This document shows, one piece after another, positions 1-64,000 of a stretch of DNA of 64,000 nt. A program made the position numbers and the translations under genes. The stretch lies in the NCBI GenBank assembly GCA_022825855.1, contig JAJDWB010000018.1, positions 62,001 to 126,000 of the forward strand, in the 5' to 3' direction. The stretch is from Dehalococcoidia bacterium (GTDB taxonomy: Bacteria; Chloroflexota; Dehalococcoidia; Bin125). Each line of letters starts with the position of its first letter. Within the stretch, counting starts at the first letter, position 1. Under the pieces are notes generated by a model that searched no databases, was not told the DNA's origin, and worked only from the letters and a program-made list of their open reading frames with translations.

Positions 1-406
1 GCGTGAAGACCGGGATGGTCTCCTCCGCCCCCCAGGGCATGTCGTACTTGGAGTTGAATGCCGCCTGGATGCTGGGGGTCGAGTCGTGCAGCTCGAATCT
101 GCCTTCGAGGATGACCACTTCGTCGCCGGACTCAAGATTGACGACCGACTCGGGATTCTTGATCAGATTCTGAGCCGTGACTCCGCGTGGATCGGTGGCG
201 AAGTGGAAGGCGTCATCGACCCAGACGCCCCAGACGGGAACCGAGTGGGGTCGGCCCGAGGGCCGGGTCGAGGCGACCCAGTAGTTGCGGGCCGCTGTGA
301 GCTGCTCGGTAACCCACTGCCACGACATCGGCTCGAAGGGATAGTCCTCGATGCTGAAGCCGAAGCTGTCCGGCATGTGGGGTCGTTCGGGGTCCGGCAC
401 GTTCAT
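1..406 (-). CDS. Pyridoxamine 5'-phosphate oxidase-like (flavin split-barrel) protein, partial
   Basis: Read on the minus strand, the first 135 residues begin MNVPDPERPH and run off the window edge, so the C-terminus is missing. Residues around NYWVAST, GRPHSVPVWGVW and FATDPRG look like the first strands of the PNPOx-like FMN-binding split barrel, and NLESGDEVVILEG fits the next strands. In this family the fold binds FMN, F420 or heme, and the substrate cannot be told from the visible part. A second possible start is Met11. The VOC gene ends 7 bases before this start on the same strand, so the two are probably co-transcribed. Confidence 0.72.
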   Translation of the reverse strand, partial: MNVPDPERPHMPDSFGFSIEDYPFEPMSWQWVTEQLTAARNYWVASTRPSGRPHSVPVWGVWVDDAFHFATDPRGVTAQNLIKNPESVVNLESGDEVVILEGRFELHDSTPSIQAAFNSKYDMPWGAEETIPVFT

Positions 407-413
407 GTGTGTC

Positions 414-821
414 CTACTCCGTTTGCGTCGCGAGCGGGTCGTAGGTGCCGAAGTGCCAGAAGTTGCCCTCGGGGTCGCGGACCGTGAACGCGTGCGAACC
501 GTAGTCGGTGTCTTCGAGCGGGAATGCGACGGGGGCGCCCGCACTCCGGGCTCGTTGGTACAGCTCGTCGACCTGTTCGTTCGACTCTGCGGCCAAGCTG
601 ACGGATGCCTTGCCGATTGACTCGTTGAGCGGGTCATCCTCGCCGCGGGCTGATCCGAGCATGACCAGGCTGCCGCGCCACTCCAACTCGGCGTGCGCGA
701 CGCCGCCGTTGCCGTCGGGCACGATCATGCGCTCGGTGAAGTCGAACGTGCGACAGAGCCACTCGATGAGCGTCTGAGCGTCGTTGGCGCGGAATGCGGG
801 AACGATTGTCTGGTGTGGCAT
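414..821 (-). CDS. VOC family protein (glyoxalase/bleomycin-resistance fold)
   Basis: This 135-residue single-module VOC protein starts MPHQTIVPAF and ends with the signature TDYGSHAFTVRDPEGNFWHF, typical of PhnB/EhpR-like members of the glyoxalase superfamily. Such proteins are usually dimers that bind small molecules or a metal ion. The substrate is not readable here. It is a clear paralogue of the next gene upstream (835-1236): both share the MPHQT start, the WRGS-VMLG segment and the GTYDPLATQ tail. The two lie 13 bases apart and look like a local duplication. The upstream region has only a weak ribosome site (AGGA). Confidence 0.82.
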   Translation of the reverse strand: MPHQTIVPAFRANDAQTLIEWLCRTFDFTERMIVPDGNGGVAHAELEWRGSLVMLGSARGEDDPLNESIGKASVSLAAESNEQVDELYQRARSAGAPVAFPLEDTDYGSHAFTVRDPEGNFWHFGTYDPLATQTE

Positions 822-834
822 GGCTTCATCTGTC

Positions 835-1236
835 CTATTGTTCCTGGGTCGCGAGCGGGTCGTAAGTGCCCAGGTGCCAGTGATTGCCCTCGTAGTCGGC
901 GACCGTGAAGGCGTGCGAGCCGTAGTCGGTGTCGGTGAGCGGCTGGATCACCTTCGCGCCGGCGGCGACGGCCCGTTCGAAGACCTGATCGACCTGCTCG
1001 GCCGACTCGGCGGTCATGCTGATCGATCCGTGGTTCTGGGGCAGATTGTGGACGTCGTCGGAGGCGTCGCCGAGCATAACGATCGAGCCGCGCCAGGCGA
1101 GTTGGGCGTGCTCGACGCGGCCCTCTTCGTTGCGGACGACGAAGTGCTCGGTGATGCCAAACGCGTCGTTGAGCCACTGGATGGCCTGGTTGGCGTCTTC
1201 GTAGCGGAGGGTTGGGACGACGGTCTGGTGGGGCAT
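835..1236 (-). CDS. VOC family protein, tandem paralogue
   Basis: The protein has 133 residues from ATG at 1236. A longer reading from TTG at 1248 is possible, but GGAG sits well placed before the ATG and the paralogue starts at the same MPHQT, so 1236 is preferred. It carries the VOC features seen in its neighbour: an N-terminal beta-alpha module, WRGSIVMLG in the middle, and TDYGSHAFTVADYEGNHWHLG near the end. It probably is co-transcribed with the next VOC gene and the split-barrel gene. No specific substrate can be assigned. Antibiotic or toxin binding and isomerase roles are known elsewhere in the superfamily. Confidence 0.82.
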   Translation of the reverse strand: MPHQTVVPTLRYEDANQAIQWLNDAFGITEHFVVRNEEGRVEHAQLAWRGSIVMLGDASDDVHNLPQNHGSISMTAESAEQVDQVFERAVAAGAKVIQPLTDTDYGSHAFTVADYEGNHWHLGTYDPLATQEQ

Positions 1237-1268
1237 GTGGGTCTCCAATCGGTGTACAGCGGCGTAGC

Positions 1269-3341
1269 TTATCCGTTCGGCAACGGCTCGTCGAGAACTC
1301 GAGCCAGATCGGCGGCCGTGTGGACAGGAGCGGAGCAGGCGAAGGCCTGGCAGACGTAGGCGGTCGGGCGGCCGTTCTGCAGGGGCTTGTCGGTGAGTTG
1401 GGGAACCAGGCTCTCTCCGCTGCCCTGCATGAGCACCATCGGCCGCGGTGTTCCGGTCCAGAGGTCTCGCCGCATTCGAGCGATCTCCGGGTCGCCGGCG
1501 GGTCCGACCAGCGCGACCGAACGGTGGTCGGTGAGCCAGTCTTCGACCGAGACGAAGAGGCCGAGCATGGTCGGCGCCTTGCTCAGGTAGGCGGAGAAGG
1601 ATTCGCGCATCGCTTCGATCAGGTCGGCGTAGCGTCCTTCGGCGGTGAGCGCGTAGATCCGGGCCAGAGCGCGCGCGGCGAGCGAGTTGCCGCTGGGCGT
1701 CGCGCCGTCCTGGACCGGTTTGCGCTGCGCGATCAGTTGTTCGCCGTCGCGGGCGACGGTGAAGAATCCGCCGCCTTCGTGGTCCCAGAAGCGGTCGATC
1801 ATGGCGTCGATCAGCGAGCGCGCTTCGAGATACCAGGAGTCGTCGCCGGTGGTCTCGTAGAGCGAGATCATGCCGTCGGCAAGGGCGGCGTAGTCCTCAA
1901 CGAATGCGTCGACGGAGGCGCGACCGGCGGAGTGAATGCGGAGCAGGCCGCCGTCCGGATTGCGCATGCGGTCGAGGATGAATCGGGCGGCGCGTTCGCC
2001 GGCCTCTGTGAAGCGCGACTCGTCGAGGATTGCGCCGGCCTTGGCCAACGCATCGATGGCCATGCCGTTCCAGGCGGCGATGATCTTGGTGTCGGTGGCG
2101 GGCGGGATTCTGGTGGCGCGGTGGTTCAGCAGCGCTTGGCGGCTGCCTTCGAGCGAGGCTTGGACATCGGCGAGCGGCAGATCGAGCCAGCGCGCGACAT
2201 CCTCGGCTGACTGTGCCGCCGTAAGGATCGAGTTGCCCTCCCAGTTGCCTCCGACGTCAACGCCCCAGCAGCGGCAGGCGATCTCGGCGTCCCGCTCGTC
2301 CAATAGGTCGTGCAGATCGTCGCGGGTCCAGACGAAGTACTTGCCCTCGACGCCTTCCGAGTCGGCGTCGGTCGAGGCGTAGAACGCGCCGTCGGGAGTC
2401 TGCAGTTCGTTGAGCAGGTAGTCGGCGGTTTCCTGCGCGATGCGGGCGAAGAGGGCGGCGTCGGGGGATGATTCCGCCAGGCGCAAGCCGTCGAGGTAAA
2501 GCGGGATCAACAGCGCGTTGTCGTAGAGCATCTTCTCGAAGTGCGGCACCAGCCAGATCTGGTCGACAGCATAGCGGTGGAAACCGCCGGCGAGCTGGTC
2601 GTAGATGCCGCCTTCGGCCATCTTGCGCAAGCTGTGGGCGAGATGTTGCCGGGCGTCGCTGCGGTTGCCGGCCGAGGTGTCCAGGGCTTGCTGGACGAGC
2701 AGTTGCAGGTAGTAGGGCTGCGGGAACTTGGGCGCGCCGCCGAAGCCGCCGTGGGTCCGGTCGGCGGACTGCAGCAGGGCCGCGGCGGCGCGTGATCGGA
2801 CCTGCGCCGGCGATTCGGTGAGTTCCTCTCCGGCCAGTTCGACGCGCAGATTGAGGTGCTGCGTGAGTTGCGTGGCCTGCTGTTCGACCTGCTCGCGCTG
2901 CTCGCGGAAGGCGCGGGTGACGCCCTGTAGCACGTCGGTCCAGCCGGGCATGCCGGTCCGGCGCTGGGGCGGGAAGTAGGTGCCGCCGAAAAATGGGCGG
3001 CCGTCGGGCGTGCAGAAGACGTTGAGCGGCCAGCCGCCGTGTCCGTGCAGCATCTGTTGCGCGTCCATGTAGATTTCGTCCACGTCGGGGCGTTCCTCAC
3101 GGTCGACCTTGATGCTGACGACCAGATCGTTCTGCAGGGCGGCGATCGCGTCGTCCTCGAACGATTCGCGCTCCATCACATGGCACCAGTGACAGGCGGC
3201 GTAGCCGACGCTGACCAGGACCGGCTTGTCCTCGGCGCGGGCGCGAGCCCAGGCCTCGTCGCCCCAGGGGAACCAGTCCACGGGATTGTTGGCGTGTTGC
3301 AGGAGGTAGGGAGAGGTTTCCCCGGCGAGTCGATTTGGCAT
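1269..3341 (-). CDS. Thioredoxin domain-containing protein (DUF255, YyaL/SPATA20 family)
   Basis: At 690 residues this is full length for the family. The N-terminal domain (about 1-165) is the DUF255 thioredoxin-like domain with [20 protein letters not shown] at the start and a CHWC motif at Cys50-Cys53. The rest (about 190-690) resembles the alpha/alpha six-barrel of N-acylglucosamine 2-epimerases, with [12 protein letters not shown] and [12 protein letters not shown] as landmarks. The biochemical role is not established; redox and sugar-related roles have both been suggested for relatives. It stands alone on the minus strand, 32 bases upstream of the VOC pair and divergent from the aquaporin gene. 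There is little ribosome site: AAGG lies inside a possible -10 element. Confidence 0.9.
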
Positions 3342-3347
3342 GGCTCA

Positions 3348-3353
3348 ACCTTA
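3348..3353 (-). promoter_or_regulatory. Candidate -10 element (TAAGGT), possible leaderless start
   Basis: TAAGGT lies 6 bases before the ATG of the DUF255 gene on the minus strand. That spacing would put the transcript start at or next to the start codon. The AAGG inside it could instead act as a weak ribosome site. No -35 consensus is seen. Confidence 0.3.
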
Positions 3354-3448
3354 ACAGCGCCGCTACCGCCGCACGGAAGCGACGCGTTAGCGTTTCGTGC
3401 GATCGGTAGTTGCAGATTCGGTGGTCGCGACGGCTTGGAGGATGCGGC

Positions 3449-4219
3449 ATGAGTCCCATGGAACAGGCGCTGGGGCCGATTCAGCGGGCGCTGGATCCGC
3501 TCACGCGGGCACTGAGTCTCGATCGGGCGAGCAACGGCGGGACTGCTCGACAGCTGGTGGCCGAGGTGTTGGGCACGTTCGGCCTGGTCTTCTTTTGCGC
3601 CGGATCGGCGCATGTCAACTGGTGGTCGGACGGTTCGCTGGGCGCGCTGGGTGTGGGGTTGGTCAACGGGTTCGGCGTGGCGGTGATGATCTTCGCGTTC
3701 TGGGCGATCTCCGGCGCGCATCTCAATCCGGCGGTGTCGCTTGGTCTGTGGCTGAGCGGCAAGCTTCCGGGACGCAGACTGGCGCCCTATGTCGGCGCGC
3801 AACTGGTGGGGGCACTGATTGCCTCGTCGGTGATGCACGGTCTGTTCCGCAACCACACCGGCGAGGGCGAGTCCTGGCTGGGGGCCAATTTCAGCAGCGG
3901 ACCGTTGATCCAGGCGTTCGGTACGGAGATTGTGATCACGTTCTTCCTGGTCTACGCGATCCTGATGCTGGCCGATCGGGGCCGGGGTGCGACCGTGTTC
4001 GCCGTGGCCGTGGGCCTGTACGTGGCGGCGGCGGTGACGATGGCCGGTTCGGTGTCGGGCGCGTCAATGAACCCGGCTCGCGCCTTCGGTCCTGCAGCGA
4101 TCGCCTGGTTTTGGGACGATCACTGGATCTACTGGGTCGCGCCGGGTCTGGGCGCGCTGTTTGCGTCGATGTTCCACGTCGTGCTGCGTGAGCGAACACC
4201 GCCGGACCGCAGCGCTTAG
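3449..4219 (+). CDS. MIP family channel (aquaporin)
   Basis: The protein has 256 residues from ATG at 3449, chosen over an upstream TTG at 3410 because GGAGG sits 7 bases before it. It has the two half-helix NPA boxes of the MIP family, HLNPAVS at about residues 93-95 and SMNPARAFGP at about 208-210, and six membrane spans. The arginine after the second NPA box is present. The box is followed by A rather than the D of glycerol facilitators, which favours a water-type channel, but the helix-5 filter histidine of AqpZ is replaced by a small hydrophobic residue, so selectivity is uncertain. It ends in a 4-base stop-codon overlap with the convergent HAD gene. Confidence 0.9.
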   Translation: MSPMEQALGPIQRALDPLTRALSLDRASNGGTARQLVAEVLGTFGLVFFCAGSAHVNWWSDGSLGALGVGLVNGFGVAVMIFAFWAISGAHLNPAVSLGLWLSGKLPGRRLAPYVGAQLVGALIASSVMHGLFRNHTGEGESWLGANFSSGPLIQAFGTEIVITFFLVYAILMLADRGRGATVFAVAVGLYVAAAVTMAGSVSGASMNPARAFGPAAIAWFWDDHWIYWVAPGLGALFASMFHVVLRERTPPDRSA

Positions 4220-4848
4220 CTGTTGATGCCTGCCGCTCGCAGGGCGATCCTCAGCGCCTGGTAGTTGTTGCGGGTGAAGTGATAGCCGCCCATGCCGACG
4301 GCCTGGGCCCCGAGGACGTTCTCTTCCAGGTCGTCGATGAAGAAGCAATGCCGGGGCGCGATGCCGATCTCCGCCGCGGCGTGCTCGAGGATGCGTGGAT
4401 CCGGCTTGCGCAGGCCGATCTCGCCGGAGACGACGATGGCATCCCAGTCAACCTCGACGGGCAGGTTGCTGAGGAAGCGGTCGCGCAGATCGTCAGGCGC
4501 GTTGGAGAGCACACCAATCTTGTGGCCGTTGGCCTGAAGATCGTGCGCGAGTTCGAAGTTGGGATGGTGATACTGCCAGGGCTGGGCGTACCAGGCGTCG
4601 AGCAAATCCTGGACGCCGCGCGCGACATCGCCCTGCAGGTAGGGCGCGAGCCGCTGTTCGACACCGCGTTGCCAGGTGTCCCAGTTGCCCTGGCCTGTCT
4701 CGATCGCGTGCCACTCCGGCGTGCGGTAGAAGGCGTCGACCAGCGTGCCCGGCGGCAGGTTCCAGCGCTTGCCGAACTCGTCGTAGCCGTCCCAATCCAT
4801 ACGGATCAGCACACCGCCGAAGTCGAACAGCACGGCTCGCTGGGTCAT
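4216..4848 (-). CDS. HAD-superfamily hydrolase (HAD-IA type)
   Basis: The protein has 210 residues from ATG at 4848, supported by AAGGAG 9 bases upstream; the frame is open further but without a good start. Motif I is LFDFGGVL with the nucleophile Asp9. The second Asp of the usual DxD is Gly, as in epoxide-hydrolase-like and haloacid-type members. Motif II is SNAP, motif III is RKPDP and motif IV is FIDDLEEN. Members act as phosphatases or dehalogenases on small metabolites and the substrate is unknown. It follows the glycosyltransferase by 16 bases on the same strand, so a sugar-phosphate substrate is possible but unproven. Confidence 0.85.
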   Translation of the reverse strand: MTQRAVLFDFGGVLIRMDWDGYDEFGKRWNLPPGTLVDAFYRTPEWHAIETGQGNWDTWQRGVEQRLAPYLQGDVARGVQDLLDAWYAQPWQYHHPNFELAHDLQANGHKIGVLSNAPDDLRDRFLSNLPVEVDWDAIVVSGEIGLRKPDPRILEHAAAEIGIAPRHCFFIDDLEENVLGAQAVGMGGYHFTRNNYQALRIALRAAGINS

Positions 4849-4864
4849 CGTGCAGGCTCCTTGA

Positions 4865-6193
4865 TTACTCGCGCGGCGACTCGCCGTGAGCGAGTGTACG
4901 GGCGATGCCGATGATGCGCTCGGCAGCCACACGGAATGGTCGCTCGGCGGCCCAGTGAGCGGCGGCGTCGCGCCGCCGCAGGATCTCTCGCGTTTCGTCG
5001 GCATGCAGCGCACGGCGGATGGCGGCTGCGAACGCCCTGGGCGTGGCCTCGGCGATCCAGCCGTGGCGGTCGTCAATCGTTGCGTGCGCGCCGGCGTGGG
5101 GCGCCGCGACGACGGGCGTGCCGCTGGCCAGCGCCTGGGCGATGGTCAGGCCGTAGGCCTCGTAGTAGCTGGGCGAGAGGAAGGTGTCGGCGGCGGCCAG
5201 CAACCGCCACTTCTGTTCGCTCGTGACATAGCCGGGAAACAGCACGCCGACCCGTCGGAAACGTTCGGCGTCCTCGCGCAGCTTGCGATCGTAGGCTTCG
5301 CCGCCCATGTAGGCGGGGCCGCCGGCGACGACGAGCTGGATGCGCTCGGCGGTCGTGGGCGATTGGCGTTCGATCAGCTTGAGTGCTTCGATGGCGAGAT
5401 TGATCCGCTTTTCGGGGGAGATTCGGCTCAGGGTCAAGAGGGTGAAGCGGTTGGGATCCGCGCCAATCTCGCGCAGTGTGGCGGCGCGATGCTCGCGCAA
5501 GGACGGATCGGCCTGGCCGATCACGCCCCAGGGCACAATCTGGGTTCGCCGGGAGACGCCAGTGCCGGGATAGCAGTCGGCCAGCGATCGCGCCACCGGA
5601 GCGGAAGGTGCGATCGGCGCGTCGACGTGGCGGGCCAGGTCGCGCTCCTTCGACCAGACCAGTCGGGCGATGTCCGGGGCGTGTCGGGCGATGCCGCGGC
5701 GCTCGGCCAGTCTCCAGAGGGCCGACAGGTGCGCGCCGTTGAGCGGGAGGCCCATGGGCTGCGAGATGTAGCGGCGGCTGAAGAACTCGCTGACGATCAC
5801 ATGCAGCAACGCCATCTGACGAAAACCGTTGGCGTGGAGATGAGCGAACGGCGGTCCCTCGGACGTGTCGTTGGCGATCACGACGGCGTCGCTGGGGTCG
5901 ATGTCGGCGAAGTAGTCGGCCAGTGCCGCCTCCCACTCGAGCGCGAAGCGCGCGTATCCGCGGGCATTCAGTGTGAGGATGCGGTCCGGTTCGCTATCCG
6001 AGAGGGTGCGCACGGGGAGCGTTTGGCGAATGCCGTCGAGAGACTCGTCGCGGCCGGGGGTGAGCAGCGTGAGGTCGCAGCCGGCCTGCCGGAAGTGGGG
6101 AATCAGCGCCTCAAGCACGGCCACGCCTCCGCCGACGGGCGCAGCGTCGGTGGTCAGGACGCCGGTGGCGCTGCAGAGGTAGACGCGAGGCAT
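4865..6193 (-). CDS. Glycosyltransferase, GT-B fold (GT4-like)
   Basis: The protein has 442 residues. The start MPRVYLCSATGV and the glycine-rich GGGVAVLE loop match the acceptor domain of GT4 enzymes, and LLTLSRISPEKRINLAIEAL opens the nucleotide-sugar domain. The usual EX7E box reads EAYGLTIAQ, so the second glutamate is glutamine. GT4 enzymes move a sugar from a nucleotide donor with retention, in glycan or glycolipid assembly. The donor is not known here. No ribosome site is visible; TAATCT lies 7 bases before the ATG. It is followed on the same strand by the HAD gene and is divergent from the DapA-family gene. Confidence 0.85.
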   Translation of the reverse strand: MPRVYLCSATGVLTTDAAPVGGGVAVLEALIPHFRQAGCDLTLLTPGRDESLDGIRQTLPVRTLSDSEPDRILTLNARGYARFALEWEAALADYFADIDPSDAVVIANDTSEGPPFAHLHANGFRQMALLHVIVSEFFSRRYISQPMGLPLNGAHLSALWRLAERRGIARHAPDIARLVWSKERDLARHVDAPIAPSAPVARSLADCYPGTGVSRRTQIVPWGVIGQADPSLREHRAATLREIGADPNRFTLLTLSRISPEKRINLAIEALKLIERQSPTTAERIQLVVAGGPAYMGGEAYDRKLREDAERFRRVGVLFPGYVTSEQKWRLLAAADTFLSPSYYEAYGLTIAQALASGTPVVAAPHAGAHATIDDRHGWIAEATPRAFAAAIRRALHADETREILRRRDAAAHWAAERPFRVAAERIIGIARTLAHGESPRE

Positions 6194-6200
6194 GGGGTTG

Positions 6201-6206
6201 AGATTA
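6201..6206 (-). promoter_or_regulatory. Candidate -10 element (TAATCT), leaderless start
   Basis: TAATCT sits 7 bases before the ATG of the glycosyltransferase on the minus strand, and the intervening CAACCCC has no purine-rich ribosome site. This fits a transcript that begins at the start codon. No -35 consensus is evident. Confidence 0.4.
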
Positions 6207-6270
6207 ATCGTTTAGCCGCGTCTGCGAACAGGGCTAGCCTGCAAACCAGGCAGTGACAGGAGGTATCGGC

Positions 6271-7212
6271 ATGGCGCTGACGTACGAGCGGCTCGACGGG
6301 TTGATGGTCGCGCAGGTAACGCCGTTCACCGAGGGTGGTCGAGAGGTTGACGTCGACTGGATTGGCGCGCACGTCGACTGGATGCGGACGATGGGCATCA
6401 CCGGGATCCTGACGCTGGGCACAAACGGCGAGGGTCCCTCGGTGGGAATGGAGGAGCGCGGGCGATTGGTCTCGGCGGTCAAGCAGGCGGCGCGGGGGAT
6501 CGGCGGTGGACTGGTCGTGGTCGCCGGCGCGACGTGTCCTTCGCTGCCGGACACGATTCGCGCCGCCAACGACGCGCTCGACGCCGGGGCCGACGCGGTC
6601 GCGCTGCTGCCTCCGTACTTCTTCAAGAACGTGGACTCGCGCGGGATGATCGGCTGGTTCTGCGCGGTGATCGAGTCGCTGCCCGAGGAGGGACGCGCGC
6701 TGTTGTACAACATGCCGGCCCAGGCCGGACTTGAGATTCCGGATGACGTGCTCGCTGGCGTCCTGCGCCGCCATCCCGATCGGCTGATGGGGATCAAGGA
6801 CTCGGGCGGCGACGCCGAGCGGACGAAGCGCTACATGGCCCAGGTGCCATCGGACGGTCCCGGTTCGGAGTTTCGGGTGATGGCCGGATCCGACGCGGCG
6901 CATGCGCCGCTCTACCAGGCGGGATGCGTGGGCGGCGTCTCGGGCATGGCGAACGCGGTGCCGGCGTTGGTCAAGACGATTCAGTTTGCGCACCGCGAGG
7001 GCGGTGAACCGCAGCGGCCGCAAGACCAGCTCAACGAGCTGCACGCGATCCTCAACCAGTTTCCCCGGGTCGGGGCGATGAAGCAGCTGATCCAGATCAC
7101 GAGCGGTCTGCCGCTGACCCACACGCGGCCGCCCTATCGTGACCTCGACCCAGCCGAGGTCAGCGCATTGGAGGAGGCCGTCGGGCGCTATCTGCTTGGC
7201 GAAGCGGTCTGA
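6271..7212 (+). CDS. Dihydrodipicolinate synthase (DapA/NAL) family aldolase
   Basis: The protein has 313 residues from ATG at 6271, chosen over GTG at 6253 because a near-perfect AGGAGGT lies 6 bases upstream. It is a class I aldolase TIM barrel of the DapA/N-acetylneuraminate lyase family. It has LGTNGEGPS in place of the GTTGE loop, the tyrosine in LLYNMPAQ, and the Schiff-base lysine in MGIKDSGGD. The family condenses or cleaves pyruvate-type keto acids. True DapA, sugar-acid aldolases and dehydratases cannot be separated without alignment, and no lysine-pathway genes lie nearby. A short GCCTG-CAGGC hairpin lies just upstream. Confidence 0.85.
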   Translation: MALTYERLDGLMVAQVTPFTEGGREVDVDWIGAHVDWMRTMGITGILTLGTNGEGPSVGMEERGRLVSAVKQAARGIGGGLVVVAGATCPSLPDTIRAANDALDAGADAVALLPPYFFKNVDSRGMIGWFCAVIESLPEEGRALLYNMPAQAGLEIPDDVLAGVLRRHPDRLMGIKDSGGDAERTKRYMAQVPSDGPGSEFRVMAGSDAAHAPLYQAGCVGGVSGMANAVPALVKTIQFAHREGGEPQRPQDQLNELHAILNQFPRVGAMKQLIQITSGLPLTHTRPPYRDLDPAEVSALEEAVGRYLLGEAV

Positions 7213-7242
7213 GCTGGAGCGCTCCTGCGACTCGCGGCGCCG

Positions 7243-8499
7243 TTAGAAGTGGTTCATGCAGTGCATGGCGTACTCGGTGGCGAAGAGTCGATCGGCGGTC
7301 AGCAGATCCCGCCGCTTGGCGGCTTCGATCCGGCCCAGCCGATGGGCATAGCTGGCTGAGAGCGCGCCGCTGGCGAGATGGGCCATGGTGAACACGTCCA
7401 TCGTGAGTTGCGGCGACTCGTCAACCTGGCGGATGTCGGCGCCTTCGGGGCCGGTTGACAGCTTCCAGGTGCCCTGATTCCAGTCGCACAGATCGTCGAT
7501 CACGCGGAACGTGAGCTCCGACTCGACGTCATAGCGGCGGGTCATCAACGCTCGCGGGAGGTCGACGATGCGGATCAGGATTCCGTCCGAGATGTTGGTA
7601 CGCAGCGTGCGGGGGTCACGGGCGAAGTGCTGGATCGGATCGTCGGACGGCGCGTCGTTGACGTAGATGCGCCAGGTCAGGTCCTGGCTGGCGGCGAATT
7701 GCCAGAGCGCGATGTAGGCGTCGGGCGTGAGCCAGCCGTACTCGCGAATCGTCATGCGGTGGTCGCGCTGGCGAGCGCTGAATTCGCCGATGCTGTGATC
7801 CTCGCAGCTCGTGTAGACCATGTAGCCCAGCGCCTCGCCGTCCTCTTCATAGAGCAGGACGCGGATCGGCCCTTCGTGGATGTCCTCAGGTTCGGACAGC
7901 ACTTCGGCGTTCCAGAGGTTGAGTCCACGGTGCAGGAGGCCGTTCCGCGGCTGCATGAACGTGCGATACAGGTCGCGGATGACGACCGCGTCGTCGGGCA
8001 GGTCCTGGGCGTTGGTGACCGTGAGCGTTCCGCTCGGTGTCGGCGCGTGGACGAAGCTGAGGTCGAGCGGATCGATCTCGTAGCGGACGCGGCGAGAGCA
8101 GACGGCATAACCGAAGCGCTGATAGATGCCCGCCTGAGAGGCGTAGAGGGCGGCCAGCGACTGGCCTCGCTCGTACTGTTCGTCCAGCGAGTGTTCCATG
8201 GCAAAGCGGAGATAGCCGCGGCGGCGCTTGGTCGGCAGCGTGCCGACCGCGGTGACGCCTGCGACGTGTGCGCGCTCGCCGTTGAAGCGCATGGAGAACG
8301 GCCAAGCGCCGAAGGTGGTCGAGAGTTCGCCGCGCTCGAAGACGCAGGTCGACCACTCGGGCTGCAGGAAGGTAACCGGATCGCGCATGGGATTGCCGTG
8401 CTCGGCCAGCGCGATGTTGGCGACGAAGCGGAAGTCTTCCATCTCTTCGGCGTTGGCGGCGCGTACTTCAACCCCGGCCGGCACTTCACGTCTGGGCAT
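7243..8499 (-). CDS. GNAT family N-acetyltransferase, Eis-like
   Basis: The protein has about 418 residues, with two consecutive ATG codons (8502 and 8499). The second is preferred because AAGGAG then has 6-base spacing. The length, the N-terminal GNAT acetyl-CoA region (AGVTAVGTLPTKRRRGYLR), the second GNAT-like module and the C-terminal sterol-carrier-like domain (from about residue 310) match the Eis family. In Mycobacterium these enzymes acetylate aminoglycoside amines and other amines and end in a catalytic C-terminal phenylalanine; this protein also ends in Phe (MNHF). The natural substrate is unknown. It ends 30 bases from the convergent DapA-family gene and is divergent from the two-component genes. 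Confidence 0.85.
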   Translation of the reverse strand: MPRREVPAGVEVRAANAEEMEDFRFVANIALAEHGNPMRDPVTFLQPEWSTCVFERGELSTTFGAWPFSMRFNGERAHVAGVTAVGTLPTKRRRGYLRFAMEHSLDEQYERGQSLAALYASQAGIYQRFGYAVCSRRVRYEIDPLDLSFVHAPTPSGTLTVTNAQDLPDDAVVIRDLYRTFMQPRNGLLHRGLNLWNAEVLSEPEDIHEGPIRVLLYEEDGEALGYMVYTSCEDHSIGEFSARQRDHRMTIREYGWLTPDAYIALWQFAASQDLTWRIYVNDAPSDDPIQHFARDPRTLRTNISDGILIRIVDLPRALMTRRYDVESELTFRVIDDLCDWNQGTWKLSTGPEGADIRQVDESPQLTMDVFTMAHLASGALSASYAHRLGRIEAAKRRDLLTADRLFATEYAMHCMNHF

Positions 8500-8610
8500 C
8501 ATGTTCTCCTTGGTTGCTGGTCACCCAGAGGCTATCAACGAGTCTCCACCTGAGTGCATCCGAGACATCCCCGACCGCTCGACGCTGGCAACAAGGCGGG
8601 GTGGACGTTC

Positions 8611-8616
8611 TATAGT
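8611..8616 (+). promoter_or_regulatory. Candidate -10 element (TATAGT) for the two-component operon
   Basis: TATAGT is the best match to a -10 box in this divergent intergenic region, 31 bases before the ATG of the response regulator. A -35 match 17 bases upstream (GCAACA) is poor. The assignment rests on the -10 sequence and the position alone. Confidence 0.4.
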
Positions 8617-8647
8617 GGATTTTGGTTGGCTGGCAGGCTGAACGCCC

Positions 8648-9370
8648 ATGAAAATACTGATCGCCGATGACGAGCCGCACATCCGTGAGTTGGTTCGGCT
8701 GTACCTCTCGCGGGAGGGGTACGAGCTGGAGTTTGCGTCCGACGGCCAGGAGGCGCTCGAGAAGGCCGTGATGCTGCGGCCCGACCTGGTCGTGCTTGAT
8801 CTGATGATGCCCAAGCTGGACGGCTTTGAGGTGACCAAGGGCATTCGGCAGGATTCGGACGTGCCGATCCTGATGCTGACCGTGCGTCGAGAAGACACGG
8901 TTAAGGTGGCGGGATTCGAACTGGGCGCCGACGACTATCTGACCAAGCCGTTCAACCCCAAGGAACTGGTCGCGCGGGTTAAGGCAATTCTGCGCCGCGC
9001 CGACGGCATCGCCCGCTCCGGCGTGGAAGTCGCAGTTGGGAGCCTGACGCTGAATCGACAGACTCGCGAGGCGGCGCTGGCCGGCGAGTCGCTGAAGCTG
9101 CGGACCAAGGAGTTCGACCTGCTGTTTGCGCTGGCACAGAATCTGCAGACGGTGATGTCGCGCGAACAACTGCTCTCGCTGGTCTGGGGGTACACCTTCA
9201 GCGGGGAGACGCGGACCGTGGACGTGCACATCAACCACCTGCGGCAACACCTGCGCGACAGCGACCTGCAGATCGAGACCCTGCGGGGCGTCGGCTACAA
9301 GATGACGCTGCGCGACAATCCGTCGAGTCTGGCGCTCTCGTCCAATGGCGAACAACACGAGCGCAACTAG
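8648..9370 (+). CDS. Two-component response regulator, OmpR/PhoB family
   Basis: This 240-residue cytoplasmic regulator has an N-terminal receiver domain with the acidic pair Asp7-Asp8, the phosphoacceptor Asp51 in VVLDLMMPKLDG, and the conserved lysine in YLTKPFNPKEL. A C-terminal winged-helix DNA-binding domain (about 130-225) contains LRTKEFDLLFAL, SREQLLSLVWGY, RTVDVHINHLR and GVGYKM. It would be phosphorylated by the histidine kinase encoded 45 bases downstream. Its targets are unknown. The adjacent exported protein and membrane-protein genes are candidates. Confidence 0.95.
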   Translation: MKILIADDEPHIRELVRLYLSREGYELEFASDGQEALEKAVMLRPDLVVLDLMMPKLDGFEVTKGIRQDSDVPILMLTVRREDTVKVAGFELGADDYLTKPFNPKELVARVKAILRRADGIARSGVEVAVGSLTLNRQTREAALAGESLKLRTKEFDLLFALAQNLQTVMSREQLLSLVWGYTFSGETRTVDVHINHLRQHLRDSDLQIETLRGVGYKMTLRDNPSSLALSSNGEQHERN

Positions 9371-9415
9371 ACGCCGGCCGCGATCCGGCGCGGGCGAGTT
9401 GGTTGCGGATTGCTG

Positions 9416-10966
9416 ATGTCGTCACGCATCGCGAACCGGCTCCCGACATTGACCGTCATTCCCGGCCCGACCGAGTGGCGCTGGCCTGGCCTGCAGTTCA
9501 GCACGATCCGTTCGCGCATCTACGTGACGCTGGTCGCGATCGTGGTCTTGACCCTGATCGTGGTCGGCCTGATCACCTTCCTGTTGCTGGGCGGGTACCA
9601 GGATCGAGTCGATCAGTCGCGGCTCAGGGAGCTGGCGACTGCCTGGGGACCGGAACTGTTCTCGGAAGAGCGCGAGGGCCGAAACCTTCAGCGAACGCTG
9701 ACCTGGTTCGAGAGCGAGGAACGCCTGATTGGCTCGATCGTCGATGAGTTGGATGTCGTGGTACTGGGCATCACCTCGGCGGGTGACGTGGTGCGGACCT
9801 ACGAACCGGGCAACCGCTTTCATGGAGAGCGGTTGGAACTGAATCTCGGCGCGCTGGATCGCGATGACGTTGTGGAAGGTCAGGTGACGACCGAAGACGG
9901 GGAGCAACTTTCCTATGTGTTGACCAGCCTCGGCGCCGAGGCTCAGCACCAGGGTTACTGCTGCATCGCCGTTGCCCTGGTGGGCGGGTCTCGCAGCGAG
10001 GTGTTGGCCGACCTGGCGCCGAGGCTGCTGATCGCCGGAGCGGTCGCGCTGGTCGTCGCCTCGCTGGTTGGCTTTCTCGTCTCCCGTTCGATCTACCGGC
10101 CGATCCAGCGCGTGGCTGCGGCCTCGCGCAGCGTTGCCCGGGGACAGTTGCAGCAGCGGGTCGATGTGGGCGGGTCGCAGGAGGCGCAGGAACTGGCGAC
10201 CTCGTTCAATCAGATGACCGAAGAGGTGGAGCGTCAACAGACGGCGTTGCGCGACTTCCTCGCCAACGTGTCGCACGACTTGCAGACTCCGCTGACCTCG
10301 ATCAACGGCTTTTCGCAGGCCTTGATGGATGACGTGGTCAAGGACGATGAGCAGCGCAACGCCTATCGAATCATCGAGGACGAGTCCCGCCGGCTGCTGC
10401 GGCTGGTCGAGGGTCTGCTGGACCTGTCGCGAATCGAGGCCGGGCAAGTACAGGTCGAGTCGAAGCCGGTCGATGTGGACTCGCTGCTGGAGCACGTGGG
10501 CGACCTGTTTGCGCTGCGGGCGCAGGAGTTGGATGTCCATCTCTCGGTCGCGGCGTCCGATGTGGGCGATGTGTTGGGCGATTGGGACCGCCTGGATCAG
10601 GTGCTGGGCAATCTGGTCGACAACGCGCTGCGCCACACGCCGCCCGGCGGCGACGTAGAGTTGAACGCACGAATCGAGAGCCGCAGCAGCGTGTCGATCG
10701 CGGTCGCCGACACGGGCGTCGGCATTCCCGAGGAGGCGATCCCGAATCTGTTCGACCGCTACTACAAGTCGGACCGTCCGGGGGCGCAGGGCGGTACCGG
10801 GCTGGGACTGGCGATCGCCCGTGAGTTGGTGCGGGCGCAAGGGGGCGAGATTCGCGTGTCGAGCGAGCAGGGCGTGGGCACGACCTTCCACATCGTGTTG
10901 TTGGCCGCTCCCGGCGAGGGCGAACGTTCGGAGTTGGTGGATGCATCGGGCCCGGGGTTGGGTTGA
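9416..10966 (+). CDS. Membrane sensor histidine kinase (HAMP, HisKA, HATPase)
   Basis: The protein has about 516 residues from ATG at 9416 (TTG at 9410 is an alternative; the ribosome site is weak). Two membrane spans (about 33-58 and 203-223) flank an extracytoplasmic sensor region of about 140 residues containing the pair YCC. A HAMP linker follows (RPIQRVAAASRSVARG), then HisKA with the phosphorylated His at about 287 in FLANVSHDLQTPL. The ATPase domain has N box LGNLVDNALRHTP, G1 ADTGVGIP, F box LFDRYYKSD and G2 GTGLGLAIA. It forms an operon with the response regulator. The signal sensed is unknown. Confidence 0.93.
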   Translation: MSSRIANRLPTLTVIPGPTEWRWPGLQFSTIRSRIYVTLVAIVVLTLIVVGLITFLLLGGYQDRVDQSRLRELATAWGPELFSEEREGRNLQRTLTWFESEERLIGSIVDELDVVVLGITSAGDVVRTYEPGNRFHGERLELNLGALDRDDVVEGQVTTEDGEQLSYVLTSLGAEAQHQGYCCIAVALVGGSRSEVLADLAPRLLIAGAVALVVASLVGFLVSRSIYRPIQRVAAASRSVARGQLQQRVDVGGSQEAQELATSFNQMTEEVERQQTALRDFLANVSHDLQTPLTSINGFSQALMDDVVKDDEQRNAYRIIEDESRRLLRLVEGLLDLSRIEAGQVQVESKPVDVDSLLEHVGDLFALRAQELDVHLSVAASDVGDVLGDWDRLDQVLGNLVDNALRHTPPGGDVELNARIESRSSVSIAVADTGVGIPEEAIPNLFDRYYKSDRPGAQGGTGLGLAIARELVRAQGGEIRVSSEQGVGTTFHIVLLAAPGEGERSELVDASGPGLG

Positions 10967-10967
10967 C

Positions 10968-11729
10968 GTGGCGAGACCGGTCTCGATCGGCGGGCGATGG
11001 AGCGTGCTGGCGGCATTGCTGGCCTGCGTGCTGGCTGGGACCGCCTGCAACGGGACGCCGCAACCGGATCCGCCGGCAGGCAACGGCGGTCAGCAGGAGT
11101 CGGACATCGAGCAGGGCGAGCAGGCCCAGCCGGGTCCGGACTCGCCGGACGGATTCACCATCGAGGTCCCCTTCGAAGCACTCGGCCGGCACCTGGAAGC
11201 GACCGAGATCGAAGTCGGTCTGCAGTTCTGGCTCGAGGCGTCGGAGGATGCCTTGATTGCGGCGCTGCCGGGCCGCGCCAAGGCCTCGGTCGGCGTGCTC
11301 TACCAGCCCAGCCTCGACAGTCCGACCGGCGAGACGTTCTGGATCCACGTTTACAGCGACCAAACGCGGGACGACGCGATTGAGTGGGTCCGACACCTGG
11401 CCTCGCAGCCGCCCTCGATGGGCAGAATCATCGTTCCTCAAACGCACGAACTGTTCGACGCCGCCTTTCGCGAAGCGCCGATTGTGGGCGACGCGTCGGT
11501 CTTGATCGAGCTGCACCACGGTCACAGCGGAGGCTGCTGGCGATCGGCGTTGCTGGTCTTTGCGCAGAATGGTGTGATCGTGTTCATGAAGAGCGCGATC
11601 GAAGTCACACGGATCGAGGCAACCGCGGGCGGAGCCGAGATGTGCGACAACAGCGGCGAAATCGCGCCGCTGACCGATATCAATCGGGTCGCCCTGGCAA
11701 TCTCCGAGCAGCTGCCCGCGTCGAGTTGA
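10968..11729 (+). CDS. Exported protein of unknown function, possible lipoprotein
   Basis: The protein has 253 residues from GTG at 10968, one base after the kinase stop codon. The N-terminus has an arginine, a hydrophobic core (SVLAALLACVLAG) and then TAC; the cysteine would be a lipid site, but the lipobox (GTAC) is poor, so a plain signal peptide is also possible. A Pro/Gly/Gln-rich linker (about 28-55) leads to a folded domain with no family I recognise, containing SGGCWRSALLVFAQNGVIVFM. Tight coupling to the kinase suggests an accessory role in sensing or an output of the system, which is inference. Confidence 0.7.
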   Translation: MARPVSIGGRWSVLAALLACVLAGTACNGTPQPDPPAGNGGQQESDIEQGEQAQPGPDSPDGFTIEVPFEALGRHLEATEIEVGLQFWLEASEDALIAALPGRAKASVGVLYQPSLDSPTGETFWIHVYSDQTRDDAIEWVRHLASQPPSMGRIIVPQTHELFDAAFREAPIVGDASVLIELHHGHSGGCWRSALLVFAQNGVIVFMKSAIEVTRIEATAGGAEMCDNSGEIAPLTDINRVALAISEQLPASS

Positions 11730-11845
11730 CGCACAGCGAATCGAGTGCGCGCAATCCGTTAACCTGTAGCGGTAGAGCCGATAGGCTTTGGACGAAGCAG
11801 AGGCGGAACGCGACGCATCGACGAGCCGAGGAGGAGAGCGGGCGC

Positions 11846-12841
11846 GTGCAGCGGGCGACCAGGATCCAGAGGCGAGAAGTGATCGGGGCGCTGTGCTGGG
11901 CGGCGCTGGCCGTGGGCATCTTGGCGGTCCTGCTGCGCCAGACAGCGTCGCTCGAACCGGTGGTCTTTGCTCCACTGTCGGGCCTGGCCGTGCTGGCGGT
12001 CTTCGTGCTGGCCCGGCGCTGGGGCGACTGGGGCATCCTGGTTGCCTATCTCGTCGCGATGGGCTTTTTCATTCAGTTGCGCGACGCGGCCGACGAGACC
12101 GGCCTGCGCACCCTGACCGGCTATGTGCTCGACTGGGAGCTGTGGATGTTCGCCGGGATCACGCCGTCGGCCTGGCTGCAGTCGCGTATCGGCGGGACCG
12201 GCTCCGACCCCGGGCTGCCGGCCTACTTCTCGGCGATCATTCACTGGTCGTGGTTCGTCTTCCCCCATGCCGCCGTGATCGGCACATGGATGTTCGTCCG
12301 TCGGATGTCGTGGCGGGTCACGATCATCGTGGCCCTGACGTTCTACCTGGGTCTGGTGCTCTACTTCACGGTCCCCACGGCGCCGCCCTGGATGGCGGCC
12401 GAGCAGGGCCTGATCAACGATGTCGTGCGGGCCATGCACGGCGTCGGTCCAGCAATCCTGGGGGCGGGCTTCTACGACTGGGCCTTCGAGGCGATGGCTG
12501 AACCGAATCCTTCGGCGGCGATGCCGTCGCTGCACTTCGCGGCCTCGTTCGTCGTAGTCGGCGTGGGCATCGTGTTGCGGTCGCGTTGGTTGATCGGCGT
12601 TGCGCTGCTCTACTCGGCCGCGCTGACCTTCGCGCTGGTCTACCTGGGCGAGCACTACATCGCGGACATCATCGCCGGTGGAGCCGTAGCGGCATTTGCG
12701 TTTGGCGCGGTTGAGGGTGGACGCTTCGTCCGCTACTGGCTGCAGCGCCGCAGCACCGAGCTCGCCCAGCGGCGGGTGCGAGTCGCGAACTGGCTGCGCG
12801 AAGCGCTGCGCCTGCCGCCGATGAAGATTCCGACCGGCTAG
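11846..12841 (+). CDS. PAP2-type phosphatase/phosphotransferase membrane protein
   Basis: The protein has 331 residues from GTG at 11846, with GAGGAGGAG 7 bases upstream. It has at least six hydrophobic spans. Motif C2 is AMPSLHFA (His230) and motif C3 is YLGEHYIADIIAG (His270, Asp274), the pattern of PAP2-like enzymes of the inositol-phosphorylceramide-synthase/aureobasidin-resistance branch. These act on lipid phosphates or transfer phospho-head groups at the outer membrane face. The first arginine-type C1 motif is not clear. It precedes a flippase-like gene by 27 bases, so the pair may handle a lipid-linked substrate. Confidence 0.8.
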   Translation: MQRATRIQRREVIGALCWAALAVGILAVLLRQTASLEPVVFAPLSGLAVLAVFVLARRWGDWGILVAYLVAMGFFIQLRDAADETGLRTLTGYVLDWELWMFAGITPSAWLQSRIGGTGSDPGLPAYFSAIIHWSWFVFPHAAVIGTWMFVRRMSWRVTIIVALTFYLGLVLYFTVPTAPPWMAAEQGLINDVVRAMHGVGPAILGAGFYDWAFEAMAEPNPSAAMPSLHFAASFVVVGVGIVLRSRWLIGVALLYSAALTFALVYLGEHYIADIIAGGAVAAFAFGAVEGGRFVRYWLQRRSTELAQRRVRVANWLREALRLPPMKIPTG

Positions 12842-12868
12842 CCTTCCCGCAACGTTCAGCGGGATCGG

Positions 12869-13927
12869 GTGATGACGCGACGGTTGCCGAGCTGGGTGAC
12901 AGGTTCGGGAGCGAGGCTGGCGCTGGGTCTGGGCGGCAGCACCGCCTTCCTGGTGCTGTTCCTGCGCAACGCCGACTTTCACCAGGTTGGACGCGCCTTT
13001 ACCGAGGTCTCGGCCTGGTGGATCGGACCGGCGCTGATCGTGTACTTCGCCGGAATCGCCGCGCGCGCCTGGCGCTGGCACTGGTTGCTGCTGCACATCG
13101 AGCGGATTCCCTGGTGGCGGCTGTTCCCGATCGTGGCCATCGGGTTCGGCGTCAACAATGTCCTGCCATTGCGCGCCGGCGAACTCGTGCGGGCGCATGT
13201 GCTCTATCAGCGGCACGGCATTTCGCGGCTGACCGGCCTGTCCAGCATCTTCATGACCCGCGTCTACGACGGCCTGATGCTGACCTGTTTCCTCGTGATC
13301 GGTGTGATCGCCAGTCTGGTCGGGCTGTGGGGCATGAGCGACGCAGGGGACGAACTGACCGGTGCGATGGCGTTTCTCGTCTTCGGTATCACGGGCGCAT
13401 TCCTCGTGTTCGGCGCGATCGCGCGCCGGCCCGACGATGCGGAACGCTTGATCGGCCGTGTGCTGATGCGGCTACCGGGACAGTCCGATCGCGAATGGAC
13501 CTGGCTGCGACCGTTGATCACCGGCATGTCGGCGCAGGCCAACCGCCGCCAGGTCAGCGGCGCGCTGGTGGCGAGTCTGATTGCCTGGGCGCTGGAGGCG
13601 GTCATGTACTGGATGGTCGGGCAGGCGTTCAACCTGGGCGTGCCGTTCCCGGTCTACCTGCTGGTCGCGGCAGCGGCCAACCTGCTGATCACGGCGCCGT
13701 CGACGGCCGGCGGGGTCGGTCCGTTCGAATGGGCGGCCAAGGCGACGCTGCTGATCTGGCTGCCCACTCTGGGCACGGTCGGCGCCCAGGGCGCAGAGGC
13801 TACGGCGGTTGCCTTCGCCGCCATTCTGCACGGGCTGGTGATCATCCCGATCTCGCTGGTCGGTCTGCTCTTCCTCTGGTTCTTCCAGGTCTCGCCGCGG
13901 CGCAGCGAGCTGCAGCCGGAGACCTGA
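12869..13927 (+). CDS. Flippase-like membrane protein (lysylphosphatidylglycerol synthase TM region / UPF0104)
   Basis: The protein has 352 residues, starting at GTG 12869 or the ATG directly after it. Seven to eight hydrophobic spans and family landmarks are visible: ARAWRWHWLL, the NNVLPLRAGELVRA segment, SSIFMTRVYDGL, and a late TAPSTAGGVGPFEWA. These fit the AglD/MprF-like integral membrane family. Members are linked to movement or modification of lipid-linked substrates. No catalytic soluble domain is attached. It follows the PAP2-type gene in the same direction. Confidence 0.85.
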   Translation: MMTRRLPSWVTGSGARLALGLGGSTAFLVLFLRNADFHQVGRAFTEVSAWWIGPALIVYFAGIAARAWRWHWLLLHIERIPWWRLFPIVAIGFGVNNVLPLRAGELVRAHVLYQRHGISRLTGLSSIFMTRVYDGLMLTCFLVIGVIASLVGLWGMSDAGDELTGAMAFLVFGITGAFLVFGAIARRPDDAERLIGRVLMRLPGQSDREWTWLRPLITGMSAQANRRQVSGALVASLIAWALEAVMYWMVGQAFNLGVPFPVYLLVAAAANLLITAPSTAGGVGPFEWAAKATLLIWLPTLGTVGAQGAEATAVAFAAILHGLVIIPISLVGLLFLWFFQVSPRRSELQPET

Positions 13928-13981
13928 GGCCCGAGTCCTAACCTGTGCTCCTGACGCCAGTGAACGCGAATGGAGCAGGCA

Positions 13982-15187
13982 ATGACGACGCTTGACGGCC
14001 CCCTGGATGGTGTGCAGGTGCTGGACCTGTCGGCGCTGGCACCGGGACCGTACTGCTCGATGCTGCTCGCCGACATGGGCGCGGAGGTGATCCTGATCGA
14101 GCAGGCCGGCCGGCCCCAGGGCCGCCGCGACCTGGCCCGCGACCCGAACGAAGAGCGACGGCGCTTCTCCTCCTATGCCCTGGGTCGCGGCAAGCGATCG
14201 ATCGGGCTCAACCTGAAGACCGACGAAGCGCGGGAGATCTTCTACCAGTTGTCGCAAGACGCCGACGTCGTGCTGGAAGGATTTCGTCCCGGGGTGGTCA
14301 AGCGGTTGGGCGTGGACTGGGAGACGCTCGCGGGCCGCAACGCGCGCTTGATCTACTGCTCGCTGTCCGGATTCGGACAGACCGGGCCGTATGCCTCGCA
14401 CGTGGGGCACGACATCAACTACATCGCGACCGGCGGCGCATTGGGCATGATTGGCGATCAGGACGCGGGCGGCCGACCGGCGATCCCGGTCAACATCATT
14501 GCCGACTTCGCCGGCGGCGGCTTGATGGCGGCGTTCGCGATCGTCTGCGCGCTCCAGGCTCGGGAGCGGACCGGCGAGGGCCAGTACATCGATCTGGGCA
14601 TGTCCGACGGCGCGATGTCGTTGATCACGTCGGCGCTGGCCGGCTACGAGGGCGCCGGCGCGGACATGTCGCCCGCCGCCCACGTGCTCAACGGCGGCGA
14701 GCCGCACTACCAGGTCTACGAGACTTCCGACGGACGCTGGTTCTCGGTCGGCTCGATGGAGCCGTACTTCTATGCCAACCTCTGCCGCGTGTTGGAACTG
14801 GATCAGTACATCGAGGATCAGGGCACGACGGATCACGCCCGCAAGGCAGAAATCCAGGCAGCGTTCAAAGAAGTGTTCAAGACGCGCACCGCCTACGAGT
14901 GGCACGAGCTGCTGAACGAGGTAGACGTCTGCGCGAAGCCGGTGCTGTCGCTCGAGGAAGCATTGCAGGACGAACACAACATCGCCCGCGGGATGGTCGT
15001 CGAGGTGCCCACACCGGACGGCGGCGTCATGCGTCAGGCCGGCGTCGCGCCGAAGCTCTCGGCCACGCCCGGGCGTGTCCGCGGGGGCGCGCCGGTTCGC
15101 GGTCAGGACACCGAGGCGTTGCTGGAGTCGCTCGGTTTCGACGCCGATGCAGTCGCCTCCTTGCGGGAGCGAGAGATCGTCGCTTAA
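13982..15187 (+). CDS. CoA-transferase family III (CaiB/BaiF type)
   Basis: The protein has 401 residues from ATG at 13982; GGAG six bases upstream supports it over the in-frame ATG at 13970. The N-terminus (PLDGVQVLDLSALAPGPYCS, LLADMGAEVILIE) and the middle (LSGFGQTGPYA) are typical of formyl-CoA- and carnitine-CoA-transferase-like enzymes. The catalytic aspartate is expected in GHDINYIATGG. The family moves CoA between carboxylic acids, often for bile acid, carnitine, oxalate or aromatic acid use, or racemises alpha-methylacyl-CoAs. The substrate is unknown. TAACCT at about 13939 could be a -10 element. It ends 12 bases from the convergent MFS gene. Confidence 0.9.
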   Translation: MTTLDGPLDGVQVLDLSALAPGPYCSMLLADMGAEVILIEQAGRPQGRRDLARDPNEERRRFSSYALGRGKRSIGLNLKTDEAREIFYQLSQDADVVLEGFRPGVVKRLGVDWETLAGRNARLIYCSLSGFGQTGPYASHVGHDINYIATGGALGMIGDQDAGGRPAIPVNIIADFAGGGLMAAFAIVCALQARERTGEGQYIDLGMSDGAMSLITSALAGYEGAGADMSPAAHVLNGGEPHYQVYETSDGRWFSVGSMEPYFYANLCRVLELDQYIEDQGTTDHARKAEIQAAFKEVFKTRTAYEWHELLNEVDVCAKPVLSLEEALQDEHNIARGMVVEVPTPDGGVMRQAGVAPKLSATPGRVRGGAPVRGQDTEALLESLGFDADAVASLREREIVA

Positions 15188-15199
15188 CCCTGTCGCCGA

Positions 15200-16459
15200 C
15201 TACAGGAGCGGCGCCTGCGAGTCCCGGCGGTGGGCGACCGACCAGTTGCGCCAACAGATGAGTCCGCCGACGACCAGTAAACCGAAGGCCAGGGCGAAGC
15301 CGGCGCGGAAGTCGTAGGTGTCGACCACGGCCGACGCCGAGCCGATCACCGCGGTGATCATCACGGCGGAGACCAGGGCGAAGATCGAGAGCACGGTGGC
15401 GCGCTGGTCGGAGGGGATGCGTCGGTTGATGTAGCCGCCGGCGAGCGGTTCGACGATCGCGGTTGACGCGGCCAGCAGCGCAAGCGCCGCGACCAGGCCG
15501 AGATGGTCGAAGGCCAGCAACGGAACCATCGCCACCATGCCGACGCACCAGATCGCGGGCAATGCCCGCGACTCGCCCAGTCTTGCGGCCAGCGGCGCCG
15601 CGAGGATGGAGCCGACCATGATGCCCAGGAACGTGGGCAGCAGCAGGCTCGAGTAGGTGAAACCCGCGTCGAGCGCGTCGCTGGGATCGATCTCGTGCGA
15701 GCGGATGAACGGTTGGATGAAGAAGTCCGGTAGGTCGAGGCTGGCGAACAGCACGGCGCTGAGCAGGATCGTCCAGAACACCGGCCGGACGGTTCGCGCG
15801 ATACGCACGCCCTGCGATATCTCGCGCAACACGGTCAGGCGGCTCGGCTGGTCGGCGGCCGGCTTGGACGGTTCGCCGAACTCGGCCTCGCGACGGGGCG
15901 GCTCGCGCAGCAGGAGCGCAGCGATCCCGGCGAGTCCCATGCCGACGGCGCTGCTGAGCATCGCCGCCTGGAACCCGATCCACGACACCAGCGGACCAGC
16001 AAACATTGTCGCCGCAAGCAGCGAGGCGGTGGCGGTCGCTCGCGAGCGGCCTGCGTGCCGTTCGTAGTCTTCGGTCTGCTCCAGGCTGCGCAGGGTGTCG
16101 AACAGCAGGGCGTCGCCGGAGCCGGAGAGCAGCGTGCGCGTGAGGGCCATCAGCGCGTAGCCCACGATCAGCAGGGGATAGCCCAGGACGGCGAAGAGCA
16201 CCACGCCGGCGGCGAATCCAAACGCGCCGGCGGCGAGCGATACGCGCCGACCGAAGCGGTCGGCGATTGCTCCGGTCGGGACCTCGGCCAGGATCGTGGT
16301 GACGCCGAATGTCACTTCCATCAGCCCAATCTGGGTATAGGAGAGCTGATGATCCGATTGCAGAAACAGAAACCAGATGGGAATCCAGAAGTGGAAGCCG
16401 AACAGCAACTGAAAGACGTAGAAGAGTGGAACGTTGCGGGTGTATGAGCGTTGCAGCAC
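15200..16459 (-). CDS. MFS transporter, paralogue 1 of 3
   Basis: The protein has 419 residues from GTG at 16459 without a good ribosome site. Twelve hydrophobic spans are expected. The loop between spans 2 and 3 reads AEVPTGAIADRFGRRVSL, the MFS signature. It shares with its two neighbours an N-terminal RN-P-FY-FQ start, a span-5 region SGSGDALLFDTLR and a late GYINRRIPSDQRATVLSIF. The family uses proton or ion gradients to move small solutes, and this branch resembles efflux carriers; substrates are unknown. It is the last of three minus-strand copies, with 47 bases separating it from the middle one. Confidence 0.9.
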   Translation of the reverse strand: MLQRSYTRNVPLFYVFQLLFGFHFWIPIWFLFLQSDHQLSYTQIGLMEVTFGVTTILAEVPTGAIADRFGRRVSLAAGAFGFAAGVVLFAVLGYPLLIVGYALMALTRTLLSGSGDALLFDTLRSLEQTEDYERHAGRSRATATASLLAATMFAGPLVSWIGFQAAMLSSAVGMGLAGIAALLLREPPRREAEFGEPSKPAADQPSRLTVLREISQGVRIARTVRPVFWTILLSAVLFASLDLPDFFIQPFIRSHEIDPSDALDAGFTYSSLLLPTFLGIMVGSILAAPLAARLGESRALPAIWCVGMVAMVPLLAFDHLGLVAALALLAASTAIVEPLAGGYINRRIPSDQRATVLSIFALVSAVMITAVIGSASAVVDTYDFRAGFALAFGLLVVGGLICWRNWSVAHRRDSQAPLL

Positions 16460-16506
16460 CGTTGATGATCGTGGTGACTACGGCAGCGGCGCGCTGCGTG
16501 GCGCGC

Positions 16507-17931
16507 TCAGCCCTGTTCGCGCGGATGGGAGACGGGAACCGAGGGCTGTCCGTGGCCGCCGGCGCCGTTGCCGTGATGTCCGTTGCTGGATCCGTTGAGC
16601 TGTACGCCGTCGGCCTGCGGGGCGTGTCGGATGCTAATCCGACGCACCGCTTCGGCCTGCTCGCGGCGGTGCGAGCGGCGCCACAGGCGCCAGAACAGCG
16701 CCCCAATCGTGAGCACGACTCCGACCGAGAGTCCGTAGGCGAAGCGGAAGTCAATCGTGTCGGCGGAGGCGGAGATGGCCGGCACGATCAGGGCCATCTG
16801 GGCGGCCATGGTCAGCTCGTAGATCGAGAGCACGGTGGCCCGTTGGTTGGAGCGGATGCGTCGGTTGATGTATCCCGTGGCGATCGGCCGGATGGCGGCG
16901 TGAATGCCGCCCAGGATGGCGATCGGGGCGACGATGCTGAGATGGTCGAACAGCAGCAAGGGCACAAACAGGAATGCGCCGCCGAAGATCAGGATTGATA
17001 GGGCGCGGCGCTCGCCGACTCGCGCGACGAACGGCGACGCCAGCAGAGACCCTGCCGACATGGCTGCGAATCCCGGGACGATCAACGCGCTCCAGGTCGC
17101 GCCATCGAGGATGCTGCCTTCCGGACTCAGGCCGTGTTCGCGCAGGAACGGCTGGACGAAGAAGTTGGGCATCTCATAGGCGACGGTGACGATGCCGGCC
17201 AGGACGATGATCCACAGCACGGGCCGCTGGCGCAGGACGATGCGGAAGCCGTCGAGTATGTAGCTGACCACGCCCTGGGGCGAATGGTCCCCGGCGGCGG
17301 CGTCGGTGGGAGAGATCGGAGCGGCGTGCAGGCCGTCTGTGCCGAACTCCTCTTCGGTGCGCGGCGGTTCGCGCAGCAGCAGCGCGATGAGTCCGGCGAA
17401 GGCCATCGTGAACGCGCCGATCAGGAAGACGGTCTCCAGGCCCCAGAGTCCGGCCATGGGACCGCCGAACAGCGCCGCACCGAGCAGGGCTCCGGTCATC
17501 ATCGCTTCGGAGCGGCCCATGTGCTTCTCGTACTCGCGGGTCCGGCCCAGCGTGCGCAGCGTGTCGAACAGCAGCGCATGCCCGGAACCGGAGTACAGGG
17601 TCATCGACACCGCCATGATCACGTAGCTGATCGCCAGACCGGCGAAGCTCTCGAGCATCACGAACATGAAGGTGCCGACTGTAAAGCAGAAGCCGCCCAG
17701 CGCGAGTGAGATGCGCCGGCCGAAGCGGTCGGCGATGGCGCCGGTCGGCACCTCCGCGATGAACATCGAGACCCAGAACACGGCCTCCATCAGGCCGACC
17801 TGAGTCAACGACAGACCGCGTTCGTCCTGCAGGAAGATGATCCAGACGGGCACCCAGATCAGGAATCCAGTGGCGAACTGGAACAGGTAGTAGATCGGGA
17901 TGTTGCGCGCGTAGCGTTGCGGCTGGTTCAT
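16507..17931 (-). CDS. MFS transporter, paralogue 2 of 3
   Basis: The protein has 474 residues from ATG at 17931. It has the same architecture as its neighbours: ARNIPIYYLFQF at the start, AEVPTGAIADRFGRR after span 2, SGSGHALLFDTLRTLGR near span 5, a cytoplasmic central loop, and GYINRRIRSNQRATVLSIY near span 10. The C-terminal tail of about 50 residues is charged and then Gly/His/Asn-rich (NGHHGNGAGGHG) and should be cytoplasmic. There is no biosynthetic or regulatory gene in the cluster that would reveal the substrate. Confidence 0.9.
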   Translation of the reverse strand: MNQPQRYARNIPIYYLFQFATGFLIWVPVWIIFLQDERGLSLTQVGLMEAVFWVSMFIAEVPTGAIADRFGRRISLALGGFCFTVGTFMFVMLESFAGLAISYVIMAVSMTLYSGSGHALLFDTLRTLGRTREYEKHMGRSEAMMTGALLGAALFGGPMAGLWGLETVFLIGAFTMAFAGLIALLLREPPRTEEEFGTDGLHAAPISPTDAAAGDHSPQGVVSYILDGFRIVLRQRPVLWIIVLAGIVTVAYEMPNFFVQPFLREHGLSPEGSILDGATWSALIVPGFAAMSAGSLLASPFVARVGERRALSILIFGGAFLFVPLLLFDHLSIVAPIAILGGIHAAIRPIATGYINRRIRSNQRATVLSIYELTMAAQMALIVPAISASADTIDFRFAYGLSVGVVLTIGALFWRLWRRSHRREQAEAVRRISIRHAPQADGVQLNGSSNGHHGNGAGGHGQPSVPVSHPREQG

Positions 17932-17949
17932 CTGGGGGCACCGGGAACA

Positions 17950-17966
17950 GACGGCGTACAGCCGTC
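17950..17966. other. Short inverted repeat between two MFS genes
   Basis: GACGGC and GCCGTC pair around a five-base GTACA loop. The hairpin sits just upstream of the middle MFS gene and downstream of the third. No T-run follows on either strand, so a classic terminator is unlikely. Confidence 0.35.
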
Positions 17967-18021
17967 AATGTGATAGATGCTACGCAGTTGGATGGCGGCG
18001 CGGCCACAGCCATCGGGGGTG

Positions 18022-19494
18022 CTAATCGAGGTTCTGCACATTCGGGTACAGAACGCCGTCGCTCTCGCCCGCGCCGTTGCGGCCGTTGGCGGCGGGCCGC
18101 TGGGCCGGACTCGGCTGCGGGCCTGCGCCATGCTGGGCCTGCGGCTTGGCGATCGGCAGCGACCACTGGCGCATGCGCTCCGACTGGTCCCGGCGGTGTG
18201 CCGTCCGCCAGAGGTACCAGAGCCCCACGCCGATCGTGGCGACCATGACGAGCGCGATGCCGAACGCGAACGGGAATGACAGCGCGTCGGCGGCCGGCAC
18301 CACGATGACCAGGATGACGCCCATCGCGCCGCCGCCGATCAGGGAGAAGATCGAGAGCACGGTTGCCCGCTGATCGGATGAAATGCGGCGGTTGATGTAG
18401 CCGCTGGCGATCGGCCGCACGGCCGCCTGCGCGATGCTGATCAGGAAGATTGCGCCGAGCAGACCCAGGTGGTTCCAGATCACGAGCGGGATCATGAACA
18501 CCGCGCCGAATAACAGGACGGCGGGGAACGAGCGCCGTTCGCCGAACTTCGCCATCAACTGACCGGCCGAGAGCATCCCGATCATCGAACCGAGGTAGGC
18601 GGGCACCAGCAGCGCCGACCAGATCATGCCGTCGCCCACGCTGGCCAGCGGGTCGAGTCCGTGCTGGGCAACGAACGGCTGGGTCAGGAAGCGGGGCATA
18701 TCGAACAGGGCGATCATCACCGCCGCGAACGGGACCAGGTATCGCACAGGCCGGATCCGCCAGACGATCCGGAATCCCTCCACCATCTCGTGGAAAATCG
18801 GCATGCCCGAGTGCAGCTGATCGGCCGAACTGTGCTGGACATCCGCGGGCGGGGCATGCAGAGGGTCGGGCGGAAAGTCGGATTCTCGCCTCGGCGGTTC
18901 CCGCAGGAGCAAGGCAAACACGGCAGAGACGAGGAAGAAGCTGCTGGAGATCAGGATCGTGGCCGAGTATCCGATCAGATACGAGATCGGTCCGCCGACG
19001 GCCGTGGCGACGACCATCATCGCCCAGAACAGCCCGTGCGAGCGGCCGGCGAGCCGTTCATACTCGCGTGTCCGCCCGAGCACTCTCAGCGTATCGTAGA
19101 GAAACGCGTCCCCCGCGCCCGAGTAGAGCGTCATCGCCATGCCCATGACCAGGTACGAGCCCAGGAGCAGCGAGAAATCGTCGGCCATGGCGAAAATGAC
19201 GGTCGAGACGGCGAACAGGCACGCGCCCAGCGCCAACGACACGCGGCGGCCGAATCGGTCGGCGACCGCGCCGGTCGGGACCTCGGCGACGATGATCGTG
19301 ATCCAGAACACGGCCTCGAACACGCCCACCTCGGTCAGCGACAGTCCGCGGCCGTTGATTAGATAGATGATCCAGATCGGCAGGAAGATCATGAAGCCGG
19401 TTGAGGCCATGAACAGGTAGTAGACGCGGATATTGCGCCGGTACGGAGCGGGATCCAACGTCGGCGGCGCCTGGGTGGAGTCCGTCAGAGCCAT
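18022..19494 (-). CDS. MFS transporter, paralogue 3 of 3
   Basis: The protein has 490 residues from ATG at 19494. The frame is open further upstream, but that would overlap rsmG and lacks MFS-like sequence. Shared marks are YRRNIRVYYLFMASTGF, AEVPTGAVADRFGRRVSL, SGAGDAFLYDTLRVLGR and SGYINRRISSDQRATVLSIF. It differs from the others by a short proline-rich N-terminal leader and a Gln/Pro/Asn-rich C-terminal tail. It lies upstream of the other two on the same strand, so all three may be read together. Substrate unknown. Confidence 0.9.
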   Translation of the reverse strand: MALTDSTQAPPTLDPAPYRRNIRVYYLFMASTGFMIFLPIWIIYLINGRGLSLTEVGVFEAVFWITIIVAEVPTGAVADRFGRRVSLALGACLFAVSTVIFAMADDFSLLLGSYLVMGMAMTLYSGAGDAFLYDTLRVLGRTREYERLAGRSHGLFWAMMVVATAVGGPISYLIGYSATILISSSFFLVSAVFALLLREPPRRESDFPPDPLHAPPADVQHSSADQLHSGMPIFHEMVEGFRIVWRIRPVRYLVPFAAVMIALFDMPRFLTQPFVAQHGLDPLASVGDGMIWSALLVPAYLGSMIGMLSAGQLMAKFGERRSFPAVLLFGAVFMIPLVIWNHLGLLGAIFLISIAQAAVRPIASGYINRRISSDQRATVLSIFSLIGGGAMGVILVIVVPAADALSFPFAFGIALVMVATIGVGLWYLWRTAHRRDQSERMRQWSLPIAKPQAQHGAGPQPSPAQRPAANGRNGAGESDGVLYPNVQNLD

Positions 19495-19528
19495 ACGCGT
19501 CAGGGTAAGGCCAGGCCGCGAGGACGGA

Positions 19529-20260
19529 TCAATGATCGGTCCCGGACAGCGGCCGGCGGCGGAGCTGGTTCCAGGCACGCGGATAGCGCGGCTCGGTGGT
19601 GCTCGTCTTGGTGAAGACCTGGATGTCCAGCGGCGCATCAAGGGGAGTGGGATCGGCGCCCAGGAGGCTTGCCGCGCGATTGAGCCGGTTCCGTGGGTCC
19701 GTTTCCAGGTCTCCAGTCCAGAGCATGGCCAGACCGCCGACCCGCAAGAAGGGAACAGTCAACTCGATCGCGATATCGGGCGGCGCCGCGGCTCGGGTGA
19801 GGGCCAGCGCGAAGCGCTCGCGGAGGTCGGTGTGAGCGGCGCGTTCCGCACGCTCGTTGACCACCGTGATCCACGGCGCGCCGAGCTGCTCGACGACTGC
19901 GCCGAGAAACTCGGTCGAGCCGCTTCGCGAATCCAGCAAGGTCGCCGTGCGTCCCGGTTCGCAGAGCGCAATGGGCAGGCCGGGCGCTCCGTTGCCGCTA
20001 CCGACGTCGATCAAGGGGCCGTGCGGCACCGGCAGGTCGGCGGCGATCAGCCGATGCCGTCCCAGCAGCGGCTCGATGATGTGCCGGTCGATGGCGGTCT
20101 CAGGACCGCGAATGGCGGTCAGATTGTGCGGCGACGCGAGCAGCAGATTGAGCCAGCGACTGAGCTGAGCAGCCAGGTCGGGATTCAGATCCTGCACATA
20201 ACGGAGGCCGGAGCGCTCGAGCGCTTGGCTGATCTGACGTTCGTCTGGCAGGTCGGACAT
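19529..20260 (-). CDS. rsmG: 16S rRNA (guanine(527)-N7)-methyltransferase RsmG
   Basis: The protein has 243 residues from ATG at 20260, close to the family's usual length; upstream in-frame codons would add about 40 proline-rich residues. It has the RsmG hallmarks LLASPHNLTAI and RHIIEPLLG, the SAM-binding loop LIDVGSGNGAPGLPIAL, and TRAAAPPD near the C-terminal part. The enzyme methylates G527 in the 530 loop of 16S rRNA with S-adenosylmethionine; loss gives low-level streptomycin resistance in other bacteria. It is not next to mnmG or parA as often seen, and is divergent from the GreA-type gene. Confidence 0.9.
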   Translation of the reverse strand: MSDLPDERQISQALERSGLRYVQDLNPDLAAQLSRWLNLLLASPHNLTAIRGPETAIDRHIIEPLLGRHRLIAADLPVPHGPLIDVGSGNGAPGLPIALCEPGRTATLLDSRSGSTEFLGAVVEQLGAPWITVVNERAERAAHTDLRERFALALTRAAAPPDIAIELTVPFLRVGGLAMLWTGDLETDPRNRLNRAASLLGADPTPLDAPLDIQVFTKTSTTEPRYPRAWNQLRRRPLSGTDH

Positions 20261-20378
20261 CGGTTGGGCAGTTAGGATAGGGGCGGGAGAGCTGTCCGAG
20301 GCTCTCGGCAACTCGCGTGCCATTCCGGGCTGCGACGTTGATAGACCGACCAACCTGTGGCTAGGTGGGAGACGACGC

Positions 20379-21416
20379 ATGGCAATCCTGGACGACGCGG
20401 TGGCGGCCGAAGCCGTGGACGAACTCTCGGAAGACGCGATGGACGATGTGGTGGAGGGAGAGACCGAACTCGTTGACGATCACTCCGAATCTGGCGGCGG
20501 GGTCGCCGTGGCCGCTCCGCCCCTGACGCTCGATGCGGCGGTGATGGAGTACTTCGCCTGGGAGGAAGAGCGGGAAGAGAAACGCGCCCGGCGCAAGGCG
20601 ACGGTCGCGGCCAAGCCGAAGCGCGGCGCCTACGTCTTTGACGAGGCCGCGCGTGAGGCGGTGACCAGGTTCCTCTGGCACTTCGGCCCCAGCACTGCCG
20701 TGACCGAACTGTCGCCCAAGTCGATGGAAGGCTTTCAGGAGACGATCGGCTCGAACACGATGGATCCGGCCGCCAAGCTGCAGCCGGTCAAGGAGTTCTT
20801 GCGCTTCTGCTGGAAACAGCGCTACACGACCACGGCCGGCGCCGGCGGCGAAGCGGTGCCGCAGAACCTGGGCAACTTCCTGCGCATCAAGCGCGCCACG
20901 TCGGTGGTGCGCGACGCCTCCGCGTTCCAGCACGAGGAAGCGAAGATTTTCGAGATGACCGCCGCAGGCCTCGAGCATCTGCACGAGGAACTGGGGCAGT
21001 TGCAGGCGGAAATGCCCGAGGCCGTGCAGGCCGTGGCCGCGGCTCGCGAGGACAAGGACATCCGCGAGAACGCGCCGCTCGAGGCCGCTCGCGAGTACCA
21101 GGAGCGGCTCAAGTCACGGATCGACGAACTCGAGTATCAGATCGCGCACGCCCTCGTTCGTGAAGAGCAGGAAACCGGCCGGGCCAAGCTGGGCAGTCGC
21201 GTCTCCGTCGTGGAAGTCGACGAAGAGGACGGCATGGTCGGCGAGGCAAGGGAGTACACTCTGGTCGGAACCACCGAAGCGAACGCGGCGGCGCGGCGGA
21301 TCTCGGTCGAGAGCCCGCTCGGCCGCGGACTCCTGGACCAATCTGCCGGTCGGCAGATCGAAATCCAGGCCCCCAGCGGGCGCAAACGGTTCCGGTTGCT
21401 CGCCGTCAACGGCTGA
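20379..21416 (+). CDS. GreA-type transcription elongation factor fused to an integrase-like N-terminal domain
   Basis: The protein has 345 residues, about twice the length of GreA. Residues about 190-345 are a GreA/GreB module: a coiled coil starting MTAAGLEHLHEEL, a tip with Asp227 and Glu230 in DKDIRENAP (the acidic pair that holds magnesium for transcript cleavage), then the globular FKBP-like domain with LGSRVSVVE and ESPLGRGLL. Residues about 1-75 are acidic and charged. Residues about 85-155 (FDEAAREAVTRFLWHFGPS, LQPVKEFLRFCWKQ) resemble the SAM-like core-binding domain of tyrosine recombinases. GreA rescues backtracked RNA polymerase. The N-terminal part could tether it to DNA, which is inference. 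GGGAG precedes the ATG. Confidence 0.85.
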   Translation: MAILDDAVAAEAVDELSEDAMDDVVEGETELVDDHSESGGGVAVAAPPLTLDAAVMEYFAWEEEREEKRARRKATVAAKPKRGAYVFDEAAREAVTRFLWHFGPSTAVTELSPKSMEGFQETIGSNTMDPAAKLQPVKEFLRFCWKQRYTTTAGAGGEAVPQNLGNFLRIKRATSVVRDASAFQHEEAKIFEMTAAGLEHLHEELGQLQAEMPEAVQAVAAAREDKDIRENAPLEAAREYQERLKSRIDELEYQIAHALVREEQETGRAKLGSRVSVVEVDEEDGMVGEAREYTLVGTTEANAAARRISVESPLGRGLLDQSAGRQIEIQAPSGRKRFRLLAVNG

Positions 21417-21422
21417 TCGACG

Positions 21423-21448
21423 CGCTCCCATCGGTCGCGTCGGGAGCG
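21423..21448. terminator. Possible terminator hairpin after the GreA-type gene
   Basis: CGCTCCC and GGGAGCG pair over a 12-base loop, 7 bases after the stop codon. There is no T-run after the stem, so this is a weak candidate for intrinsic termination. Confidence 0.3.
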
Positions 21449-21548
21449 GAAGCGAGATACCACAAGAGCGAGATGAGCCGCGCCCTTCGCGCATCGGGCC
21501 GCGGCATGCATCGACTGTCCCACGGTGCGCGCGGGGAAAGTGACGACG

Positions 21549-22718
21549 ATGCCCGACCTGCCGAACATTGAATTCACGATCACCAACGACCACCTCGATA
21601 CCGGCCTGCGCGGGTATCCGGTCGGCACCTGCGAGACTAGCTACGTCGATCCCGAAGAGGGCGTCTCCTACGTCGGCTATCCGATCGCCGAGCTCGCCTT
21701 CCTCCCGGCCGAGGACATCATCCACCTGTTGTTCAACAAGTCCCTGCCCACCGACGCCGAACGCCAGGGCGTGGCCGACGACATTGCCGCGCGATCCGAG
21801 GTCCCGGAAGACGCGCTGGCGGCAATCTCTGCGATGCCGATGTCCGGTCATCCGATGGACCTGTTTTGCGCCGCGATCCAGATTCTGGGCATGACCGGCA
21901 AGACCGACGACTACTACGAGGACGCACTGAACCTGGTCGCGCGGATCCCGACCGCCCTGGCGGCGATCTTCCGCAAGCGGGAAGGCTGGGGTGAACTGAT
22001 CCCCTCCGAGCCGACCCGCGGCTATGTGAACAACTTTGTCCACATGCTGGGCATGCCCGGCGGCGATGAGGGCGCTCTGACCCGGCTCCTCTCGGTCTAC
22101 TACAACCTGCACGCAGACCACGGCGGGGGCAACCTCTCGACCTTCACCGGCCGCGCCGTCGCCTCCGGTCTGGCCGACATGTACCGATCGATGGCGTCGG
22201 GCATGAACGCGCTGGCCGGCCCGCGACACGGGATGGCCAACCAGGACGCGTTCAAGATGGTCCGCGAGGTCGACACCGAGGATCCGGAAGAGGCCTACCA
22301 GACACTCAAGCAGCGCCTGGCCGACGGCGGTCTGATCTTCGGCTTCGGCCACGCGGTCCTGCGCCGCGAAGACCCTCGGGCCAAGGTGCAGCTCGGCGTG
22401 GGTGAAGAGCTCTGCCCGGACGATCACTGGTTCAAAGCGGTCAAGGCGGTGCGCGAGGGCGGCATCCGCGCGCTCAAGGAGAACCCCAAGGTCTCCAATC
22501 CCTATCCCAACGTCGACCTGATTTCCGGCAGCCTGGTCAACGCGCTGGGATTCACCGACCCCGACTACTACACGACGCTCTTCGGTTGGTCGCGGATCTC
22601 CGGGATCGGCGCGCAGATCGTGGACGAGCGCACGCGCGCCCGCAACGGCCGCGGCGTGGCGATTTACCGGCCGCGCTACATCCCGATCAATCAGCCCACG
22701 CAATCGATCCATGACTGA
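21549..22718 (+). CDS. Citrate synthase (eukaryote-like active-site motifs)
   Basis: The protein has 389 residues from ATG at 21549, with GGGGAAAG upstream; GTG at 21525 is an alternative. The three catalytic residues are visible: His227 in GPRHGMANQ, His268 in GFGHAVLRREDPR and Asp323 in NPYPNVDLISG. HADHGGGNLSTFTGR matches the conserved HxDHEGGN region. GHAVLR and LAGPxHGxANQ follow the mitochondrial-type enzymes rather than the bacterial GHRVYK form. The enzyme joins acetyl-CoA and oxaloacetate to give citrate at the start of the TCA cycle, in the cytoplasm. A 2-methylcitrate role cannot be excluded. Confidence 0.88.
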   Translation: MPDLPNIEFTITNDHLDTGLRGYPVGTCETSYVDPEEGVSYVGYPIAELAFLPAEDIIHLLFNKSLPTDAERQGVADDIAARSEVPEDALAAISAMPMSGHPMDLFCAAIQILGMTGKTDDYYEDALNLVARIPTALAAIFRKREGWGELIPSEPTRGYVNNFVHMLGMPGGDEGALTRLLSVYYNLHADHGGGNLSTFTGRAVASGLADMYRSMASGMNALAGPRHGMANQDAFKMVREVDTEDPEEAYQTLKQRLADGGLIFGFGHAVLRREDPRAKVQLGVGEELCPDDHWFKAVKAVREGGIRALKENPKVSNPYPNVDLISGSLVNALGFTDPDYYTTLFGWSRISGIGAQIVDERTRARNGRGVAIYRPRYIPINQPTQSIHD

Positions 22719-22849
22719 TCGCGGCGTTGCTCGATTCGCACCGTCGCGGCGCTCGGGGATAGCCTCTGTCTCAGGGCTGGGGTAGGATTTGAGATCGACC
22801 GCGCCGTTGGTCTGCGGCGTGTGTGTGAGCGAGAGGCGAACAGACAGCA

Positions 22850-23983
22850 ATGCCCACGCTGGAGTCGGCGAGGCAGAAGCGGGCGAGCGTCCTTCAGCAG
22901 ATTGCTGAAGCGTCGTACGGCTATCCCAACGACGAGTTTCCCGATCGCGAAATCACGACCAACTTTCCCGAAGAGCAGATGGGCGTCCGGGTCCGCTCGG
23001 GCGGCTGGCTCTACCCCGACATCGTCGTCACCGACGAACCCGGTCACTTCATCGCCCTCGCCGCCGATCTCGCGCTCACCCACGAAGTCACCAACGACAC
23101 CGCCGTGGACCGCTGGAAGCCCCTCGCGCAGGCGGCCCCGCTGATTCTCTACGTACCCATGGGACAGAGCGGACGCGCGATTCGGCTTTGCCGGCTCAAC
23201 GGGATCAAGCTGCACAAGCTGATCTCATATCGTCAGCGGCCGGCCGGATTCGGCATCGATCTGCAGGAGGCCTACAGCGGTCCCGACCTGTTCAAGCCGA
23301 TCGCCGCATTGCTGCCTCCCGTTCTGCGTCCGATGGCCTACCGCAACGAGCGCATGCGCCTCGTTGACGGCTACCTCAACCCGAAGCCGGCCGACCGCAG
23401 CGGCGACGTGCCGGCCATCGCCGCCCCGGCGCCGCAACCCGACGCCACGCTGGCCTTGACCTCCGGTCTGGAAGACGACCACGGCCACGACACCCCCGAG
23501 TCCCACTTGCCGCCGCCCAGTCTGGCCCCCGTGGCCTTCGCGCTGGGCCTGATCGTCTTGGCCGCCGGTGCGATCTTCGTGGGCGAGTTGCTCAGTGTGG
23601 GGATCACCCTGATTGTGCTGGGTGCGGTCCGATGGTTCGTGGAGGACATGGGTTACTTCGAGGCGGGCGGCCCGGCCGAATATCGACAGCATCCCTTGCC
23701 GGTCATGCCCGACGTCTCACCTCCCCCTGGTGTGCACTTGCCGCCGCCCAGCGTGATGCCGCTGCTCTTTGCGGCCGGACTCATCCTCACGGCGGCGGGC
23801 GCCGTCTTCACCGACCAGGTGCTGGGCGCCGGCATCACCCTGATCGTGGTGGGCGGCGCGGGCTGGCTGCTGGAGGACATTCAGTACTTCGAAGCACCGG
23901 CGCATGACGACCATCACGACGAGCACGGCTCGGATGCGCCGCTCATGCATGACGTCGACAGCGCCGAGCCAAGCGCCGGTTAG
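22850..23983 (+). CDS. Nuclease-fold-like domain fused to two oxidase-subunit-IV-like hairpins
   Basis: The protein has 377 residues. Residues about 20-145 resemble the PD-(D/E)XK/Uma2-type domain, with WLYPDIVV (Asp57) and RWKPLAQAAPLILYVP, but the usual E/QxK is not clear (ALAADLALTHE), so it may be inactive. Residues 219-271 and 296-349 are two copies of one unit: HLPPPS, two membrane spans, then a WFVED or WLLED end and a YFEA tail. Such short two-span units resemble the small subunit IV (CtaF-like) of bacterial heme-copper oxidases. It lies 44 bases before coxB and no other subunit IV gene is present, so it probably supplies that part. A His-rich tail follows. Function is inferred. Confidence 0.7.
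   Translation: MPTLESARQKRASVLQQIAEASYGYPNDEFPDREITTNFPEEQMGVRVRSGGWLYPDIVVTDEPGHFIALAADLALTHEVTNDTAVDRWKPLAQAAPLILYVPMGQSGRAIRLCRLNGIKLHKLISYRQRPAGFGIDLQEAYSGPDLFKPIAALLPPVLRPMAYRNERMRLVDGYLNPKPADRSGDVPAIAAPAPQPDATLALTSGLEDDHGHDTPESHLPPPSLAPVAFALGLIVLAAGAIFVGELLSVGITLIVLGAVRWFVEDMGYFEAGGPAEYRQHPLPVMPDVSPPPGVHLPPPSVMPLLFAAGLILTAAGAVFTDQVLGAGITLIVVGGAGWLLEDIQYFEAPAHDDHHDEHGSDAPLMHDVDSAEPSAG
23504..23896 (+). repeat. Internal duplication of a two-span membrane unit
   Basis: The segments 23504-23662 and 23735-23896 encode the two copies of the HLPPPS plus two-span unit. At the DNA level both open with the same CACTTGCCGCCGCCCAG and then diverge, which points to an older duplication within the gene. 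Confidence 0.7.
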
Positions 23984-24027
23984 CGGCCACGGACAGAGCT
24001 GAAACAGGGAGCGAAGGGAGCGGGCGT

Positions 24028-25380
24028 GTGACGGCACTTCAACGCTTGTGGCGAACGCGAATCGGCCGGCTGACGCTGGTCATCGGACTCGTCGCCATGG
24101 CGCAGTTCGCCCTCTCCGGGCTGCTTAGCGCACAGGTCGCTCTGCCCGATGCGGTGACCGAGCAGGGCGAGGACATCCGCGCCCTCTACCTGGTTATCTT
24201 CGCGGTCGGCGTGATCGTCTTCTTCATCGTCGAGGCGATGATCATCTGGGTCGTGTTCCGCTACAAGCGCAGGTCCGACGACGAACTGCCCACGCAAATC
24301 GGCCACAACACGACCGCCGAAATCCTCTGGACCGGCATCCCCCTGGTCATCGTGATCGTGCTCTTCTTCGCATCGTTCTTTGTGCTGCAGGATGTCCAGG
24401 CCGGGGCCGATGAGGATGACGAAGTGACCGTCGTGGACGTCCAGGGCCGTCAATGGGCCTGGGCCTTCAACTACGGGACGCCGCTCGGCACCAGCCTCGC
24501 CGAAGCCGTCTCCAACGACCCGGCGGAGACCGAGATCCATCTCGAAGATCCATCGCTGGTCGTACCTTTCATGACGCTCAAGCTCGGCATCGAGCACATG
24601 CGGGTCGTCGCCCGCACCGGCGACGTGGTCATCGTCGAGCGCGCGGTCAACGGCACGGTGCCCATTCGCCACAGCGCCGGCACCGAGGTTATGCGCTCGT
24701 TCAACGGCACCGACACCGTCGCCGAGGGCCGGCTGCAAGCGGCCGACAACACGCCGGTCTTGACCGTCCCGATCGGCCAGATGATCCGCTTCAACATCGC
24801 CTCGGCCGACGTGCTGCACGCTTTCTATACCCCGCAGTTCCTGACCAAGCTGGACGCCGTGCCCGGCCGCGTGCAGACGCTCTGGGTGCGGATCACCGAC
24901 CCCGGTGTGTACGAGAGCCAGTGCGCCGAGTTCTGCGGCCGCGATCACGCGCGGATGATCTACTCCGTCCGCGCCCTGGCCCAGGACGAATACGACGACT
25001 GGTTCGAGAACAAGGCTGGCAGCGCGCCGGAGCCCGTCGAAGGCGACTTCGGCGGCGAGCAGGAAGTGGAGCAGGAAGAGGGCGCTGTCGGTAACCCGGT
25101 CAACGGCCAGAACCTGTTCTTCGCGATGGGCTGCAACGTCTGCCACGGCGACCAGGGTGAAGGCCTCGTCGGTCCGACCATCGCCATGACGGTCGTGCCC
25201 CTGTATCGCGTCGTCGAGCAGTACCGCGAACCGCTTGAGGCGATGACCGCGTTCCCGCCCGACCAGATCTCGGACGAGGAAATCGCCGACATCTACGCCT
25301 GGCTGCAGACGGTCGAGCGGCCGCCGGTCGCACTCGAGATTCCAAGCAAGCTCGCTGAACTGATTGAAGCCGGCGGCTAG
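24028..25380 (+). CDS. coxB: Cytochrome c oxidase subunit II with fused cytochrome c (caa3 type)
   Basis: The protein has 450 residues from GTG at 24028. An N-terminal span (about 10-35) and two membrane helices (about 50-77 and 97-120) anchor it. The CuA domain carries His264 (VLHAFY), Cys299, Glu301, Cys303 and His307 in SQCAEFCGRDH, and Met310. The aromatic electron-entry patch is RQWAWAFNYG at 141-150. A C-terminal cytochrome c has the heme site CNVCH (Cys369, Cys372, His373) and a likely Met ligand in EAMTAFP. About 95 residues between the aromatic patch and the first CuA ligand are longer than usual. It is the electron-entry subunit of the terminal oxidase, followed by coxA. Confidence 0.93.
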   Translation: MTALQRLWRTRIGRLTLVIGLVAMAQFALSGLLSAQVALPDAVTEQGEDIRALYLVIFAVGVIVFFIVEAMIIWVVFRYKRRSDDELPTQIGHNTTAEILWTGIPLVIVIVLFFASFFVLQDVQAGADEDDEVTVVDVQGRQWAWAFNYGTPLGTSLAEAVSNDPAETEIHLEDPSLVVPFMTLKLGIEHMRVVARTGDVVIVERAVNGTVPIRHSAGTEVMRSFNGTDTVAEGRLQAADNTPVLTVPIGQMIRFNIASADVLHAFYTPQFLTKLDAVPGRVQTLWVRITDPGVYESQCAEFCGRDHARMIYSVRALAQDEYDDWFENKAGSAPEPVEGDFGGEQEVEQEEGAVGNPVNGQNLFFAMGCNVCHGDQGEGLVGPTIAMTVVPLYRVVEQYREPLEAMTAFPPDQISDEEIADIYAWLQTVERPPVALEIPSKLAELIEAGG

Positions 25381-25428
25381 CCCCGCCCGAGACGCCCATC
25401 AGGGGATTACGCAGAGGGAGGCAACACG

Positions 25429-27165
25429 ATGGCGACACTGGCGGGGGCACAGACCACTCCGTATGCCGGGGCGAACGCCTGGCGAGTGATCCTCGAGTGG
25501 TTGACCACGGTCGACCACAAGAAGATCGGCATCATGTACCTCTGGACCGCCGGCGCGTTCGGGCTGGTCGGCATGGCATTCTCCCTCGTCATGCGCACCG
25601 AGCTCGCCCAGACCGGCACCATCATCTCGGCGGAAACCTACAACTCGATCTTCACGATGCACGGTAGCGTGATGATCTTCCTCTTCCTGCTGCCGGTCGG
25701 CGCCGCGTTCATGAACTACTCGATGCCGCTCCAAATCGGCGCACTGGACATGGCATTCCCCCGGATCAACGCGCTCTCGTTCTGGATCTTCCTCTTCGGC
25801 GGCGTGCTGCTCACGCTCAGCTTCGCCGCCGAGGGCGGCACCGCTTCCGCGGGCTGGACCGCCTATCCGCCCGTCACCCTCGACACCGCCAGCAATGCCG
25901 AGCCTCCCGGCGCTGGCATGGACATGTGGTTGGTCGGTGTAATCCTGTTGGGCCAGGCGTCGATCTTCGGGTCGATCAACTTCCTGGTCACGATCTTCAA
26001 GATGCGCGCGCCGGGCATGACGATGTGGCGGCTGCCGCTTTTCACCTGGACCACGCTGGTCACCGGACTGCTGATCCTGCTCTCGACGCCCGTGCTGGCG
26101 GCCGCGCTGGTGCTTGGCTTCATCGACCGTAACGGGGCCGAGGGCGCCTTCTTCGACCCCGCCGCCGGAGGTCAGCCGCTGCTCTGGCAGAATCTGTTCT
26201 GGTTCTATTCGCACCCGGCCGTCTACATCATGATCTTGCCCGCCATGGGCATCGTCTCCGACGTATTCGGCGTCTTCACCAGGCGTCCCGTCTTCGGCTA
26301 TCGCTCCATGGTGCTCGCGCTGGTCGCGATCGGCCTGCTCGGATTCATCGTCTGGGCGCACCACATGTTTACGACCGGCGGCGTCTTCCTGCCCTTCTTC
26401 ATGGGTGCGACCTTCCTGATCGCGGTGCCCACCGGGGTCAAGATGTTCAACTGGATCGCGACCATGTGGCGCGGCTCGAACATCTTCCCCACGGCGATGC
26501 TGTTCAGCGTCGGCTTCCTGATGCTCTTCCTGATCGGCGGCATCACCGGCGTCTTCCACGCCGCGGTGCCGGTCGATTTCGCCCTGCACGACACCTACTT
26601 CGTCGTCGGCCACTTCCACTACACGATGTCGATCGCGGCGACCTTCGGATTCCTCGCCGGTTGCTACTACTGGTTCCCCAAGATGTTCGGCAAGTTCATG
26701 AATGAGGGGCTGGGCAAGCTCCACTTCTGGCTGCTGTTCATCGGCGTCAACCTGGTCTTCTTCACCCAGTTGATGCTCGGCCTCGACGGCATGCCGCGGC
26801 GAATCAACGACTACGCCGACAACCCCGGCTGGGAGCTGATGAACATGCTGATCACGATCGGCGCGTTCGTCTCCGCGGCCGGCATGATGGTCTTCCTCTA
26901 CAACGTCTTCTACTCGCTCAAGTGGGGCGAACGGGCCGGCTCCGACCCCTGGGAAGGCACCACGCTCGAGTGGGCGACCACCTCGCCCCCGCCGGCGCAC
27001 AACTTCGACTCGCTGCCCGAAATTCGCTCCGAGCGCCCGCTCTTCGACCTGCGCTTCGGTGAGCGCCTGCAGGACGACCCGCACTATCACGTCAACGGCA
27101 ATGGACACGGCAACGGGGCGGGCGGCGTCAAGACGCCCTCCGCCTCAGCGCGGGAGGAGGGCTAG
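25429..27165 (+). CDS. coxA: Cytochrome c oxidase subunit I, A2-type
   Basis: The protein has 578 residues with 12 or more membrane helices. The low-spin heme a ligands are His78 (FTMHGS) and His397, the heme a3 ligand is His395 (GHFHYTM), and the CuB ligands are His262, His311 and His312. Tyr266 is the cross-linked tyrosine. The K-channel lysine is in AVPTGVKMFNW (Lys338). Helix VI reads FYSHPAVYI: the D-channel glutamate of A1 oxidases is absent and the Tyr-Ser pair (260-261) is present, which defines the A2 subtype of caa3 oxidases. It reduces oxygen to water and pumps protons. A Gly/Asn/His-rich tail ends the protein. Confidence 0.96.
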   Translation: MATLAGAQTTPYAGANAWRVILEWLTTVDHKKIGIMYLWTAGAFGLVGMAFSLVMRTELAQTGTIISAETYNSIFTMHGSVMIFLFLLPVGAAFMNYSMPLQIGALDMAFPRINALSFWIFLFGGVLLTLSFAAEGGTASAGWTAYPPVTLDTASNAEPPGAGMDMWLVGVILLGQASIFGSINFLVTIFKMRAPGMTMWRLPLFTWTTLVTGLLILLSTPVLAAALVLGFIDRNGAEGAFFDPAAGGQPLLWQNLFWFYSHPAVYIMILPAMGIVSDVFGVFTRRPVFGYRSMVLALVAIGLLGFIVWAHHMFTTGGVFLPFFMGATFLIAVPTGVKMFNWIATMWRGSNIFPTAMLFSVGFLMLFLIGGITGVFHAAVPVDFALHDTYFVVGHFHYTMSIAATFGFLAGCYYWFPKMFGKFMNEGLGKLHFWLLFIGVNLVFFTQLMLGLDGMPRRINDYADNPGWELMNMLITIGAFVSAAGMMVFLYNVFYSLKWGERAGSDPWEGTTLEWATTSPPPAHNFDSLPEIRSERPLFDLRFGERLQDDPHYHVNGNGHGNGAGGVKTPSASAREEG

Positions 27166-27167
27166 TC

Positions 27168-27788
27168 ATGGCAGCCGGAACTCTTCCTCAGCGTCGCGTC
27201 CACCCGGTTCGCAGTTTCCTCGTCGGCGACGAACCGATGACCACCGGCCTGTGGGGCATCATCTTCTTCATCTTCTCGGAGATCATGTTCTTCGCCGGAC
27301 TGATCGCCGCAATGCTGGCCCTGCACAGCGACACTCTGTTCTGGGAACCGACCAACGGCGCGCATCGGGTCGAGGGCGATCACGTCCTGCCGATCCTGTT
27401 CACCATCCTGCTGGTCAGCACCTCGATCCCGATGCAGTTCGCGGCCTTCGCCATCCGCAAGGGCAACCGCCGCGCGATGCTGATCAACATGTCCATCGTG
27501 CTGGTCGTCGGCACGGCCTTCATCATCAACCAGTACTTCGAGTGGAGCCACGCCGGCTTCGGCATCTCCGACGGCCCCTACGCGGCGACGTTCTACACGT
27601 TGACCGGCTTCCACGGCGCGCACGTGATCGGCGGGCTGCTGTTCATCTTCGCCCAATGGCTGCGCGGTCTGCTGGGACACTTCGACGCCAAGCGCAACAC
27701 GGCGATTGAAGCCGCGACGCTCTACTGGCACTTCGTGGGCTTCGTATGGCTGCTGGTGATCTTCCCGCTCGTCTTCTTCCTCAGTTGA
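27168..27788 (+). CDS. coxC: Cytochrome c oxidase subunit III
   Basis: The protein has 206 residues, starting 2 bases after coxA. The length and five predicted membrane helices fit the short bacterial form of subunit III. Landmarks are GIIFFIFSEIMFFAGLIAAML, FYTLTGFHGAHVIGGLL and the terminal YWHFVGFVWLLVIFPLVF. The glutamate in FSEIMFFAG is conserved in the family. Subunit III stabilises the oxidase and helps proton uptake. It is part of the coxBAC run and is followed 13 bases later by ctaG. Confidence 0.94.
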   Translation: MAAGTLPQRRVHPVRSFLVGDEPMTTGLWGIIFFIFSEIMFFAGLIAAMLALHSDTLFWEPTNGAHRVEGDHVLPILFTILLVSTSIPMQFAAFAIRKGNRRAMLINMSIVLVVGTAFIINQYFEWSHAGFGISDGPYAATFYTLTGFHGAHVIGGLLFIFAQWLRGLLGHFDAKRNTAIEAATLYWHFVGFVWLLVIFPLVFFLS

Positions 27789-27801
27789 CGCAGGCTCGGC
27801 G

Positions 27802-28812
27802 GTGAGCGCGACTCGACGGCCGCGTCTGCTCTTGACGGCGGCCGGAGCCGCCCTGCTCGGGTCGTTGTTGCCGGCCGCCGTCTTCGCGCACGACGGCCGC
27901 TTTGCCGAGTCAGGCGACTTCCTCCACGCCCTCACCGTCTGGAGCTTGGACGCGCCCGGCATCGCCATTCTGGCGGTCGTCGGCGGGCTCTACGCCTGGG
28001 GCTACGCCCGGCTGCGCCGCGACTCGCCGCGCTTTCACTTTCCCCGCTGGCACGCCTGGTGCTTCGCCGCCGGCTGGGTCTTCATGCTGATCGGCCTGAT
28101 CTCGCCGGTAGACACCTACTCCGACGACCTCTTCTGGGTGCACATGCTGCAGCACGTGTTCATCACCATGCTGGTCGCGCCGCTGATGCTGCTCGGCGCT
28201 CCGGCGACGCTCGCCCTGCGCGCCGCCTCGCCGAGAATCCGGACGACCTATCTGATTCCGCTGCTCAACTCGCGCCTGGTCAAATTCCTGACCTGGCCGC
28301 CGGCGGCGCTGACCATCTACGTCGCCAGCGTCTGGAGCTGGCACTGGCCCGACGCCTACGACGCCGCAATCGCGTCGGAGGGCCTGCACTTCGTTGAGCA
28401 CGGCGTCTTTCTCTTCGGCGCCGTGCTGCTCTGGTGGCTGGTGATCGGCGTCGATGCGACCCGGCTGCGTCCCCATCATGTCTGGCGCTGCGTCCTGCTC
28501 GTCTTCGCCATCCTGCAGAACATTGGCCTCGGTTTGATCCTGATCAACGTCGGCGAGCCGATCTACGACACCTACGCCGCGGCGGCGGCTGTGCGCGAGT
28601 GGGGTCCCACGGCGCTGATGGACCAGCGCATCGGCGCAGGCATTATGTGGGTACCCGGATCGATGATGTTCGCCCTCGCGATCATCGTCACCGTCTACTA
28701 CTGGGCCGAGCGCGAGGGCTTCAAGGACCGCCGCAACGATGTCGTCCGCGATATGCAGATCCGCGTCCACGGCGAGATTCCCACGCTGGGACCTCGGCCC
28801 GGCGAACAATAG
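27802..28812 (+). CDS. ctaG: CtaG-type cytochrome c oxidase assembly membrane protein (caa3_CtaG)
   Basis: The protein has 336 residues from GTG at 27802, with a weak ribosome site. It begins with a signal-like helix and has about seven spans. It matches the caa3_CtaG family of Bacillus and Chloroflexota: WHAWCFAAGWVFMLIGLISPVDTY, FWVHMLQHVFITMLVAPLMLLGAP, WSWHWPDAYDAA and LVEHGVFLFG-type segments with several in-membrane histidines. In Bacillus the protein is needed for active caa3 oxidase. It is unrelated to the Cox11-type CtaG of proteobacteria. It follows coxC directly. Confidence 0.88.
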   Translation: MSATRRPRLLLTAAGAALLGSLLPAAVFAHDGRFAESGDFLHALTVWSLDAPGIAILAVVGGLYAWGYARLRRDSPRFHFPRWHAWCFAAGWVFMLIGLISPVDTYSDDLFWVHMLQHVFITMLVAPLMLLGAPATLALRAASPRIRTTYLIPLLNSRLVKFLTWPPAALTIYVASVWSWHWPDAYDAAIASEGLHFVEHGVFLFGAVLLWWLVIGVDATRLRPHHVWRCVLLVFAILQNIGLGLILINVGEPIYDTYAAAAAVREWGPTALMDQRIGAGIMWVPGSMMFALAIIVTVYYWAEREGFKDRRNDVVRDMQIRVHGEIPTLGPRPGEQ

Positions 28813-28931
28813 GCAATCAGTAAGCAGGCGTACAGCCGACCGATTGGGCGAGTATCGCCAAGACGCATGGAAGTGCGACACTACGGGATGCAACGCCGAG
28901 CCTGGCGGTTCGGTGACCAGAGCGGCTGCAG

Positions 28932-29990
28932 ATGGGTTCAATGACCAGGTACCAACGTGTCGGACTCGGGCTGGTGATCGGTCTGCTCGTCTTGACCGCG
29001 CTGGGCGGCATCGTCCGCGTCACCGGCTCCGGTCTCGCCTGTCCCGATTGGCCGGCCTGCTATGGCGCGCTCATCCCTTCCGGCGACTTCGGCGAGTTCG
29101 CGGCGCACCAGGTCTGGCTCGAATGGACGCACCGCCTGGTCGCGGCGATCATCGGGTTCATCATCCTGGGCTATGCCGCAGCTGCCTGGCGCCGATTCCG
29201 CGACCGCAACCGGGTCTGGATTCCGGCCGTGCTGTCGATCCCGTTGCTCGCGGTTCAAGTCGTGCTCGGTGGACTGACCGTGACCGAACGGCTCGAGGAA
29301 GCGATCGTCACGTTGCACCTCGCGACGGCCATGCTGATCCTGATGCTCGTTGCCTTCTCGTGGTTGAGCACGTTCGACTGGCGCGTGGTGACCCCGGATG
29401 ACGAAGCGCCCCTGGGCTCCGACTCCCCGTCGCAGGCGCGCAACTACGCCCGGATCGCGCTGGTCACCGCCATACTTGTCTACGCCGTCGTCGTGGTCGG
29501 CTCCTATGTCACCCATGTCGGCGCGGGACCGGACGCGGGCGCGAACGTTGGACCGGGCGGAGCGGCCTGCGGCAGCAACTGGCCGTTCTGCTACGGAGGC
29601 CTGTTTCCCGACGGCGAGTACGCTCAATGGAACATGGGACACCGATTCCTGGTCCTGTTCGGCGCGATCGCCCTGTTCGCAGCGTCGATGGGCGTGGTGA
29701 TGCTGCGGCCTCGCGCCCGCGGCCTCACGTTCATGGTGCACGGCGCGATGACGCTGTACGTCGCCCAGATCTTCATCGGCGCGGCGATGATCTGGATCAA
29801 CTTCGACGCGTGGGCACGGGCGCTGCACCTGTCGATGGGTTCGATCACCTGGCTGCTCGTGTCCGGGGCAGCCCTGGTCGCGATCTATCGCGCCGGCGGT
29901 CTGCGCGCCGGTGGCCGAACTGGCGCCAATCTCACCCCGGCTGGCACGCCCGGTACGAGCGCGTCGCTGGAGAGCGAGGGCGGTGGATGA
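28932..29990 (+). CDS. ctaA: Heme A synthase (CtaA/Cox15)
   Basis: The protein has 352 residues with eight membrane helices in two homologous four-helix halves. The start region reads ALGGIVRVTGSGLACPDWPACYG, and the second half repeats the pattern as ACGSNWPFCYGG. EWTHRLVAA and GHRFLVL carry heme-ligand histidines, and IVTLHLATAM and ARALHLSMGS carry others. The enzyme turns heme O into heme A for the oxidase. The two cysteine-bearing loops resemble the B. subtilis type. A 119-base gap separates it from ctaG, and it overlaps ctaB by 4 bases (ATGA). Confidence 0.92.
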   Translation: MGSMTRYQRVGLGLVIGLLVLTALGGIVRVTGSGLACPDWPACYGALIPSGDFGEFAAHQVWLEWTHRLVAAIIGFIILGYAAAAWRRFRDRNRVWIPAVLSIPLLAVQVVLGGLTVTERLEEAIVTLHLATAMLILMLVAFSWLSTFDWRVVTPDDEAPLGSDSPSQARNYARIALVTAILVYAVVVVGSYVTHVGAGPDAGANVGPGGAACGSNWPFCYGGLFPDGEYAQWNMGHRFLVLFGAIALFAASMGVVMLRPRARGLTFMVHGAMTLYVAQIFIGAAMIWINFDAWARALHLSMGSITWLLVSGAALVAIYRAGGLRAGGRTGANLTPAGTPGTSASLESEGGG

Positions 29991-30916
29991 CCGAACGCCC
30001 GCTCACACTCGCCCGTCCCGCCTCGCTGCCCAGCTCCCGCCGCGCTGTTGAGTTTGCGCGCGGCTACTGGGAGTTGACCAAGCCGGGCATCATCGGACTG
30101 CTGCTCGTGACGACCGTGCCAACCATGATCGTCGCCGCCGACGGCTGGCCCAGGGGCAGCTTCACCGACGGACTGGTGCTGATCCTGCTCACGTTGCTCG
30201 GCGGCATCCTCACCGCCGGCGGGGCCAACACGTTCAACCAGTGGTTCGACCGCGACATCGACGCGATCATGGAGCGAACCGCCAATCGGCCCTTGCCCGC
30301 CGGCGTCATCCAGCCTCGCCAGGCGCTCGTCTGGGGCGTGCTCCTCGCGGCGCTCGGCGGCGTGCAACTCGCCCTGACCGTGAACCTGCTCGCGGCGCTG
30401 CTGGCCGAGGCCGCCGTGCTCTTCTATGTCTTCGTCTACACCGTCTGGCTCAAGCGCTCGACGACCCAGAACATCGTCATCGGCGGGGCGGCCGGCGCGA
30501 TCCCTCCGCTGGTCGGCTGGGCGGCCGTCACAGGCGAGATCACCTGGACCCCGTTCATCCTCTTCCTCGTCATCTTCATGTGGACGCCGCCACACTTCTG
30601 GGCGCTGTCGCTCAAGTACCGCGACGACTACGCCCGCGCCGACGTGCCGATGCTGCCGGTCGTCTCCGGCGAGCGCGAGACGCGCAAGCAACTACTCATC
30701 TACTCGGTCGGGCTGGTTGCCGTCAGCCTGCTGGGACCGCTGGGCGGCCATCTGAGCTGGTGCTACGAGACCACCTGCGCCATCTCCGGCGCCGTCTTCA
30801 TCTGGATCGCCTGGCAGGTCTGGCGCGAACAGGCGCCGCCGATGCGGCTCTTCTTCGCCTCGATCGCCTACCTGTTCATCATCTTCGCCGCCGTCGGTCT
30901 GGATGTCCTCGTCTAG
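29987..30916 (+). CDS. ctaB: Protoheme IX farnesyltransferase (heme O synthase)
   Basis: The protein has 309 residues from the ATG that overlaps the ctaA stop codon. The UbiA-fold motifs are NTFNQWFDRDIDAIMERTANRPL (first aspartate-rich site), the pair KRST-TQNIVIGGAAGA, and the second site YRDDYARADVPMLPV. These bind magnesium and farnesyl diphosphate. Eight to nine spans are expected. It makes heme O, the substrate of ctaA, from heme B. Its stop codon overlaps that of the convergent lipoprotein gene by 4 bases. Confidence 0.93.
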   Translation: MTERPLTLARPASLPSSRRAVEFARGYWELTKPGIIGLLLVTTVPTMIVAADGWPRGSFTDGLVLILLTLLGGILTAGGANTFNQWFDRDIDAIMERTANRPLPAGVIQPRQALVWGVLLAALGGVQLALTVNLLAALLAEAAVLFYVFVYTVWLKRSTTQNIVIGGAAGAIPPLVGWAAVTGEITWTPFILFLVIFMWTPPHFWALSLKYRDDYARADVPMLPVVSGERETRKQLLIYSVGLVAVSLLGPLGGHLSWCYETTCAISGAVFIWIAWQVWREQAPPMRLFFASIAYLFIIFAAVGLDVLV

Positions 30917-31785
30917 CGCCGGACTCTGTCGATCGCGGCGCTCAACTCCGAATCGTCTACGACGATCTCAAAGCGCTCAGCGATCGTCCCGTCGGCGTCG
31001 ACGATGAAGAACTGCGGCTCAGCCTCGATCACCCAGGCCTCGTTGGCGGCGTCGATCATCGCTTGCAGCTCTCCCGACCTCGGACGGCCGAACGGCTCGA
31101 CGTGCAGCACCGCAATCTCCGACCGCTGCAGGAGGGCTGCAGCCTGCTCAAGCGCCTGCGCGCAGGCGCGCCGTCCGGCGCAGCGCTCGGCCGAGCTCCA
31201 GACAATCAGAAACGGCTCGCCCGCCTCCAACAGTTGGGCGGCCGAGCGCTGGTACATCGGCAGCCGAGCATCTTCGACCTCCGCCATGCGCTCCAGCACG
31301 CCGTCGGCGATCGTCGGCGTCGGGGCGTTGGGCGCGCGCGCGCCGGGACGCAAGCCGCGAGGCGTCGCACTCACGAGAACCGGCAGGCGCGGGCTGCTCT
31401 CCGAGGAGCCGTCGGGCAACTCGACCGTCACAGCGAGGGCCCACTGCCCGGTCTCGTCGAAGGGCACATCGTCGGCGACCAGGTAGCGCAGTCCCTCAAC
31501 CACGATGGAGCGCAACTCCGATTCCGAGTGGAACTTGATTCCGGCCTCGGTCGGGTCGAAGTAGCGGATGCGGAACACCGCGTCGTCGCTGAACTCGGGC
31601 TGCCGGTCGCGGTCGAGCAGGGTCAGCACCAGCCGCTTCATCTCCACGTGCAACTCCGACGACTCGATTACGGGCACGAACGCGGCCTGGCTGGGCGAGA
31701 TGACGTTGCGTTCGTCGCGACCGCAGCCGGCCGCGAGTACTCCCAGCACGAGCACGGACACGAGCGCGATCCCTCGCACGCCCAT
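30913..31785 (-). CDS. Lipoprotein with thioredoxin-like C-terminal region
   Basis: The protein has 290 residues with a lipoprotein signal: MGVRG, a hydrophobic core and the lipobox LAAG-Cys21. The middle (about 60-135) looks like a beta-rich domain. Residues about 175-290 resemble a thioredoxin-like fold (FLIVWSSAERCAG, then EAEPQFFIVDADGTIAERFE), but the cysteines are spaced C-x5-C, not CxxC. It faces outward, next to oxidase biogenesis genes, and precedes an ABC-2 exporter on its strand. A role in extracytoplasmic redox or copper handling is possible but only inferred. Confidence 0.7.
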   Translation of the reverse strand: MGVRGIALVSVLVLGVLAAGCGRDERNVISPSQAAFVPVIESSELHVEMKRLVLTLLDRDRQPEFSDDAVFRIRYFDPTEAGIKFHSESELRSIVVEGLRYLVADDVPFDETGQWALAVTVELPDGSSESSPRLPVLVSATPRGLRPGARAPNAPTPTIADGVLERMAEVEDARLPMYQRSAAQLLEAGEPFLIVWSSAERCAGRRACAQALEQAAALLQRSEIAVLHVEPFGRPRSGELQAMIDAANEAWVIEAEPQFFIVDADGTIAERFEIVVDDSELSAAIDRVRR

Positions 31786-31789
31786 CGAC

Positions 31790-32581
31790 TCACACCGCCT
31801 TCGGCGCTCGGCTCAGCCCGAGCGCAAACACGACCAGCGCCAGGCCGCCGAGCACGAGTCCGTCGATCAGCGGGCCGATCAGTCCGTCCGGCGAATCCGC
31901 GTAGCTGGCGTAGTGCAGCAGGTCCACGGCATAGGTGAGCGGATTGACGTAGCCGATCACTTCAAGCCAGCCTGGTACCTGGTCAAGCGGGAAGAACGCG
32001 CCGGAGAGGAAGAACAGCGGGAAAAGCACCAGGTTGAAGATCAGGTGGAAGCCCTGCATCGTCTTGACCCGCAACGCCAGGAGCAACGAGAGCCCGGAGA
32101 GCATGAAGCTCAGCGCGAGCACCGTGGCCACCACGGTCGCCACTCCGCCCAGCCAACCGAACTGCCAGGCCAGATCGATGCCCGGAATCACGACCGCAAG
32201 CACGAGAATCGCCAGCGCTTGCAGCGAGCCAATCAGGATCGCGCTGAGCGCCTTGCCGAACAGAATGGTCCGCGCGCTGTGCGGCGAGGCGAGCAGCGCG
32301 CGCAGCAGGCCGCTCTCGCGGTCGCGGTAGAATCCCGCGCTCGAGAATGTCGAGGAGAACAGGGCCGTCATCGCAATCATGCCCGGGGCCAGGAACGAGG
32401 TGTAGTCGCCGTCGAGGATCCGCGGAGATGTGGGCTCGAGGCCGCTCGAGACTCCGACGCCGAGCAGCGCCATCAGCATCAAGGGAAACAACACGGAGGA
32501 GTAGAGCTGCGAACGCGACCGGGCCACCGCGCGCAGATCGCGCTGCAGCAACGCCAGCGACGCTCCCGCTACGCCCATCAT
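31790..32581 (-). CDS. ABC-2 type transporter permease
   Basis: The protein has 263 residues with six membrane helices. The start LLQRDLRAVARSRSQLYSSVLFPLMLM, the REGLL-like ESGLLRALLASPHSARTILFGKAL and the late FFPLDQVPGWLEVIGYVNPLTY are typical of the ABC-2/DrrB-like export permease family, as found with drug, lipid or polysaccharide exporters. Its start overlaps the stop of the ATPase gene by 4 bases (ATGA), so the two encode one exporter. Substrate unknown. Related exporters sit near cytochrome biogenesis genes in other bacteria, which leaves a respiratory link open. Confidence 0.88.
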   Translation of the reverse strand: MMGVAGASLALLQRDLRAVARSRSQLYSSVLFPLMLMALLGVGVSSGLEPTSPRILDGDYTSFLAPGMIAMTALFSSTFSSAGFYRDRESGLLRALLASPHSARTILFGKALSAILIGSLQALAILVLAVVIPGIDLAWQFGWLGGVATVVATVLALSFMLSGLSLLLALRVKTMQGFHLIFNLVLFPLFFLSGAFFPLDQVPGWLEVIGYVNPLTYAVDLLHYASYADSPDGLIGPLIDGLVLGGLALVVFALGLSRAPKAV

Positions 32582-33552
32582 GGTTGGCTCGCCGGAACGA
32601 CCGACTCGCCGTTCAGCGGCCGGCCGACGATCTGGAACCAGGCGTCGCGCAGGCTCGACTCACGGATACGGATCCCGGTGATCCGCGAACCGTACTGCTG
32701 GAACAGCTGCGGCACGATCTCGGCGGAGTGGTCGACGGTCAGATGCAGAGAGTCGTGAAAGCGATGCACGTCACCCACCCCCGGCCAGGCGGACAGGTTT
32801 GAGAGCTCGTCGTCGGTTGGGCTGGACCAGTCGAGTTCGAGCGCGTCGCGCTTCAGCCCGGCGGTCAGATTGCGGGGCGAGTCCTCGGCCAGGATTCGTC
32901 CCTCGCTGATGATCACGACCCGGTCGGCGTTTGCTTCCGCCTCGACGGTGTCGTTGGAGCAGACCACGATCGCGACGCCGTCCGCCGCACGCTCGTGCAG
33001 CGTCCGCCAGATGGCCGTACTGGAATCGGGATCCAGGGCCAGCGTGGGCTCGTCGAGCAGCAGCAGGTCCGGACAATGCAGCAACGCCCGCGCGATATCG
33101 AGCCTCCGGCGCAAGCCGCCCGACAGCGTCTCGCAGCGATCCTCGCCCCGCTCGCCAATGCCCAGATCATCGAGGATCTCGTCGCAGCGTCGGCCCAGTT
33201 CGCGGCGCGGCAGACCGAAGAGTCGGCCATGCAGCTCCAGCGTCTCTTGCAACGTCATCAGGTCGTCGGTGCTCGGTTCCTGCAGCACGAGTCCAATGCG
33301 CCGTCGAGCTTCCGGACCCTGCGGCGCGCCGAAGATGGCGACCGCCCCCTCTTGCGGCTCGATCTCGCCGCTCAGCATCTTCAAGATCGTGGACTTGCCC
33401 GCGCCGTTGGGTCCCAGCAGAGTCACAACCTCTCCACGGCCGACAGAGAGATTGACGTCGGAAACGCCGCGTCCGCCCGGCCAGGCGAAGGCGGCGGCGG
33501 CGAGTTGCGCGGCAGCGTCGGATGCCGGGGGTGGCTGAACCTGCGAAGACAC
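32578..33552 (-). CDS. ABC transporter ATP-binding protein
   Basis: The protein has 324 residues from GTG at 33552; the open frame continues upstream but crosses into the NAD synthetase start region. Walker A is GPNGAGKS (47-54), the Q-loop is QEPSTDD, the signature is LSGGLRRRLDIA (143-154) and Walker B is LLLLDEPTLALDP (163-175). The C-terminal region of about 90 residues is typical of DrrA/CcmA-like exporter ATPases. It drives the permease encoded next to it. The start codon has no ribosome site, but TACACT lies 7 bases ahead, suggesting a leaderless message. Confidence 0.9.
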   Translation of the reverse strand: MSSQVQPPPASDAAAQLAAAAFAWPGGRGVSDVNLSVGRGEVVTLLGPNGAGKSTILKMLSGEIEPQEGAVAIFGAPQGPEARRRIGLVLQEPSTDDLMTLQETLELHGRLFGLPRRELGRRCDEILDDLGIGERGEDRCETLSGGLRRRLDIARALLHCPDLLLLDEPTLALDPDSSTAIWRTLHERAADGVAIVVCSNDTVEAEANADRVVIISEGRILAEDSPRNLTAGLKRDALELDWSSPTDDELSNLSAWPGVGDVHRFHDSLHLTVDHSAEIVPQLFQQYGSRITGIRIRESSLRDAWFQIVGRPLNGESVVPASQP

Positions 33553-33559
33553 GAGATTG

Positions 33560-33565
33560 AGTGTA
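33560..33565 (-). promoter_or_regulatory. Candidate -10 element (TACACT), leaderless start
   Basis: On the minus strand TACACT lies 7 bases before GTG of the ABC ATPase. The surrounding 12 bases GCCGATACACTC occur identically before the gene at 57947. No ribosome site or -35 consensus is seen. Confidence 0.45.
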
Positions 33566-33628
33566 TCGGCGGTGCGATACGCTGCGATCCATCGGCTGGT
33601 GGCCGCCTGATGGAGTCGAGGAGCAATC

Positions 33629-35353
33629 GTGCGACGCCTGCGCGTCTCGTTGGCCCAGATCAATTCGACCGTCGGCGACCTGGACGGTAACGCCGCCAAG
33701 ATCATTGAGTACATCGGCCGGGCCGATTCGCTGGGCGCGGATCTGGTCGCCTTCCCCGAGCTGGCGCTGACCGGATATCCGCCTGAAGACCTGGTCCTGC
33801 GCCGGGGATTCGTCGAGTCCAACCTCGAGACCCTCGAACGGGTCCGCGAGGCGACGATCGGCCGGCACGTGACCGCGATCGTCGGATTCGTCGACTATCG
33901 CCACGACATCTTTAACGCCGCCGCGGTGCTGCACGACGGCGAACTGTTCGGCACCTATCACAAGCAATATCTCCCGAACTACGGCGTCTTTGACGAGGCG
34001 CGCTATTTCCGCCCCGGCGAGGGAGTGCAGCTCTTCGACATCGCCGGCGCGCGCGTGGGGGTGACGATCTGCGAAGACATCTGGTATTCCTCAGGTCCGA
34101 TGCAGGATCAATGCCTGGCCGGCGCCGAGTTGGTCGTCAACATCAACGGTTCGCCGTTTCACGCCGGCAAGTCGCTGCAACGGGAACAGATGCTCGCGAC
34201 CCGCGCGGCCGACAATGCGGTGCTGACGCTCTACTGCAACCTGGTCGGCGGTCAGGATCACCTGATCTTCGACGGCGGCTCGACCGTCTACGGACCCGGA
34301 GGCGAGCTGGTCGCCCGAGGGCCCATGTTCCAGGAAGAGCTGCTGACCGTCGACCTCGACGTGGAGGAAGTGCGCCAGACCCGGCTGCATGATCCGCGGC
34401 TGCGGCGCTTGCCGCAGACCGAGGCCGAACTGTCCGTGGTCTCTTCACAGTCCGGCGAGGCGCGTGGTCCGGACCTGGGCAGCGCGATCAGCGATCCGCT
34501 CGAGCATGACGCACAGGTCTACGAGGCGCTGGTGCTGGGCACCCGGGACTACGTGCACAAGACCGGCTTCAGCGACGTCGTGATCGCGCTCTCCGGCGGC
34601 ATCGACTCCACGCTCACGGCCGTGATCGCCGTGGATGCGCTCGGAGCGGAGCACGTGCGCGGGGTCTCGATGCCGTCGCGGTATTCGTCGGAGGGGAGCG
34701 TGGCCGACGCCCGCGCCCTGGCGGACAACCTCGGCATCCGCATGGACGTCCTGCCGATCGAGGGTCCGTACCAGTCGTATCTCGACACGCTCGCGCCGAT
34801 CTTCGAGGGGCTGCCGCAGGATGTGACCGAGGAGAATCTCCAGGCCAGGATCCGCGGCGTGCTGATGATGGCGCTCTCCAACAAGATGGGCTCGTTGGTC
34901 CTGACCACCTCAAACAAGAGCGAGTCGGCGACCGGCTACACGACGCTCTACGGCGACATGACGGGCGGACTCGCGGTCATCCAGGACGTGCCCAAGCTGC
35001 TCGTCTACCGGCTGTCGGAACTGGTCAACGAGCGCGCCGGGCGCGAGGTCATCCCCGTATCCGTACTAACCAAGCCGCCCAGCGCCGAACTGCGCCCCGA
35101 CCAGCTCGACGAGCAATCATTGATGCCCTACGACCGTCTCGATCCGATCCTGGAAGCGTTCGTGGAGGAGGACCGGTCGCTGGACGAGATCGTCGAGGCC
35201 GGATTCGAGGAGTCCGATGTCAAGCGTGTGATGTCGCTGGTCACGGGCGCCGAGTACAAGCGCCGCCAGGCGGCTCCCGGTCTGAAGATCACGCCGCGCG
35301 CCTTCGGCCGCGATCGTCGATTCCCGATCGCCAACCGCTACCGCGGATTCTGA
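33629..35353 (+). CDS. nadE: Glutamine-dependent NAD+ synthetase
   Basis: The protein has 574 residues from GTG at 33629 with GAGGAG upstream. The N-terminal nitrilase-type glutaminase domain has the triad Glu44 (FPELALTGYPPEDL), Lys112 (YHKQYLPNYGVFDE) and Cys148 (GVTICEDIW). The C-terminal synthetase has the pyrophosphate loop ALSGGIDSTL and the substrate region TTSNKSESATGYTTLYGDM. It amidates nicotinic acid adenine dinucleotide to NAD+ using ATP and glutamine. Full length for the family. The next gene starts 7 bases later. Confidence 0.95.
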   Translation: MRRLRVSLAQINSTVGDLDGNAAKIIEYIGRADSLGADLVAFPELALTGYPPEDLVLRRGFVESNLETLERVREATIGRHVTAIVGFVDYRHDIFNAAAVLHDGELFGTYHKQYLPNYGVFDEARYFRPGEGVQLFDIAGARVGVTICEDIWYSSGPMQDQCLAGAELVVNINGSPFHAGKSLQREQMLATRAADNAVLTLYCNLVGGQDHLIFDGGSTVYGPGGELVARGPMFQEELLTVDLDVEEVRQTRLHDPRLRRLPQTEAELSVVSSQSGEARGPDLGSAISDPLEHDAQVYEALVLGTRDYVHKTGFSDVVIALSGGIDSTLTAVIAVDALGAEHVRGVSMPSRYSSEGSVADARALADNLGIRMDVLPIEGPYQSYLDTLAPIFEGLPQDVTEENLQARIRGVLMMALSNKMGSLVLTTSNKSESATGYTTLYGDMTGGLAVIQDVPKLLVYRLSELVNERAGREVIPVSVLTKPPSAELRPDQLDEQSLMPYDRLDPILEAFVEEDRSLDEIVEAGFEESDVKRVMSLVTGAEYKRRQAAPGLKITPRAFGRDRRFPIANRYRGF

Positions 35354-35360
35354 GCTCGCC

Positions 35361-36329
35361 GTGGATACCGAGTGGGCGCTGCTGGCCGAGCGCATCGGCG
35401 CGCGGCATCGCAGCCGCGACTCGCTCGTGCGCGGCGTCGCCGTCGTCGGCGACTACGCTCGCAACCAGGTCTGGGATGGCTCGCTGCTGCAGATCGTGCT
35501 GTTCCGGCATCGCGACGAAGCGCTGATCGACGAGGGCGCGATCGCCGAAGAGAACGGCCTGCGCGTCGTCGTCGACTCGATCACCTCGGGCGCCCTGGTC
35601 GAACTGGAGGATCTGCTGCACGTCGAGCCGCTAGCCGGCAACCTGGCCGACATGCACACCCTGCGCATGGCCGACCCGACGCTGCGCGACCGGCTGGCCG
35701 CCTTCCGCGATCGCTACTACTCCGCAGAGGGCCGGCAACAACGAGCAGCTCGCGCGCTCCAGCGGGCGCGCGTTGCGCTCGACGACTACGAGGCGACGGG
35801 ACGTCCCCTGCACGCCGTCGAGGCGGTGCGCGCGGGCATCTTCCAATCGCTCAGCGCACTGGTGGGAGAACCGGTGGACGTCCTGCGCCTGCCTCGCCGG
35901 ACACGCGCCGGCGGACGCCTGCTCAAGATGCTCGACCTCTGGTCGAGGGTGTCCGACGCGATCCGACTGTCTGAGGACATAGACGATCTGTCGGCCCGAT
36001 GGACCGCAGTGGACAGCCTCTACTCGCTCTGCCGCGCGCATCTGGACGCGCGCATGCCCGAAGTTGGAGCGGCTCTCGTCCCTCGTCTTGACCGCGCGAT
36101 CGCTCCGGCCCGTGCCGGCAGCGAGGCGCTCTCCGGCGCCGGTGACGTGACCGGCGCCCACTGGACGGCGTTGGCCGCGGCAGCGGATATCGACAACATG
36201 GTCGAGGCGGCATCTTCCGGATGGCGGGAGCGCCGCGACTACCAGGAACGCGCGCAGGCCGTCTACGGCGAGCCCGACGCCGCCGCGCTGCGCCGCGTCT
36301 GCGTCGAGCTGCAGCGCCGGCTTGCCTAG
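35361..36329 (+). CDS. Hypothetical protein with a possible degenerate nucleotidyltransferase fold
   Basis: The protein has 322 residues from GTG at 35361, 7 bases after nadE. Residues about 20-50 (VRGVAVVGDYARNQVWDGSLLQIVLF) resemble the strand-turn-strand of the pol-beta-type nucleotidyltransferases, G-S/D-YARG then DxD, but the aspartate pair is replaced (SLLQI), so catalysis is unlikely. The remainder (about 110-320) is a helix-rich region like the C-terminal bundle of such proteins. I do not recognise a named family. It may act with NAD synthetase or simply be co-transcribed. It overlaps the convergent LysM/M23 gene by 4 bases at the stop codons (CTAG). Confidence 0.6.
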   Translation: MDTEWALLAERIGARHRSRDSLVRGVAVVGDYARNQVWDGSLLQIVLFRHRDEALIDEGAIAEENGLRVVVDSITSGALVELEDLLHVEPLAGNLADMHTLRMADPTLRDRLAAFRDRYYSAEGRQQRAARALQRARVALDDYEATGRPLHAVEAVRAGIFQSLSALVGEPVDVLRLPRRTRAGGRLLKMLDLWSRVSDAIRLSEDIDDLSARWTAVDSLYSLCRAHLDARMPEVGAALVPRLDRAIAPARAGSEALSGAGDVTGAHWTALAAAADIDNMVEAASSGWRERRDYQERAQAVYGEPDAAALRRVCVELQRRLA

Positions 36330-38146
36330 GGCAGCATCAGCAGCGGGTCGATGTACCAGTCGTGGTGCTGAATCTCGAAGTGCAGGTGTGGACCCGTGCT
36401 ATGGCCGGTGTTGCCGTTGTAGCCGATGATCTCGCCAGCGCTGACTTCCTGCCCCTGCCAGACGGCAAACTCGACCAGATGCGCATAGACGCTGATCCAG
36501 CCGTTGCCGTGATCGATCTCGACGTACCAGCCCAGACCCAGGTGCGCGTCGCCGCCGACGAAGGTGACCAATCCGTCGGCGGCGGCAACGATCGGTTCGT
36601 ACATGTTGAGCGCGATGTCGAGCCCCTTGTGGCGGTACGAACAATCCCAACTGCGACAGAGCCCGAACGGATCCGTGATCTGCCCGCTCGCCGGCCAGAC
36701 GAAGTCGGGCGTGTCCAGCGGCAGAATGATCTCCTGTCCGATCACGATCTCGTTCGCGTCTTCGACGCCGTGGGCCGGATCGGCCAGGATCGCCTGCATA
36801 TCGACGCCGTGCCGGTCCGCGATGCTCTGCAGGGTGTCGCCGCGCTGCACCGTGACGATCAGGCCCTCGCGGATCGGCAACCGCCAGGTCGTGCCGCCCT
36901 CGATCCATTGTCCCGGCTCGAGCCAGCCGTGGTTGGCCAGCAGCGTGTGGGGCGTCACGCCCAGGTCGGCGGCGGCGTACTGGACGAGGTCGGTGCCGAC
37001 CAGCACGCGATGCTCGGAGACCACGGGCAGGTCGATGTAGCCCGGCAGGTAGATAAGCTGACCAATGACCAGCAGATCGGTGGAACGCATCGGGTTCAGC
37101 TCGCGCAGCTCGGCCATCGACAGGCCGTGCTGATCGGCAATCGCGCTGAAGGTGTCGCCCGGCTGGACCTCGTAGGAACGCCGACGCTGTTCAACGGCCG
37201 GAACCGTACCGGCAGCGGCGAACAGGGCCGCAGGCGACCAGGGCACCGTGAGCACCTGGCCCACCGGGATCTGGTTCAAGTCTGCGCCGCCGTTGAGCGC
37301 TCGCAGCTCGGCCAGGCTGATGTCGAAGCGTTCCGCGATGAACGTGGCGTTGTCGCCGCTGCGCACCGTGTACTGCGTGGTGATGGTCCGGCTGGCGTCC
37401 GCCGGGTCGATCGCCGGCGCGTGATAGTCGGGCGTGGGAATCAGCAAGATGTCGCCCGGATGAATCACCGTGGCGATCGTGACACCGGGATTGTGGTCCA
37501 GAAGCTCCTGGATCGTCAGTCCGGCCTGGTCGGCAATCGCGTAGAGGTGGTCGCCGCTCTGGACCACGTACTCCCGGCTCACCGTCGGCGTCGCGATTGG
37601 CTCCGGCGATGCCAGGCCGGCGTTGAGCGACGGCTGCCCGCTGACTGGGGTGTTTGCCGGGGTCGGCGAGCCGGCCTGCGGTACGGAGATCTCCGTGCCC
37701 ACCCAGAGCAGGTGAGGAACGAGCAGCGGATTGAGCGCCAGGATCGCGTTGACCTCGGTGCCGTAGCGCGCGGCGATCTCGCTCAGGGTGTCGCCGCTCT
37801 GGATCGTGTACGTGACGACGTCCAGGGAACTGATCGGGACGCTCGAGCCGCCGGTGCTCTGACTCGCGGGAGCATTGCCGGACGCGGTATTGTCGGGAAT
37901 CTGGATCCGCTGTCCCACGTAGATGCTGTCCGGAGAGGTGATGTCTCCGTTCAGCGCCAGCAGCACCGAGACGCCGACTTGCAGCTCGCTGGCGATGCCC
38001 GAAAGCGTGTCGCCCGCCTGGACCGTGTAGGTGTCGGCGGAGGCGCGGCCCCAACCGGCCGCTGCCCAGAGCGCGCCCGCCAACAGCAACACCAAACCCG
38101 CAAGAGCGAGCCGCCGCAACATCGGCAACGGGGTCATCCAGCGCAT
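36326..38146 (-). CDS. LysM-repeat M23 family metallopeptidase
   Basis: The protein has 606 residues. An N-terminal signal or anchor helix (about 10-33) is followed by seven LysM-type repeats of 45-65 residues, most opening with YTVQ-GDTL or a variant and closing with a proline; the sixth (HRVLVGTDLVQYAAADLG) is degenerate. The C-terminal M23 domain (481-606) has the zinc ligands His506 and Asp510 in HKGLDIA and His587 and His589 in HLHFEI. It would bind and cut peptidoglycan-type peptide bridges or glycans outside the membrane. TAGAGT 5 bases before the ATG may be a -10 element. It is divergent from the crotonase gene. Confidence 0.9.
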   Translation of the reverse strand: MRWMTPLPMLRRLALAGLVLLLAGALWAAAGWGRASADTYTVQAGDTLSGIASELQVGVSVLLALNGDITSPDSIYVGQRIQIPDNTASGNAPASQSTGGSSVPISSLDVVTYTIQSGDTLSEIAARYGTEVNAILALNPLLVPHLLWVGTEISVPQAGSPTPANTPVSGQPSLNAGLASPEPIATPTVSREYVVQSGDHLYAIADQAGLTIQELLDHNPGVTIATVIHPGDILLIPTPDYHAPAIDPADASRTITTQYTVRSGDNATFIAERFDISLAELRALNGGADLNQIPVGQVLTVPWSPAALFAAAGTVPAVEQRRRSYEVQPGDTFSAIADQHGLSMAELRELNPMRSTDLLVIGQLIYLPGYIDLPVVSEHRVLVGTDLVQYAAADLGVTPHTLLANHGWLEPGQWIEGGTTWRLPIREGLIVTVQRGDTLQSIADRHGVDMQAILADPAHGVEDANEIVIGQEIILPLDTPDFVWPASGQITDPFGLCRSWDCSYRHKGLDIALNMYEPIVAAADGLVTFVGGDAHLGLGWYVEIDHGNGWISVYAHLVEFAVWQGQEVSAGEIIGYNGNTGHSTGPHLHFEIQHHDWYIDPLLMLP

Positions 38147-38151
38147 ATGTC

Positions 38152-38157
38152 ACTCTA
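38152..38157 (-). promoter_or_regulatory. Candidate -10 element (TAGAGT)
   Basis: TAGAGT lies 5 bases before the ATG of the LysM/M23 gene on the minus strand. The spacing is at the short end for a leaderless start. No other promoter signal is clear. Confidence 0.3.
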
Positions 38158-38296
38158 TGCACGGCGTGCGCGAGGTCGGTCCTCGTCAACGTCAAGCGAC
38201 TGATAACTTCTTGATGGTGACGTAATGCATCATCCTCAGCGCGCCGGCTGCGCGCACGGGGACACGGCCGTGACTGCGTAGGCCAGGAGGAAGCGC

Positions 38297-39085
38297 ATGA
38301 GCTACGAACTGATTGAAGTTGAGACTCGCGGAGCGGTGGGCATCATCCGCAAGAATCGGCCCGAGAAGCTGAACGCCTGGAGCCGCGCCATGGCGGCCGA
38401 AGAGCAGCAGGCGATGACCGAGTTCAACAACGACCCGCAGGTCGCCGCCATCGTCTTCGCTGGCAACGGCCGCGCCTACTGCGCCGGACTGGACCTGCAA
38501 CAGCAGCAGGAAGAGGTGTCGAGCGGCAACGCCGGCCGGCGCGCCGGTCAGGCCGACGAGCATGACGAGACCTACACCGACTTCTGCGTGCAGAGCAAGC
38601 CGATCATCGGCGCGATCCACGGCTACGCGGTGGGCGTCGGCGTGACCACGATTCTGCCTTTCGACTTCCGCATCGCCGGCGAGAGCGCGCAGTTCGGCTT
38701 CCGCTTCGTCAAGATGGGGTTGCTGCCCGAGGCCGCGTCGACCACCCTGTTGCCCCGTCTGGTCGGCGTCGGCCGGGCCCTGGACTGGTGCCTGACCGGC
38801 CGCTTCGTCGGCGCTCAGGAGGCCTTCGAGGCCGGACTGGTCCGCGAGGTCGTACCCGATGACGAGCTGGTCGATCGCGCCGTCGCCCTGGGCGAGGAAC
38901 TGGCCGAGAACCCCGACTCGATCATGCGTCGCGTGAAATCGCTGTTTTCGCAAAATCAATTGGAGTCGAATATCGGCCTCGTGCAACAGCGCGAAGGCAA
39001 GGCGCTAGAGTGGGCGATGCAGACACCGGAGCATGCGGAAGCGATTTCGGCCTTTCTTGAGAAGCGGCCGGCGAAGTTCCGCTAA
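38297..39085 (+). CDS. Enoyl-CoA hydratase/isomerase family protein (crotonase fold)
   Basis: The protein has 262 residues, typical for the family, with AGGAGG before the ATG. The crotonase core is clear: RPEKLNAWS, the oxyanion-hole AYCAGLDL, KPIIGAIHGYAVGVG and then FGFRFVKMGLLPEAAS. Only the second catalytic glutamate of classical hydratases (Glu145) is visible; the first is replaced in GVGVTTILPF. The enzyme may therefore be an isomerase or hydrolase rather than a standard 2-enoyl-CoA hydratase. It acts on acyl-CoA thioesters in the cytoplasm and fits with the acyl-CoA genes elsewhere in the window. Confidence 0.88.
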   Translation: MSYELIEVETRGAVGIIRKNRPEKLNAWSRAMAAEEQQAMTEFNNDPQVAAIVFAGNGRAYCAGLDLQQQQEEVSSGNAGRRAGQADEHDETYTDFCVQSKPIIGAIHGYAVGVGVTTILPFDFRIAGESAQFGFRFVKMGLLPEAASTTLLPRLVGVGRALDWCLTGRFVGAQEAFEAGLVREVVPDDELVDRAVALGEELAENPDSIMRRVKSLFSQNQLESNIGLVQQREGKALEWAMQTPEHAEAISAFLEKRPAKFR

Positions 39086-39139
39086 GCGACGCGCCTTCGG
39101 GCAACCCATGCGGCGGGGCGACTCGGTTGGGAGACCGGG

Positions 39140-40360
39140 ATGTCCCTGCAGGAAGCCGCCTCGTCGGGATCGTTTCAACCGCGAGCGGCGCAACCCACAG
39201 ATCCACAGCGAGCCGACTCGCCGTTCGCTCCGCCCATGGTGGACGACGACTCCGTGAGCGCGGACGGCCGGGCTGGTTTGCCGCCCGTCAATCCCTACGA
39301 CTTCGCGATGGAGTCCGACGGGACCATGGCCGACCGCGGCCAGAACGACATGCGCGCCAAGCGCCGCCGCGCCTGGACGGTCGTCGGACTGGCGATCGTC
39401 ATTCCCGCCGCCGTCGCCAGCATCGTCGCCTGGCAGCTTTTCGGCAGCGACGCGGAGCCGGCTCCAACTGTCACTCGGGTGACCACCACGCCGGCCGAGA
39501 CGGAAACGCAAACCGTCCAGGCCGCGACGGCGACACCCGCCGCGGTCGCCGTCACCCCGACCGCCGCCACCGACGCCGCCGAAGCAACGGCGAGCACCGC
39601 GACGACGACCGCAACCACGTCCGAGACCACCACCAGCGCCGCCGCAAGTACGACGGCCGCCGCCGAGGCGGAATCGGCCGTCGACCTGTCATCGCTCGAC
39701 CCGGCTGCCCGTCTGGCCGCCTGGACCGAGATTGAGACGATCGAGGTCCTGCCCGGCGAAACGCTCTGGCTGATCGCCCAGAACTACGAGACGACGATCT
39801 CGGCCATCGCCACCCTCAACAACATCTCCGATCCGTCGAGCCTCAGCGTGGGCCAGCTCCTGCTGGTCCCCGTCGGCTTCGCCGAGGAGATCGTCGAGAC
39901 CGCGGCCGTTGTCACTGGCAGCACCGACACGGAGACCGCGGGGACCGGATCGACCGCCTTGACGTCCGGTGTCGCCGAGGATGGCTCACTGCCGACCGAC
40001 CTGGCCAACTGGCACTCGATCGCTCCGGTCCGGATCGAGGATGGCGACAGCCTGGAAGCGATTGCGATCGCCAACAACACCTCGGTCGAGGCGATCATGG
40101 CGCTCAACGGGATCACCGACTCCAACCTGATCTTCATCGGCGAGGAACTGCTCGTGCCGGTCGGCTTCCAGGGTGAGGTGCCCGGCATCAATCTCAGCGC
40201 CGCGACGGTCGCGACCGAAACGACCGTCGATCAGACCGCGACCGACGTGCAGTCGCCCGCGGAGACGACGACCGCCACCGAGACCGGAGAGGCCGCCCAG
40301 GAGCAAGGCGGGGACGATTTGATGTCCGATGACGAAGGCGACGACCTGATGTCGGAGTAG
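39140..40360 (+). CDS. Membrane-anchored protein with two LysM domains
   Basis: The protein has 406 residues. The N-terminal 75 residues are Pro/Asp-rich and should be cytoplasmic. MRAKRRR precedes a single span (about 78-100). A Thr/Ala/Glu-rich linker (about 105-185) leads to LysM1 (about 200-245, LPGETLWLIAQNYETTI) and LysM2 (about 296-342, EDGDSLEAIAIANNTSV). The acidic tail holds a short direct repeat, DDLMSDDEGDDLMSE. It likely binds peptidoglycan-like glycan with no enzyme domain attached. GGGAGA precedes the ATG. It ends at a strong inverted repeat. Confidence 0.82.
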   Translation: MSLQEAASSGSFQPRAAQPTDPQRADSPFAPPMVDDDSVSADGRAGLPPVNPYDFAMESDGTMADRGQNDMRAKRRRAWTVVGLAIVIPAAVASIVAWQLFGSDAEPAPTVTRVTTTPAETETQTVQAATATPAAVAVTPTAATDAAEATASTATTTATTSETTTSAAASTTAAAEAESAVDLSSLDPAARLAAWTEIETIEVLPGETLWLIAQNYETTISAIATLNNISDPSSLSVGQLLLVPVGFAEEIVETAAVVTGSTDTETAGTGSTALTSGVAEDGSLPTDLANWHSIAPVRIEDGDSLEAIAIANNTSVEAIMALNGITDSNLIFIGEELLVPVGFQGEVPGINLSAATVATETTVDQTATDVQSPAETTTATETGEAAQEQGGDDLMSDDEGDDLMSE

Positions 40361-40396
40361 CCGCCCGGATCGTCTGCCGGACGCCAACCAGCGTCG

Positions 40397-40444
40397 GACG
40401 CGCCTTCCCCTCCCGCCGCGGGGCGAGACTCCGGAAGGCGCGTC
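40397..40444. terminator. Perfect 12-bp inverted repeat between convergent genes
   Basis: GACGCGCCTTCC (40397-40408) and GGAAGGCGCGTC (40433-40444) are exact complements over a 24-base GC-rich loop. It lies between the LysM gene and the convergent SnoaL-like gene, so it could stop transcripts from both sides. No T-run is present on either strand. Confidence 0.5.
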
Positions 40445-40476
40445 GCGCTGTGCGCCAGATCTCCGGATCCGACGAG

Positions 40477-40869
40477 CTAGTCCCTGGCGTCGGGGGTCAC
40501 GTTGCGCTCGGTGAAGCGCCACTGGCCGTCAACCTTGGCCAGCTTGTCGTTGTAGATGCCGGTGATGATGCTGCTGCCGCCGTCCTTGGTCTGGACCAGG
40601 TTCAGGTAGCAGGAGTGAGTGGCGGAGTCGCCGTCGCCGTCAACGATGTGGTTGTTCGTCCAGTGCCGGGCGCCGGCCATCTGCTGGCCGAAGCCGGCGA
40701 CAAACTGGGCCAGCGCGACGTGGCCGCTGACCGGCTGCGGGCCGCCGTTGAACACGCCGTCCTCGGTGAACGTGCCGGCCCACGCTTCGCCGTCGCCAAA
40801 GTCGATGGCGTGGTTGTAGCGCGCCGCGAGCTCCAGGATCTCCATCTTGTCCGCTGCGTCGAGTGCCAT
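40477..40869 (-). CDS. SnoaL-like/NTF2-fold protein
   Basis: The protein has 130 residues from ATG at 40869 with AAGGA upstream; the open frame continues 12 codons to a weaker start. The sequence (DKMEILELAARYNHAIDFGDGEAWAGTFTEDGVF) is the typical N-terminus of the SnoaL_4-type NTF2-like fold, with ARHWTNNHIVDGDGD in the middle and YNDKLAKVDGQWRFTER near the end. Members are small cyclases, dehydratases or ligand-binding proteins. The Tyr, Asp and His seen in related scytalone-dehydratase-like proteins are present. Substrate unknown. Confidence 0.82.
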   Translation of the reverse strand: MALDAADKMEILELAARYNHAIDFGDGEAWAGTFTEDGVFNGGPQPVSGHVALAQFVAGFGQQMAGARHWTNNHIVDGDGDSATHSCYLNLVQTKDGGSSIITGIYNDKLAKVDGQWRFTERNVTPDARD

Positions 40870-40891
40870 GTGAGTTCCTTCCAGGCTGGAT

Positions 40892-41146
40892 TCAGGATTC
40901 CTCACGCAGAATAGCGAGGTCCTCGGATACCTGGTCCGCCGAGCGGTGCACGCCGTGCTCGAACAGCAGCAGCGTGATCAGGTTGAGCGTTGGCGCTTGT
41001 TGATCTGCGTAGCGCTCGCGAATCCAGGCCGCCTGGACCGGCGGCTCCGCGTTGCTGGGGAAGGCGTCGCGCAGCGCTTCAACCCGGGCCAACAGAATGG
41101 GCAGGCGTGCGGCTTCTTCGGGCGTCAATCGAACTCGCGGCGGCAT
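40892..41146 (-). CDS. Small hypothetical protein
   Basis: The protein has 84 residues starting MPPRVRLTPEEAARLPILL. It is helix-rich, soluble and without cysteine; VHRSADQVSEDLAILREES ends it. I do not recognise a family. Support for a real gene comes from its place 22 bases upstream of the SnoaL-like gene on the same strand, and from TACCGT 6 bases before the ATG. The open frame extends much further upstream, but that part is antisense to the CoA-transferase gene. Confidence 0.55.
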   Translation of the reverse strand: MPPRVRLTPEEAARLPILLARVEALRDAFPSNAEPPVQAAWIRERYADQQAPTLNLITLLLFEHGVHRSADQVSEDLAILREES

Positions 41147-41152
41147 GGGGCA

Positions 41153-41158
41153 ACGGTA
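41153..41158 (-). promoter_or_regulatory. Candidate -10 element (TACCGT), leaderless start
   Basis: TACCGT lies 6 bases before the ATG of the small hypothetical gene, in the gap to the divergent CoA-transferase. No ribosome site is seen between them. Confidence 0.35.
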
Positions 41159-41209
41159 TCCTGCCCGCGAGGCCCGCACGACTCGGGCGGGAGAGGACTT
41201 GGACCTGCC

Positions 41210-42394
41210 ATGCCGGGACCGCTGCACGGATACCGCATCCTCGACTTCACCCGCTATCAACAGGGTCCGTTCGCAACTGTGCAGCTCTCCGATCTGGGCG
41301 CCGAGATCTGGAAGGTCGAGCCGCCCGGCGGCGACCCGGGCCGGGGCTCGGATCGTGCCGCCGACGGTTTCTCCCCTTACTTCGAGGCTCACGACCGGGG
41401 CAAGCGCTCGATCGTGCTCAATCTGCGCCAACCCGAAGCGGTGGACGCCGCCCTCAGAATGGCCGAGCGCTGCGACGGCGTGATCGAGAACTATCGACCG
41501 GGCGTCATGGATCGCCTCGGCATCGGCTACCAGGCGCTCAGCGCGCGCAATCCGCGGATCGTCATGGTCTCCGCGTCCGCCTTCGGGTCGCAGGGTCCCC
41601 AGGTCGGCGAACCGGGATACGACGTGATCGGCCAGGCGACCGGCGGCGTGATGTCGCTGCAGGCCCTGGGCGACGATGCGGAGCCGCGCACCTTGCCGGG
41701 CGGATTCGCCGACCAGGTCGGCGCGATGCAAGCCTGCATCGCCATGCTCGCCGGACTGATCGCCGCCACAGACTCCGGCCGCGGACAGCACGTCGACGTC
41801 TCCCTGCTCGGCTCGCAGATTGCGCTGCAGTCCGTCTATCTCACCGGATACCTCCAGAGCGGCCAACAGCCGCACATGCGCCGGCGGCGCATGCCCACCT
41901 TCACCTTCTACCAGGCGGCGGACCGCTTCTGGCTGGTGATCGGCGTCGTCGACGCGAAGAACTGGCGCACGCTCTGCGAGCTGATGGAGCATCCCGAGTG
42001 GGAGCAGGACGAGCGCTTCGCCACGGCTCCGGCCCGACTCCAGCACAGCGCGGAGCTCGAGGCCATGCTCGAAGACTGCTTCGCGTCCGCCAACCGGGAC
42101 GAATGGCTGCTCCGTCTGCGCGACGCCGACATCCCCTCGGCTCCGGTCAACGGCTACGCCGACGTCGAGGCCTCCGAGCAGGTCTGGGCCAACGGCTACC
42201 TGACCGAGATTCCCGACCCACGCTACGGAACGCGGCGCGTGACCGGGTTGCCCTGGACGTTCTCCGAGACGCCCGGCGCGGTCCAGGGCCGCGCCCCCGA
42301 ACTGAACGCCGACGCCGACTCGATTCTGACCGAGGTCGGCTATAGCGTGGACGAGATTGACCGGCTCCGCTCGAGCGGAGCGACATCCGAGTAG
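41210..42394 (+). CDS. CoA-transferase family III (CaiB/BaiF type), second copy
   Basis: The protein has 394 residues from ATG at 41210. The start PLHGYRILDFTRYQQGPFAT, LSDLGAEIWKVEPPGGDPGR and ENYRPGVMDRLG are standard for the family. The catalytic aspartate should be in EPGYDVIGQATGG. It shares only family-level similarity with the copy at 13982, so they likely differ in substrate. Members transfer CoA between acids or racemise methyl-branched acyl-CoAs. The promoter must lie in the 63-base gap shared with the divergent small gene. A GC-rich hairpin follows its stop codon. Confidence 0.9.
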   Translation: MPGPLHGYRILDFTRYQQGPFATVQLSDLGAEIWKVEPPGGDPGRGSDRAADGFSPYFEAHDRGKRSIVLNLRQPEAVDAALRMAERCDGVIENYRPGVMDRLGIGYQALSARNPRIVMVSASAFGSQGPQVGEPGYDVIGQATGGVMSLQALGDDAEPRTLPGGFADQVGAMQACIAMLAGLIAATDSGRGQHVDVSLLGSQIALQSVYLTGYLQSGQQPHMRRRRMPTFTFYQAADRFWLVIGVVDAKNWRTLCELMEHPEWEQDERFATAPARLQHSAELEAMLEDCFASANRDEWLLRLRDADIPSAPVNGYADVEASEQVWANGYLTEIPDPRYGTRRVTGLPWTFSETPGAVQGRAPELNADADSILTEVGYSVDEIDRLRSSGATSE

Positions 42395-42396
42395 TT

Positions 42397-42413
42397 GCGC
42401 TCCGGCGGAGCGC
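42397..42413. other. GC-rich hairpin after the CoA-transferase gene
   Basis: GCGCTCC and GGAGCGC pair over a GGC loop, 2 bases after the stop codon. A second palindrome, CCGCTCGAGCGG, lies inside the end of the gene. There is no T-run, so termination activity is uncertain. Confidence 0.35.
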
Positions 42414-42443
42414 CACAGGCCTGGACAGCGGAGACACATTGAT

Positions 42444-43910
42444 ATGAGCGACACGCCGGCCGATGTGATCGGCTTCTACGCCAGCCAACTCGGCGTCGAC
42501 GAGGCTGCCGCCGAGTCGGTGCTCGCCTCCGCGCTCGGCCGCGGCGGCTCCTTCGCCGAACTCTACTTCGAGCACAAGCGCTCGGGTTCGCTCAGCTTCG
42601 AGGACCAGCAGGTCAAATCGACCCAGGCTTCGCTCTCGCAGGGCGTCGGCATCCGCGTCGTCGAAGGGGATGCGATCGGATACGCCTACACCGAAGATCT
42701 CTCGCCCGACGCAATGCGACGGGCCGCTGAGACCGCTGCGCAGATCGCCCACGGCGGAGCAGAGACCGAGGCGGTCGATCTCACCGCCGCCTCCTATCCC
42801 GCCGACCGCTATGCGATCGCCTCGCCCAGCACTTCGACTCCGCTGGCCGACAAGGTGGAGCTCCTGCGCCGCGCCGATCAGGCAGCCCGCGCCTGGCATC
42901 CCAGCATCGCCCGCGTCGACGCCTCCATGGTGGACGAGGAGAAGCGCGTGCTGATCGTCCGCAGCGACGGGCGCATGGTCGCCGACTATCAGCCGCTGCT
43001 GCGATTCAACGTCTCCTGCCTGTCCGAATTGGACGGCGAGCGCCGCAACGCGCGCTGGGGCGGCGGGGGGCGCATGGGCATGCCCTACTTCGACGAACAC
43101 TCGCCCGAGTCGCTGGCCGAAGAGGCGGCCCGCCAGGCCGTGCTGCAACAGGAGGCACGCGAAGCGCCGGCCGGGACGTTCCCCGTCGTGCTCGCCGCCG
43201 GCGACTCCGGCATCCTGCTGCATGAAGCGGTCGGTCACGGTCTTGAGGCCGACTTCAACCGCAAAGGCACATCCAACTACTCCAACCGGATCGGCCAGTC
43301 GGTCGCTTCCGAGCTGGTCACGGTGATTGACGACGCCACGCTCGATCGCTCGCGCGGATCCGTCAACGTGGACGATGAGGGCGAACCGGCCGGCCGCAAT
43401 CTGCTGATCGAGGACGGCCAACTCGCCGCCTACATGCAGGATCGCATTTCCTCCGATCACTTCAGCGTGGCGCCGTCCGGCAACGGACGGCGGCAGTCGT
43501 TCCGCCACGCGCCGATGCCGCGCATGACCAACACCTACATGACCGCCGGCGAGGACGACCCGCAAGATCTGATTCGCCGCGTCGACTACGGCATCTTCTG
43601 CCAGGCGTTCAGCGGCGGACAGGTCAACATCACCAACGGCGACTTTGTCTTCTCGGTCACCGAGGGCTACCTGATCGAGAACGGACAGATCACCGCGCCG
43701 ATCCGCGACGTGAACCTGATCGGCAACGGTCCGGACGTGCTCTCTAAGGTCACCGGCGTCGGCCATGACCTCGAGATGTCCGACGGCCGCTGGACCTGCG
43801 GCAAGTCGGGACAGTCGGTTCCCGTCGGCGTGGGCATACCCACGGTGTTGGTCTCGGGCATCACGGTCGGCGGCACGCAGATGCGCCCCGGCGGCGGGAT
43901 GTCCGCCTAA
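42444..43910 (+). CDS. tldD: TldD family metalloprotease subunit
   Basis: The protein has 488 residues from ATG at 42444. It has the TldD zinc site HEAVGH (260-265, HExxxH) in LLHEAVGHGLEADF and the conserved end region WTCGKSGQSVPVGVG. TldD/TldE form a heterodimeric protease that, in other bacteria, trims peptide antibiotics such as microcin B17 and degrades unfolded peptides through a narrow channel. No RiPP precursor or modification gene is visible nearby, so a housekeeping role is likely. The next gene overlaps its stop codon by 1 base (TAATG). Confidence 0.93.
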   Translation: MSDTPADVIGFYASQLGVDEAAAESVLASALGRGGSFAELYFEHKRSGSLSFEDQQVKSTQASLSQGVGIRVVEGDAIGYAYTEDLSPDAMRRAAETAAQIAHGGAETEAVDLTAASYPADRYAIASPSTSTPLADKVELLRRADQAARAWHPSIARVDASMVDEEKRVLIVRSDGRMVADYQPLLRFNVSCLSELDGERRNARWGGGGRMGMPYFDEHSPESLAEEAARQAVLQQEAREAPAGTFPVVLAAGDSGILLHEAVGHGLEADFNRKGTSNYSNRIGQSVASELVTVIDDATLDRSRGSVNVDDEGEPAGRNLLIEDGQLAAYMQDRISSDHFSVAPSGNGRRQSFRHAPMPRMTNTYMTAGEDDPQDLIRRVDYGIFCQAFSGGQVNITNGDFVFSVTEGYLIENGQITAPIRDVNLIGNGPDVLSKVTGVGHDLEMSDGRWTCGKSGQSVPVGVGIPTVLVSGITVGGTQMRPGGGMSA

Positions 43911-45277
43911 TGGAGACCTCAATACTGACGACCGAACCGCTCGAGATCGCGGCGCGCATCCTCGAACGAGCCGAAGCGGCGGGCGCGGATCAGGCCGACG
44001 CCATCGCCGTCTCTTCCACCAACGCCTCAACCACCGTCCGCCTGCAGAAGCTGGAGAAGGTCTCCGAGTCGACCTCGCGCTCGGTCGGCCTGCGGGTCAT
44101 CCTCGGAGGCCGCCAGGCGACCGTGTCGACCAGCGAGGTCAGCGACGCCGCGCTCGACGAAGCCGTACAGACGGCGATGGAGCTGGCCCGCATCTCGGAG
44201 CCGGACCCCTACGCCGGTCTCGCCGATCCCACGACCCAGGCCCGAAGCACGCCGCCGCTGTCGCTCTTCGACGAGCAGATCCCGGAGGTGGACGGAGACC
44301 ACCGTCTCTCCCAGGCGATGTCCTGCGAGCAGTCGGCGCTCGACGCCGACGGTCGGATCGTCAACAGCGGCGGCGCGACCTTCAGCACCAGCGTCGGCAA
44401 CTTCGCCCTCGTCGACTCCAACGGCTTCGCAGGCACGTACGCCGACACCTCCGCGTCCATGTGGGTCGAGGTGATGGCCGAGGAGGCAGACGGCCAGATG
44501 CGCAACGCCGGCTGGTCGACCTCCGAGCGGGCCCTGCACCGTCTCGACGACGCTGCCGAAGTCGGCCGCGAGGCGGCGGCGCGCGCGCTGCGGCAGCTCG
44601 GCGCAGCCAAGGCGTCCACCTGCGAAGTGCCCGTCGTCTGGGAGCCGCGCATGGCCGCCGGGCTGGCCGGGATCGTCTCCGGCGCGGCCAGTGGCGAGGC
44701 GCTCTACCGGCGGGCGACGTTCCTCGCCGAGCGGGAAGAGCAGGAGATTGCTTCGCCGCTGCTGACCATCGTCGACGACGGCACTTTGAGCGGCCGGCTC
44801 GGTTCGCGGCCGTTCGACGGCGAGGGGGTCGTCACCCGGCGCAACGCGCTGATCGAGTCCGGCGTCTTCCGGGGGTTCCTCTTCGACTCCTACAATGCGC
44901 GCCGTCTCGACGCGGTCAGCACCGGCTCGGCCTGGCGCAGCGTCGGCGGCCTGCCCCAGATCGGCAGCGGCAATCTCAGCATCGAGCCCGGCCAGATTGC
45001 GCCCGAACAGATCGTCGCCGACGTCGAAGACGGCCTCTACCTGACCACGCTGATGGGCTTCGGCGTCAACTACACGACCGGCGACTTCTCCCGCGGCGCG
45101 GCCGGCATCTGGATTCGCAACGGCGAGCTCGCGGAGCCGGTCCAGGAGATCAACGTCTCGGGCAATCTGCTGGAGATGTTCCAGCGGATCGACGCGGTCG
45201 GCAGCGACGCCCAGTGGTTCGGCGCCAGCTCCGCCCCCACGCTGCGCATGTCGCGGATGACGGTCAGCGGCGCCTGA
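43910..45277 (+). CDS. tldE: TldE/PmbA family protease subunit
   Basis: The protein has 455 residues, matching TldE/PmbA length, and lacks the HExxxH site as expected for the non-catalytic partner. Landmarks are the N-terminal AGADQADAIAV, the middle VPVVWEPRMAAGLAGIVSGAASGEA and the C-terminal MGFGVNYTTGDFSRGAAGIWIRNGE. It starts inside the tldD stop codon, which points to translational coupling and equal amounts of both subunits. A palindromic repeat lies about 60 bases after the stop codon. Confidence 0.92.
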   Translation: METSILTTEPLEIAARILERAEAAGADQADAIAVSSTNASTTVRLQKLEKVSESTSRSVGLRVILGGRQATVSTSEVSDAALDEAVQTAMELARISEPDPYAGLADPTTQARSTPPLSLFDEQIPEVDGDHRLSQAMSCEQSALDADGRIVNSGGATFSTSVGNFALVDSNGFAGTYADTSASMWVEVMAEEADGQMRNAGWSTSERALHRLDDAAEVGREAAARALRQLGAAKASTCEVPVVWEPRMAAGLAGIVSGAASGEALYRRATFLAEREEQEIASPLLTIVDDGTLSGRLGSRPFDGEGVVTRRNALIESGVFRGFLFDSYNARRLDAVSTGSAWRSVGGLPQIGSGNLSIEPGQIAPEQIVADVEDGLYLTTLMGFGVNYTTGDFSRGAAGIWIRNGELAEPVQEINVSGNLLEMFQRIDAVGSDAQWFGASSAPTLRMSRMTVSGA

Positions 45278-45288
45278 GCTGCCCGCTA

Positions 45289-45356
45289 CGTGGCCGGACC
45301 CTCACCCCCGCATCGAGTGCCGGGCAGGCTCTCACCCTCTCCCAGAGGGAGAGGGG
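45289..45356. repeat. Intergenic palindromic repeat element (CCCTCTCCC-AGA-GGGAGAGGG)
   Basis: A perfect 9-bp stem, CCCTCTCCC (45335-45343) and GGGAGAGGG (45347-45355), closes over AGA. About 35 bases upstream lies GGACCCTCACCCC, which recurs at 63788-63800 with CTCTCCC close by. This looks like a dispersed REP-type intergenic element. It overlaps the last codons and the stop codon of the hotdog gene at 45332. Confidence 0.65.
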
Positions 45357-45790
45357 ACCGGAGCGGGGAGCGAGATCACTGCTGAGGAGCGGACGCTGCG
45401 GTCTCCGGACTCCTGTTCCAGCCAGAGCTCGAGGTTGATCTCGCGCCCGCCTTCGACCTCATCCACCCGCGTCACCTGTCCGCCGATTGTGAACTGGTTG
45501 CCGTGATAGTCGGGACGGCGGAAGCCGGACTGCAGCCGCAGCACGCGGCCATGCGGCTTCGCCAGTTGGCGCAGGTAGCCGAGCAGGAAGGCGGACTTGT
45601 ACTCGGCCGGAATCACCGGACCCTCCAGCCCCGTGTCGCGCGCGGCGGCCGGGTCGAGGAAGATCGGAATCGCGAATCCCGCCCCGCCGATGAATCGGGC
45701 GACGTCCATGATGTCCGGCGCGAGCACCCGCTCGGGCAGTGGCGCGCCCTCGCGCAGCTCGCCGAGGTCGATCAGACGGGGCAACGGCAC
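45332..45790 (-). CDS. MaoC-like hotdog-fold protein
   Basis: The protein has 152 residues from GTG at 45790. The region LARDIMDVARFIGG-like APDIMDVARFIGGAG and the later LEGPVIPAEYKSAFLLGYLRQL and FRRPDYHGNQFTIGGQVTRVD fit the MaoC/hotdog fold used by acyl-CoA hydratases. The catalytic Asp/His of (R)-hydratases is not obvious. The C-terminal PSPSGRG is encoded by the palindromic repeat, so the original C-terminus may have been replaced. It is the last of three hotdog genes on this strand, 14 bases after the previous one. Confidence 0.75.
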   Translation of the reverse strand: MPLPRLIDLGELREGAPLPERVLAPDIMDVARFIGGAGFAIPIFLDPAAARDTGLEGPVIPAEYKSAFLLGYLRQLAKPHGRVLRLQSGFRRPDYHGNQFTIGGQVTRVDEVEGGREINLELWLEQESGDRSVRSSAVISLPAPVPSPSGRG

Positions 45791-45804
45791 CGAGCGGTCC
45801 TGCG

Positions 45805-46221
45805 CTAGTCGAAGGCGATGCTGGCCGCGCCGCGCACCGAGCGGTCGCCCTGGGGATTGTCGATGTGAATCTCCAGGTCGACCATCCGCCGGCCGTCGGC
45901 GTCGTAGGCGCGGGTCACTTCGCCGCCGATGGTCATCTCCACGTTGTGCACGTCGGGACGACGGTGGTTGAGCTGCAGCCGTGTGATCTGATTGCGGCCG
46001 AAGTGGCGGCGCAGGTACTGGTCGAGGAAGCCCTGCTTCATGTTGCCGGGGACGATCGGTCCGGGCAGGCCCATGCGCTCTTTGGCGAACTCGGGATCGA
46101 GGAACTGCGGACCCTGGTTGCCGGTGGCGTTGCAGAAGGCGACGACCTGCTCGGTCGTGGGCGTGCGGTGTTCGGTCGGGAGTTCGACGCCTTCCTGCAG
46201 CGCGTCGTATTCGAGTGTCAT
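45805..46221 (-). CDS. MaoC-like dehydratase, hotdog fold
   Basis: The protein has 138 residues. LPTEHRTPTTEQVVAFCNATGNQGPQFLD and GPIVPGNMKQGFLDQYL match the acyl dehydratase MaoC-like family, and NHRRPDVHNVEMTIGGEVTRAY covers the central strand. It is a paralogue of the next gene (45332) in layout and in the FRRPD/HRRPD-GGEVTR segment. Two-subunit hotdog dehydratases of this sort hydrate or dehydrate 3-hydroxyacyl-CoA. It lies 7 bases from the FAS1-like gene upstream. Confidence 0.8.
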   Translation of the reverse strand: MTLEYDALQEGVELPTEHRTPTTEQVVAFCNATGNQGPQFLDPEFAKERMGLPGPIVPGNMKQGFLDQYLRRHFGRNQITRLQLNHRRPDVHNVEMTIGGEVTRAYDADGRRMVDLEIHIDNPQGDRSVRGAASIAFD

Positions 46222-46228
46222 CGGCTGC

Positions 46229-46699
46229 CTACTCTCCGGTGTGCTGCTGCTGGAAGTGGGTCACTGTGCGACGCACCCGAGCGACCTCGACATCGTCCTG
46301 GTTGGTGTAGACCCACTCGTGGTGGATGAAGAGCGAGTGGCCCACGCGCCCGCCGATGCGCTCCTGGATGTCGGCGATTCTGGGCACGATCGTCATCGTG
46401 TCGCCCAGATGAATGTCCGCTTTGACCTCCCAAGCGTCGGAGGCCATCAAGGCTCGTTCGGGCGCGTCCGGCACCGAGAGCTGGCGCTGCGACGTGCTGG
46501 TCGTCAAGAGCGCGTAGGTGGGGATCGGGTAGCTCGCGTCGCCCGCCTCGACCGCGGCCATCAGCTCATCGTCGTCCTCGTCCAGGGCGACCATCAGGCG
46601 CTGGACCAACTCCTTGTCGATCGTGGCCTGGCGCGGCTCGCCCTCGGAACCGACGGCCGCTTCCATCGCCGGCGTGATCAGACTCTCGTCATCGCTCAT
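46229..46699 (-). CDS. FAS1-like dehydratase (MaoC N-terminal-type hotdog protein)
   Basis: The protein has 156 residues. The segment SYPIPTYALLTTSTSQRQLS, then LMASDAWEVKADIHLGDTMTIVPRIADIQER and HSLFIHHEWVYTNQDDVEVARVRRTV, matches the FAS1-like dehydratase (MaoC N-terminal) family, which usually pairs with a separate MaoC-like subunit. The two genes downstream would be those partners. Together they could form a heteromeric acyl-CoA hydratase. This is inferred from order and family habit. GAGAG precedes the ATG. Confidence 0.82.
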   Translation of the reverse strand: MSDDESLITPAMEAAVGSEGEPRQATIDKELVQRLMVALDEDDDELMAAVEAGDASYPIPTYALLTTSTSQRQLSVPDAPERALMASDAWEVKADIHLGDTMTIVPRIADIQERIGGRVGHSLFIHHEWVYTNQDDVEVARVRRTVTHFQQQHTGE

Positions 46700-46819
46700 G
46701 GTTGACTCTCTGTCTTAGCCCCCACATGACAGGCAAGCGGGGGAATTGCTCGCATTCATACGGACCGACACAAGTATCACCCCAGCGCGGCTGATGCGCT
46801 ACGGATCGGTCGGCTCGCG

Positions 46820-47275
46820 CTACCCGCCCAGGAAGACATCCAGGTCCTCTACATGCTCGGCGTAGTGATGGGTGACGACCCCTTCGACCATCCGGTTGAT
46901 CGTCTTGCCCACGCCGAAGCGTCCCGCATCCACCTCGCCGACGGCGCTGACGAACGCCTCGTGCGCCTCGCCGAAGGCGGATCGCGCCTGCTCGTAGGTT
47001 TGCTCGCCGCGCTCGGCCACGAATCCGGGATTCCAATCCTGCGGATCGGAGTAGTCGACCCCTTCCGGGGTCGGACGCTGACCGGCGTTCATCCGCTCGA
47101 CCGCCGCGGTCATTTCCGTCAGCCAGCCGTGCATGTGCTGGAGCAACTGCGCCACCGACCACTCGCCGACGGCGCCCTCCCAGGACCCGTGGACCTCGTC
47201 GATCCGCTCGAGTCGGGACTCAAGCTGCGCCTTCGCATCTTGCATCGCGGCCAGCGTGGCTGCCCGGTCGTTCAT
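46820..47275 (-). CDS. DinB superfamily protein
   Basis: The protein has 151 residues with GAGGAGGT before the ATG. It is a four-helix protein of the DinB/mycothiol-dependent maleylpyruvate isomerase type: GEWSVAQLLQHMHGWLTEM supplies the first histidine, and VEGVVTHHYAEHVEDLDVFL the later ones. These His residues normally hold a divalent metal. Some relatives are thiol-dependent S-transferases, but many are uncharacterised. The 120-base gap to the hotdog operon downstream contains no gene and no clear terminator, only CCCCC and GGGGG runs that could pair. Confidence 0.82.
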   Translation of the reverse strand: MNDRAATLAAMQDAKAQLESRLERIDEVHGSWEGAVGEWSVAQLLQHMHGWLTEMTAAVERMNAGQRPTPEGVDYSDPQDWNPGFVAERGEQTYEQARSAFGEAHEAFVSAVGEVDAGRFGVGKTINRMVEGVVTHHYAEHVEDLDVFLGG

Positions 47276-47299
47276 CGGAACCTCCTCAGTCCATCCGCA

Positions 47300-48073
47300 T
47301 CAGTTCGGCAGGATCAGGCCGCCCGGCGTGCGCCGTTCTCCGGGTTGCACACCGCGTTGCTGCAGCGTTTGCAGGATGAACGGGTTCTGCACGCGCTCCG
47401 CGCCCAGCGTGGTCTGATCCATGTGTCCCGGCAGCACGATCGTGTCGTCGGGCAGCATCAGCAGCTTGTCGACGATTGAGGACATCTCCTGGGCGAAGTC
47501 TCCGCCGGGCAGGTCGGTGCGGCCGATGCTGTTGCGGAACAGCGTGTCGCCGGAGAAGAGCACGCCGTGCCCGTAGAAGCAGACCGAGCCGCGCGTATGT
47601 CCCGGCGTGTGGATCACCTGCAGTTGGACGCCGTCGACTTCGACCTGCTGCTCGTCCTCGATGTAGTGGTCGGGATCGGGCGGTTGCTCGACCTGCATAC
47701 CACCTGTCAGCCCGAGACGGGCCGCCGACTCCGCCGTGCCCCGCAATATGTCGAGGTCCGCCTCGTGCAGGAGGAACGAGGCGTTGTCGGCCGACTGCAC
47801 GCCGCGCACGCCCAGGACGTGGTCGAGGTGCGCGTGCGAGTTGGCGATCATCTTTATCGTGACGCCCATTTCCGAGGCCATGTGCAGGATGTCGTCGGCC
47901 TGTTCGCCCGGATCGATGCAGATCGCCTCGCGCGTGCGCCGATTGCCGATCACCCAGCAGTTTTCCTGGAACGCGCCCACGATCAGACCGCGCACCTCGA
48001 TCTCGTTGACGTAGGGCTCGCCAGAGTCGTCTGCAGGGGCGTCCTGATCGTGGTCCGCGTCTTGGGCTGCCAT
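47300..48073 (-). CDS. MBL-fold metallohydrolase (glyoxalase II-like)
   Basis: The protein has 257 residues. An acidic leader of about 20 residues precedes the metallo-beta-lactamase fold. The metal-site motif is NSHAHLDHVLG (His80, His82, Asp84, His85), followed by HTPGHTRGSVCF, LFSGDTLF and LPGHMDQTT. The pattern is that of hydroxyacylglutathione hydrolase-like enzymes that hydrolyse thioesters of low-molecular-weight thiols. The C-terminal NPFILQTLQQRG is typical of the bacterial small form. It begins one base after the PAC2 gene, so the two are coupled. Confidence 0.88.
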   Translation of the reverse strand: MAAQDADHDQDAPADDSGEPYVNEIEVRGLIVGAFQENCWVIGNRRTREAICIDPGEQADDILHMASEMGVTIKMIANSHAHLDHVLGVRGVQSADNASFLLHEADLDILRGTAESAARLGLTGGMQVEQPPDPDHYIEDEQQVEVDGVQLQVIHTPGHTRGSVCFYGHGVLFSGDTLFRNSIGRTDLPGGDFAQEMSSIVDKLLMLPDDTIVLPGHMDQTTLGAERVQNPFILQTLQQRGVQPGERRTPGGLILPN

Positions 48074-48074
48074 C

Positions 48075-48971
48075 TCAGTTGGACTCGTCGCCTCGCAGCA
48101 GGCGGTTGACGGCCTCCATGATGTCTTCGCTGTCGAGCGGCGTGTCCGAGTCCGTCTCCTGCTTCATCTCTTCGTCGGCCTGCGCCTCGAGGTTGCGAAC
48201 GTAGTCGCGGATGTCCGGCTTGTCGTCGAGCGCGGAGTCGATCTGGGCGCGGTAGCGTTCCTGCGCGCCGTCGAGGTGATGGAGGTCGAGCTGCAACTCG
48301 AAGACGCGGTCGAGTTCGGTCAGCAGCGCCTTGGTCGCGCCGGGATTGTGCCGCGAGGTGACGTAGTGGGGCACCGACGCCCAGAAACCCATGTGCGGCA
48401 CCTGGGCGATGCGGCAGGCGTCGCCGATCGAGCCGACGATGCCGGTCGGACCCTCGTAACGCGAGGGCTGGAAACCGAACTCTTTCTGCCGCTCGGGATT
48501 GGACGATCCGCCAGAGACGCGGGTTGGCCGTGTGTGCGCGACATCGGCGAGCAGGGCGCCGAGGGTCACGACCTCCTCGACGTTGGCCATCTCGGCGACC
48601 TGCAGCACCGCGCGGGAATAGCGCCGCCAGCGCAGGTCCGGCTCGGTGCCCAGGCCGAGGACCAGGTCGTGGTCGGCCTCGGGCCGGCGCAGGACTGTGA
48701 ACTCGGTCAGCGGCCAGACGACTTCGCGTCTGGCGTTGTCGCCGTCGATCCACTTGACGGTCGGCCGGTGCTCGGTGAAGACGAAGAACTCGTCCGAATC
48801 GAGCGAGGCGACCGGCGCGCTGGGATCGAGATTGCGGAGAAACTTGACCGCGTCGGTGGCGGCTTCGGCGGCGTCGTTCCAGCCGAAGAACGCGAGGAGC
48901 AGGATTGGGCGGCGCAGGTCGTCGGGCAGACCGTCGATCGTCAGCGCGTCGTCGACACGTTCGTTGCTCAT
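48075..48971 (-). CDS. PAC2 family protein
   Basis: The protein has 298 residues. PILLLAFFGWNDAAEAATDAVKFL, the core VVTLGALLADVAHTRPTRVSG and GPTGIVGSIGDACRIAQVPHMGFWASVPHYV are hallmarks of the PAC2 family found in Actinobacteria, Chloroflexota and archaea, related to eukaryotic proteasome assembly chaperone 2. The bacterial function is unclear. The C-terminal 80 residues are charged and helical. The ATG has no ribosome site, but TACCCT lies 6 bases upstream, and a 10-bp-periodic repeat array lies about 60 bases further upstream. Confidence 0.88.
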   Translation of the reverse strand: MSNERVDDALTIDGLPDDLRRPILLLAFFGWNDAAEAATDAVKFLRNLDPSAPVASLDSDEFFVFTEHRPTVKWIDGDNARREVVWPLTEFTVLRRPEADHDLVLGLGTEPDLRWRRYSRAVLQVAEMANVEEVVTLGALLADVAHTRPTRVSGGSSNPERQKEFGFQPSRYEGPTGIVGSIGDACRIAQVPHMGFWASVPHYVTSRHNPGATKALLTELDRVFELQLDLHHLDGAQERYRAQIDSALDDKPDIRDYVRNLEAQADEEMKQETDSDTPLDSEDIMEAVNRLLRGDESN

Positions 48972-48977
48972 GCAGTG

Positions 48978-48983
48978 AGGGTA
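48978..48983 (-). promoter_or_regulatory. Candidate -10 element (TACCCT), leaderless start
   Basis: TACCCT lies 6 bases before the ATG of the PAC2 gene on the minus strand. This spacing fits a transcript starting at the ATG. The repeat array at 49041-49140 would then be centred about 115 bases upstream of the start. Confidence 0.4.
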
Positions 48984-49455
48984 GCCGCAATTGGTGGGGA
49001 GATGGCCAAGATCGTGGCCAACGGGCGGTTGGCTGTGTTCATTCCAGTCCAGCCATGTCTAGCGGTGTCCAATCATGTCCAACCCTGTCCAATGTTGTCC
49101 AACCGTGTCCAACTCTGTCCAATCGTGTCCAACCTTGTCCAAGACCGGATCGCCGCGGCTGGACGGTCTGGATGGCGCGTGAGCGGCTGTCGGATGGGCG
49201 AATGATCAATTTTGGGGTGATTTTCGCAGTCTGAGGCGAGGTTTGGAGCGGGTTTCGATGGTACGCGGACGCTTGCCAGCGGGGTCGGCTTGCAGATCGG
49301 GGATGCGTGTGTGGTGATCCGGCTGGCATTCGGAGTTCCGCCTCGTGAGTGTTCCCGTTACAGCACAAAGGTACTGTATAGCCGGGCGGACGTCAACCGG
49401 TCGGGCGCGACTCCAGGGTCTTGCGCGCAGGTCTCCAGCGGGGGCGATCCGTGCC
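48984..49455. other. Long non-coding region between the PAC2 and LLM genes
   Basis: No frame here has gene-like content or a family match. Apart from the repeat array it holds a T-rich patch (about 49203-49230), and TACTGTATAG at about 49374 on the plus strand that could be a promoter or an operator. It separates the PAC2-MBL pair from the LLM gene upstream on the same strand. Confidence 0.6.
49041..49140. repeat. Tandem array of ten 10-bp units (consensus AAYNNTGTCC)
   Basis: Ten units follow in exact 10-base register. The last seven joins each hold an invariant TGTCCAA, while the three bases between (TCA, CCC, TGT, CCG, CTC, TCG, CCT) vary. The first two units are degenerate. On the minus strand the constant part reads TTGGACA. 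It is upstream of the PAC2 gene. Confidence 0.9.
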
Positions 49456-50415
49456 TTAGAGCTCGACGGCGCCGTACTTCTCGCGCAGTGCGGGGACGAC
49501 TTCGGTGATGTAGGCCTCCAGGGCGGCCTCGCTCCAGGGCGCGCGCAGGGCGATGTTGACCCCGGCCGCGCCGGCGTCGCAGTACATCGAGACGCGGTCG
49601 AAGGCGTCCTCGGGCGTGCCCTGCAGCGCCCCCTCGGACACGCGAGCCGCCTGCTCGCCCCACTGCTCTTCCAGCTTCTCGCGGGCGATCTGCGCCTCGG
49701 CCTCGGTCGGGCTGAGGTTGAACTGCAGGTTGACGGTGCGATCGATCGTCGCCGGATCGCGGCCCTGCTCCCCGCAGCGCACGTCAAGCACGCCGGACAG
49801 CCGGGCAAACTCTTCCGGGCCGATGTAGGGGACGTTCCAGCCGTCGGCGTACTGCGCCGCCATGCGCAGCGTCTTGCGCTCGCCGCGTCCGCCAATCCAG
49901 AGCGGCACGTGTTCCTGCACGGGACCGGGCTGGTTGGTGGCGTCGAGCGCGTTGTAGTGGACGCCCTCGAACGTGGTGCGCTCCTGGGAGAGCATGCCCT
50001 TGATGATCTGGGTACCCTCTTCCAGCATTTCGAAGCGAATGCCCAGGCTGGGCCAGCCGTAGCCGAAGCCCTCGAATTCCATCTGGTGCCAGCCCGCGCC
50101 CAACCCCGGCTCGATCCGACCGTTGGAGATGTGGTCCAGGGTCATCAGCGACTTGGCCAGGTAGGCCGGATTGCGGTAGGGCACGCAGAAGACGAGGCAG
50201 CCGATCCGCACGCGCTCGGTCTCGGCGGCAATCGTCGCCATGCAAGTCAGCGCCTCGAAGTGGGGCGACATGCCGTCGACCGGCGGGGCCTCGTAGAAGT
50301 GGTCCCAGACCGAGATCCAGTCCATCCCCTGCTCATCGATCCAACGCCAGAGCCGGCGGAGGTCGGCCATGGCGACGTTTTGCTGTCCGGTGTGAACGCC
50401 GAAGGAGACGGGCAT
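49456..50415 (-). CDS. LLM class (luciferase-like) F420-dependent oxidoreductase
   Basis: The protein has 319 residues forming a TIM barrel of the luciferase-like monooxygenase superfamily. The start MPVSFGVHTGQQNV, then MDWISVWDHFYE, IGCLVFCVPYRNPAYLAKSLMTLDHISNGRIEPGLGAGW and VPLWIGGRGERKTLRMAAQYADGWN are typical of the F420-using or FMN-using TIGR03560-like branch. It catalyses a hydride transfer or oxygenation on an unknown small molecule. It stands alone; the spacer to the next gene downstream is the repeat-bearing region. Confidence 0.9.
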   Translation of the reverse strand: MPVSFGVHTGQQNVAMADLRRLWRWIDEQGMDWISVWDHFYEAPPVDGMSPHFEALTCMATIAAETERVRIGCLVFCVPYRNPAYLAKSLMTLDHISNGRIEPGLGAGWHQMEFEGFGYGWPSLGIRFEMLEEGTQIIKGMLSQERTTFEGVHYNALDATNQPGPVQEHVPLWIGGRGERKTLRMAAQYADGWNVPYIGPEEFARLSGVLDVRCGEQGRDPATIDRTVNLQFNLSPTEAEAQIAREKLEEQWGEQAARVSEGALQGTPEDAFDRVSMYCDAGAAGVNIALRAPWSEAALEAYITEVVPALREKYGAVEL

Positions 50416-50498
50416 GGGGGGTGGCTTTCGCTATTGGTCGGCGGGTTGATGGGGCGAGGATAACGGTCGGTCGGCGGATCGTGGCGGAGGCGGCTGAG

Positions 50499-50942
50499 CT
50501 AGCCATTGCCGTTCTTGCGGCCATGAAAGAACAATCGATACACCGAGACCGTCAGGGTCAAGACGGCGATGAATCCGCCCAGGCCGTAGGATTCCCAAGT
50601 CGTGTCCATCTGGCTCACCGCAACGAACGCCGCGATGAGCACGATGGCGACGACGGTGCTCGGCAAGGCGATCCACCAGCGGAAGGTCTTCTCTTTCTCC
50701 AGCACGACTTCCCGTGAGGCTGTGAGCGCACGCTCTTCCATCGCCTGATCGTGCGCCTGCCTGGATTCGGCGTTCGCAATGATCCGCTCCGCAGCACCCG
50801 GAACTACTTCATCGTATTGCTGAAGGATCTGTGGGGGAGGGAGAGGGCCGCTAAAGCTGGTGGCCATCATGACCGAGCGCGATAACTCTTCCTCTTCCTC
50901 GTCGACGAGCACATCGGGGATCGCATCGAGGTCGCGGGTCAT
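50499..50942 (-). CDS. DUF2335 membrane protein
   Basis: The protein has 147 residues. The SGPLPPPQILQQYDEVVPGAAERII segment is the DUF2335 signature. A soluble helical part (about 55-88) leads to two membrane spans (about 90-110 and 120-138) and a short basic tail. The family is widespread, often on plasmids, phages or genomic islands, with no known function. Its ATG overlaps the stop codon of the next gene upstream (ATGA), so the two are translated together. Confidence 0.8.
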   Translation of the reverse strand: MTRDLDAIPDVLVDEEEEELSRSVMMATSFSGPLPPPQILQQYDEVVPGAAERIIANAESRQAHDQAMEERALTASREVVLEKEKTFRWWIALPSTVVAIVLIAAFVAVSQMDTTWESYGLGGFIAVLTLTVSVYRLFFHGRKNGNG

Positions 50943-51232
50943 TCGGTCTCGCGATCCTCAGAAATCACCAGCTCTTCGGGAGGCGGCAAGACGGACCACA
51001 AGTAGTCGCCAACCTTCTCCCAGATCCGCGCCATGTCTTCGTCGGGGGAGATCTCTCGTTCCACGACACGCACACGCGACGGCTTTGACAGCATTCCGAG
51101 TATCGGGACTGGGAAGGATGTGTCGCGAGGCTCGATGATTACGTAGTCAGAGACGCGATTCAGGATCGACGCGAGAGCCTCATCAGCATCAACATCAGGC
51201 GAAATCGGTTGGCGACGCTTCCTGATTGCCAT
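50939..51232 (-). CDS. Hypothetical protein coupled to DUF2335
   Basis: The protein has 97 residues, soluble, with a basic start (MAIRKRRQPIS) and an acidic end. Two similar acidic motifs are visible: DVDADEALASILNRVSDYV and SPDEDMARIWEKVGDYL, a possible internal repeat. I do not recognise a family. AAGGTG precedes the ATG, and the 4-base overlap with the DUF2335 gene suggests that the proteins work together. Confidence 0.65.
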   Translation of the reverse strand: MAIRKRRQPISPDVDADEALASILNRVSDYVIIEPRDTSFPVPILGMLSKPSRVRVVEREISPDEDMARIWEKVGDYLWSVLPPPEELVISEDRETE

Positions 51233-51299
51233 GTGGCACCTTGCTCTCTAGAGCCAGAATACTCGCTTGACATTGGATACAGCGCGATCCGCGCTTGCC

Positions 51300-51827
51300 T
51301 CAGTCGGGCAGCTCGATCGGGATCACCTCGCGCCAGCCGGGGATGTCCATGCCGTAGTAGCGGGCCAGCAAGAGAATGGCGATCTTCTGCTTCGCCGGAC
51401 CGACGCCGGGGACGCCGCCCAGACGCTTCATGATCGTCTTTGCGTCGGGCTGGTTGTCCCAGATGTTCTCGGCGTTGTTGTCGTACTCGTCGCGTACGAC
51501 CGCGCAGGCCGCCTGGACCCGCTTGCCCATCGACGCGGGAAAGCGGTGAATCGCCGGCTTCTCACGGAAGATCGTCAGGAACTCGTCCTCGTCCATCTCG
51601 GCGATCTGCGCCGGGTCGAGATGCCCCAGGCGCTGCTTGAGGTCGCGCGGACCCATGAAGGCCTTGTTCGTCGTGATCTGCTGGTCCAGCACGACCGCGA
51701 TCAGCAGCGCGTTGGGGTCGTTGGCGAGCAGTTCGTTGGCGTCGTCGTCGTTAGTGAACTTGATCAGCGGCTCGCCGGATGCCTTGAACTCCGGCACCAG
51801 GTCGACGTACATCTCAGGATTGCCCAT
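51300..51827 (-). CDS. HhH-GPD fold protein (HesB-annotated endonuclease III-like family)
   Basis: The protein has 175 residues. LLIAVVLDQQITTNKAFMGP resembles the first helices of the HhH-GPD DNA glycosylase fold, and GGVPGVGPAKQKIAILLLAR is a helix-hairpin-helix with the lysine in the usual place. A candidate aspartate is in YYGMDIPGW. Unlike endonuclease III it has no four-cysteine iron-sulphur tail. Relatives are often loosely annotated as HesB. A DNA base-repair role is plausible. It is separated from both neighbours by short gaps on the same strand. Confidence 0.75.
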   Translation of the reverse strand: MGNPEMYVDLVPEFKASGEPLIKFTNDDDANELLANDPNALLIAVVLDQQITTNKAFMGPRDLKQRLGHLDPAQIAEMDEDEFLTIFREKPAIHRFPASMGKRVQAACAVVRDEYDNNAENIWDNQPDAKTIMKRLGGVPGVGPAKQKIAILLLARYYGMDIPGWREVIPIELPD

Positions 51828-51853
51828 GCGCTGTCTCCGCTCGTCTGGGGCGG

Positions 51854-52090
51854 TTAGGTGAGCTTGTCGATGGCTGTGATCGCGCCGACGGTCAGGGCCA
51901 GAAGCGCGATCATCCAGCGGACCATTCGAAGCTCTAGCGCCCTGAGATCTTCACGCGTGGCGAGCCGGCCCATCTCAGAGTCGAGCGCCTCAGCAAACTC
52001 ACTTGCTGCATCGTCATCACCACGGAACTTACGCATCAACGCCGTCCATGCTGGGACGTTGATTCGACTTGGGATCGGTACGTTGGCCAT
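51854..52090 (-). CDS. Small membrane protein with a C-terminal span
   Basis: The protein has 78 residues from ATG at 52090 with GGGAAG upstream; a TTG four codons earlier is less likely. A charged N-terminal part with a predicted amphipathic helix (SEMGRLATREDLRALELRMV) leads into one span (WMIALLALTVGAITAI). The layout is like small DUF1640/coiled-coil-type membrane proteins, but the match is weak. Function unknown. Confidence 0.6.
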   Translation of the reverse strand: MANVPIPSRINVPAWTALMRKFRGDDDAASEFAEALDSEMGRLATREDLRALELRMVRWMIALLALTVGAITAIDKLT

Positions 52091-52175
52091 CGCGCTTCCC
52101 AACGTTAGTGGCCTTAGTCGCAGGCCAGTCAGTGTGTCAATGGTAACCCGAAGCCAACAGCGGGCTCCAGCAAGC

Positions 52176-53573
52176 TCAGGGGAAGAGTCCCAGTTCGAGG
52201 TAGCTCTGCGCGACCAGCTCCAGCGAGTAGAGGTACGCCGCCGTGCGCAGATCGGGCAGGTTCCGTTCGCGGCGCAGGTCCGAGATCCGCTGGTAGGACT
52301 CGCCCATCGTCTTGGCCAGCGAGTTGTGGACGATGTCGATCTCGGTCGGGCCGCGTTCGATCACGGCCCGCTCCTGCAAGGGCACGGCGCTGCCCGTGAT
52401 TGCCTGCATCGTGTCCAGAATGCGCCGGTTCTGCATGTCCGCCGCGCCGGTCAGCATTCGGTCGAAGGACACGTGCGACAGGTTCTTGATCCACTCGAAG
52501 TAGGAGACCGTCACGCCGCCCGCGTTGAGATAGAGGTCGGGTATCAGCGTGATCCCCCGCTCGCGCAGGATCCGGTCGGCCTCGGGCGTCGTCGGCGCGT
52601 TGGCCGCCTCGGCGATTAGTTCGGCCCGGATGCGGTCGGCGTTTTCGACCGTAATCTGATGCTCCAGCGCCGCCGGCACCAGGATGTCGCAGGGCTGCTC
52701 CAGCGTCTCCAGCGAGTTGGCGAAGATCTGTCCGGCGGGAAATCCGCCGATCCCGCCCTGATCCCAGCGATGCCGCGCGATCGCCTCCATGTCCAGCCCG
52801 TTCGGGTCGTACAGGCCCGCGTCGTGCTCGGCGATGCCGACGATCCGGGCGCCGTGGTCGGACAACTCCCTGGCGGCGTGGTAGCCGACATTGCCCAAGC
52901 CCTGCACGATCACCCGCTTGCCGTCCAGTCCCGGCGAGAGATCGTGTCCGGCGTCCGGATCGGCCAGGCAGTTGATGATCCCGTGGAACACGCCCAGCCC
53001 GGTTGCCTCCTGCCGGCCGGGAATTCCGTGCAGCGAGAGCGGCTTGCCGGTGACGCAAGCGAAGTGGTTGATGTCGTGCGGATTCAGGGTGCGGTAGGTA
53101 TCGGCGATCCAGGCCATTTCCTGCGCGCCGGTGCCGTAGTCGGGCGCGGGCACATCGACCGCCGGACCGATGAAGTTGTGCGAGTTCAGTTCGACGACGA
53201 GGCGACGCGTGACGCGCTCGACGAACTCGGGCGAGCTCTGGTAGGGATCGATGCAGACCCCGCCCTTGGCCCCGCCGAACGGCACATCGACGATCGCGCA
53301 CTTGAAGGTCATCAGCGCCGCGAGACCCTTGACCTCGTCGGCGTCGACCATGGTCGAATAGCGGATGCCGCCCTTGGTCGGCGTGCGATGGTGGCTGTGC
53401 TGGGCGCGAAACGCCTCGATGACCTCGATCTCGCCCTCGTCGTTCTCCACCGGGAACGACATCTGGTAGACGTTGTTGCAGGTCTTGACCTGCTCGAGCA
53501 GGCGCGGATCGAGGTTTGAGTAGCGGGCAGCCGCCTCGAAGTACTCGGAGAAGTCGTCGTACAGCGAGGCCAT
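52176..53573 (-). CDS. Glutamate dehydrogenase (Glu/Leu/Phe/Val dehydrogenase family)
   Basis: The protein has 465 residues. The substrate-binding half has HHRTPTKGGIRYS (lysine binding the carboxylate) and VPFGGAKGGV (catalytic lysine), then PAPDYGTGAQEMAWI. The nucleotide-binding half has the Rossmann loop VIVQGLGNVGYHAA. PDLYLNAGGVTVSYFEW closes the domain. It deaminates glutamate to 2-oxoglutarate with NAD or NADP, or the reverse. The aspartate-rich IAEHDAGLYD region after the second strand may favour NAD, but this is not certain. GGGGAG precedes the ATG. It ends an array of metabolic genes on this strand. Confidence 0.92.
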   Translation of the reverse strand: MASLYDDFSEYFEAAARYSNLDPRLLEQVKTCNNVYQMSFPVENDEGEIEVIEAFRAQHSHHRTPTKGGIRYSTMVDADEVKGLAALMTFKCAIVDVPFGGAKGGVCIDPYQSSPEFVERVTRRLVVELNSHNFIGPAVDVPAPDYGTGAQEMAWIADTYRTLNPHDINHFACVTGKPLSLHGIPGRQEATGLGVFHGIINCLADPDAGHDLSPGLDGKRVIVQGLGNVGYHAARELSDHGARIVGIAEHDAGLYDPNGLDMEAIARHRWDQGGIGGFPAGQIFANSLETLEQPCDILVPAALEHQITVENADRIRAELIAEAANAPTTPEADRILRERGITLIPDLYLNAGGVTVSYFEWIKNLSHVSFDRMLTGAADMQNRRILDTMQAITGSAVPLQERAVIERGPTEIDIVHNSLAKTMGESYQRISDLRRERNLPDLRTAAYLYSLELVAQSYLELGLFP

Positions 53574-53617
53574 GCAGCGGCTCCCCAGCGGCGCTCGGAC
53601 GTCCGGCGATTCCGGAC

Positions 53618-54787
53618 TCAGGCTCGGGGCAGTCCCAGTCCCCGCGTGGCGATGATGCCGCGCTGGATCTCGGACGAGCCGCCGGCGATCGTGGACGGCA
53701 CCGAGGACATGTACTGCTCCGTGAACCAGCCCTTCATCTGCGCATAGGGATCGCCGCGCCGGATCTGTCCGTACGTGCCCATCGTGTTGATGCCGAAACG
53801 CGCGAAGCGCTGCGACAGCTCGGACGAGAACATCTTGGCCACCGATGCCTCATGGTTCGGCGCCAGACCGCCCTGCTGCATCGAGAGCACGCGCAGCGAG
53901 AGCATCCGCGAGACCTCGATGTTGATCGCCGTGTCGGCGACGCCCAGCTTGGCCTCGCGGCCGGTCGCCGGACTCTCGCCGAGGTAGTCGATGAAGTCCT
54001 CGAACGTGCGCCGCAGCACGGCGCTGCCTGAGAGCGCGCTACGCTCGAAGTCCATCGTCGCCATGCCCACGTACCAGCCGCGGTTCTCCTCGCCCACGCG
54101 GTTCTCGACCGGCACGCGCACGTCCTCAAAGAAGACCTCGTTGAAGCCGTGCCCGCCCAGCATGTTGATCAGCGGCCGCACGGTGATCCCGGGCGTGTCC
54201 ATGTCGACCAGCAGGTAGGTGATGCCGCGATGCTTGGGCGCGTCGGGATCGGTGCGGACCAGGGCGAACATCCAGTTGGCGCGGTGCGCGTTGGAGGTCC
54301 AGATCTTCTGCCCGTTGATGACGTAGTCGTCGCCGTCGCGGACGGCGCGCGTCTGCAGCGAGGCGAGGTCGGAGCCGGAGCCGGGCTCCGAGTAGCCCTG
54401 GCACCATGACGCCCGGGCGTTGACGATGTCGTCGAGGAACTGGTGCTTCTGCGCGTCGGTCCCGTAGACCAGCAGCGTCGGGCCGACATAACCGACCGAG
54501 ATCAGGTCCGGACCGGGGACGCGGTGGTAGGCCAGCTCCTCGTTGAAGATCGCCTGCTCGGCGAAGGAGAGGCCCATGCCGCCGTGCTCTTTCGGCCAGG
54601 CCGGCGCGGTCCAGCCCTTGTCGGCCAGCTTGGCCCGGATGCCCTTGGAGAACTCCCAGGCCTCGTCCGCTCCCTCTTCGTCGTAGGAGACGTCCAGACC
54701 CTTCCAGTCATCGCCGAACTCGTCGCGGATCCAGCCGCGAATCTCGTTGCGCCAGGCTTCCTGGTCGGTGCTGAATTCAAAGTCCAT
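53618..54787 (-). CDS. Acyl-CoA dehydrogenase family protein
   Basis: The protein has 389 residues, the standard family length. The N-terminal helical part (DQEAWRNEIRGWIRDEF) leads to EHGGMGLSFAEQAIFNEEL, then the FAD-contact strand QGYSEPGSGSDLASLQTRA and YVINGQKIWTSNAHRANWMFAL. The C-terminal helices end with STIAGGSSEIQRGIIATRGLGLPR. The usual catalytic glutamate near the C-terminus is not at the short-chain-enzyme position; the end resembles the branch used for long-chain or aromatic acyl-CoA in actinobacterial catabolism. It oxidises an acyl-CoA to an enoyl-CoA with FAD. GAGGA precedes the ATG. Confidence 0.92.
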   Translation of the reverse strand: MDFEFSTDQEAWRNEIRGWIRDEFGDDWKGLDVSYDEEGADEAWEFSKGIRAKLADKGWTAPAWPKEHGGMGLSFAEQAIFNEELAYHRVPGPDLISVGYVGPTLLVYGTDAQKHQFLDDIVNARASWCQGYSEPGSGSDLASLQTRAVRDGDDYVINGQKIWTSNAHRANWMFALVRTDPDAPKHRGITYLLVDMDTPGITVRPLINMLGGHGFNEVFFEDVRVPVENRVGEENRGWYVGMATMDFERSALSGSAVLRRTFEDFIDYLGESPATGREAKLGVADTAINIEVSRMLSLRVLSMQQGGLAPNHEASVAKMFSSELSQRFARFGINTMGTYGQIRRGDPYAQMKGWFTEQYMSSVPSTIAGGSSEIQRGIIATRGLGLPRA

Positions 54788-54851
54788 CGTGCGTCCTCGC
54801 TATCGCTGCCGTCGTCTGCCGCAGTCTATCTGCGCCGCTCGCGATCTCACC

Positions 54852-55544
54852 CTAGCGCCTCGGAAACTGGTAGAGGATGTCGTCCGCGGCCGCCGTCTCC
54901 CCGCTGCGCCGCGCCGGGTTGTCGCGCGAGACGGCGAATCCGATCAGCTCGTCCTCGGTCTCGATCAGGTTGGGATTGATCGAGATTGCCGCCCGGCCCT
55001 CGTCGTCGCCCAGGAACGTCGGACCCGGCTCGACCGCTCCCGATTCCCGCACCAGCCAGATCTGCCAGGTTTGCTCCGCGCCGATCTCCGGCAGGCCCCA
55101 GAAGATCAGCGCGAACAGCCGCTCTTCGTAGCGCGGCAGCAAGACGCCGGTGCCGCCGCCCTCGGTCAATGCGACTGCCCGGCCCGAGATCGGGTCTTCG
55201 GGACTGAACGCGAGATAGCCGAACACGGCGACCAAGACGAGCAAGCCGGCCAGCACGATCCAGCGCGCGCTGCGGCCGGCCGCCGATAGCGCCGGGTACG
55301 AGCGCACCCGCGGCGGGCGTTCCAGCCGCGCCCGCTGGATCAGGCGTTGCTCCAGCCGACCCTCGACCGGCTGCCGATCGAAGACGAGCGCGCCGAACGT
55401 GATCGCCGCAATTGCATTGGGCCAGCCCCGATGCCGCCGTCTGCGGTCCGCGTCGGAGCGGATCGCGCGCTCGGCCTCGGCTCGTTCTTCGCCGTCCAGC
55501 AGACCCAGGTAGAACGCCGCCGCCGGCGGATCCGGTTCAGCCAT
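54852..55544 (-). CDS. Anti-sigma factor with RskA-type C-terminal domain
   Basis: The protein has 230 residues. The N-terminal AAAFYLGLLDGEERAEAERAIRSDAD resembles the RskA N-terminal region but lacks the HxxxCxxC zinc motif. One span (about 94-113) follows a basic stretch. The external part (GRAVALTEGGGTGVLLPRYEERLFALIFWGLPE, then TWQIWLVRESG-VEPGPTFL) is the RskA extracytoplasmic fold. It would bind the sigma factor encoded 3 bases upstream and release it after a signal or proteolysis. Target genes are unknown. Confidence 0.82.
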   Translation of the reverse strand: MAEPDPPAAAFYLGLLDGEERAEAERAIRSDADRRRRHRGWPNAIAAITFGALVFDRQPVEGRLEQRLIQRARLERPPRVRSYPALSAAGRSARWIVLAGLLVLVAVFGYLAFSPEDPISGRAVALTEGGGTGVLLPRYEERLFALIFWGLPEIGAEQTWQIWLVRESGAVEPGPTFLGDDEGRAAISINPNLIETEDELIGFAVSRDNPARRSGETAAADDILYQFPRR

Positions 55545-55547
55545 CGC

Positions 55548-56066
55548 TCACGACCCCGCCTCCGGCTCGGCCAGGTCCAGCCGCCCGCTGCGCAGCGCCT
55601 CCTCGATTGCGTCCAGCGCCCGGCTCAACTCCTGCTCGTTGTTCGTCAGACCGTCGAACCAGGCGTCTTCCAGCAGCCGGCTGCGATCGCCCGGCAGACG
55701 CAGCATGATCCGCTGCAGCGCGTCGTGCCGGATGCCTTCGACGATGTCGGGCAGCGTCGTGTCCGGCATGATCGAGAACGGCTCGAGTTCGCGGGCGGCG
55801 AGTTGCGCCGTCGTGCCTCGGCGCCGAACCGCGAGCGCCAGGTCGCGCGTCATGCGCAGCACATGCACATCGAGCGCCGGCGACGCCCAGCGTTCGGGCT
55901 CGCTCCAGATCAGCAGGAAGACCTCCTCGACCACGTCGTCCGCGACCGCGTGCCCCGCAACTCGCCGGGCCAGTTCTCGGGCGCTCGCGCCGTAGACCCG
56001 GAACGCGTCGCGCAGGGCGATCTCGTCCCCGTCGACGATTCGTTGGAACAGTTCGGAGCGCGGCAC
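55548..56066 (-). CDS. ECF-type RNA polymerase sigma factor, atypical
   Basis: The protein has 172 residues from GTG at 56066. Residues about 3-80 look like region 2 (ELFQRIVDGDEIALRDAFRVYG, AVADDVVEEVFLLIW), the core-binding and -10-recognising part. Region 4 is only partly recognisable: MLRLPGDRSRLLEDAWFDGLTNNEQE is followed directly by SRALDAIEEALRSG, so the recognition helix with its GTVKSR-type motif appears missing or shortened. It pairs with the anti-sigma gene 3 bases downstream and starts 8 bases after the cupin gene. Whether it still binds -35 elements is open. Confidence 0.75.
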   Translation of the reverse strand: MPRSELFQRIVDGDEIALRDAFRVYGASARELARRVAGHAVADDVVEEVFLLIWSEPERWASPALDVHVLRMTRDLALAVRRRGTTAQLAARELEPFSIMPDTTLPDIVEGIRHDALQRIMLRLPGDRSRLLEDAWFDGLTNNEQELSRALDAIEEALRSGRLDLAEPEAGS

Positions 56067-56074
56067 GGCAGGCG

Positions 56075-56536
56075 TCAATCGGTCGAATCGGCAAGCGGCG
56101 CAGTCGGAGTTGTCGGGGCGGACGACGGCGCGCGCCCGTAATCGTCGTCGATCCGCACGATGTCCTCGGCGTCGCCCGGCAATCGCGAGGCCACTTCCAG
56201 GATGTCCGCACCCGAGGCGCCGGCGCTGATCCGGTGCAGCACGCCCGCGCGGATGTCGCGCCTGAGGCCCGACACCAGCCGTTCCCGGCTGAGCCGCGAG
56301 GGGTCGCTGCCCAGGCTCAGCACCGCGTCCCCGTCGAGCAGCATCAGCGTCTCGTGCTTGCGCCGGTGATACTGCAGCGACAGCCGGCAGCCGGGCCGGA
56401 TGCGCAGCATCTTGACCACCGAGTGCTGCCCGCGGTTGAGGATCAGCTCTTCGCCCCAGGGCTTGACAATCCGCTCCAGGCATGCGCCCGCGGGACGCTC
56501 CAGTGCGGAGGCCGTCAACGGCGACTTTGCTGGCAC
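56075..56536 (-). CDS. Cupin, phosphomannose isomerase type II C-terminal-like
   Basis: The protein has 153 residues from GTG at 56536. RIVKPWGEELILN, then RLSLQYHRRKHETLMLLDGDAVLSLG and IRAGVLHRISAGASGADILEV are the conserved cupin strands of the type II mannose-6-phosphate isomerase C-terminal domain, with the metal ligands in the QYHxxxxE stretch. RIDDDYGR at the end is also typical. The nucleotidyltransferase half present in full ManC enzymes is absent. It could isomerise or bind a sugar phosphate. It begins the cupin, sigma and anti-sigma run. Confidence 0.8.
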   Translation of the reverse strand: MPAKSPLTASALERPAGACLERIVKPWGEELILNRGQHSVVKMLRIRPGCRLSLQYHRRKHETLMLLDGDAVLSLGSDPSRLSRERLVSGLRRDIRAGVLHRISAGASGADILEVASRLPGDAEDIVRIDDDYGRAPSSAPTTPTAPLADSTD

Positions 56537-56702
56537 GTCGCTTCTTTCCGGTTCGAGCGCAGGGCGAGACGCCTCAGCCCGCGCACTCCTGATTGCTGAC
56601 TACAGTGAGGGTATGAGGCTCGGCGGTGTCATCCAACCGCCGACCTTTCGCCGGACCTCGAGACTTCCAATCCGCCGGGAACGCGGCTCCAGGGAGCGCT
56701 GA

Positions 56703-57947
56703 TTGAACCGCAACGGCTGGGTCGCACTGCTGCTGCTGGCGATCGCCTCTGCCGCCGTGGGCGCGGTGGCGGCCATCCTGGTCAGCAGGAGCGGCGGCCC
56801 GTCCCCGACGCAGGCTCCGCAGCGCGTCGTCGCCGTCACTTCCGCCGCCGACCCGGACTCACAGCAGCAGAGCAAGCAGGAAGCTGCGGAGTCGGCCGCC
56901 GATGCGGAGCCCGAATCCGCCTCCGAGCTGGAGCAGGCTCAGCAAGAGGCGGCCGAGCCGCCCGATCCGAGCCGGGGGCAGCAAGCTCAGCCAGCTCAGC
57001 AGGCTCAACAGGACGCCGCCGGACAGTCCGCATCGCCTCCGCCGAGTGAAGCCAGCCCTCCCACCCAGGCCGAGGCCGAGGCGGTTGAGACACCGCTCGA
57101 GCCTGCCGGACTGGTCACGCTCGCGCCCGAGATCGTCCGCCAGGGCGAAGCCTTCTCGATCGGCGTCGAAGAGGCCAGTGCCTTCTCCGTCGTCGTCACG
57201 ATCGGCAGCAGGAGTTGGAGCCTGCAGCGGCTCGGCGACGACGCCTGGTGGAGCGTCGTCCCCGTCGCCCGCGATGCGCCCGTGGGCGTTGCCCAGCTCG
57301 TCGTCGACCTCTACAACGAGCACGGCGTCTGGATGCGTTCGTTGCCCGCCTCGTTGCTCGTGCTGACCAACCCTGCGCCGCTCGAGGAGATCGTGCTCGG
57401 CGGCAGCGGCGTTGCCGCCAGCCCCGAGGACGTGCAGCGCGACCACGACGTGCGCTTCGTCGAACACGTCGCCGTCAGCGGTGCGCCGCGCTGGTCCGGA
57501 CCCTGGATCCTGCCCGTCGAGGGCGAGGTCACCGGCGTCTTCGGAGCGCGGCGCTCCTACGACGGCGTGATGTCCGACCAGTGGCATCACGGTCACGACA
57601 TCGCGGCCAATCACGGTGATCCGATCGTCGCGCCCGCTCCGGGCACGGTCGTCTGGACCGGCGACCTCGTGATCCACGGCGTCGGCGTGATCGTCGATCA
57701 CGGCGCGGGCGTCTACAGCGGCTACTGGCACATGTCCCTGATCGCCGTCAGTCCCGGCGACGAGGTTGAGACCGGCGGCTGGCTGGGCAACATCGGCAAC
57801 ACCGGCCTCTCCACGGGCCCGCATCTGCACTGGGAAGTCATCGTCCAGGGCGTCGATGTCGATCCGGTCCAGTGGACCCGCGACGACGGTCCCGCGCTGC
57901 CCTTGCTGCTCGCGGCGGCCGAGGAGACTGCCGATACACTCGACTAA
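56703..57947 (+). CDS. M23 family metallopeptidase, membrane-anchored
   Basis: The protein has 414 residues from TTG at 56703, supported by AGGGAG upstream. One N-terminal span (about 6-28) is followed by a long Gln/Ala/Glu/Pro-rich linker (about 35-125), a beta-rich domain (about 130-230) and the M23 domain. Zinc ligands are His295 and Asp299 in HHGHDIA, and His374 and His376 in GPHLHWEV. It likely cuts peptide cross-links or glycan-linked peptides in the wall. It lacks LysM repeats, unlike the gene at 36326. The next gene overlaps it by 1 base (TAATG). It is divergent from the cupin gene. Confidence 0.9.
   Translation: MNRNGWVALLLLAIASAAVGAVAAILVSRSGGPSPTQAPQRVVAVTSAADPDSQQQSKQEAAESAADAEPESASELEQAQQEAAEPPDPSRGQQAQPAQQAQQDAAGQSASPPPSEASPPTQAEAEAVETPLEPAGLVTLAPEIVRQGEAFSIGVEEASAFSVVVTIGSRSWSLQRLGDDAWWSVVPVARDAPVGVAQLVVDLYNEHGVWMRSLPASLLVLTNPAPLEEIVLGGSGVAASPEDVQRDHDVRFVEHVAVSGAPRWSGPWILPVEGEVTGVFGARRSYDGVMSDQWHHGHDIAANHGDPIVAPAPGTVVWTGDLVIHGVGVIVDHGAGVYSGYWHMSLIAVSPGDEVETGGWLGNIGNTGLSTGPHLHWEVIVQGVDVDPVQWTRDDGPALPLLLAAAEETADTLD
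57935..57940 (+). promoter_or_regulatory. Candidate -10 element (TACACT), leaderless start inside the M23 gene
   Basis: TACACT lies 6 bases before the ATG of the APH-like gene, within the 3' end of the M23 gene. The same 12 bases GCCGATACACTC precede the ABC ATPase start at 33552. It could give a separate message for the second gene. Confidence 0.35.
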
Positions 57948-58855
57948 TGTCCGAAGCCGCCGTCGCCTCCGACCCGCGAACCCGGTACGCGCTCGCGTTG
58001 CAGGAGCACTTCCCCGGCCTCTCGCCCAGCGATCTCACGGTCGATCAGCAGCCGGACGGCGAGTTCGTCGCCGTCGACTGGCCGGACTGGCAGGCTCTCT
58101 TCCCCCAGACCGAGAATGCGGCCGAACAACTCGCGGCCATCGCCGCGATCATGCCCCATTTGCGCGGCTTCGTCAGCCCCGCGGTCCCGCTCTGGGACAC
58201 GGCCAGCCTGGGCCGCGACGGGTCCCGCTCCTGGCGCGCCGCCCGCCGTCCGGAAGGCCGGCCGCTCCAGCCCGAGCTGATCGTCGACCAGAACCGCGAG
58301 CGTCTGGTCCGCGATCTTGCCGGATTCTTCCACGAACTGCACGGCTTCTCCGTCGAGCGCGCCCGCAGCCTGGGCGCTGCCTCCTTCCGCTCCTGGCGGG
58401 ACGAGCACGAAGCCCTCGCCCGCCGCTCGCAATCGGTCCTGCGTCCGCTGCTCAGTTGGTCCCGGATGACCTGGGCCCGACGCTGGTGGTCGCGATTTCT
58501 CGACGACGACGCGCTCTGGACGCACGAGCCCGCGCTGGTTCACGGCAGCGTCGGCGTCGACCGCCTGCTCGTCGATCCGCTCGTGCAGGAACTGACCGCC
58601 GTGACCGGCTGGCGGGGCCTGCGTGTTGCCGATCCGGCCCTCGACTTCGCCCACCTCGTCGACGCCTACGGGACCGAGCTCGGCTGGCGGATCGTCGAGC
58701 ACTACGGCCAGCTCGGCTCCACCGCCGACGCCGCCCTCTTCCGCCGCATCCGCCTGCAACAGACCGTCACCCGCTTCCGCGACGTCGTCACCGCCGCCGA
58801 CCGCCACGGTGCCGACAGCCAGGCCTTGGCCGACGCCCTCAACCGCCTCCGCTAG
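57947..58855 (+). CDS. APH-fold protein with degenerate kinase motifs
   Basis: The protein has 302 residues from the ATG inside the M23 stop codon. VRDLAGFFHELHGFSV and VHGSVGVDRLLVDP-like segments followed by ADPALDFAHLVDAYG place it in the aminoglycoside phosphotransferase/choline kinase fold. The active-site HGDxxxxN reads HGSVGVDR, so catalytic Asp is Ser and Asn is Arg, and the metal-binding Asp of the next motif is Gly (VTGWRG). Phosphotransfer is therefore unlikely and a binding role is more probable. The TAATG overlap couples it to the peptidase gene. Confidence 0.7.
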   Translation: MSEAAVASDPRTRYALALQEHFPGLSPSDLTVDQQPDGEFVAVDWPDWQALFPQTENAAEQLAAIAAIMPHLRGFVSPAVPLWDTASLGRDGSRSWRAARRPEGRPLQPELIVDQNRERLVRDLAGFFHELHGFSVERARSLGAASFRSWRDEHEALARRSQSVLRPLLSWSRMTWARRWWSRFLDDDALWTHEPALVHGSVGVDRLLVDPLVQELTAVTGWRGLRVADPALDFAHLVDAYGTELGWRIVEHYGQLGSTADAALFRRIRLQQTVTRFRDVVTAADRHGADSQALADALNRLR

Positions 58856-58897
58856 CGGTCGCCTCTCCGCTCCTCGCAGACCGGCGCTCCGCTTCGG

Positions 58898-58903
58898 TAC
58901 ACT
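58898..58903 (+). promoter_or_regulatory. Candidate -10 element (TACACT) with leader
   Basis: TACACT lies 36 bases before the ATG of the VOC gene at 58940. A ribosome site GGAAGGG follows in the leader. The same hexamer is used at the two leaderless candidates. No -35 consensus is seen. Confidence 0.4.
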
Positions 58904-58939
58904 GGTCGCGACTCGCAGCCTCGAAGGAAGGGTGAACCC

Positions 58940-59494
58940 ATGAGTGACGCACCAGCACGCGCCATGACCCCGGTCGGTGTCAATCATCTGGTCTTGAATG
59001 TGCGCGACATCGACGTCGCGCACGAGTTTTGGACCGAAGTGATGGGTTTCCGCCACATCGGCTCGCTCAAGCCCCGCGACCAACGCTCGATGACCATGCG
59101 CTTCTATAACGGTCTCTCCGAGAGCCACCACGACCTCGCGCTCGCCGAGATCATGGGCGACTCCGAGGAGTCAGACGACTGGTCGATGGCGCCGCGCCGG
59201 CCCGGCCTCAACCATCTCGCCATTCACTACCCCGACCGCGACTCCTGGCTCAAGCAGATTGCCTTCCTCCAGGCCAGGGGCGTCAAGTTCAACCTGCGCA
59301 TCAACCACGGCATGACCCACTCGGTTTACATCAACGACCCGGACGGCCACGGCATCGAAGTCCTCTACGAACTCCCGCGCGAGCACTGGGAGGGCGACAT
59401 CGACGGCGCGCTCAACTACGCCGAGGTCTTGCCGACCGAGGGTGACGAAGCGCTCGTCGACGAACCGACGCCCGCCTTCACCGGCGGCGACTAG
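58940..59494 (+). CDS. VOC family dioxygenase-like protein
   Basis: The protein has 184 residues with GAAGGAAGGG before the ATG. It is a VOC superfamily protein: GVNHLVLNVRDIDVAHEFWTEVMGF opens the first module, and LNHLAIHYPDRDSWLKQIAFL and INDPDGHGIEVLYELP belong to the second. Metal ligands could be His in VNHLV, His in LNHLAI and Glu in GIEVLYE, the pattern of extradiol ring-cleavage dioxygenases. The gene is followed 12 bases later by an HpaB-type hydroxylase, so a hydroxylated aromatic is a reasonable but unproven substrate. Confidence 0.87.
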   Translation: MSDAPARAMTPVGVNHLVLNVRDIDVAHEFWTEVMGFRHIGSLKPRDQRSMTMRFYNGLSESHHDLALAEIMGDSEESDDWSMAPRRPGLNHLAIHYPDRDSWLKQIAFLQARGVKFNLRINHGMTHSVYINDPDGHGIEVLYELPREHWEGDIDGALNYAEVLPTEGDEALVDEPTPAFTGGD

Positions 59495-59506
59495 GCGCAT
59501 AGACCG

Positions 59507-60988
59507 ATGGCCATGCGCGACGGCGCGGCCTACCTGGCCGGGCTGCAGGACCAACGACGCATCTGGCACAACGGCGCCCTGGTTGACGACGTGACCAGCG
59601 CGCCCGGCTTCGCCAACGCCGCCCGCACGATCGCCGCCTACTACGATTTCCAGTGCGACCCGGCCAACCTGGAGCTCGTTTCCTACGAGGACGAAGACGG
59701 CGAGCGCTCGCACCGCTCGTTCAAGATTCCCCGCTCGAAGCAGGATCTGCGTGACCGCGGCGCGGCCTTCGCCGCCTGGGCCGAGCACACCGGCGGGCAG
59801 CTCGGCCGCGCGCCCGACTACATGAACGCCGCCATGGTCGGGGTCGCCGCCGCCAAACATCATTGGGGCCAGAACGACCCCGAGCTGGGCGAGCACGCCG
59901 TCGCCATGCTCGACCACAGCCGCCGCAACGATGTCTGCCTCACTCACACCTTCGTCACGCCGCAGATCGATCGCAAGACGCCGCTGGGCGAGCAGGAGCC
60001 CTACCTCAACGCCGGCATCGTCAAGCGAACCGCCGACGGCGTCATCGTCCGAGGATCCCGGGTGCTGGGCACCCTGGCGCCCTTCTCGGATGAGAACATC
60101 TCCTTCGGCCTGCCGATCATCAAGGGCGACGCCGAGCTCAAGTACGCGCTCGGCTTCTCGATCCCCGTCGATGCGCCCGGGCTGCACTGGGTCTGCCGAG
60201 ACTCGTTCGATCCCGCCCGCTCGACGCACGATTACCCGATCTCCGGCCGCTTCGAAGAGATCGACACGGTCGCGGTCTTCGACGACGTCGAGGTGCCCTG
60301 GGAGCACGTCTTCGATTACGAGGATGAGCGAATCCACAACTCGGTGTTGATGGTGATGCGTTTCCAGGAATCGCTGGGGCACCACGTGCTCGTCAAGAAC
60401 GTCGCCAAGACGCGCTTCCTGCTCGGTCTCGCGCACCTGATCGCCGAGAGCGCCCAGACCAACTCGTTCATCAACGTGCAGATCCGCCTCGGAGAGATCG
60501 TCACGATGTTGCAGACGCTCGAATCGATCGCGATCGCGGCGGTCGAAGGCGCGGTCGAGAATCCTGACAACGGCGTCTGGTACTGCAACGCCAACGCGAT
60601 CACGGCGGGTCTGCGGCTGTTTCCCGAGTACTACGTCCAGATCGTCGATCACATCAAGCAGATCGGCGGCAGCAACTTCATGGCGGCGCCCTCGGAGGCC
60701 AACATGGAGGCGATCACCGAGGCGCTGGGCCCATCGGTCGAGCGCTACTTCCGGGGCGCCGCCGACATGAGCGAAGAGGGCATCGAGAAGGTGCCGCTCT
60801 TCCGCCTTGCCTGGGATGTCGTCGGCAGCTCGCTCGCCGGCCGGCAGGAGCTCTACGAGCGCTTCTTCTTCGGCGACCAGCAGGTCTCCAAGTCGCAGTC
60901 CTACCTCCGTTTCGACAAGTCGGAATCGATCGAGACGGTCCGGCGTTTGCTGGATCCGGACTGGCTGGGTCGCGCCCGAGAGGGATAG
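59507..60988 (+). CDS. 4-hydroxyphenylacetate 3-hydroxylase family protein (HpaB-type)
   Basis: The protein has 493 residues, the full length of the HpaB family, an acyl-CoA dehydrogenase-like fold that uses reduced FADH2. Landmarks are YLAGLQDQRRIWHNGALVDD, RAPDYMNAAMVG, CLTHTFVTPQIDRK, VIVRGSRVLGTLAPFSDE and GSSLAGRQELYERFFFGDQ. It would hydroxylate an aromatic ring, or in some family members dehydrate 4-hydroxybutyryl-CoA; the Cys/His iron-sulphur ligands of the latter are not apparent. A flavin reductase partner (HpaC) is not in the window. It follows the VOC gene, suggesting a two-step aromatic conversion. Confidence 0.92.
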   Translation: MAMRDGAAYLAGLQDQRRIWHNGALVDDVTSAPGFANAARTIAAYYDFQCDPANLELVSYEDEDGERSHRSFKIPRSKQDLRDRGAAFAAWAEHTGGQLGRAPDYMNAAMVGVAAAKHHWGQNDPELGEHAVAMLDHSRRNDVCLTHTFVTPQIDRKTPLGEQEPYLNAGIVKRTADGVIVRGSRVLGTLAPFSDENISFGLPIIKGDAELKYALGFSIPVDAPGLHWVCRDSFDPARSTHDYPISGRFEEIDTVAVFDDVEVPWEHVFDYEDERIHNSVLMVMRFQESLGHHVLVKNVAKTRFLLGLAHLIAESAQTNSFINVQIRLGEIVTMLQTLESIAIAAVEGAVENPDNGVWYCNANAITAGLRLFPEYYVQIVDHIKQIGGSNFMAAPSEANMEAITEALGPSVERYFRGAADMSEEGIEKVPLFRLAWDVVGSSLAGRQELYERFFFGDQQVSKSQSYLRFDKSESIETVRRLLDPDWLGRAREG

Positions 60989-61015
60989 ACTGACTGCAGA
61001 TCGGTAACGAGCGCC

Positions 61016-61279
61016 ATGGCGACCAAGACGGCGGACCCACAATACGACCCTCGCGAGGACATGTCGTTGCGTGATCCACGATGTCCCGATGAGCAACCGA
61101 GCGAGGGCTGGCTGAAGCTGTACGAGCTCGGTGTAGCTCAACCGCCTTACCGCAGCGTCGTCGGCCGAACCAAGCTCATGGAGGAACTCAAAGCGAGCTA
61201 CAGACCCGTTGGCAGGCCCCTCACGGATGAAGAGTTGATGTGTGCTCTAGGCCGATGCCGGTGTGATCGTTGCGAGTGA
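61016..61279 (+). CDS. Small protein upstream of VapC, candidate antitoxin
   Basis: The protein has 87 residues and ends CALGRCRCDRCE, with three cysteines in a possible metal site. SEGWLKLYELGVAQPPYRSVVGR and RPLTDEELM are the only clear helical parts. No known antitoxin family is recognised. Its place directly before a PIN-domain toxin, with a 4-base GTGA overlap of stop and start codons, is the reason for the antitoxin suggestion. Confidence 0.55.
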   Translation: MATKTADPQYDPREDMSLRDPRCPDEQPSEGWLKLYELGVAQPPYRSVVGRTKLMEELKASYRPVGRPLTDEELMCALGRCRCDRCE

Positions 61280-61719
61280 TCAGCGACCTCGCCTATTTCG
61301 ACAGCAGCGCACTGGCGAAACTCGTGCTCCCCGATGAGGTTGGATGGGAACTGGCAAACCAGCTGTTCCGAGAGGCGGAGCCTGCATGCACGGGCTTGCT
61401 GTCCTACCCGGAGGCGCACTCTGCGCTCGCGCGACGCGGCCGGCAAGGTCAACTCGCACCGTCTCCTCGGTTGATGGCCACTGTGCATTCGCTCCGAGAA
61501 GTGTGGGAGGAGTTCATTGTGATTCCTCCGCAAGAGAGCTACTTCTTTCGTGCTGCCGATCTCGTGCTCGAATTCTCACTCTCCGGCGTCGACGCCGTGC
61601 ACCTCGCCACCGCCCTCGACCTGACTGAGGACGATGAACTGACCTTCGTCACCTGGGACCGCCGACAGGCTGAAGCCGCCCAATCGCTTGGACTGTTTGT
61701 GCAGCCGTCAATCGATTGA
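61276..61719 (+). CDS. PIN-domain ribonuclease, VapC-type toxin
   Basis: The protein has 147 residues from GTG at 61276; TTG at 61270 is an alternative. PIN acidic residues are visible: Asp in YFDSSALAKLVLPDE, Glu in SYPEAHSALAR, Asp in GVDAVHLATALDL and Asp in FVTWDRRQAEAA. These bind magnesium in VapC toxins, which cut tRNA or rRNA. It is likely neutralised by the small protein encoded before it. Such modules are common in mobile or variable regions. Confidence 0.85.
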   Translation: MISDLAYFDSSALAKLVLPDEVGWELANQLFREAEPACTGLLSYPEAHSALARRGRQGQLAPSPRLMATVHSLREVWEEFIVIPPQESYFFRAADLVLEFSLSGVDAVHLATALDLTEDDELTFVTWDRRQAEAAQSLGLFVQPSID

Positions 61720-61780
61720 CCCTGTGCGTGTCTCGCGCCTAGCCTCCACGCGTATCTCGGGTTCAGTGATGGGGGACGAC

Positions 61781-62695
61781 ATGGGACACCTCGATGGCAA
61801 GGTGGCGCTGGTCACCGGCGGGGCCGGCGGGATGGGTTCGCAGATTTGCAAGGTCTTTGCCGAGCAGGGCGCGTCCGTGGTCGCCTGCGACACCGGCTTC
61901 GATGTCGAAGGGCGCGCCGGCATGGACCCCTCCAGGATCCGGGCCGTGGTCGACGAGATCATCGCCAGCGGCGGGCAGGCCACGGCCGTGGCCGGCGACA
62001 TCGCCGACATGGACACGGCCGAGCGCGCCGTGCAGACGGCGATCGAGACCTACGGCGACCTCGACATCCTCGTCTGCGCGCACGGCATCCTGCGCGAGCG
62101 GATGGTCTTCAACATGACCGAGGAGGAGTGGGACGAGCTGGTTCGCATCCATCTCAAGGGCTGCTTCGCGCCGACCAAGTTCGCCGCCATCCACTGGCGC
62201 GCCAACCGCGACCAGGGCAACCGGCGGATTATCTACTTCACCTCATCGGCGGGCGTCCGCGGTGAGGCCGGACAGCCCAACTACTCGGCCGCCCACGCGG
62301 GCAAGATTGGCCTCTCGCTCTCCAACGCCGAGGCGCTCGAGCGCTACGGCGTGACCTCCAACTGCATCTCGCCGGCCGCCTCGACGCGGATGACCGATCG
62401 CGGGCGCGAGGTCGACCAGGGCGGCGACGCGCCCAGCCTGACCGCCGCGGGCACGACGATGGACCCGGCCAACGTGATCCCCGCCGTCGTCTATCTCGCC
62501 TCGGACGCCAGCGCCGAGGTCAGCGGCCGCGTCGTGGGCGCGACCGGCGGGCGGATCACCGTCTGGAAGGAACCCGAGTGGGAGCAGACGATCTGGAACG
62601 CCGAGCCCTACTGGGATATCGACACGCTCTTCGACCTGATTCCCTTCACCTTCGAGCTCCAGGGCATGGGTCCGCCCCCGCGCCAGTTCCCCTAA
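61781..62695 (+). CDS. SDR family oxidoreductase, catalytic lysine replaced
   Basis: The protein has 304 residues from ATG at 61781; GGGGGA upstream favours it over ATG at 61769. It is a short-chain dehydrogenase with the glycine loop TGGAGGMGSQ and the conserved FTSSAGVRG strand. The catalytic stretch is YSAAHAGK: Tyr is followed by His at the position of the usual lysine (YxxxK). The insert after strand 2 (CDTGFDVEGRAGMDPSR) and the long C-terminal tail are shared with the next gene. It would oxidise or reduce an alcohol or acyl-CoA with NAD(P), if active. Confidence 0.85.
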   Translation: MGHLDGKVALVTGGAGGMGSQICKVFAEQGASVVACDTGFDVEGRAGMDPSRIRAVVDEIIASGGQATAVAGDIADMDTAERAVQTAIETYGDLDILVCAHGILRERMVFNMTEEEWDELVRIHLKGCFAPTKFAAIHWRANRDQGNRRIIYFTSSAGVRGEAGQPNYSAAHAGKIGLSLSNAEALERYGVTSNCISPAASTRMTDRGREVDQGGDAPSLTAAGTTMDPANVIPAVVYLASDASAEVSGRVVGATGGRITVWKEPEWEQTIWNAEPYWDIDTLFDLIPFTFELQGMGPPPRQFP

Positions 62696-62708
62696 CCCCG
62701 AGTCCGTC

Positions 62709-62731
62709 ATACCCGCGCTAGCCGCGGGTAT
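62709..62731. repeat. Palindromic intergenic repeat (ATACCCGCG-CTAGC-CGCGGGTAT)
   Basis: A perfect 9-bp stem with a five-base loop lies between the two SDR genes, 13 bases after the first stop codon. The sequence is like the CCCGCG-N-CGCGGG intergenic palindromes common in many bacteria. It could be a terminator or a repeat. Confidence 0.55.
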
Positions 62732-62779
62732 CCCGATGATCTGGCGACGACGATTCGAACCACGCGACAGGCACGCATC

Positions 62780-63757
62780 ATGACCACCCCGGATTCCGAC
62801 AACACGCCGCCATTCGTAAGCCGAAGCGAGCAGGACGTGAAACACCTCGAGGGCAGGATCTGCATCATCACCGGCGGCGCCGGCGGGATCGGCTCCCACC
62901 TCTGCCGGGTCTTCGGTGAGCAAGGGGCAAAAGTCGTCGTAGCCGACACCGGCTTTGACGTTGAGGGCCGCTTCGGCATGGACGCCTCCAAGGTCGAGGC
63001 GATCGTGCAGGAGATTCGCGACGCCGGCGGCGAAGCCGTGCCGTTTGTCGGCGACGTCGCCGACATGGACACCGCCGAGCGCATGGTTCAGACCGCGATC
63101 GACGAGTTCGGCGGACTCGACGTGCTGGTCTGCGCGCACGGCATCCTGCGCGAGCGGATGATCTTCAACATGACCGAGGACGAATGGGACGGGCTAGTGC
63201 GGGCCCACCTGAAGGGCTGCTTCGCGCCGACCAAGTTCGCCTCGATCTACTGGCGCGCCAACCGCGAGGGTCAGCACCGGCGGATCATCTACTTCACCTC
63301 CGACGCCGGCATCCGCGGCGCGGCCGGACAGCCCAACTACTCCGCCGCCCACGCGGCCAAGCTGGGCCTGATGCGCTCCAACGTCGGCGCGCTGGGACGC
63401 TACGGCATCACCACGAACTGCATCGCCCCGGGCGCGTCGACGCGGATGACCGACCGCGGCCGCGGCGTGGAGCAGGACGGTCCCGCGCCATCGGAGACGG
63501 CGGCCGGCACAGCCCGCGATCCCAAGAACGTCGCGCCGATCGTGGCCTGGCTCGCCTCCGACCAGTCCGACGCGGCCAACGGCCGCATCTTCGGCGCGAG
63601 CGGACACCGGATCTCGCTGTTCTCCGAGCCCGTGCTCGAGCGCTACCTGCACTTCGACGGGCCGCGGATCGATGTCGACGAGCTCTTCGAGCTCTGGCCG
63701 CAGACGCTCGGCGCCGGCGGCTTCCCCCGCAACAGCATCCGCCCCGGGCTGGTCTAA
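62780..63757 (+). CDS. SDR family oxidoreductase, tandem paralogue
   Basis: The protein has 325 residues from ATG at 62780; the paralogue aligns from an in-frame GTG at 62837, so the first 19 residues are uncertain. It has TGGAGGIGSH, ADTGFDVEGRFGMDAS and CAHGILRERMIFNMTEDEW. The catalytic stretch is YSAAHAAK, again with His where lysine is expected. The first half is much more alike to the previous gene than the C-terminal 50 residues, which differ. The two arose by duplication and probably act on related substrates, perhaps acyl-CoA-type intermediates. Confidence 0.87.
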   Translation: MTTPDSDNTPPFVSRSEQDVKHLEGRICIITGGAGGIGSHLCRVFGEQGAKVVVADTGFDVEGRFGMDASKVEAIVQEIRDAGGEAVPFVGDVADMDTAERMVQTAIDEFGGLDVLVCAHGILRERMIFNMTEDEWDGLVRAHLKGCFAPTKFASIYWRANREGQHRRIIYFTSDAGIRGAAGQPNYSAAHAAKLGLMRSNVGALGRYGITTNCIAPGASTRMTDRGRGVEQDGPAPSETAAGTARDPKNVAPIVAWLASDQSDAANGRIFGASGHRISLFSEPVLERYLHFDGPRIDVDELFELWPQTLGAGGFPRNSIRPGLV

Positions 63758-63787
63758 GGCCGCCGGAGCAGCCAGGACCTCGCCGCC

Positions 63788-63832
63788 CCGCCCCGGGACC
63801 CTCACCCCAGCACTCTCCCAAAGGAGACCTGC
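63788..63832. repeat. Second copy of the GGACCCTCACCCC repeat element
   Basis: GGACCCTCACCCC followed by CTCTCCC repeats the start of the element at 45299-45356. The stem here is imperfect (CTCTCCCAAAGGAGA). The palindrome runs directly into the upstream flank of the transposase gene. Confidence 0.5.
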
Positions 63833-63892
63833 GCGTAAATCGGGCGGTATGGGAGGATGGGCAGCAGCAGAGCATAGTGGGGGAGGACGACC

Positions 63893-64000
63893 ATGCATCG
63901 CGAGAGCGGCGGCGAGACGTTCATTGAGGCACTGGTCCCGCAGCGGATGGGGCGCAACGCGCAGTTGGAGCGGATTACGGCGCTGGTCGACTGGGCGCCG
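63893..64000 (+). CDS. IS5-type transposase, partial (N-terminus only)
   Basis: The 36 residues from ATG at 63893 to the window edge contain ETFIEALVPQRMGRNAQLE and RITALVDW, the pattern of the N-terminus of IS5-family DDE transposases. GGGAGG is well placed before the ATG. If right, an insertion sequence starts between the repeat at 63788 and this gene and continues beyond the window. No inverted end was confirmed. Confidence 0.65.
   Translation, partial: MHRESGGETFIEALVPQRMGRNAQLERITALVDWAP
63893..64000 (+). mobile_element. Edge of a probable insertion sequence
   Basis: Inferred from the transposase fragment. The left terminal repeat should lie somewhere in 63758-63890 and the other end is outside the window. 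GAGACCTGCGCG at about 63823 is a possible left end, but this is a guess from position only. Confidence 0.4.

Follow-up and report, generated by a model that had tools for sequence, protein, structure and literature searches.

The stretch of DNA analysed here, called the window, comprises 64,000 nucleotides of the genome of an uncultured Chloroflexota (Dehalococcoidia), designated G000. At the locus under study, genes for a luciferase-like (LLM) oxidoreductase, a PAC2-family protein, and a metallo-β-lactamase-fold (MBL) protein lie on the minus strand, and a row of short direct repeats occupies the interval between the first two. The features, in window positions, are the following:

47300..48073, minus strand: MBL gene, after PAC2 (Pfam PF00753, E 1e-28)
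48075..48971, minus strand: PAC2-family gene, the first gene downstream of the array (open reading frame; Pfam PF09754, E 8e-45)
48978..48983, minus strand: TACCCT, a hexamer resembling a -10 element, 6 nt ahead of the PAC2 start (from orthologous upstream sequences)
49036..49062, minus strand: decayed units on the PAC2-proximal side of the core array and in its register, CTAGACA at 49056, CTGGACT at 49046, and possibly ATGAACA at 49036 (from laying the units out in register)
49066..49142, minus strand: core array of eight perfect TTGGACA heptamers (TGTCCAA on the plus strand) with 3-base free spacers at a 10-bp pitch (direct reading, shuffled-pattern search, and TRF)
49368..49396, minus strand: putative sigma-70-like element TTGACG-N17-TACCTT, between the LLM gene and the array (read directly on this strand)
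49456..50415, minus strand: LLM oxidoreductase gene, upstream of the array on the same strand (Pfam PF00296, E 7e-45)

The LLM–PAC2 intergene is 484 bp long in the window, versus about 50 bp in most of the relatives that have no array. The TACCCT hexamer, a possible leaderless promoter, occurs in PAC2 orthologues both with and without an array.

The first-pass annotation had described ten invariant TGTCCAA units. Eight of these are perfect, starting at 49066, 49076, and so on to 49136, while the remaining two are decayed and read TGTCTAG (49056) and AGTCCAG (49046) on the plus strand; TGTTCAT at 49036 may be a further relic unit. The exact 10-base register and the ever-changing spacers hold for the eight, the spacers being TCA, CCC, TGT, CCG, CTC, TCG, and CCT. 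The array lies 75–171 bp upstream of the PAC2 start at 48971, close to the 70–170 bases first given. TRF detects it at periods 10, 20, and 30, and TGTCCAANNNTGTCCAA has seven matches within the window against 0.00 expected in shuffles; the array is genuine and far above chance. Its pitch is 10.0 bp and not 10.5, so that on relaxed B-DNA successive sites drift by about 17 degrees per unit. Therefore, the earlier suggestion of contacts on one face of the DNA is only approximately right, unless the DNA is over-twisted or wrapped.

The window array is one of a family. A genome-wide count of TTGGACA units at 10-base spacing, as had been suggested, yields three arrays with at least three perfect units in G000, the third of which lies upstream of an unrelated gene. 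Dozens of sister arrays with the consensus YYGRACR-NNN, mostly intergenic and running up to 12–14 units, are found in the genus. Four consecutive YYGRACR-N3 units occur in 9 of its 15 genomes, in which the reversed pattern, used as a control, gave zero matches; among the 393 genomes of the class that were searched, five-unit arrays occur only in the same family (two genera). Of the classes seen, TTGGACA occurs in G000 and G014 only; the others are CTGGACA, whose spacers are A-rich, CCGAACA/TCGAACA, and CTGAACA. A general 10-bp periodicity of intergenes was considered as a source and rejected, as it is absent from intergenes without arrays. Downstream of the arrays lie metabolic genes of many kinds, among which no common theme is obvious. 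No earlier description of these arrays was found in the literature searched.

Some other repeats were met along the way. Tandem repeats of 57–66 bp with CCGAACA units (L085, L100, and L115) lie inside a long real open reading frame, unlike the intergenic arrays, and the 66-bp repeats were excluded for this reason. Downstream of CCGAACA arrays (L067, L073, L106, L107, and others), CCTGAAAAAA repeats at a 10-bp pitch form phased A-tracts, after which comes an inverted repeat near CGATCTCCAGTAAAACACTGGAGATCG; these stretches are partly explained as relics of the tails (KTLEI...) of the helix-turn-helix (HTH) genes described below. A dispersed element like CTCTCCCC..GCGAAGCGGGGGGAGATGCCGAAGGCAGAGGGGG is found in intergenes of several relatives (L126, L127, L129, L134, and L156).

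Counting one array per orthologous locus, array and flanking genes have the same sense in 24 of the 26 tandem intergenes (p 1e-5), and several arrays stand 9–20 nt before a start codon, adjoining a ribosome-binding site. Given the strong orientation, a role at the RNA level is possible: the array would be a multivalent sense-oriented element in an intercistronic or leader transcript, for example, a row of sites for an RNA-binding or termination factor. Rho sites have regularly spaced YC dinucleotides, and these are present in the arrays of the CCGAACA class. However, YC is not regularly spaced in the sense strand of TTGGACA arrays, and a Rho-type rut site thus suits the CCGAACA arrays but not the one in the window. 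An RNA hairpin is also a weak candidate, since the predicted folding is only mildly more stable than that of shuffles (z -1.8 sense, -0.3 antisense). Moreover, the putative leaderless PAC2 promoter is downstream of the array, and the HTH of the linked protein is of the DNA type. Taking these points together, we regard an RNA-level function for TTGGACA as improbable.

Substitution patterns bear directly on whether the heptamers are kept. The TTGGACA arrays that are orthologous between G000 and G014 differ at 29 of 182 heptamer positions (15.9%) and at 36 of 78 spacer positions (46.2%; Fisher p 7e-7), while the four-fold sites of the neighbouring genes have changed at 169 of 574 (29.4%). The heptamers of these two arrays are therefore slower, and the spacers faster, than four-fold sites, and this comparison, made in two long arrays, is the least affected by finding pairs through their pattern. 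Over 26 units, changes per position number 2–8 in the heptamer and 11–14 in the spacer. Over all classes, eleven orthologous pairs differ at 14% of heptamer and 42% of spacer positions (p 4e-16), with heptamer conservation somewhat inflated because most pairs were pattern-found in both members; in one pair, L079/L118, the difference is absent.

The proposal of constant heptamers with free spacers maintained by selection is accordingly supported, and the even spread of mutations over all ten positions that a neutral microsatellite would show is not seen, since heptamers change less than four-fold sites and spacers change freely. Units are gained and lost as exact 10-bp indels, as slippage would produce, but the spacers inside the array differ nearly every time and the heptamer constraint recurs in independent orthologous pairs; a neutral microsatellite or slippage product is thus extremely improbable.

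The same cannot be said for a special tie to PAC2. When PAC2 orthologues were inspected, most relatives had no array upstream, including G014, the sole other TTGGACA genome; G005 has a CCGAACA array, and in G017/L030 an HTH gene with a TCGAACA array takes this place. Since it is absent from most relatives, the PAC2-upstream array is, as far as the sequences tell, lineage-specific and not conserved at PAC2; it may be of no importance to this gene, and it is one copy among many. A different picture is offered by gene X, which has no Pfam match and whose loci were collected by protein homology and not by pattern. Arrays stand upstream of it in most genomes, and their class varies by species: TTGGACA in G000 (also G014 and L071), CTGGACA-like in G010, G006, G005, and G002, CCGAACA in G012, CTGAACA-like in G007 and G008, and none in G009.

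Several arrays are part of the coding sequence for small HTH proteins, at the end that encodes the C-terminal tail. According to a profile search, this HTH family has up to 17 genes per genome and is present in 10 of the 15 genomes of the genus. Of the 88 HTH genes that have a tail, 37 reach a score of 14 or more at lag 10 and none does so at lags 7, 8, 11, 13, and 14; the lag-10 repeat is significant against codon shuffles in 45 of the 88. When array class is placed on the HTH tree, five changes are required, where the minimum is four and the shuffled mean is 21. Part of this agreement between class and clade is expected, since gene and nested array are passed on together, and by itself it is no proof of recognition. 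In G007 and G008, arrays lie upstream of an orthologous gene, yet a search of these two fragmented assemblies gave no convincing HTH-family gene. One HTH clade has expanded within G000 (L227–L231 and L233) as a dispersed single-gene repeat without a transposase; its copies are about 90% identical over some 720–740 bp, a stretch that reaches from about 89 bp ahead of the HTH domain almost to the stop, and many of them begin at CTCCGCAAACC.

A member of this family that is linked to the TTGGACA class is encoded elsewhere in G000:

G000:C14:63619-64071: HTH gene of 151 aa, linked to a TTGGACA array

Here, a gene and an array of the cognate class stand side by side in the same genome. The array begins 18 bp after the stop codon in G000 and 29 bp after it in G014, and being past the stop, these TTGGACA arrays are not coding. 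The two proteins are 151–163 aa long. A full-length orthologue of the G000 protein is found only in G014 (71% identity), with other matches at or below 46%. Paired TTGGACA units likewise occur only in these two of the 15 genomes; the chance of exactly the same two genomes is 1 in 105, in a co-occurrence that rests on two genomes. Pfam places the protein above the cut-off for HTH_23. In the AlphaFold model (mean pLDDT 88, pTM 0.59), a confident N-terminal helical HTH core is accompanied by long helices at the C-terminus, and profile searches against solved chains hit, among others, the DNA-binding domains of resolvase and DeoR; Foldseek returned no match with E<=0.001 from the PDB or viral libraries.

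We propose that this 151-aa HTH protein binds the window array cooperatively, with the direct repeats serving as its operator, a reading that we hold to be probable, though well short of certain, on the strength of sequence comparison. Given that each class of array is accompanied by a small HTH gene of its own, the array most likely serves for docking: about 8–10 head-to-tail TTGGACA-N3 sites in a row, at a 10-bp pitch, for a small homeodomain-like HTH protein. Binding would probably be cooperative along the row, with proteins assembling head to tail and several weak, strictly spaced contacts adding up, and the spacers would thereby be free to drift. As the array is upstream of and oriented with the PAC2-MBL operon, its occupancy most likely modulates the transcription that enters this operon. 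Several observations weigh against the reading: the array at PAC2 is lineage-specific, G007 and G008 have arrays while their fragmented assemblies yielded no convincing HTH-family gene, and the genes downstream of the arrays share no evident theme.

The main rival to the operator is that solo intergenic arrays are leftovers of decayed dispersed HTH genes and that the copy at PAC2 has no present function. This would account for the arrays nested in the coding tails of multi-copy HTH genes, for the gain and loss of the PAC2 array between species, and for G017, where an intact HTH gene holding an array lies directly upstream of PAC2. In addition, of 51 array loci searched, about six retain remnants of an HTH tail (KTLEI...) beyond the array, and several of these remnants contain in-frame stops. 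Nonetheless, leftovers would not be expected to have heptamers that evolve more slowly than four-fold sites while the spacers do not, nor does this reading suit TTGGACA arrays that lie after the HTH stop codon. At the window locus itself, neither an HTH relic nor any similarity beyond the array was detected; an internally deleted HTH copy was sought there, and the similarity was confined to the array. A coding repeat at PAC2 was also considered; the 10-bp indels and the stop-adjacent placement argue against it, although the nested arrays of other HTH genes are coding. We therefore consider the solo arrays unlikely to be mere leftovers, while giving this more weight than the other alternatives.

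It is tempting to extend the operator reading to the whole family. A dispersed single-gene HTH family might carry operator arrays of its own, within its genes or next to them, diversify into protein–heptamer pairs, and seed matching arrays upstream of host genes, so that the wiring spreads and switches specificity as a unit; this is a tentative idea, and we would sooner doubt it than accept it. In either case, it is unusual for an operator to consist of 8–14 direct repeats that are strictly phased and have free spacers. Several heptamer classes here correspond to clades of a single HTH family in one genus. If the proposed binding is true, these would be natural protein–DNA specificity pairs, and the repeated gene would be spreading its own binding sites.

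How do these arrays compare with known systems? OmpR/PhoB-family operators (the pho box, the tor box, and the Streptomyces PhoP repeat units) consist of head-to-tail direct repeats of 10–11 bp with about seven conserved bases, and the present arrays would be analogous in their head-to-tail repeats at a similar pitch. In contrast, the present arrays run to 12–14 units, and the linked 151-aa protein has no receiver domain; a Pfam search of this candidate protein alone found an HTH_23-type domain only, without receiver or Trans_reg_C domains.

The operator of CtsR, the Firmicutes heat-shock repressor, is a heptanucleotide direct repeat with a 3-base spacer, A/GGTCAAA NAN A/GGTCAAA (PMC12634643). 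By direct reading, the window array shares this 7 + 3 geometry, and CtsR is also an HTH protein. However, the CtsR operator has only two repeats, lies on the core promoter, and has a heptamer different from TTGGACA. CtsR (PF05848) was found in none of 21 genomes (G000 and 20 relatives), while a control genome was positive, and its absence rules it out as the binder of the array.

BldC of Streptomyces is a small HTH protein that forms head-to-tail oligomers on direct repeats of varying number (PMC5859096). The presumed binding mode of the TTGGACA-linked HTH protein resembles that of BldC. The two differ in that BldC is MerR-like and has a 9-bp AATT-type site, whereas the present protein is homeodomain/resolvase-like (HTH_23) with long C-terminal helices; a MerR-like winged HTH fold was sought in it and was found neither as a Pfam MerR match nor as a PDB fold match at E<=0.001.

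The TTGGACA-N3 unit is also present in viruses. The viral contig L318 (2299-3414) has seven such units in a DnaD-like helicase-loader gene adjoining a DnaB gene, a candidate phage replication origin, and three IMG/VR contigs (L312, L313, and L325) have three-unit arrays about 100–130 bp upstream of a conserved phage protein of about 180 aa (MSNxIxLTVEPHVETYI...). Since these viral contigs are unrelated, the unit arose or travelled elsewhere too. They lend some color to another notion, in which a phage or mobile element left the window array upstream of PAC2 by chance, as an iteron-like site for replication or partition. Yet the linked HTH protein is encoded in no phage or plasmid record searched, so that such a source for it was dismissed; by Pfam and open reading frames, the neighbours of the window array are the LLM oxidoreductase, PAC2, and MBL genes, with no replication or phage gene among them; and many dispersed chromosomal copies per genome misfit a single origin. 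An iteron origin is thus very improbable. Phage iterons located in an initiator or helicase-loader gene do parallel the HTH genes in that the array is inside the gene of a presumed DNA-binding protein, and L318 even shares TTGGACA-N3; the present arrays differ from them in being many, dispersed over a bacterial chromosome, and located upstream of host metabolic genes.
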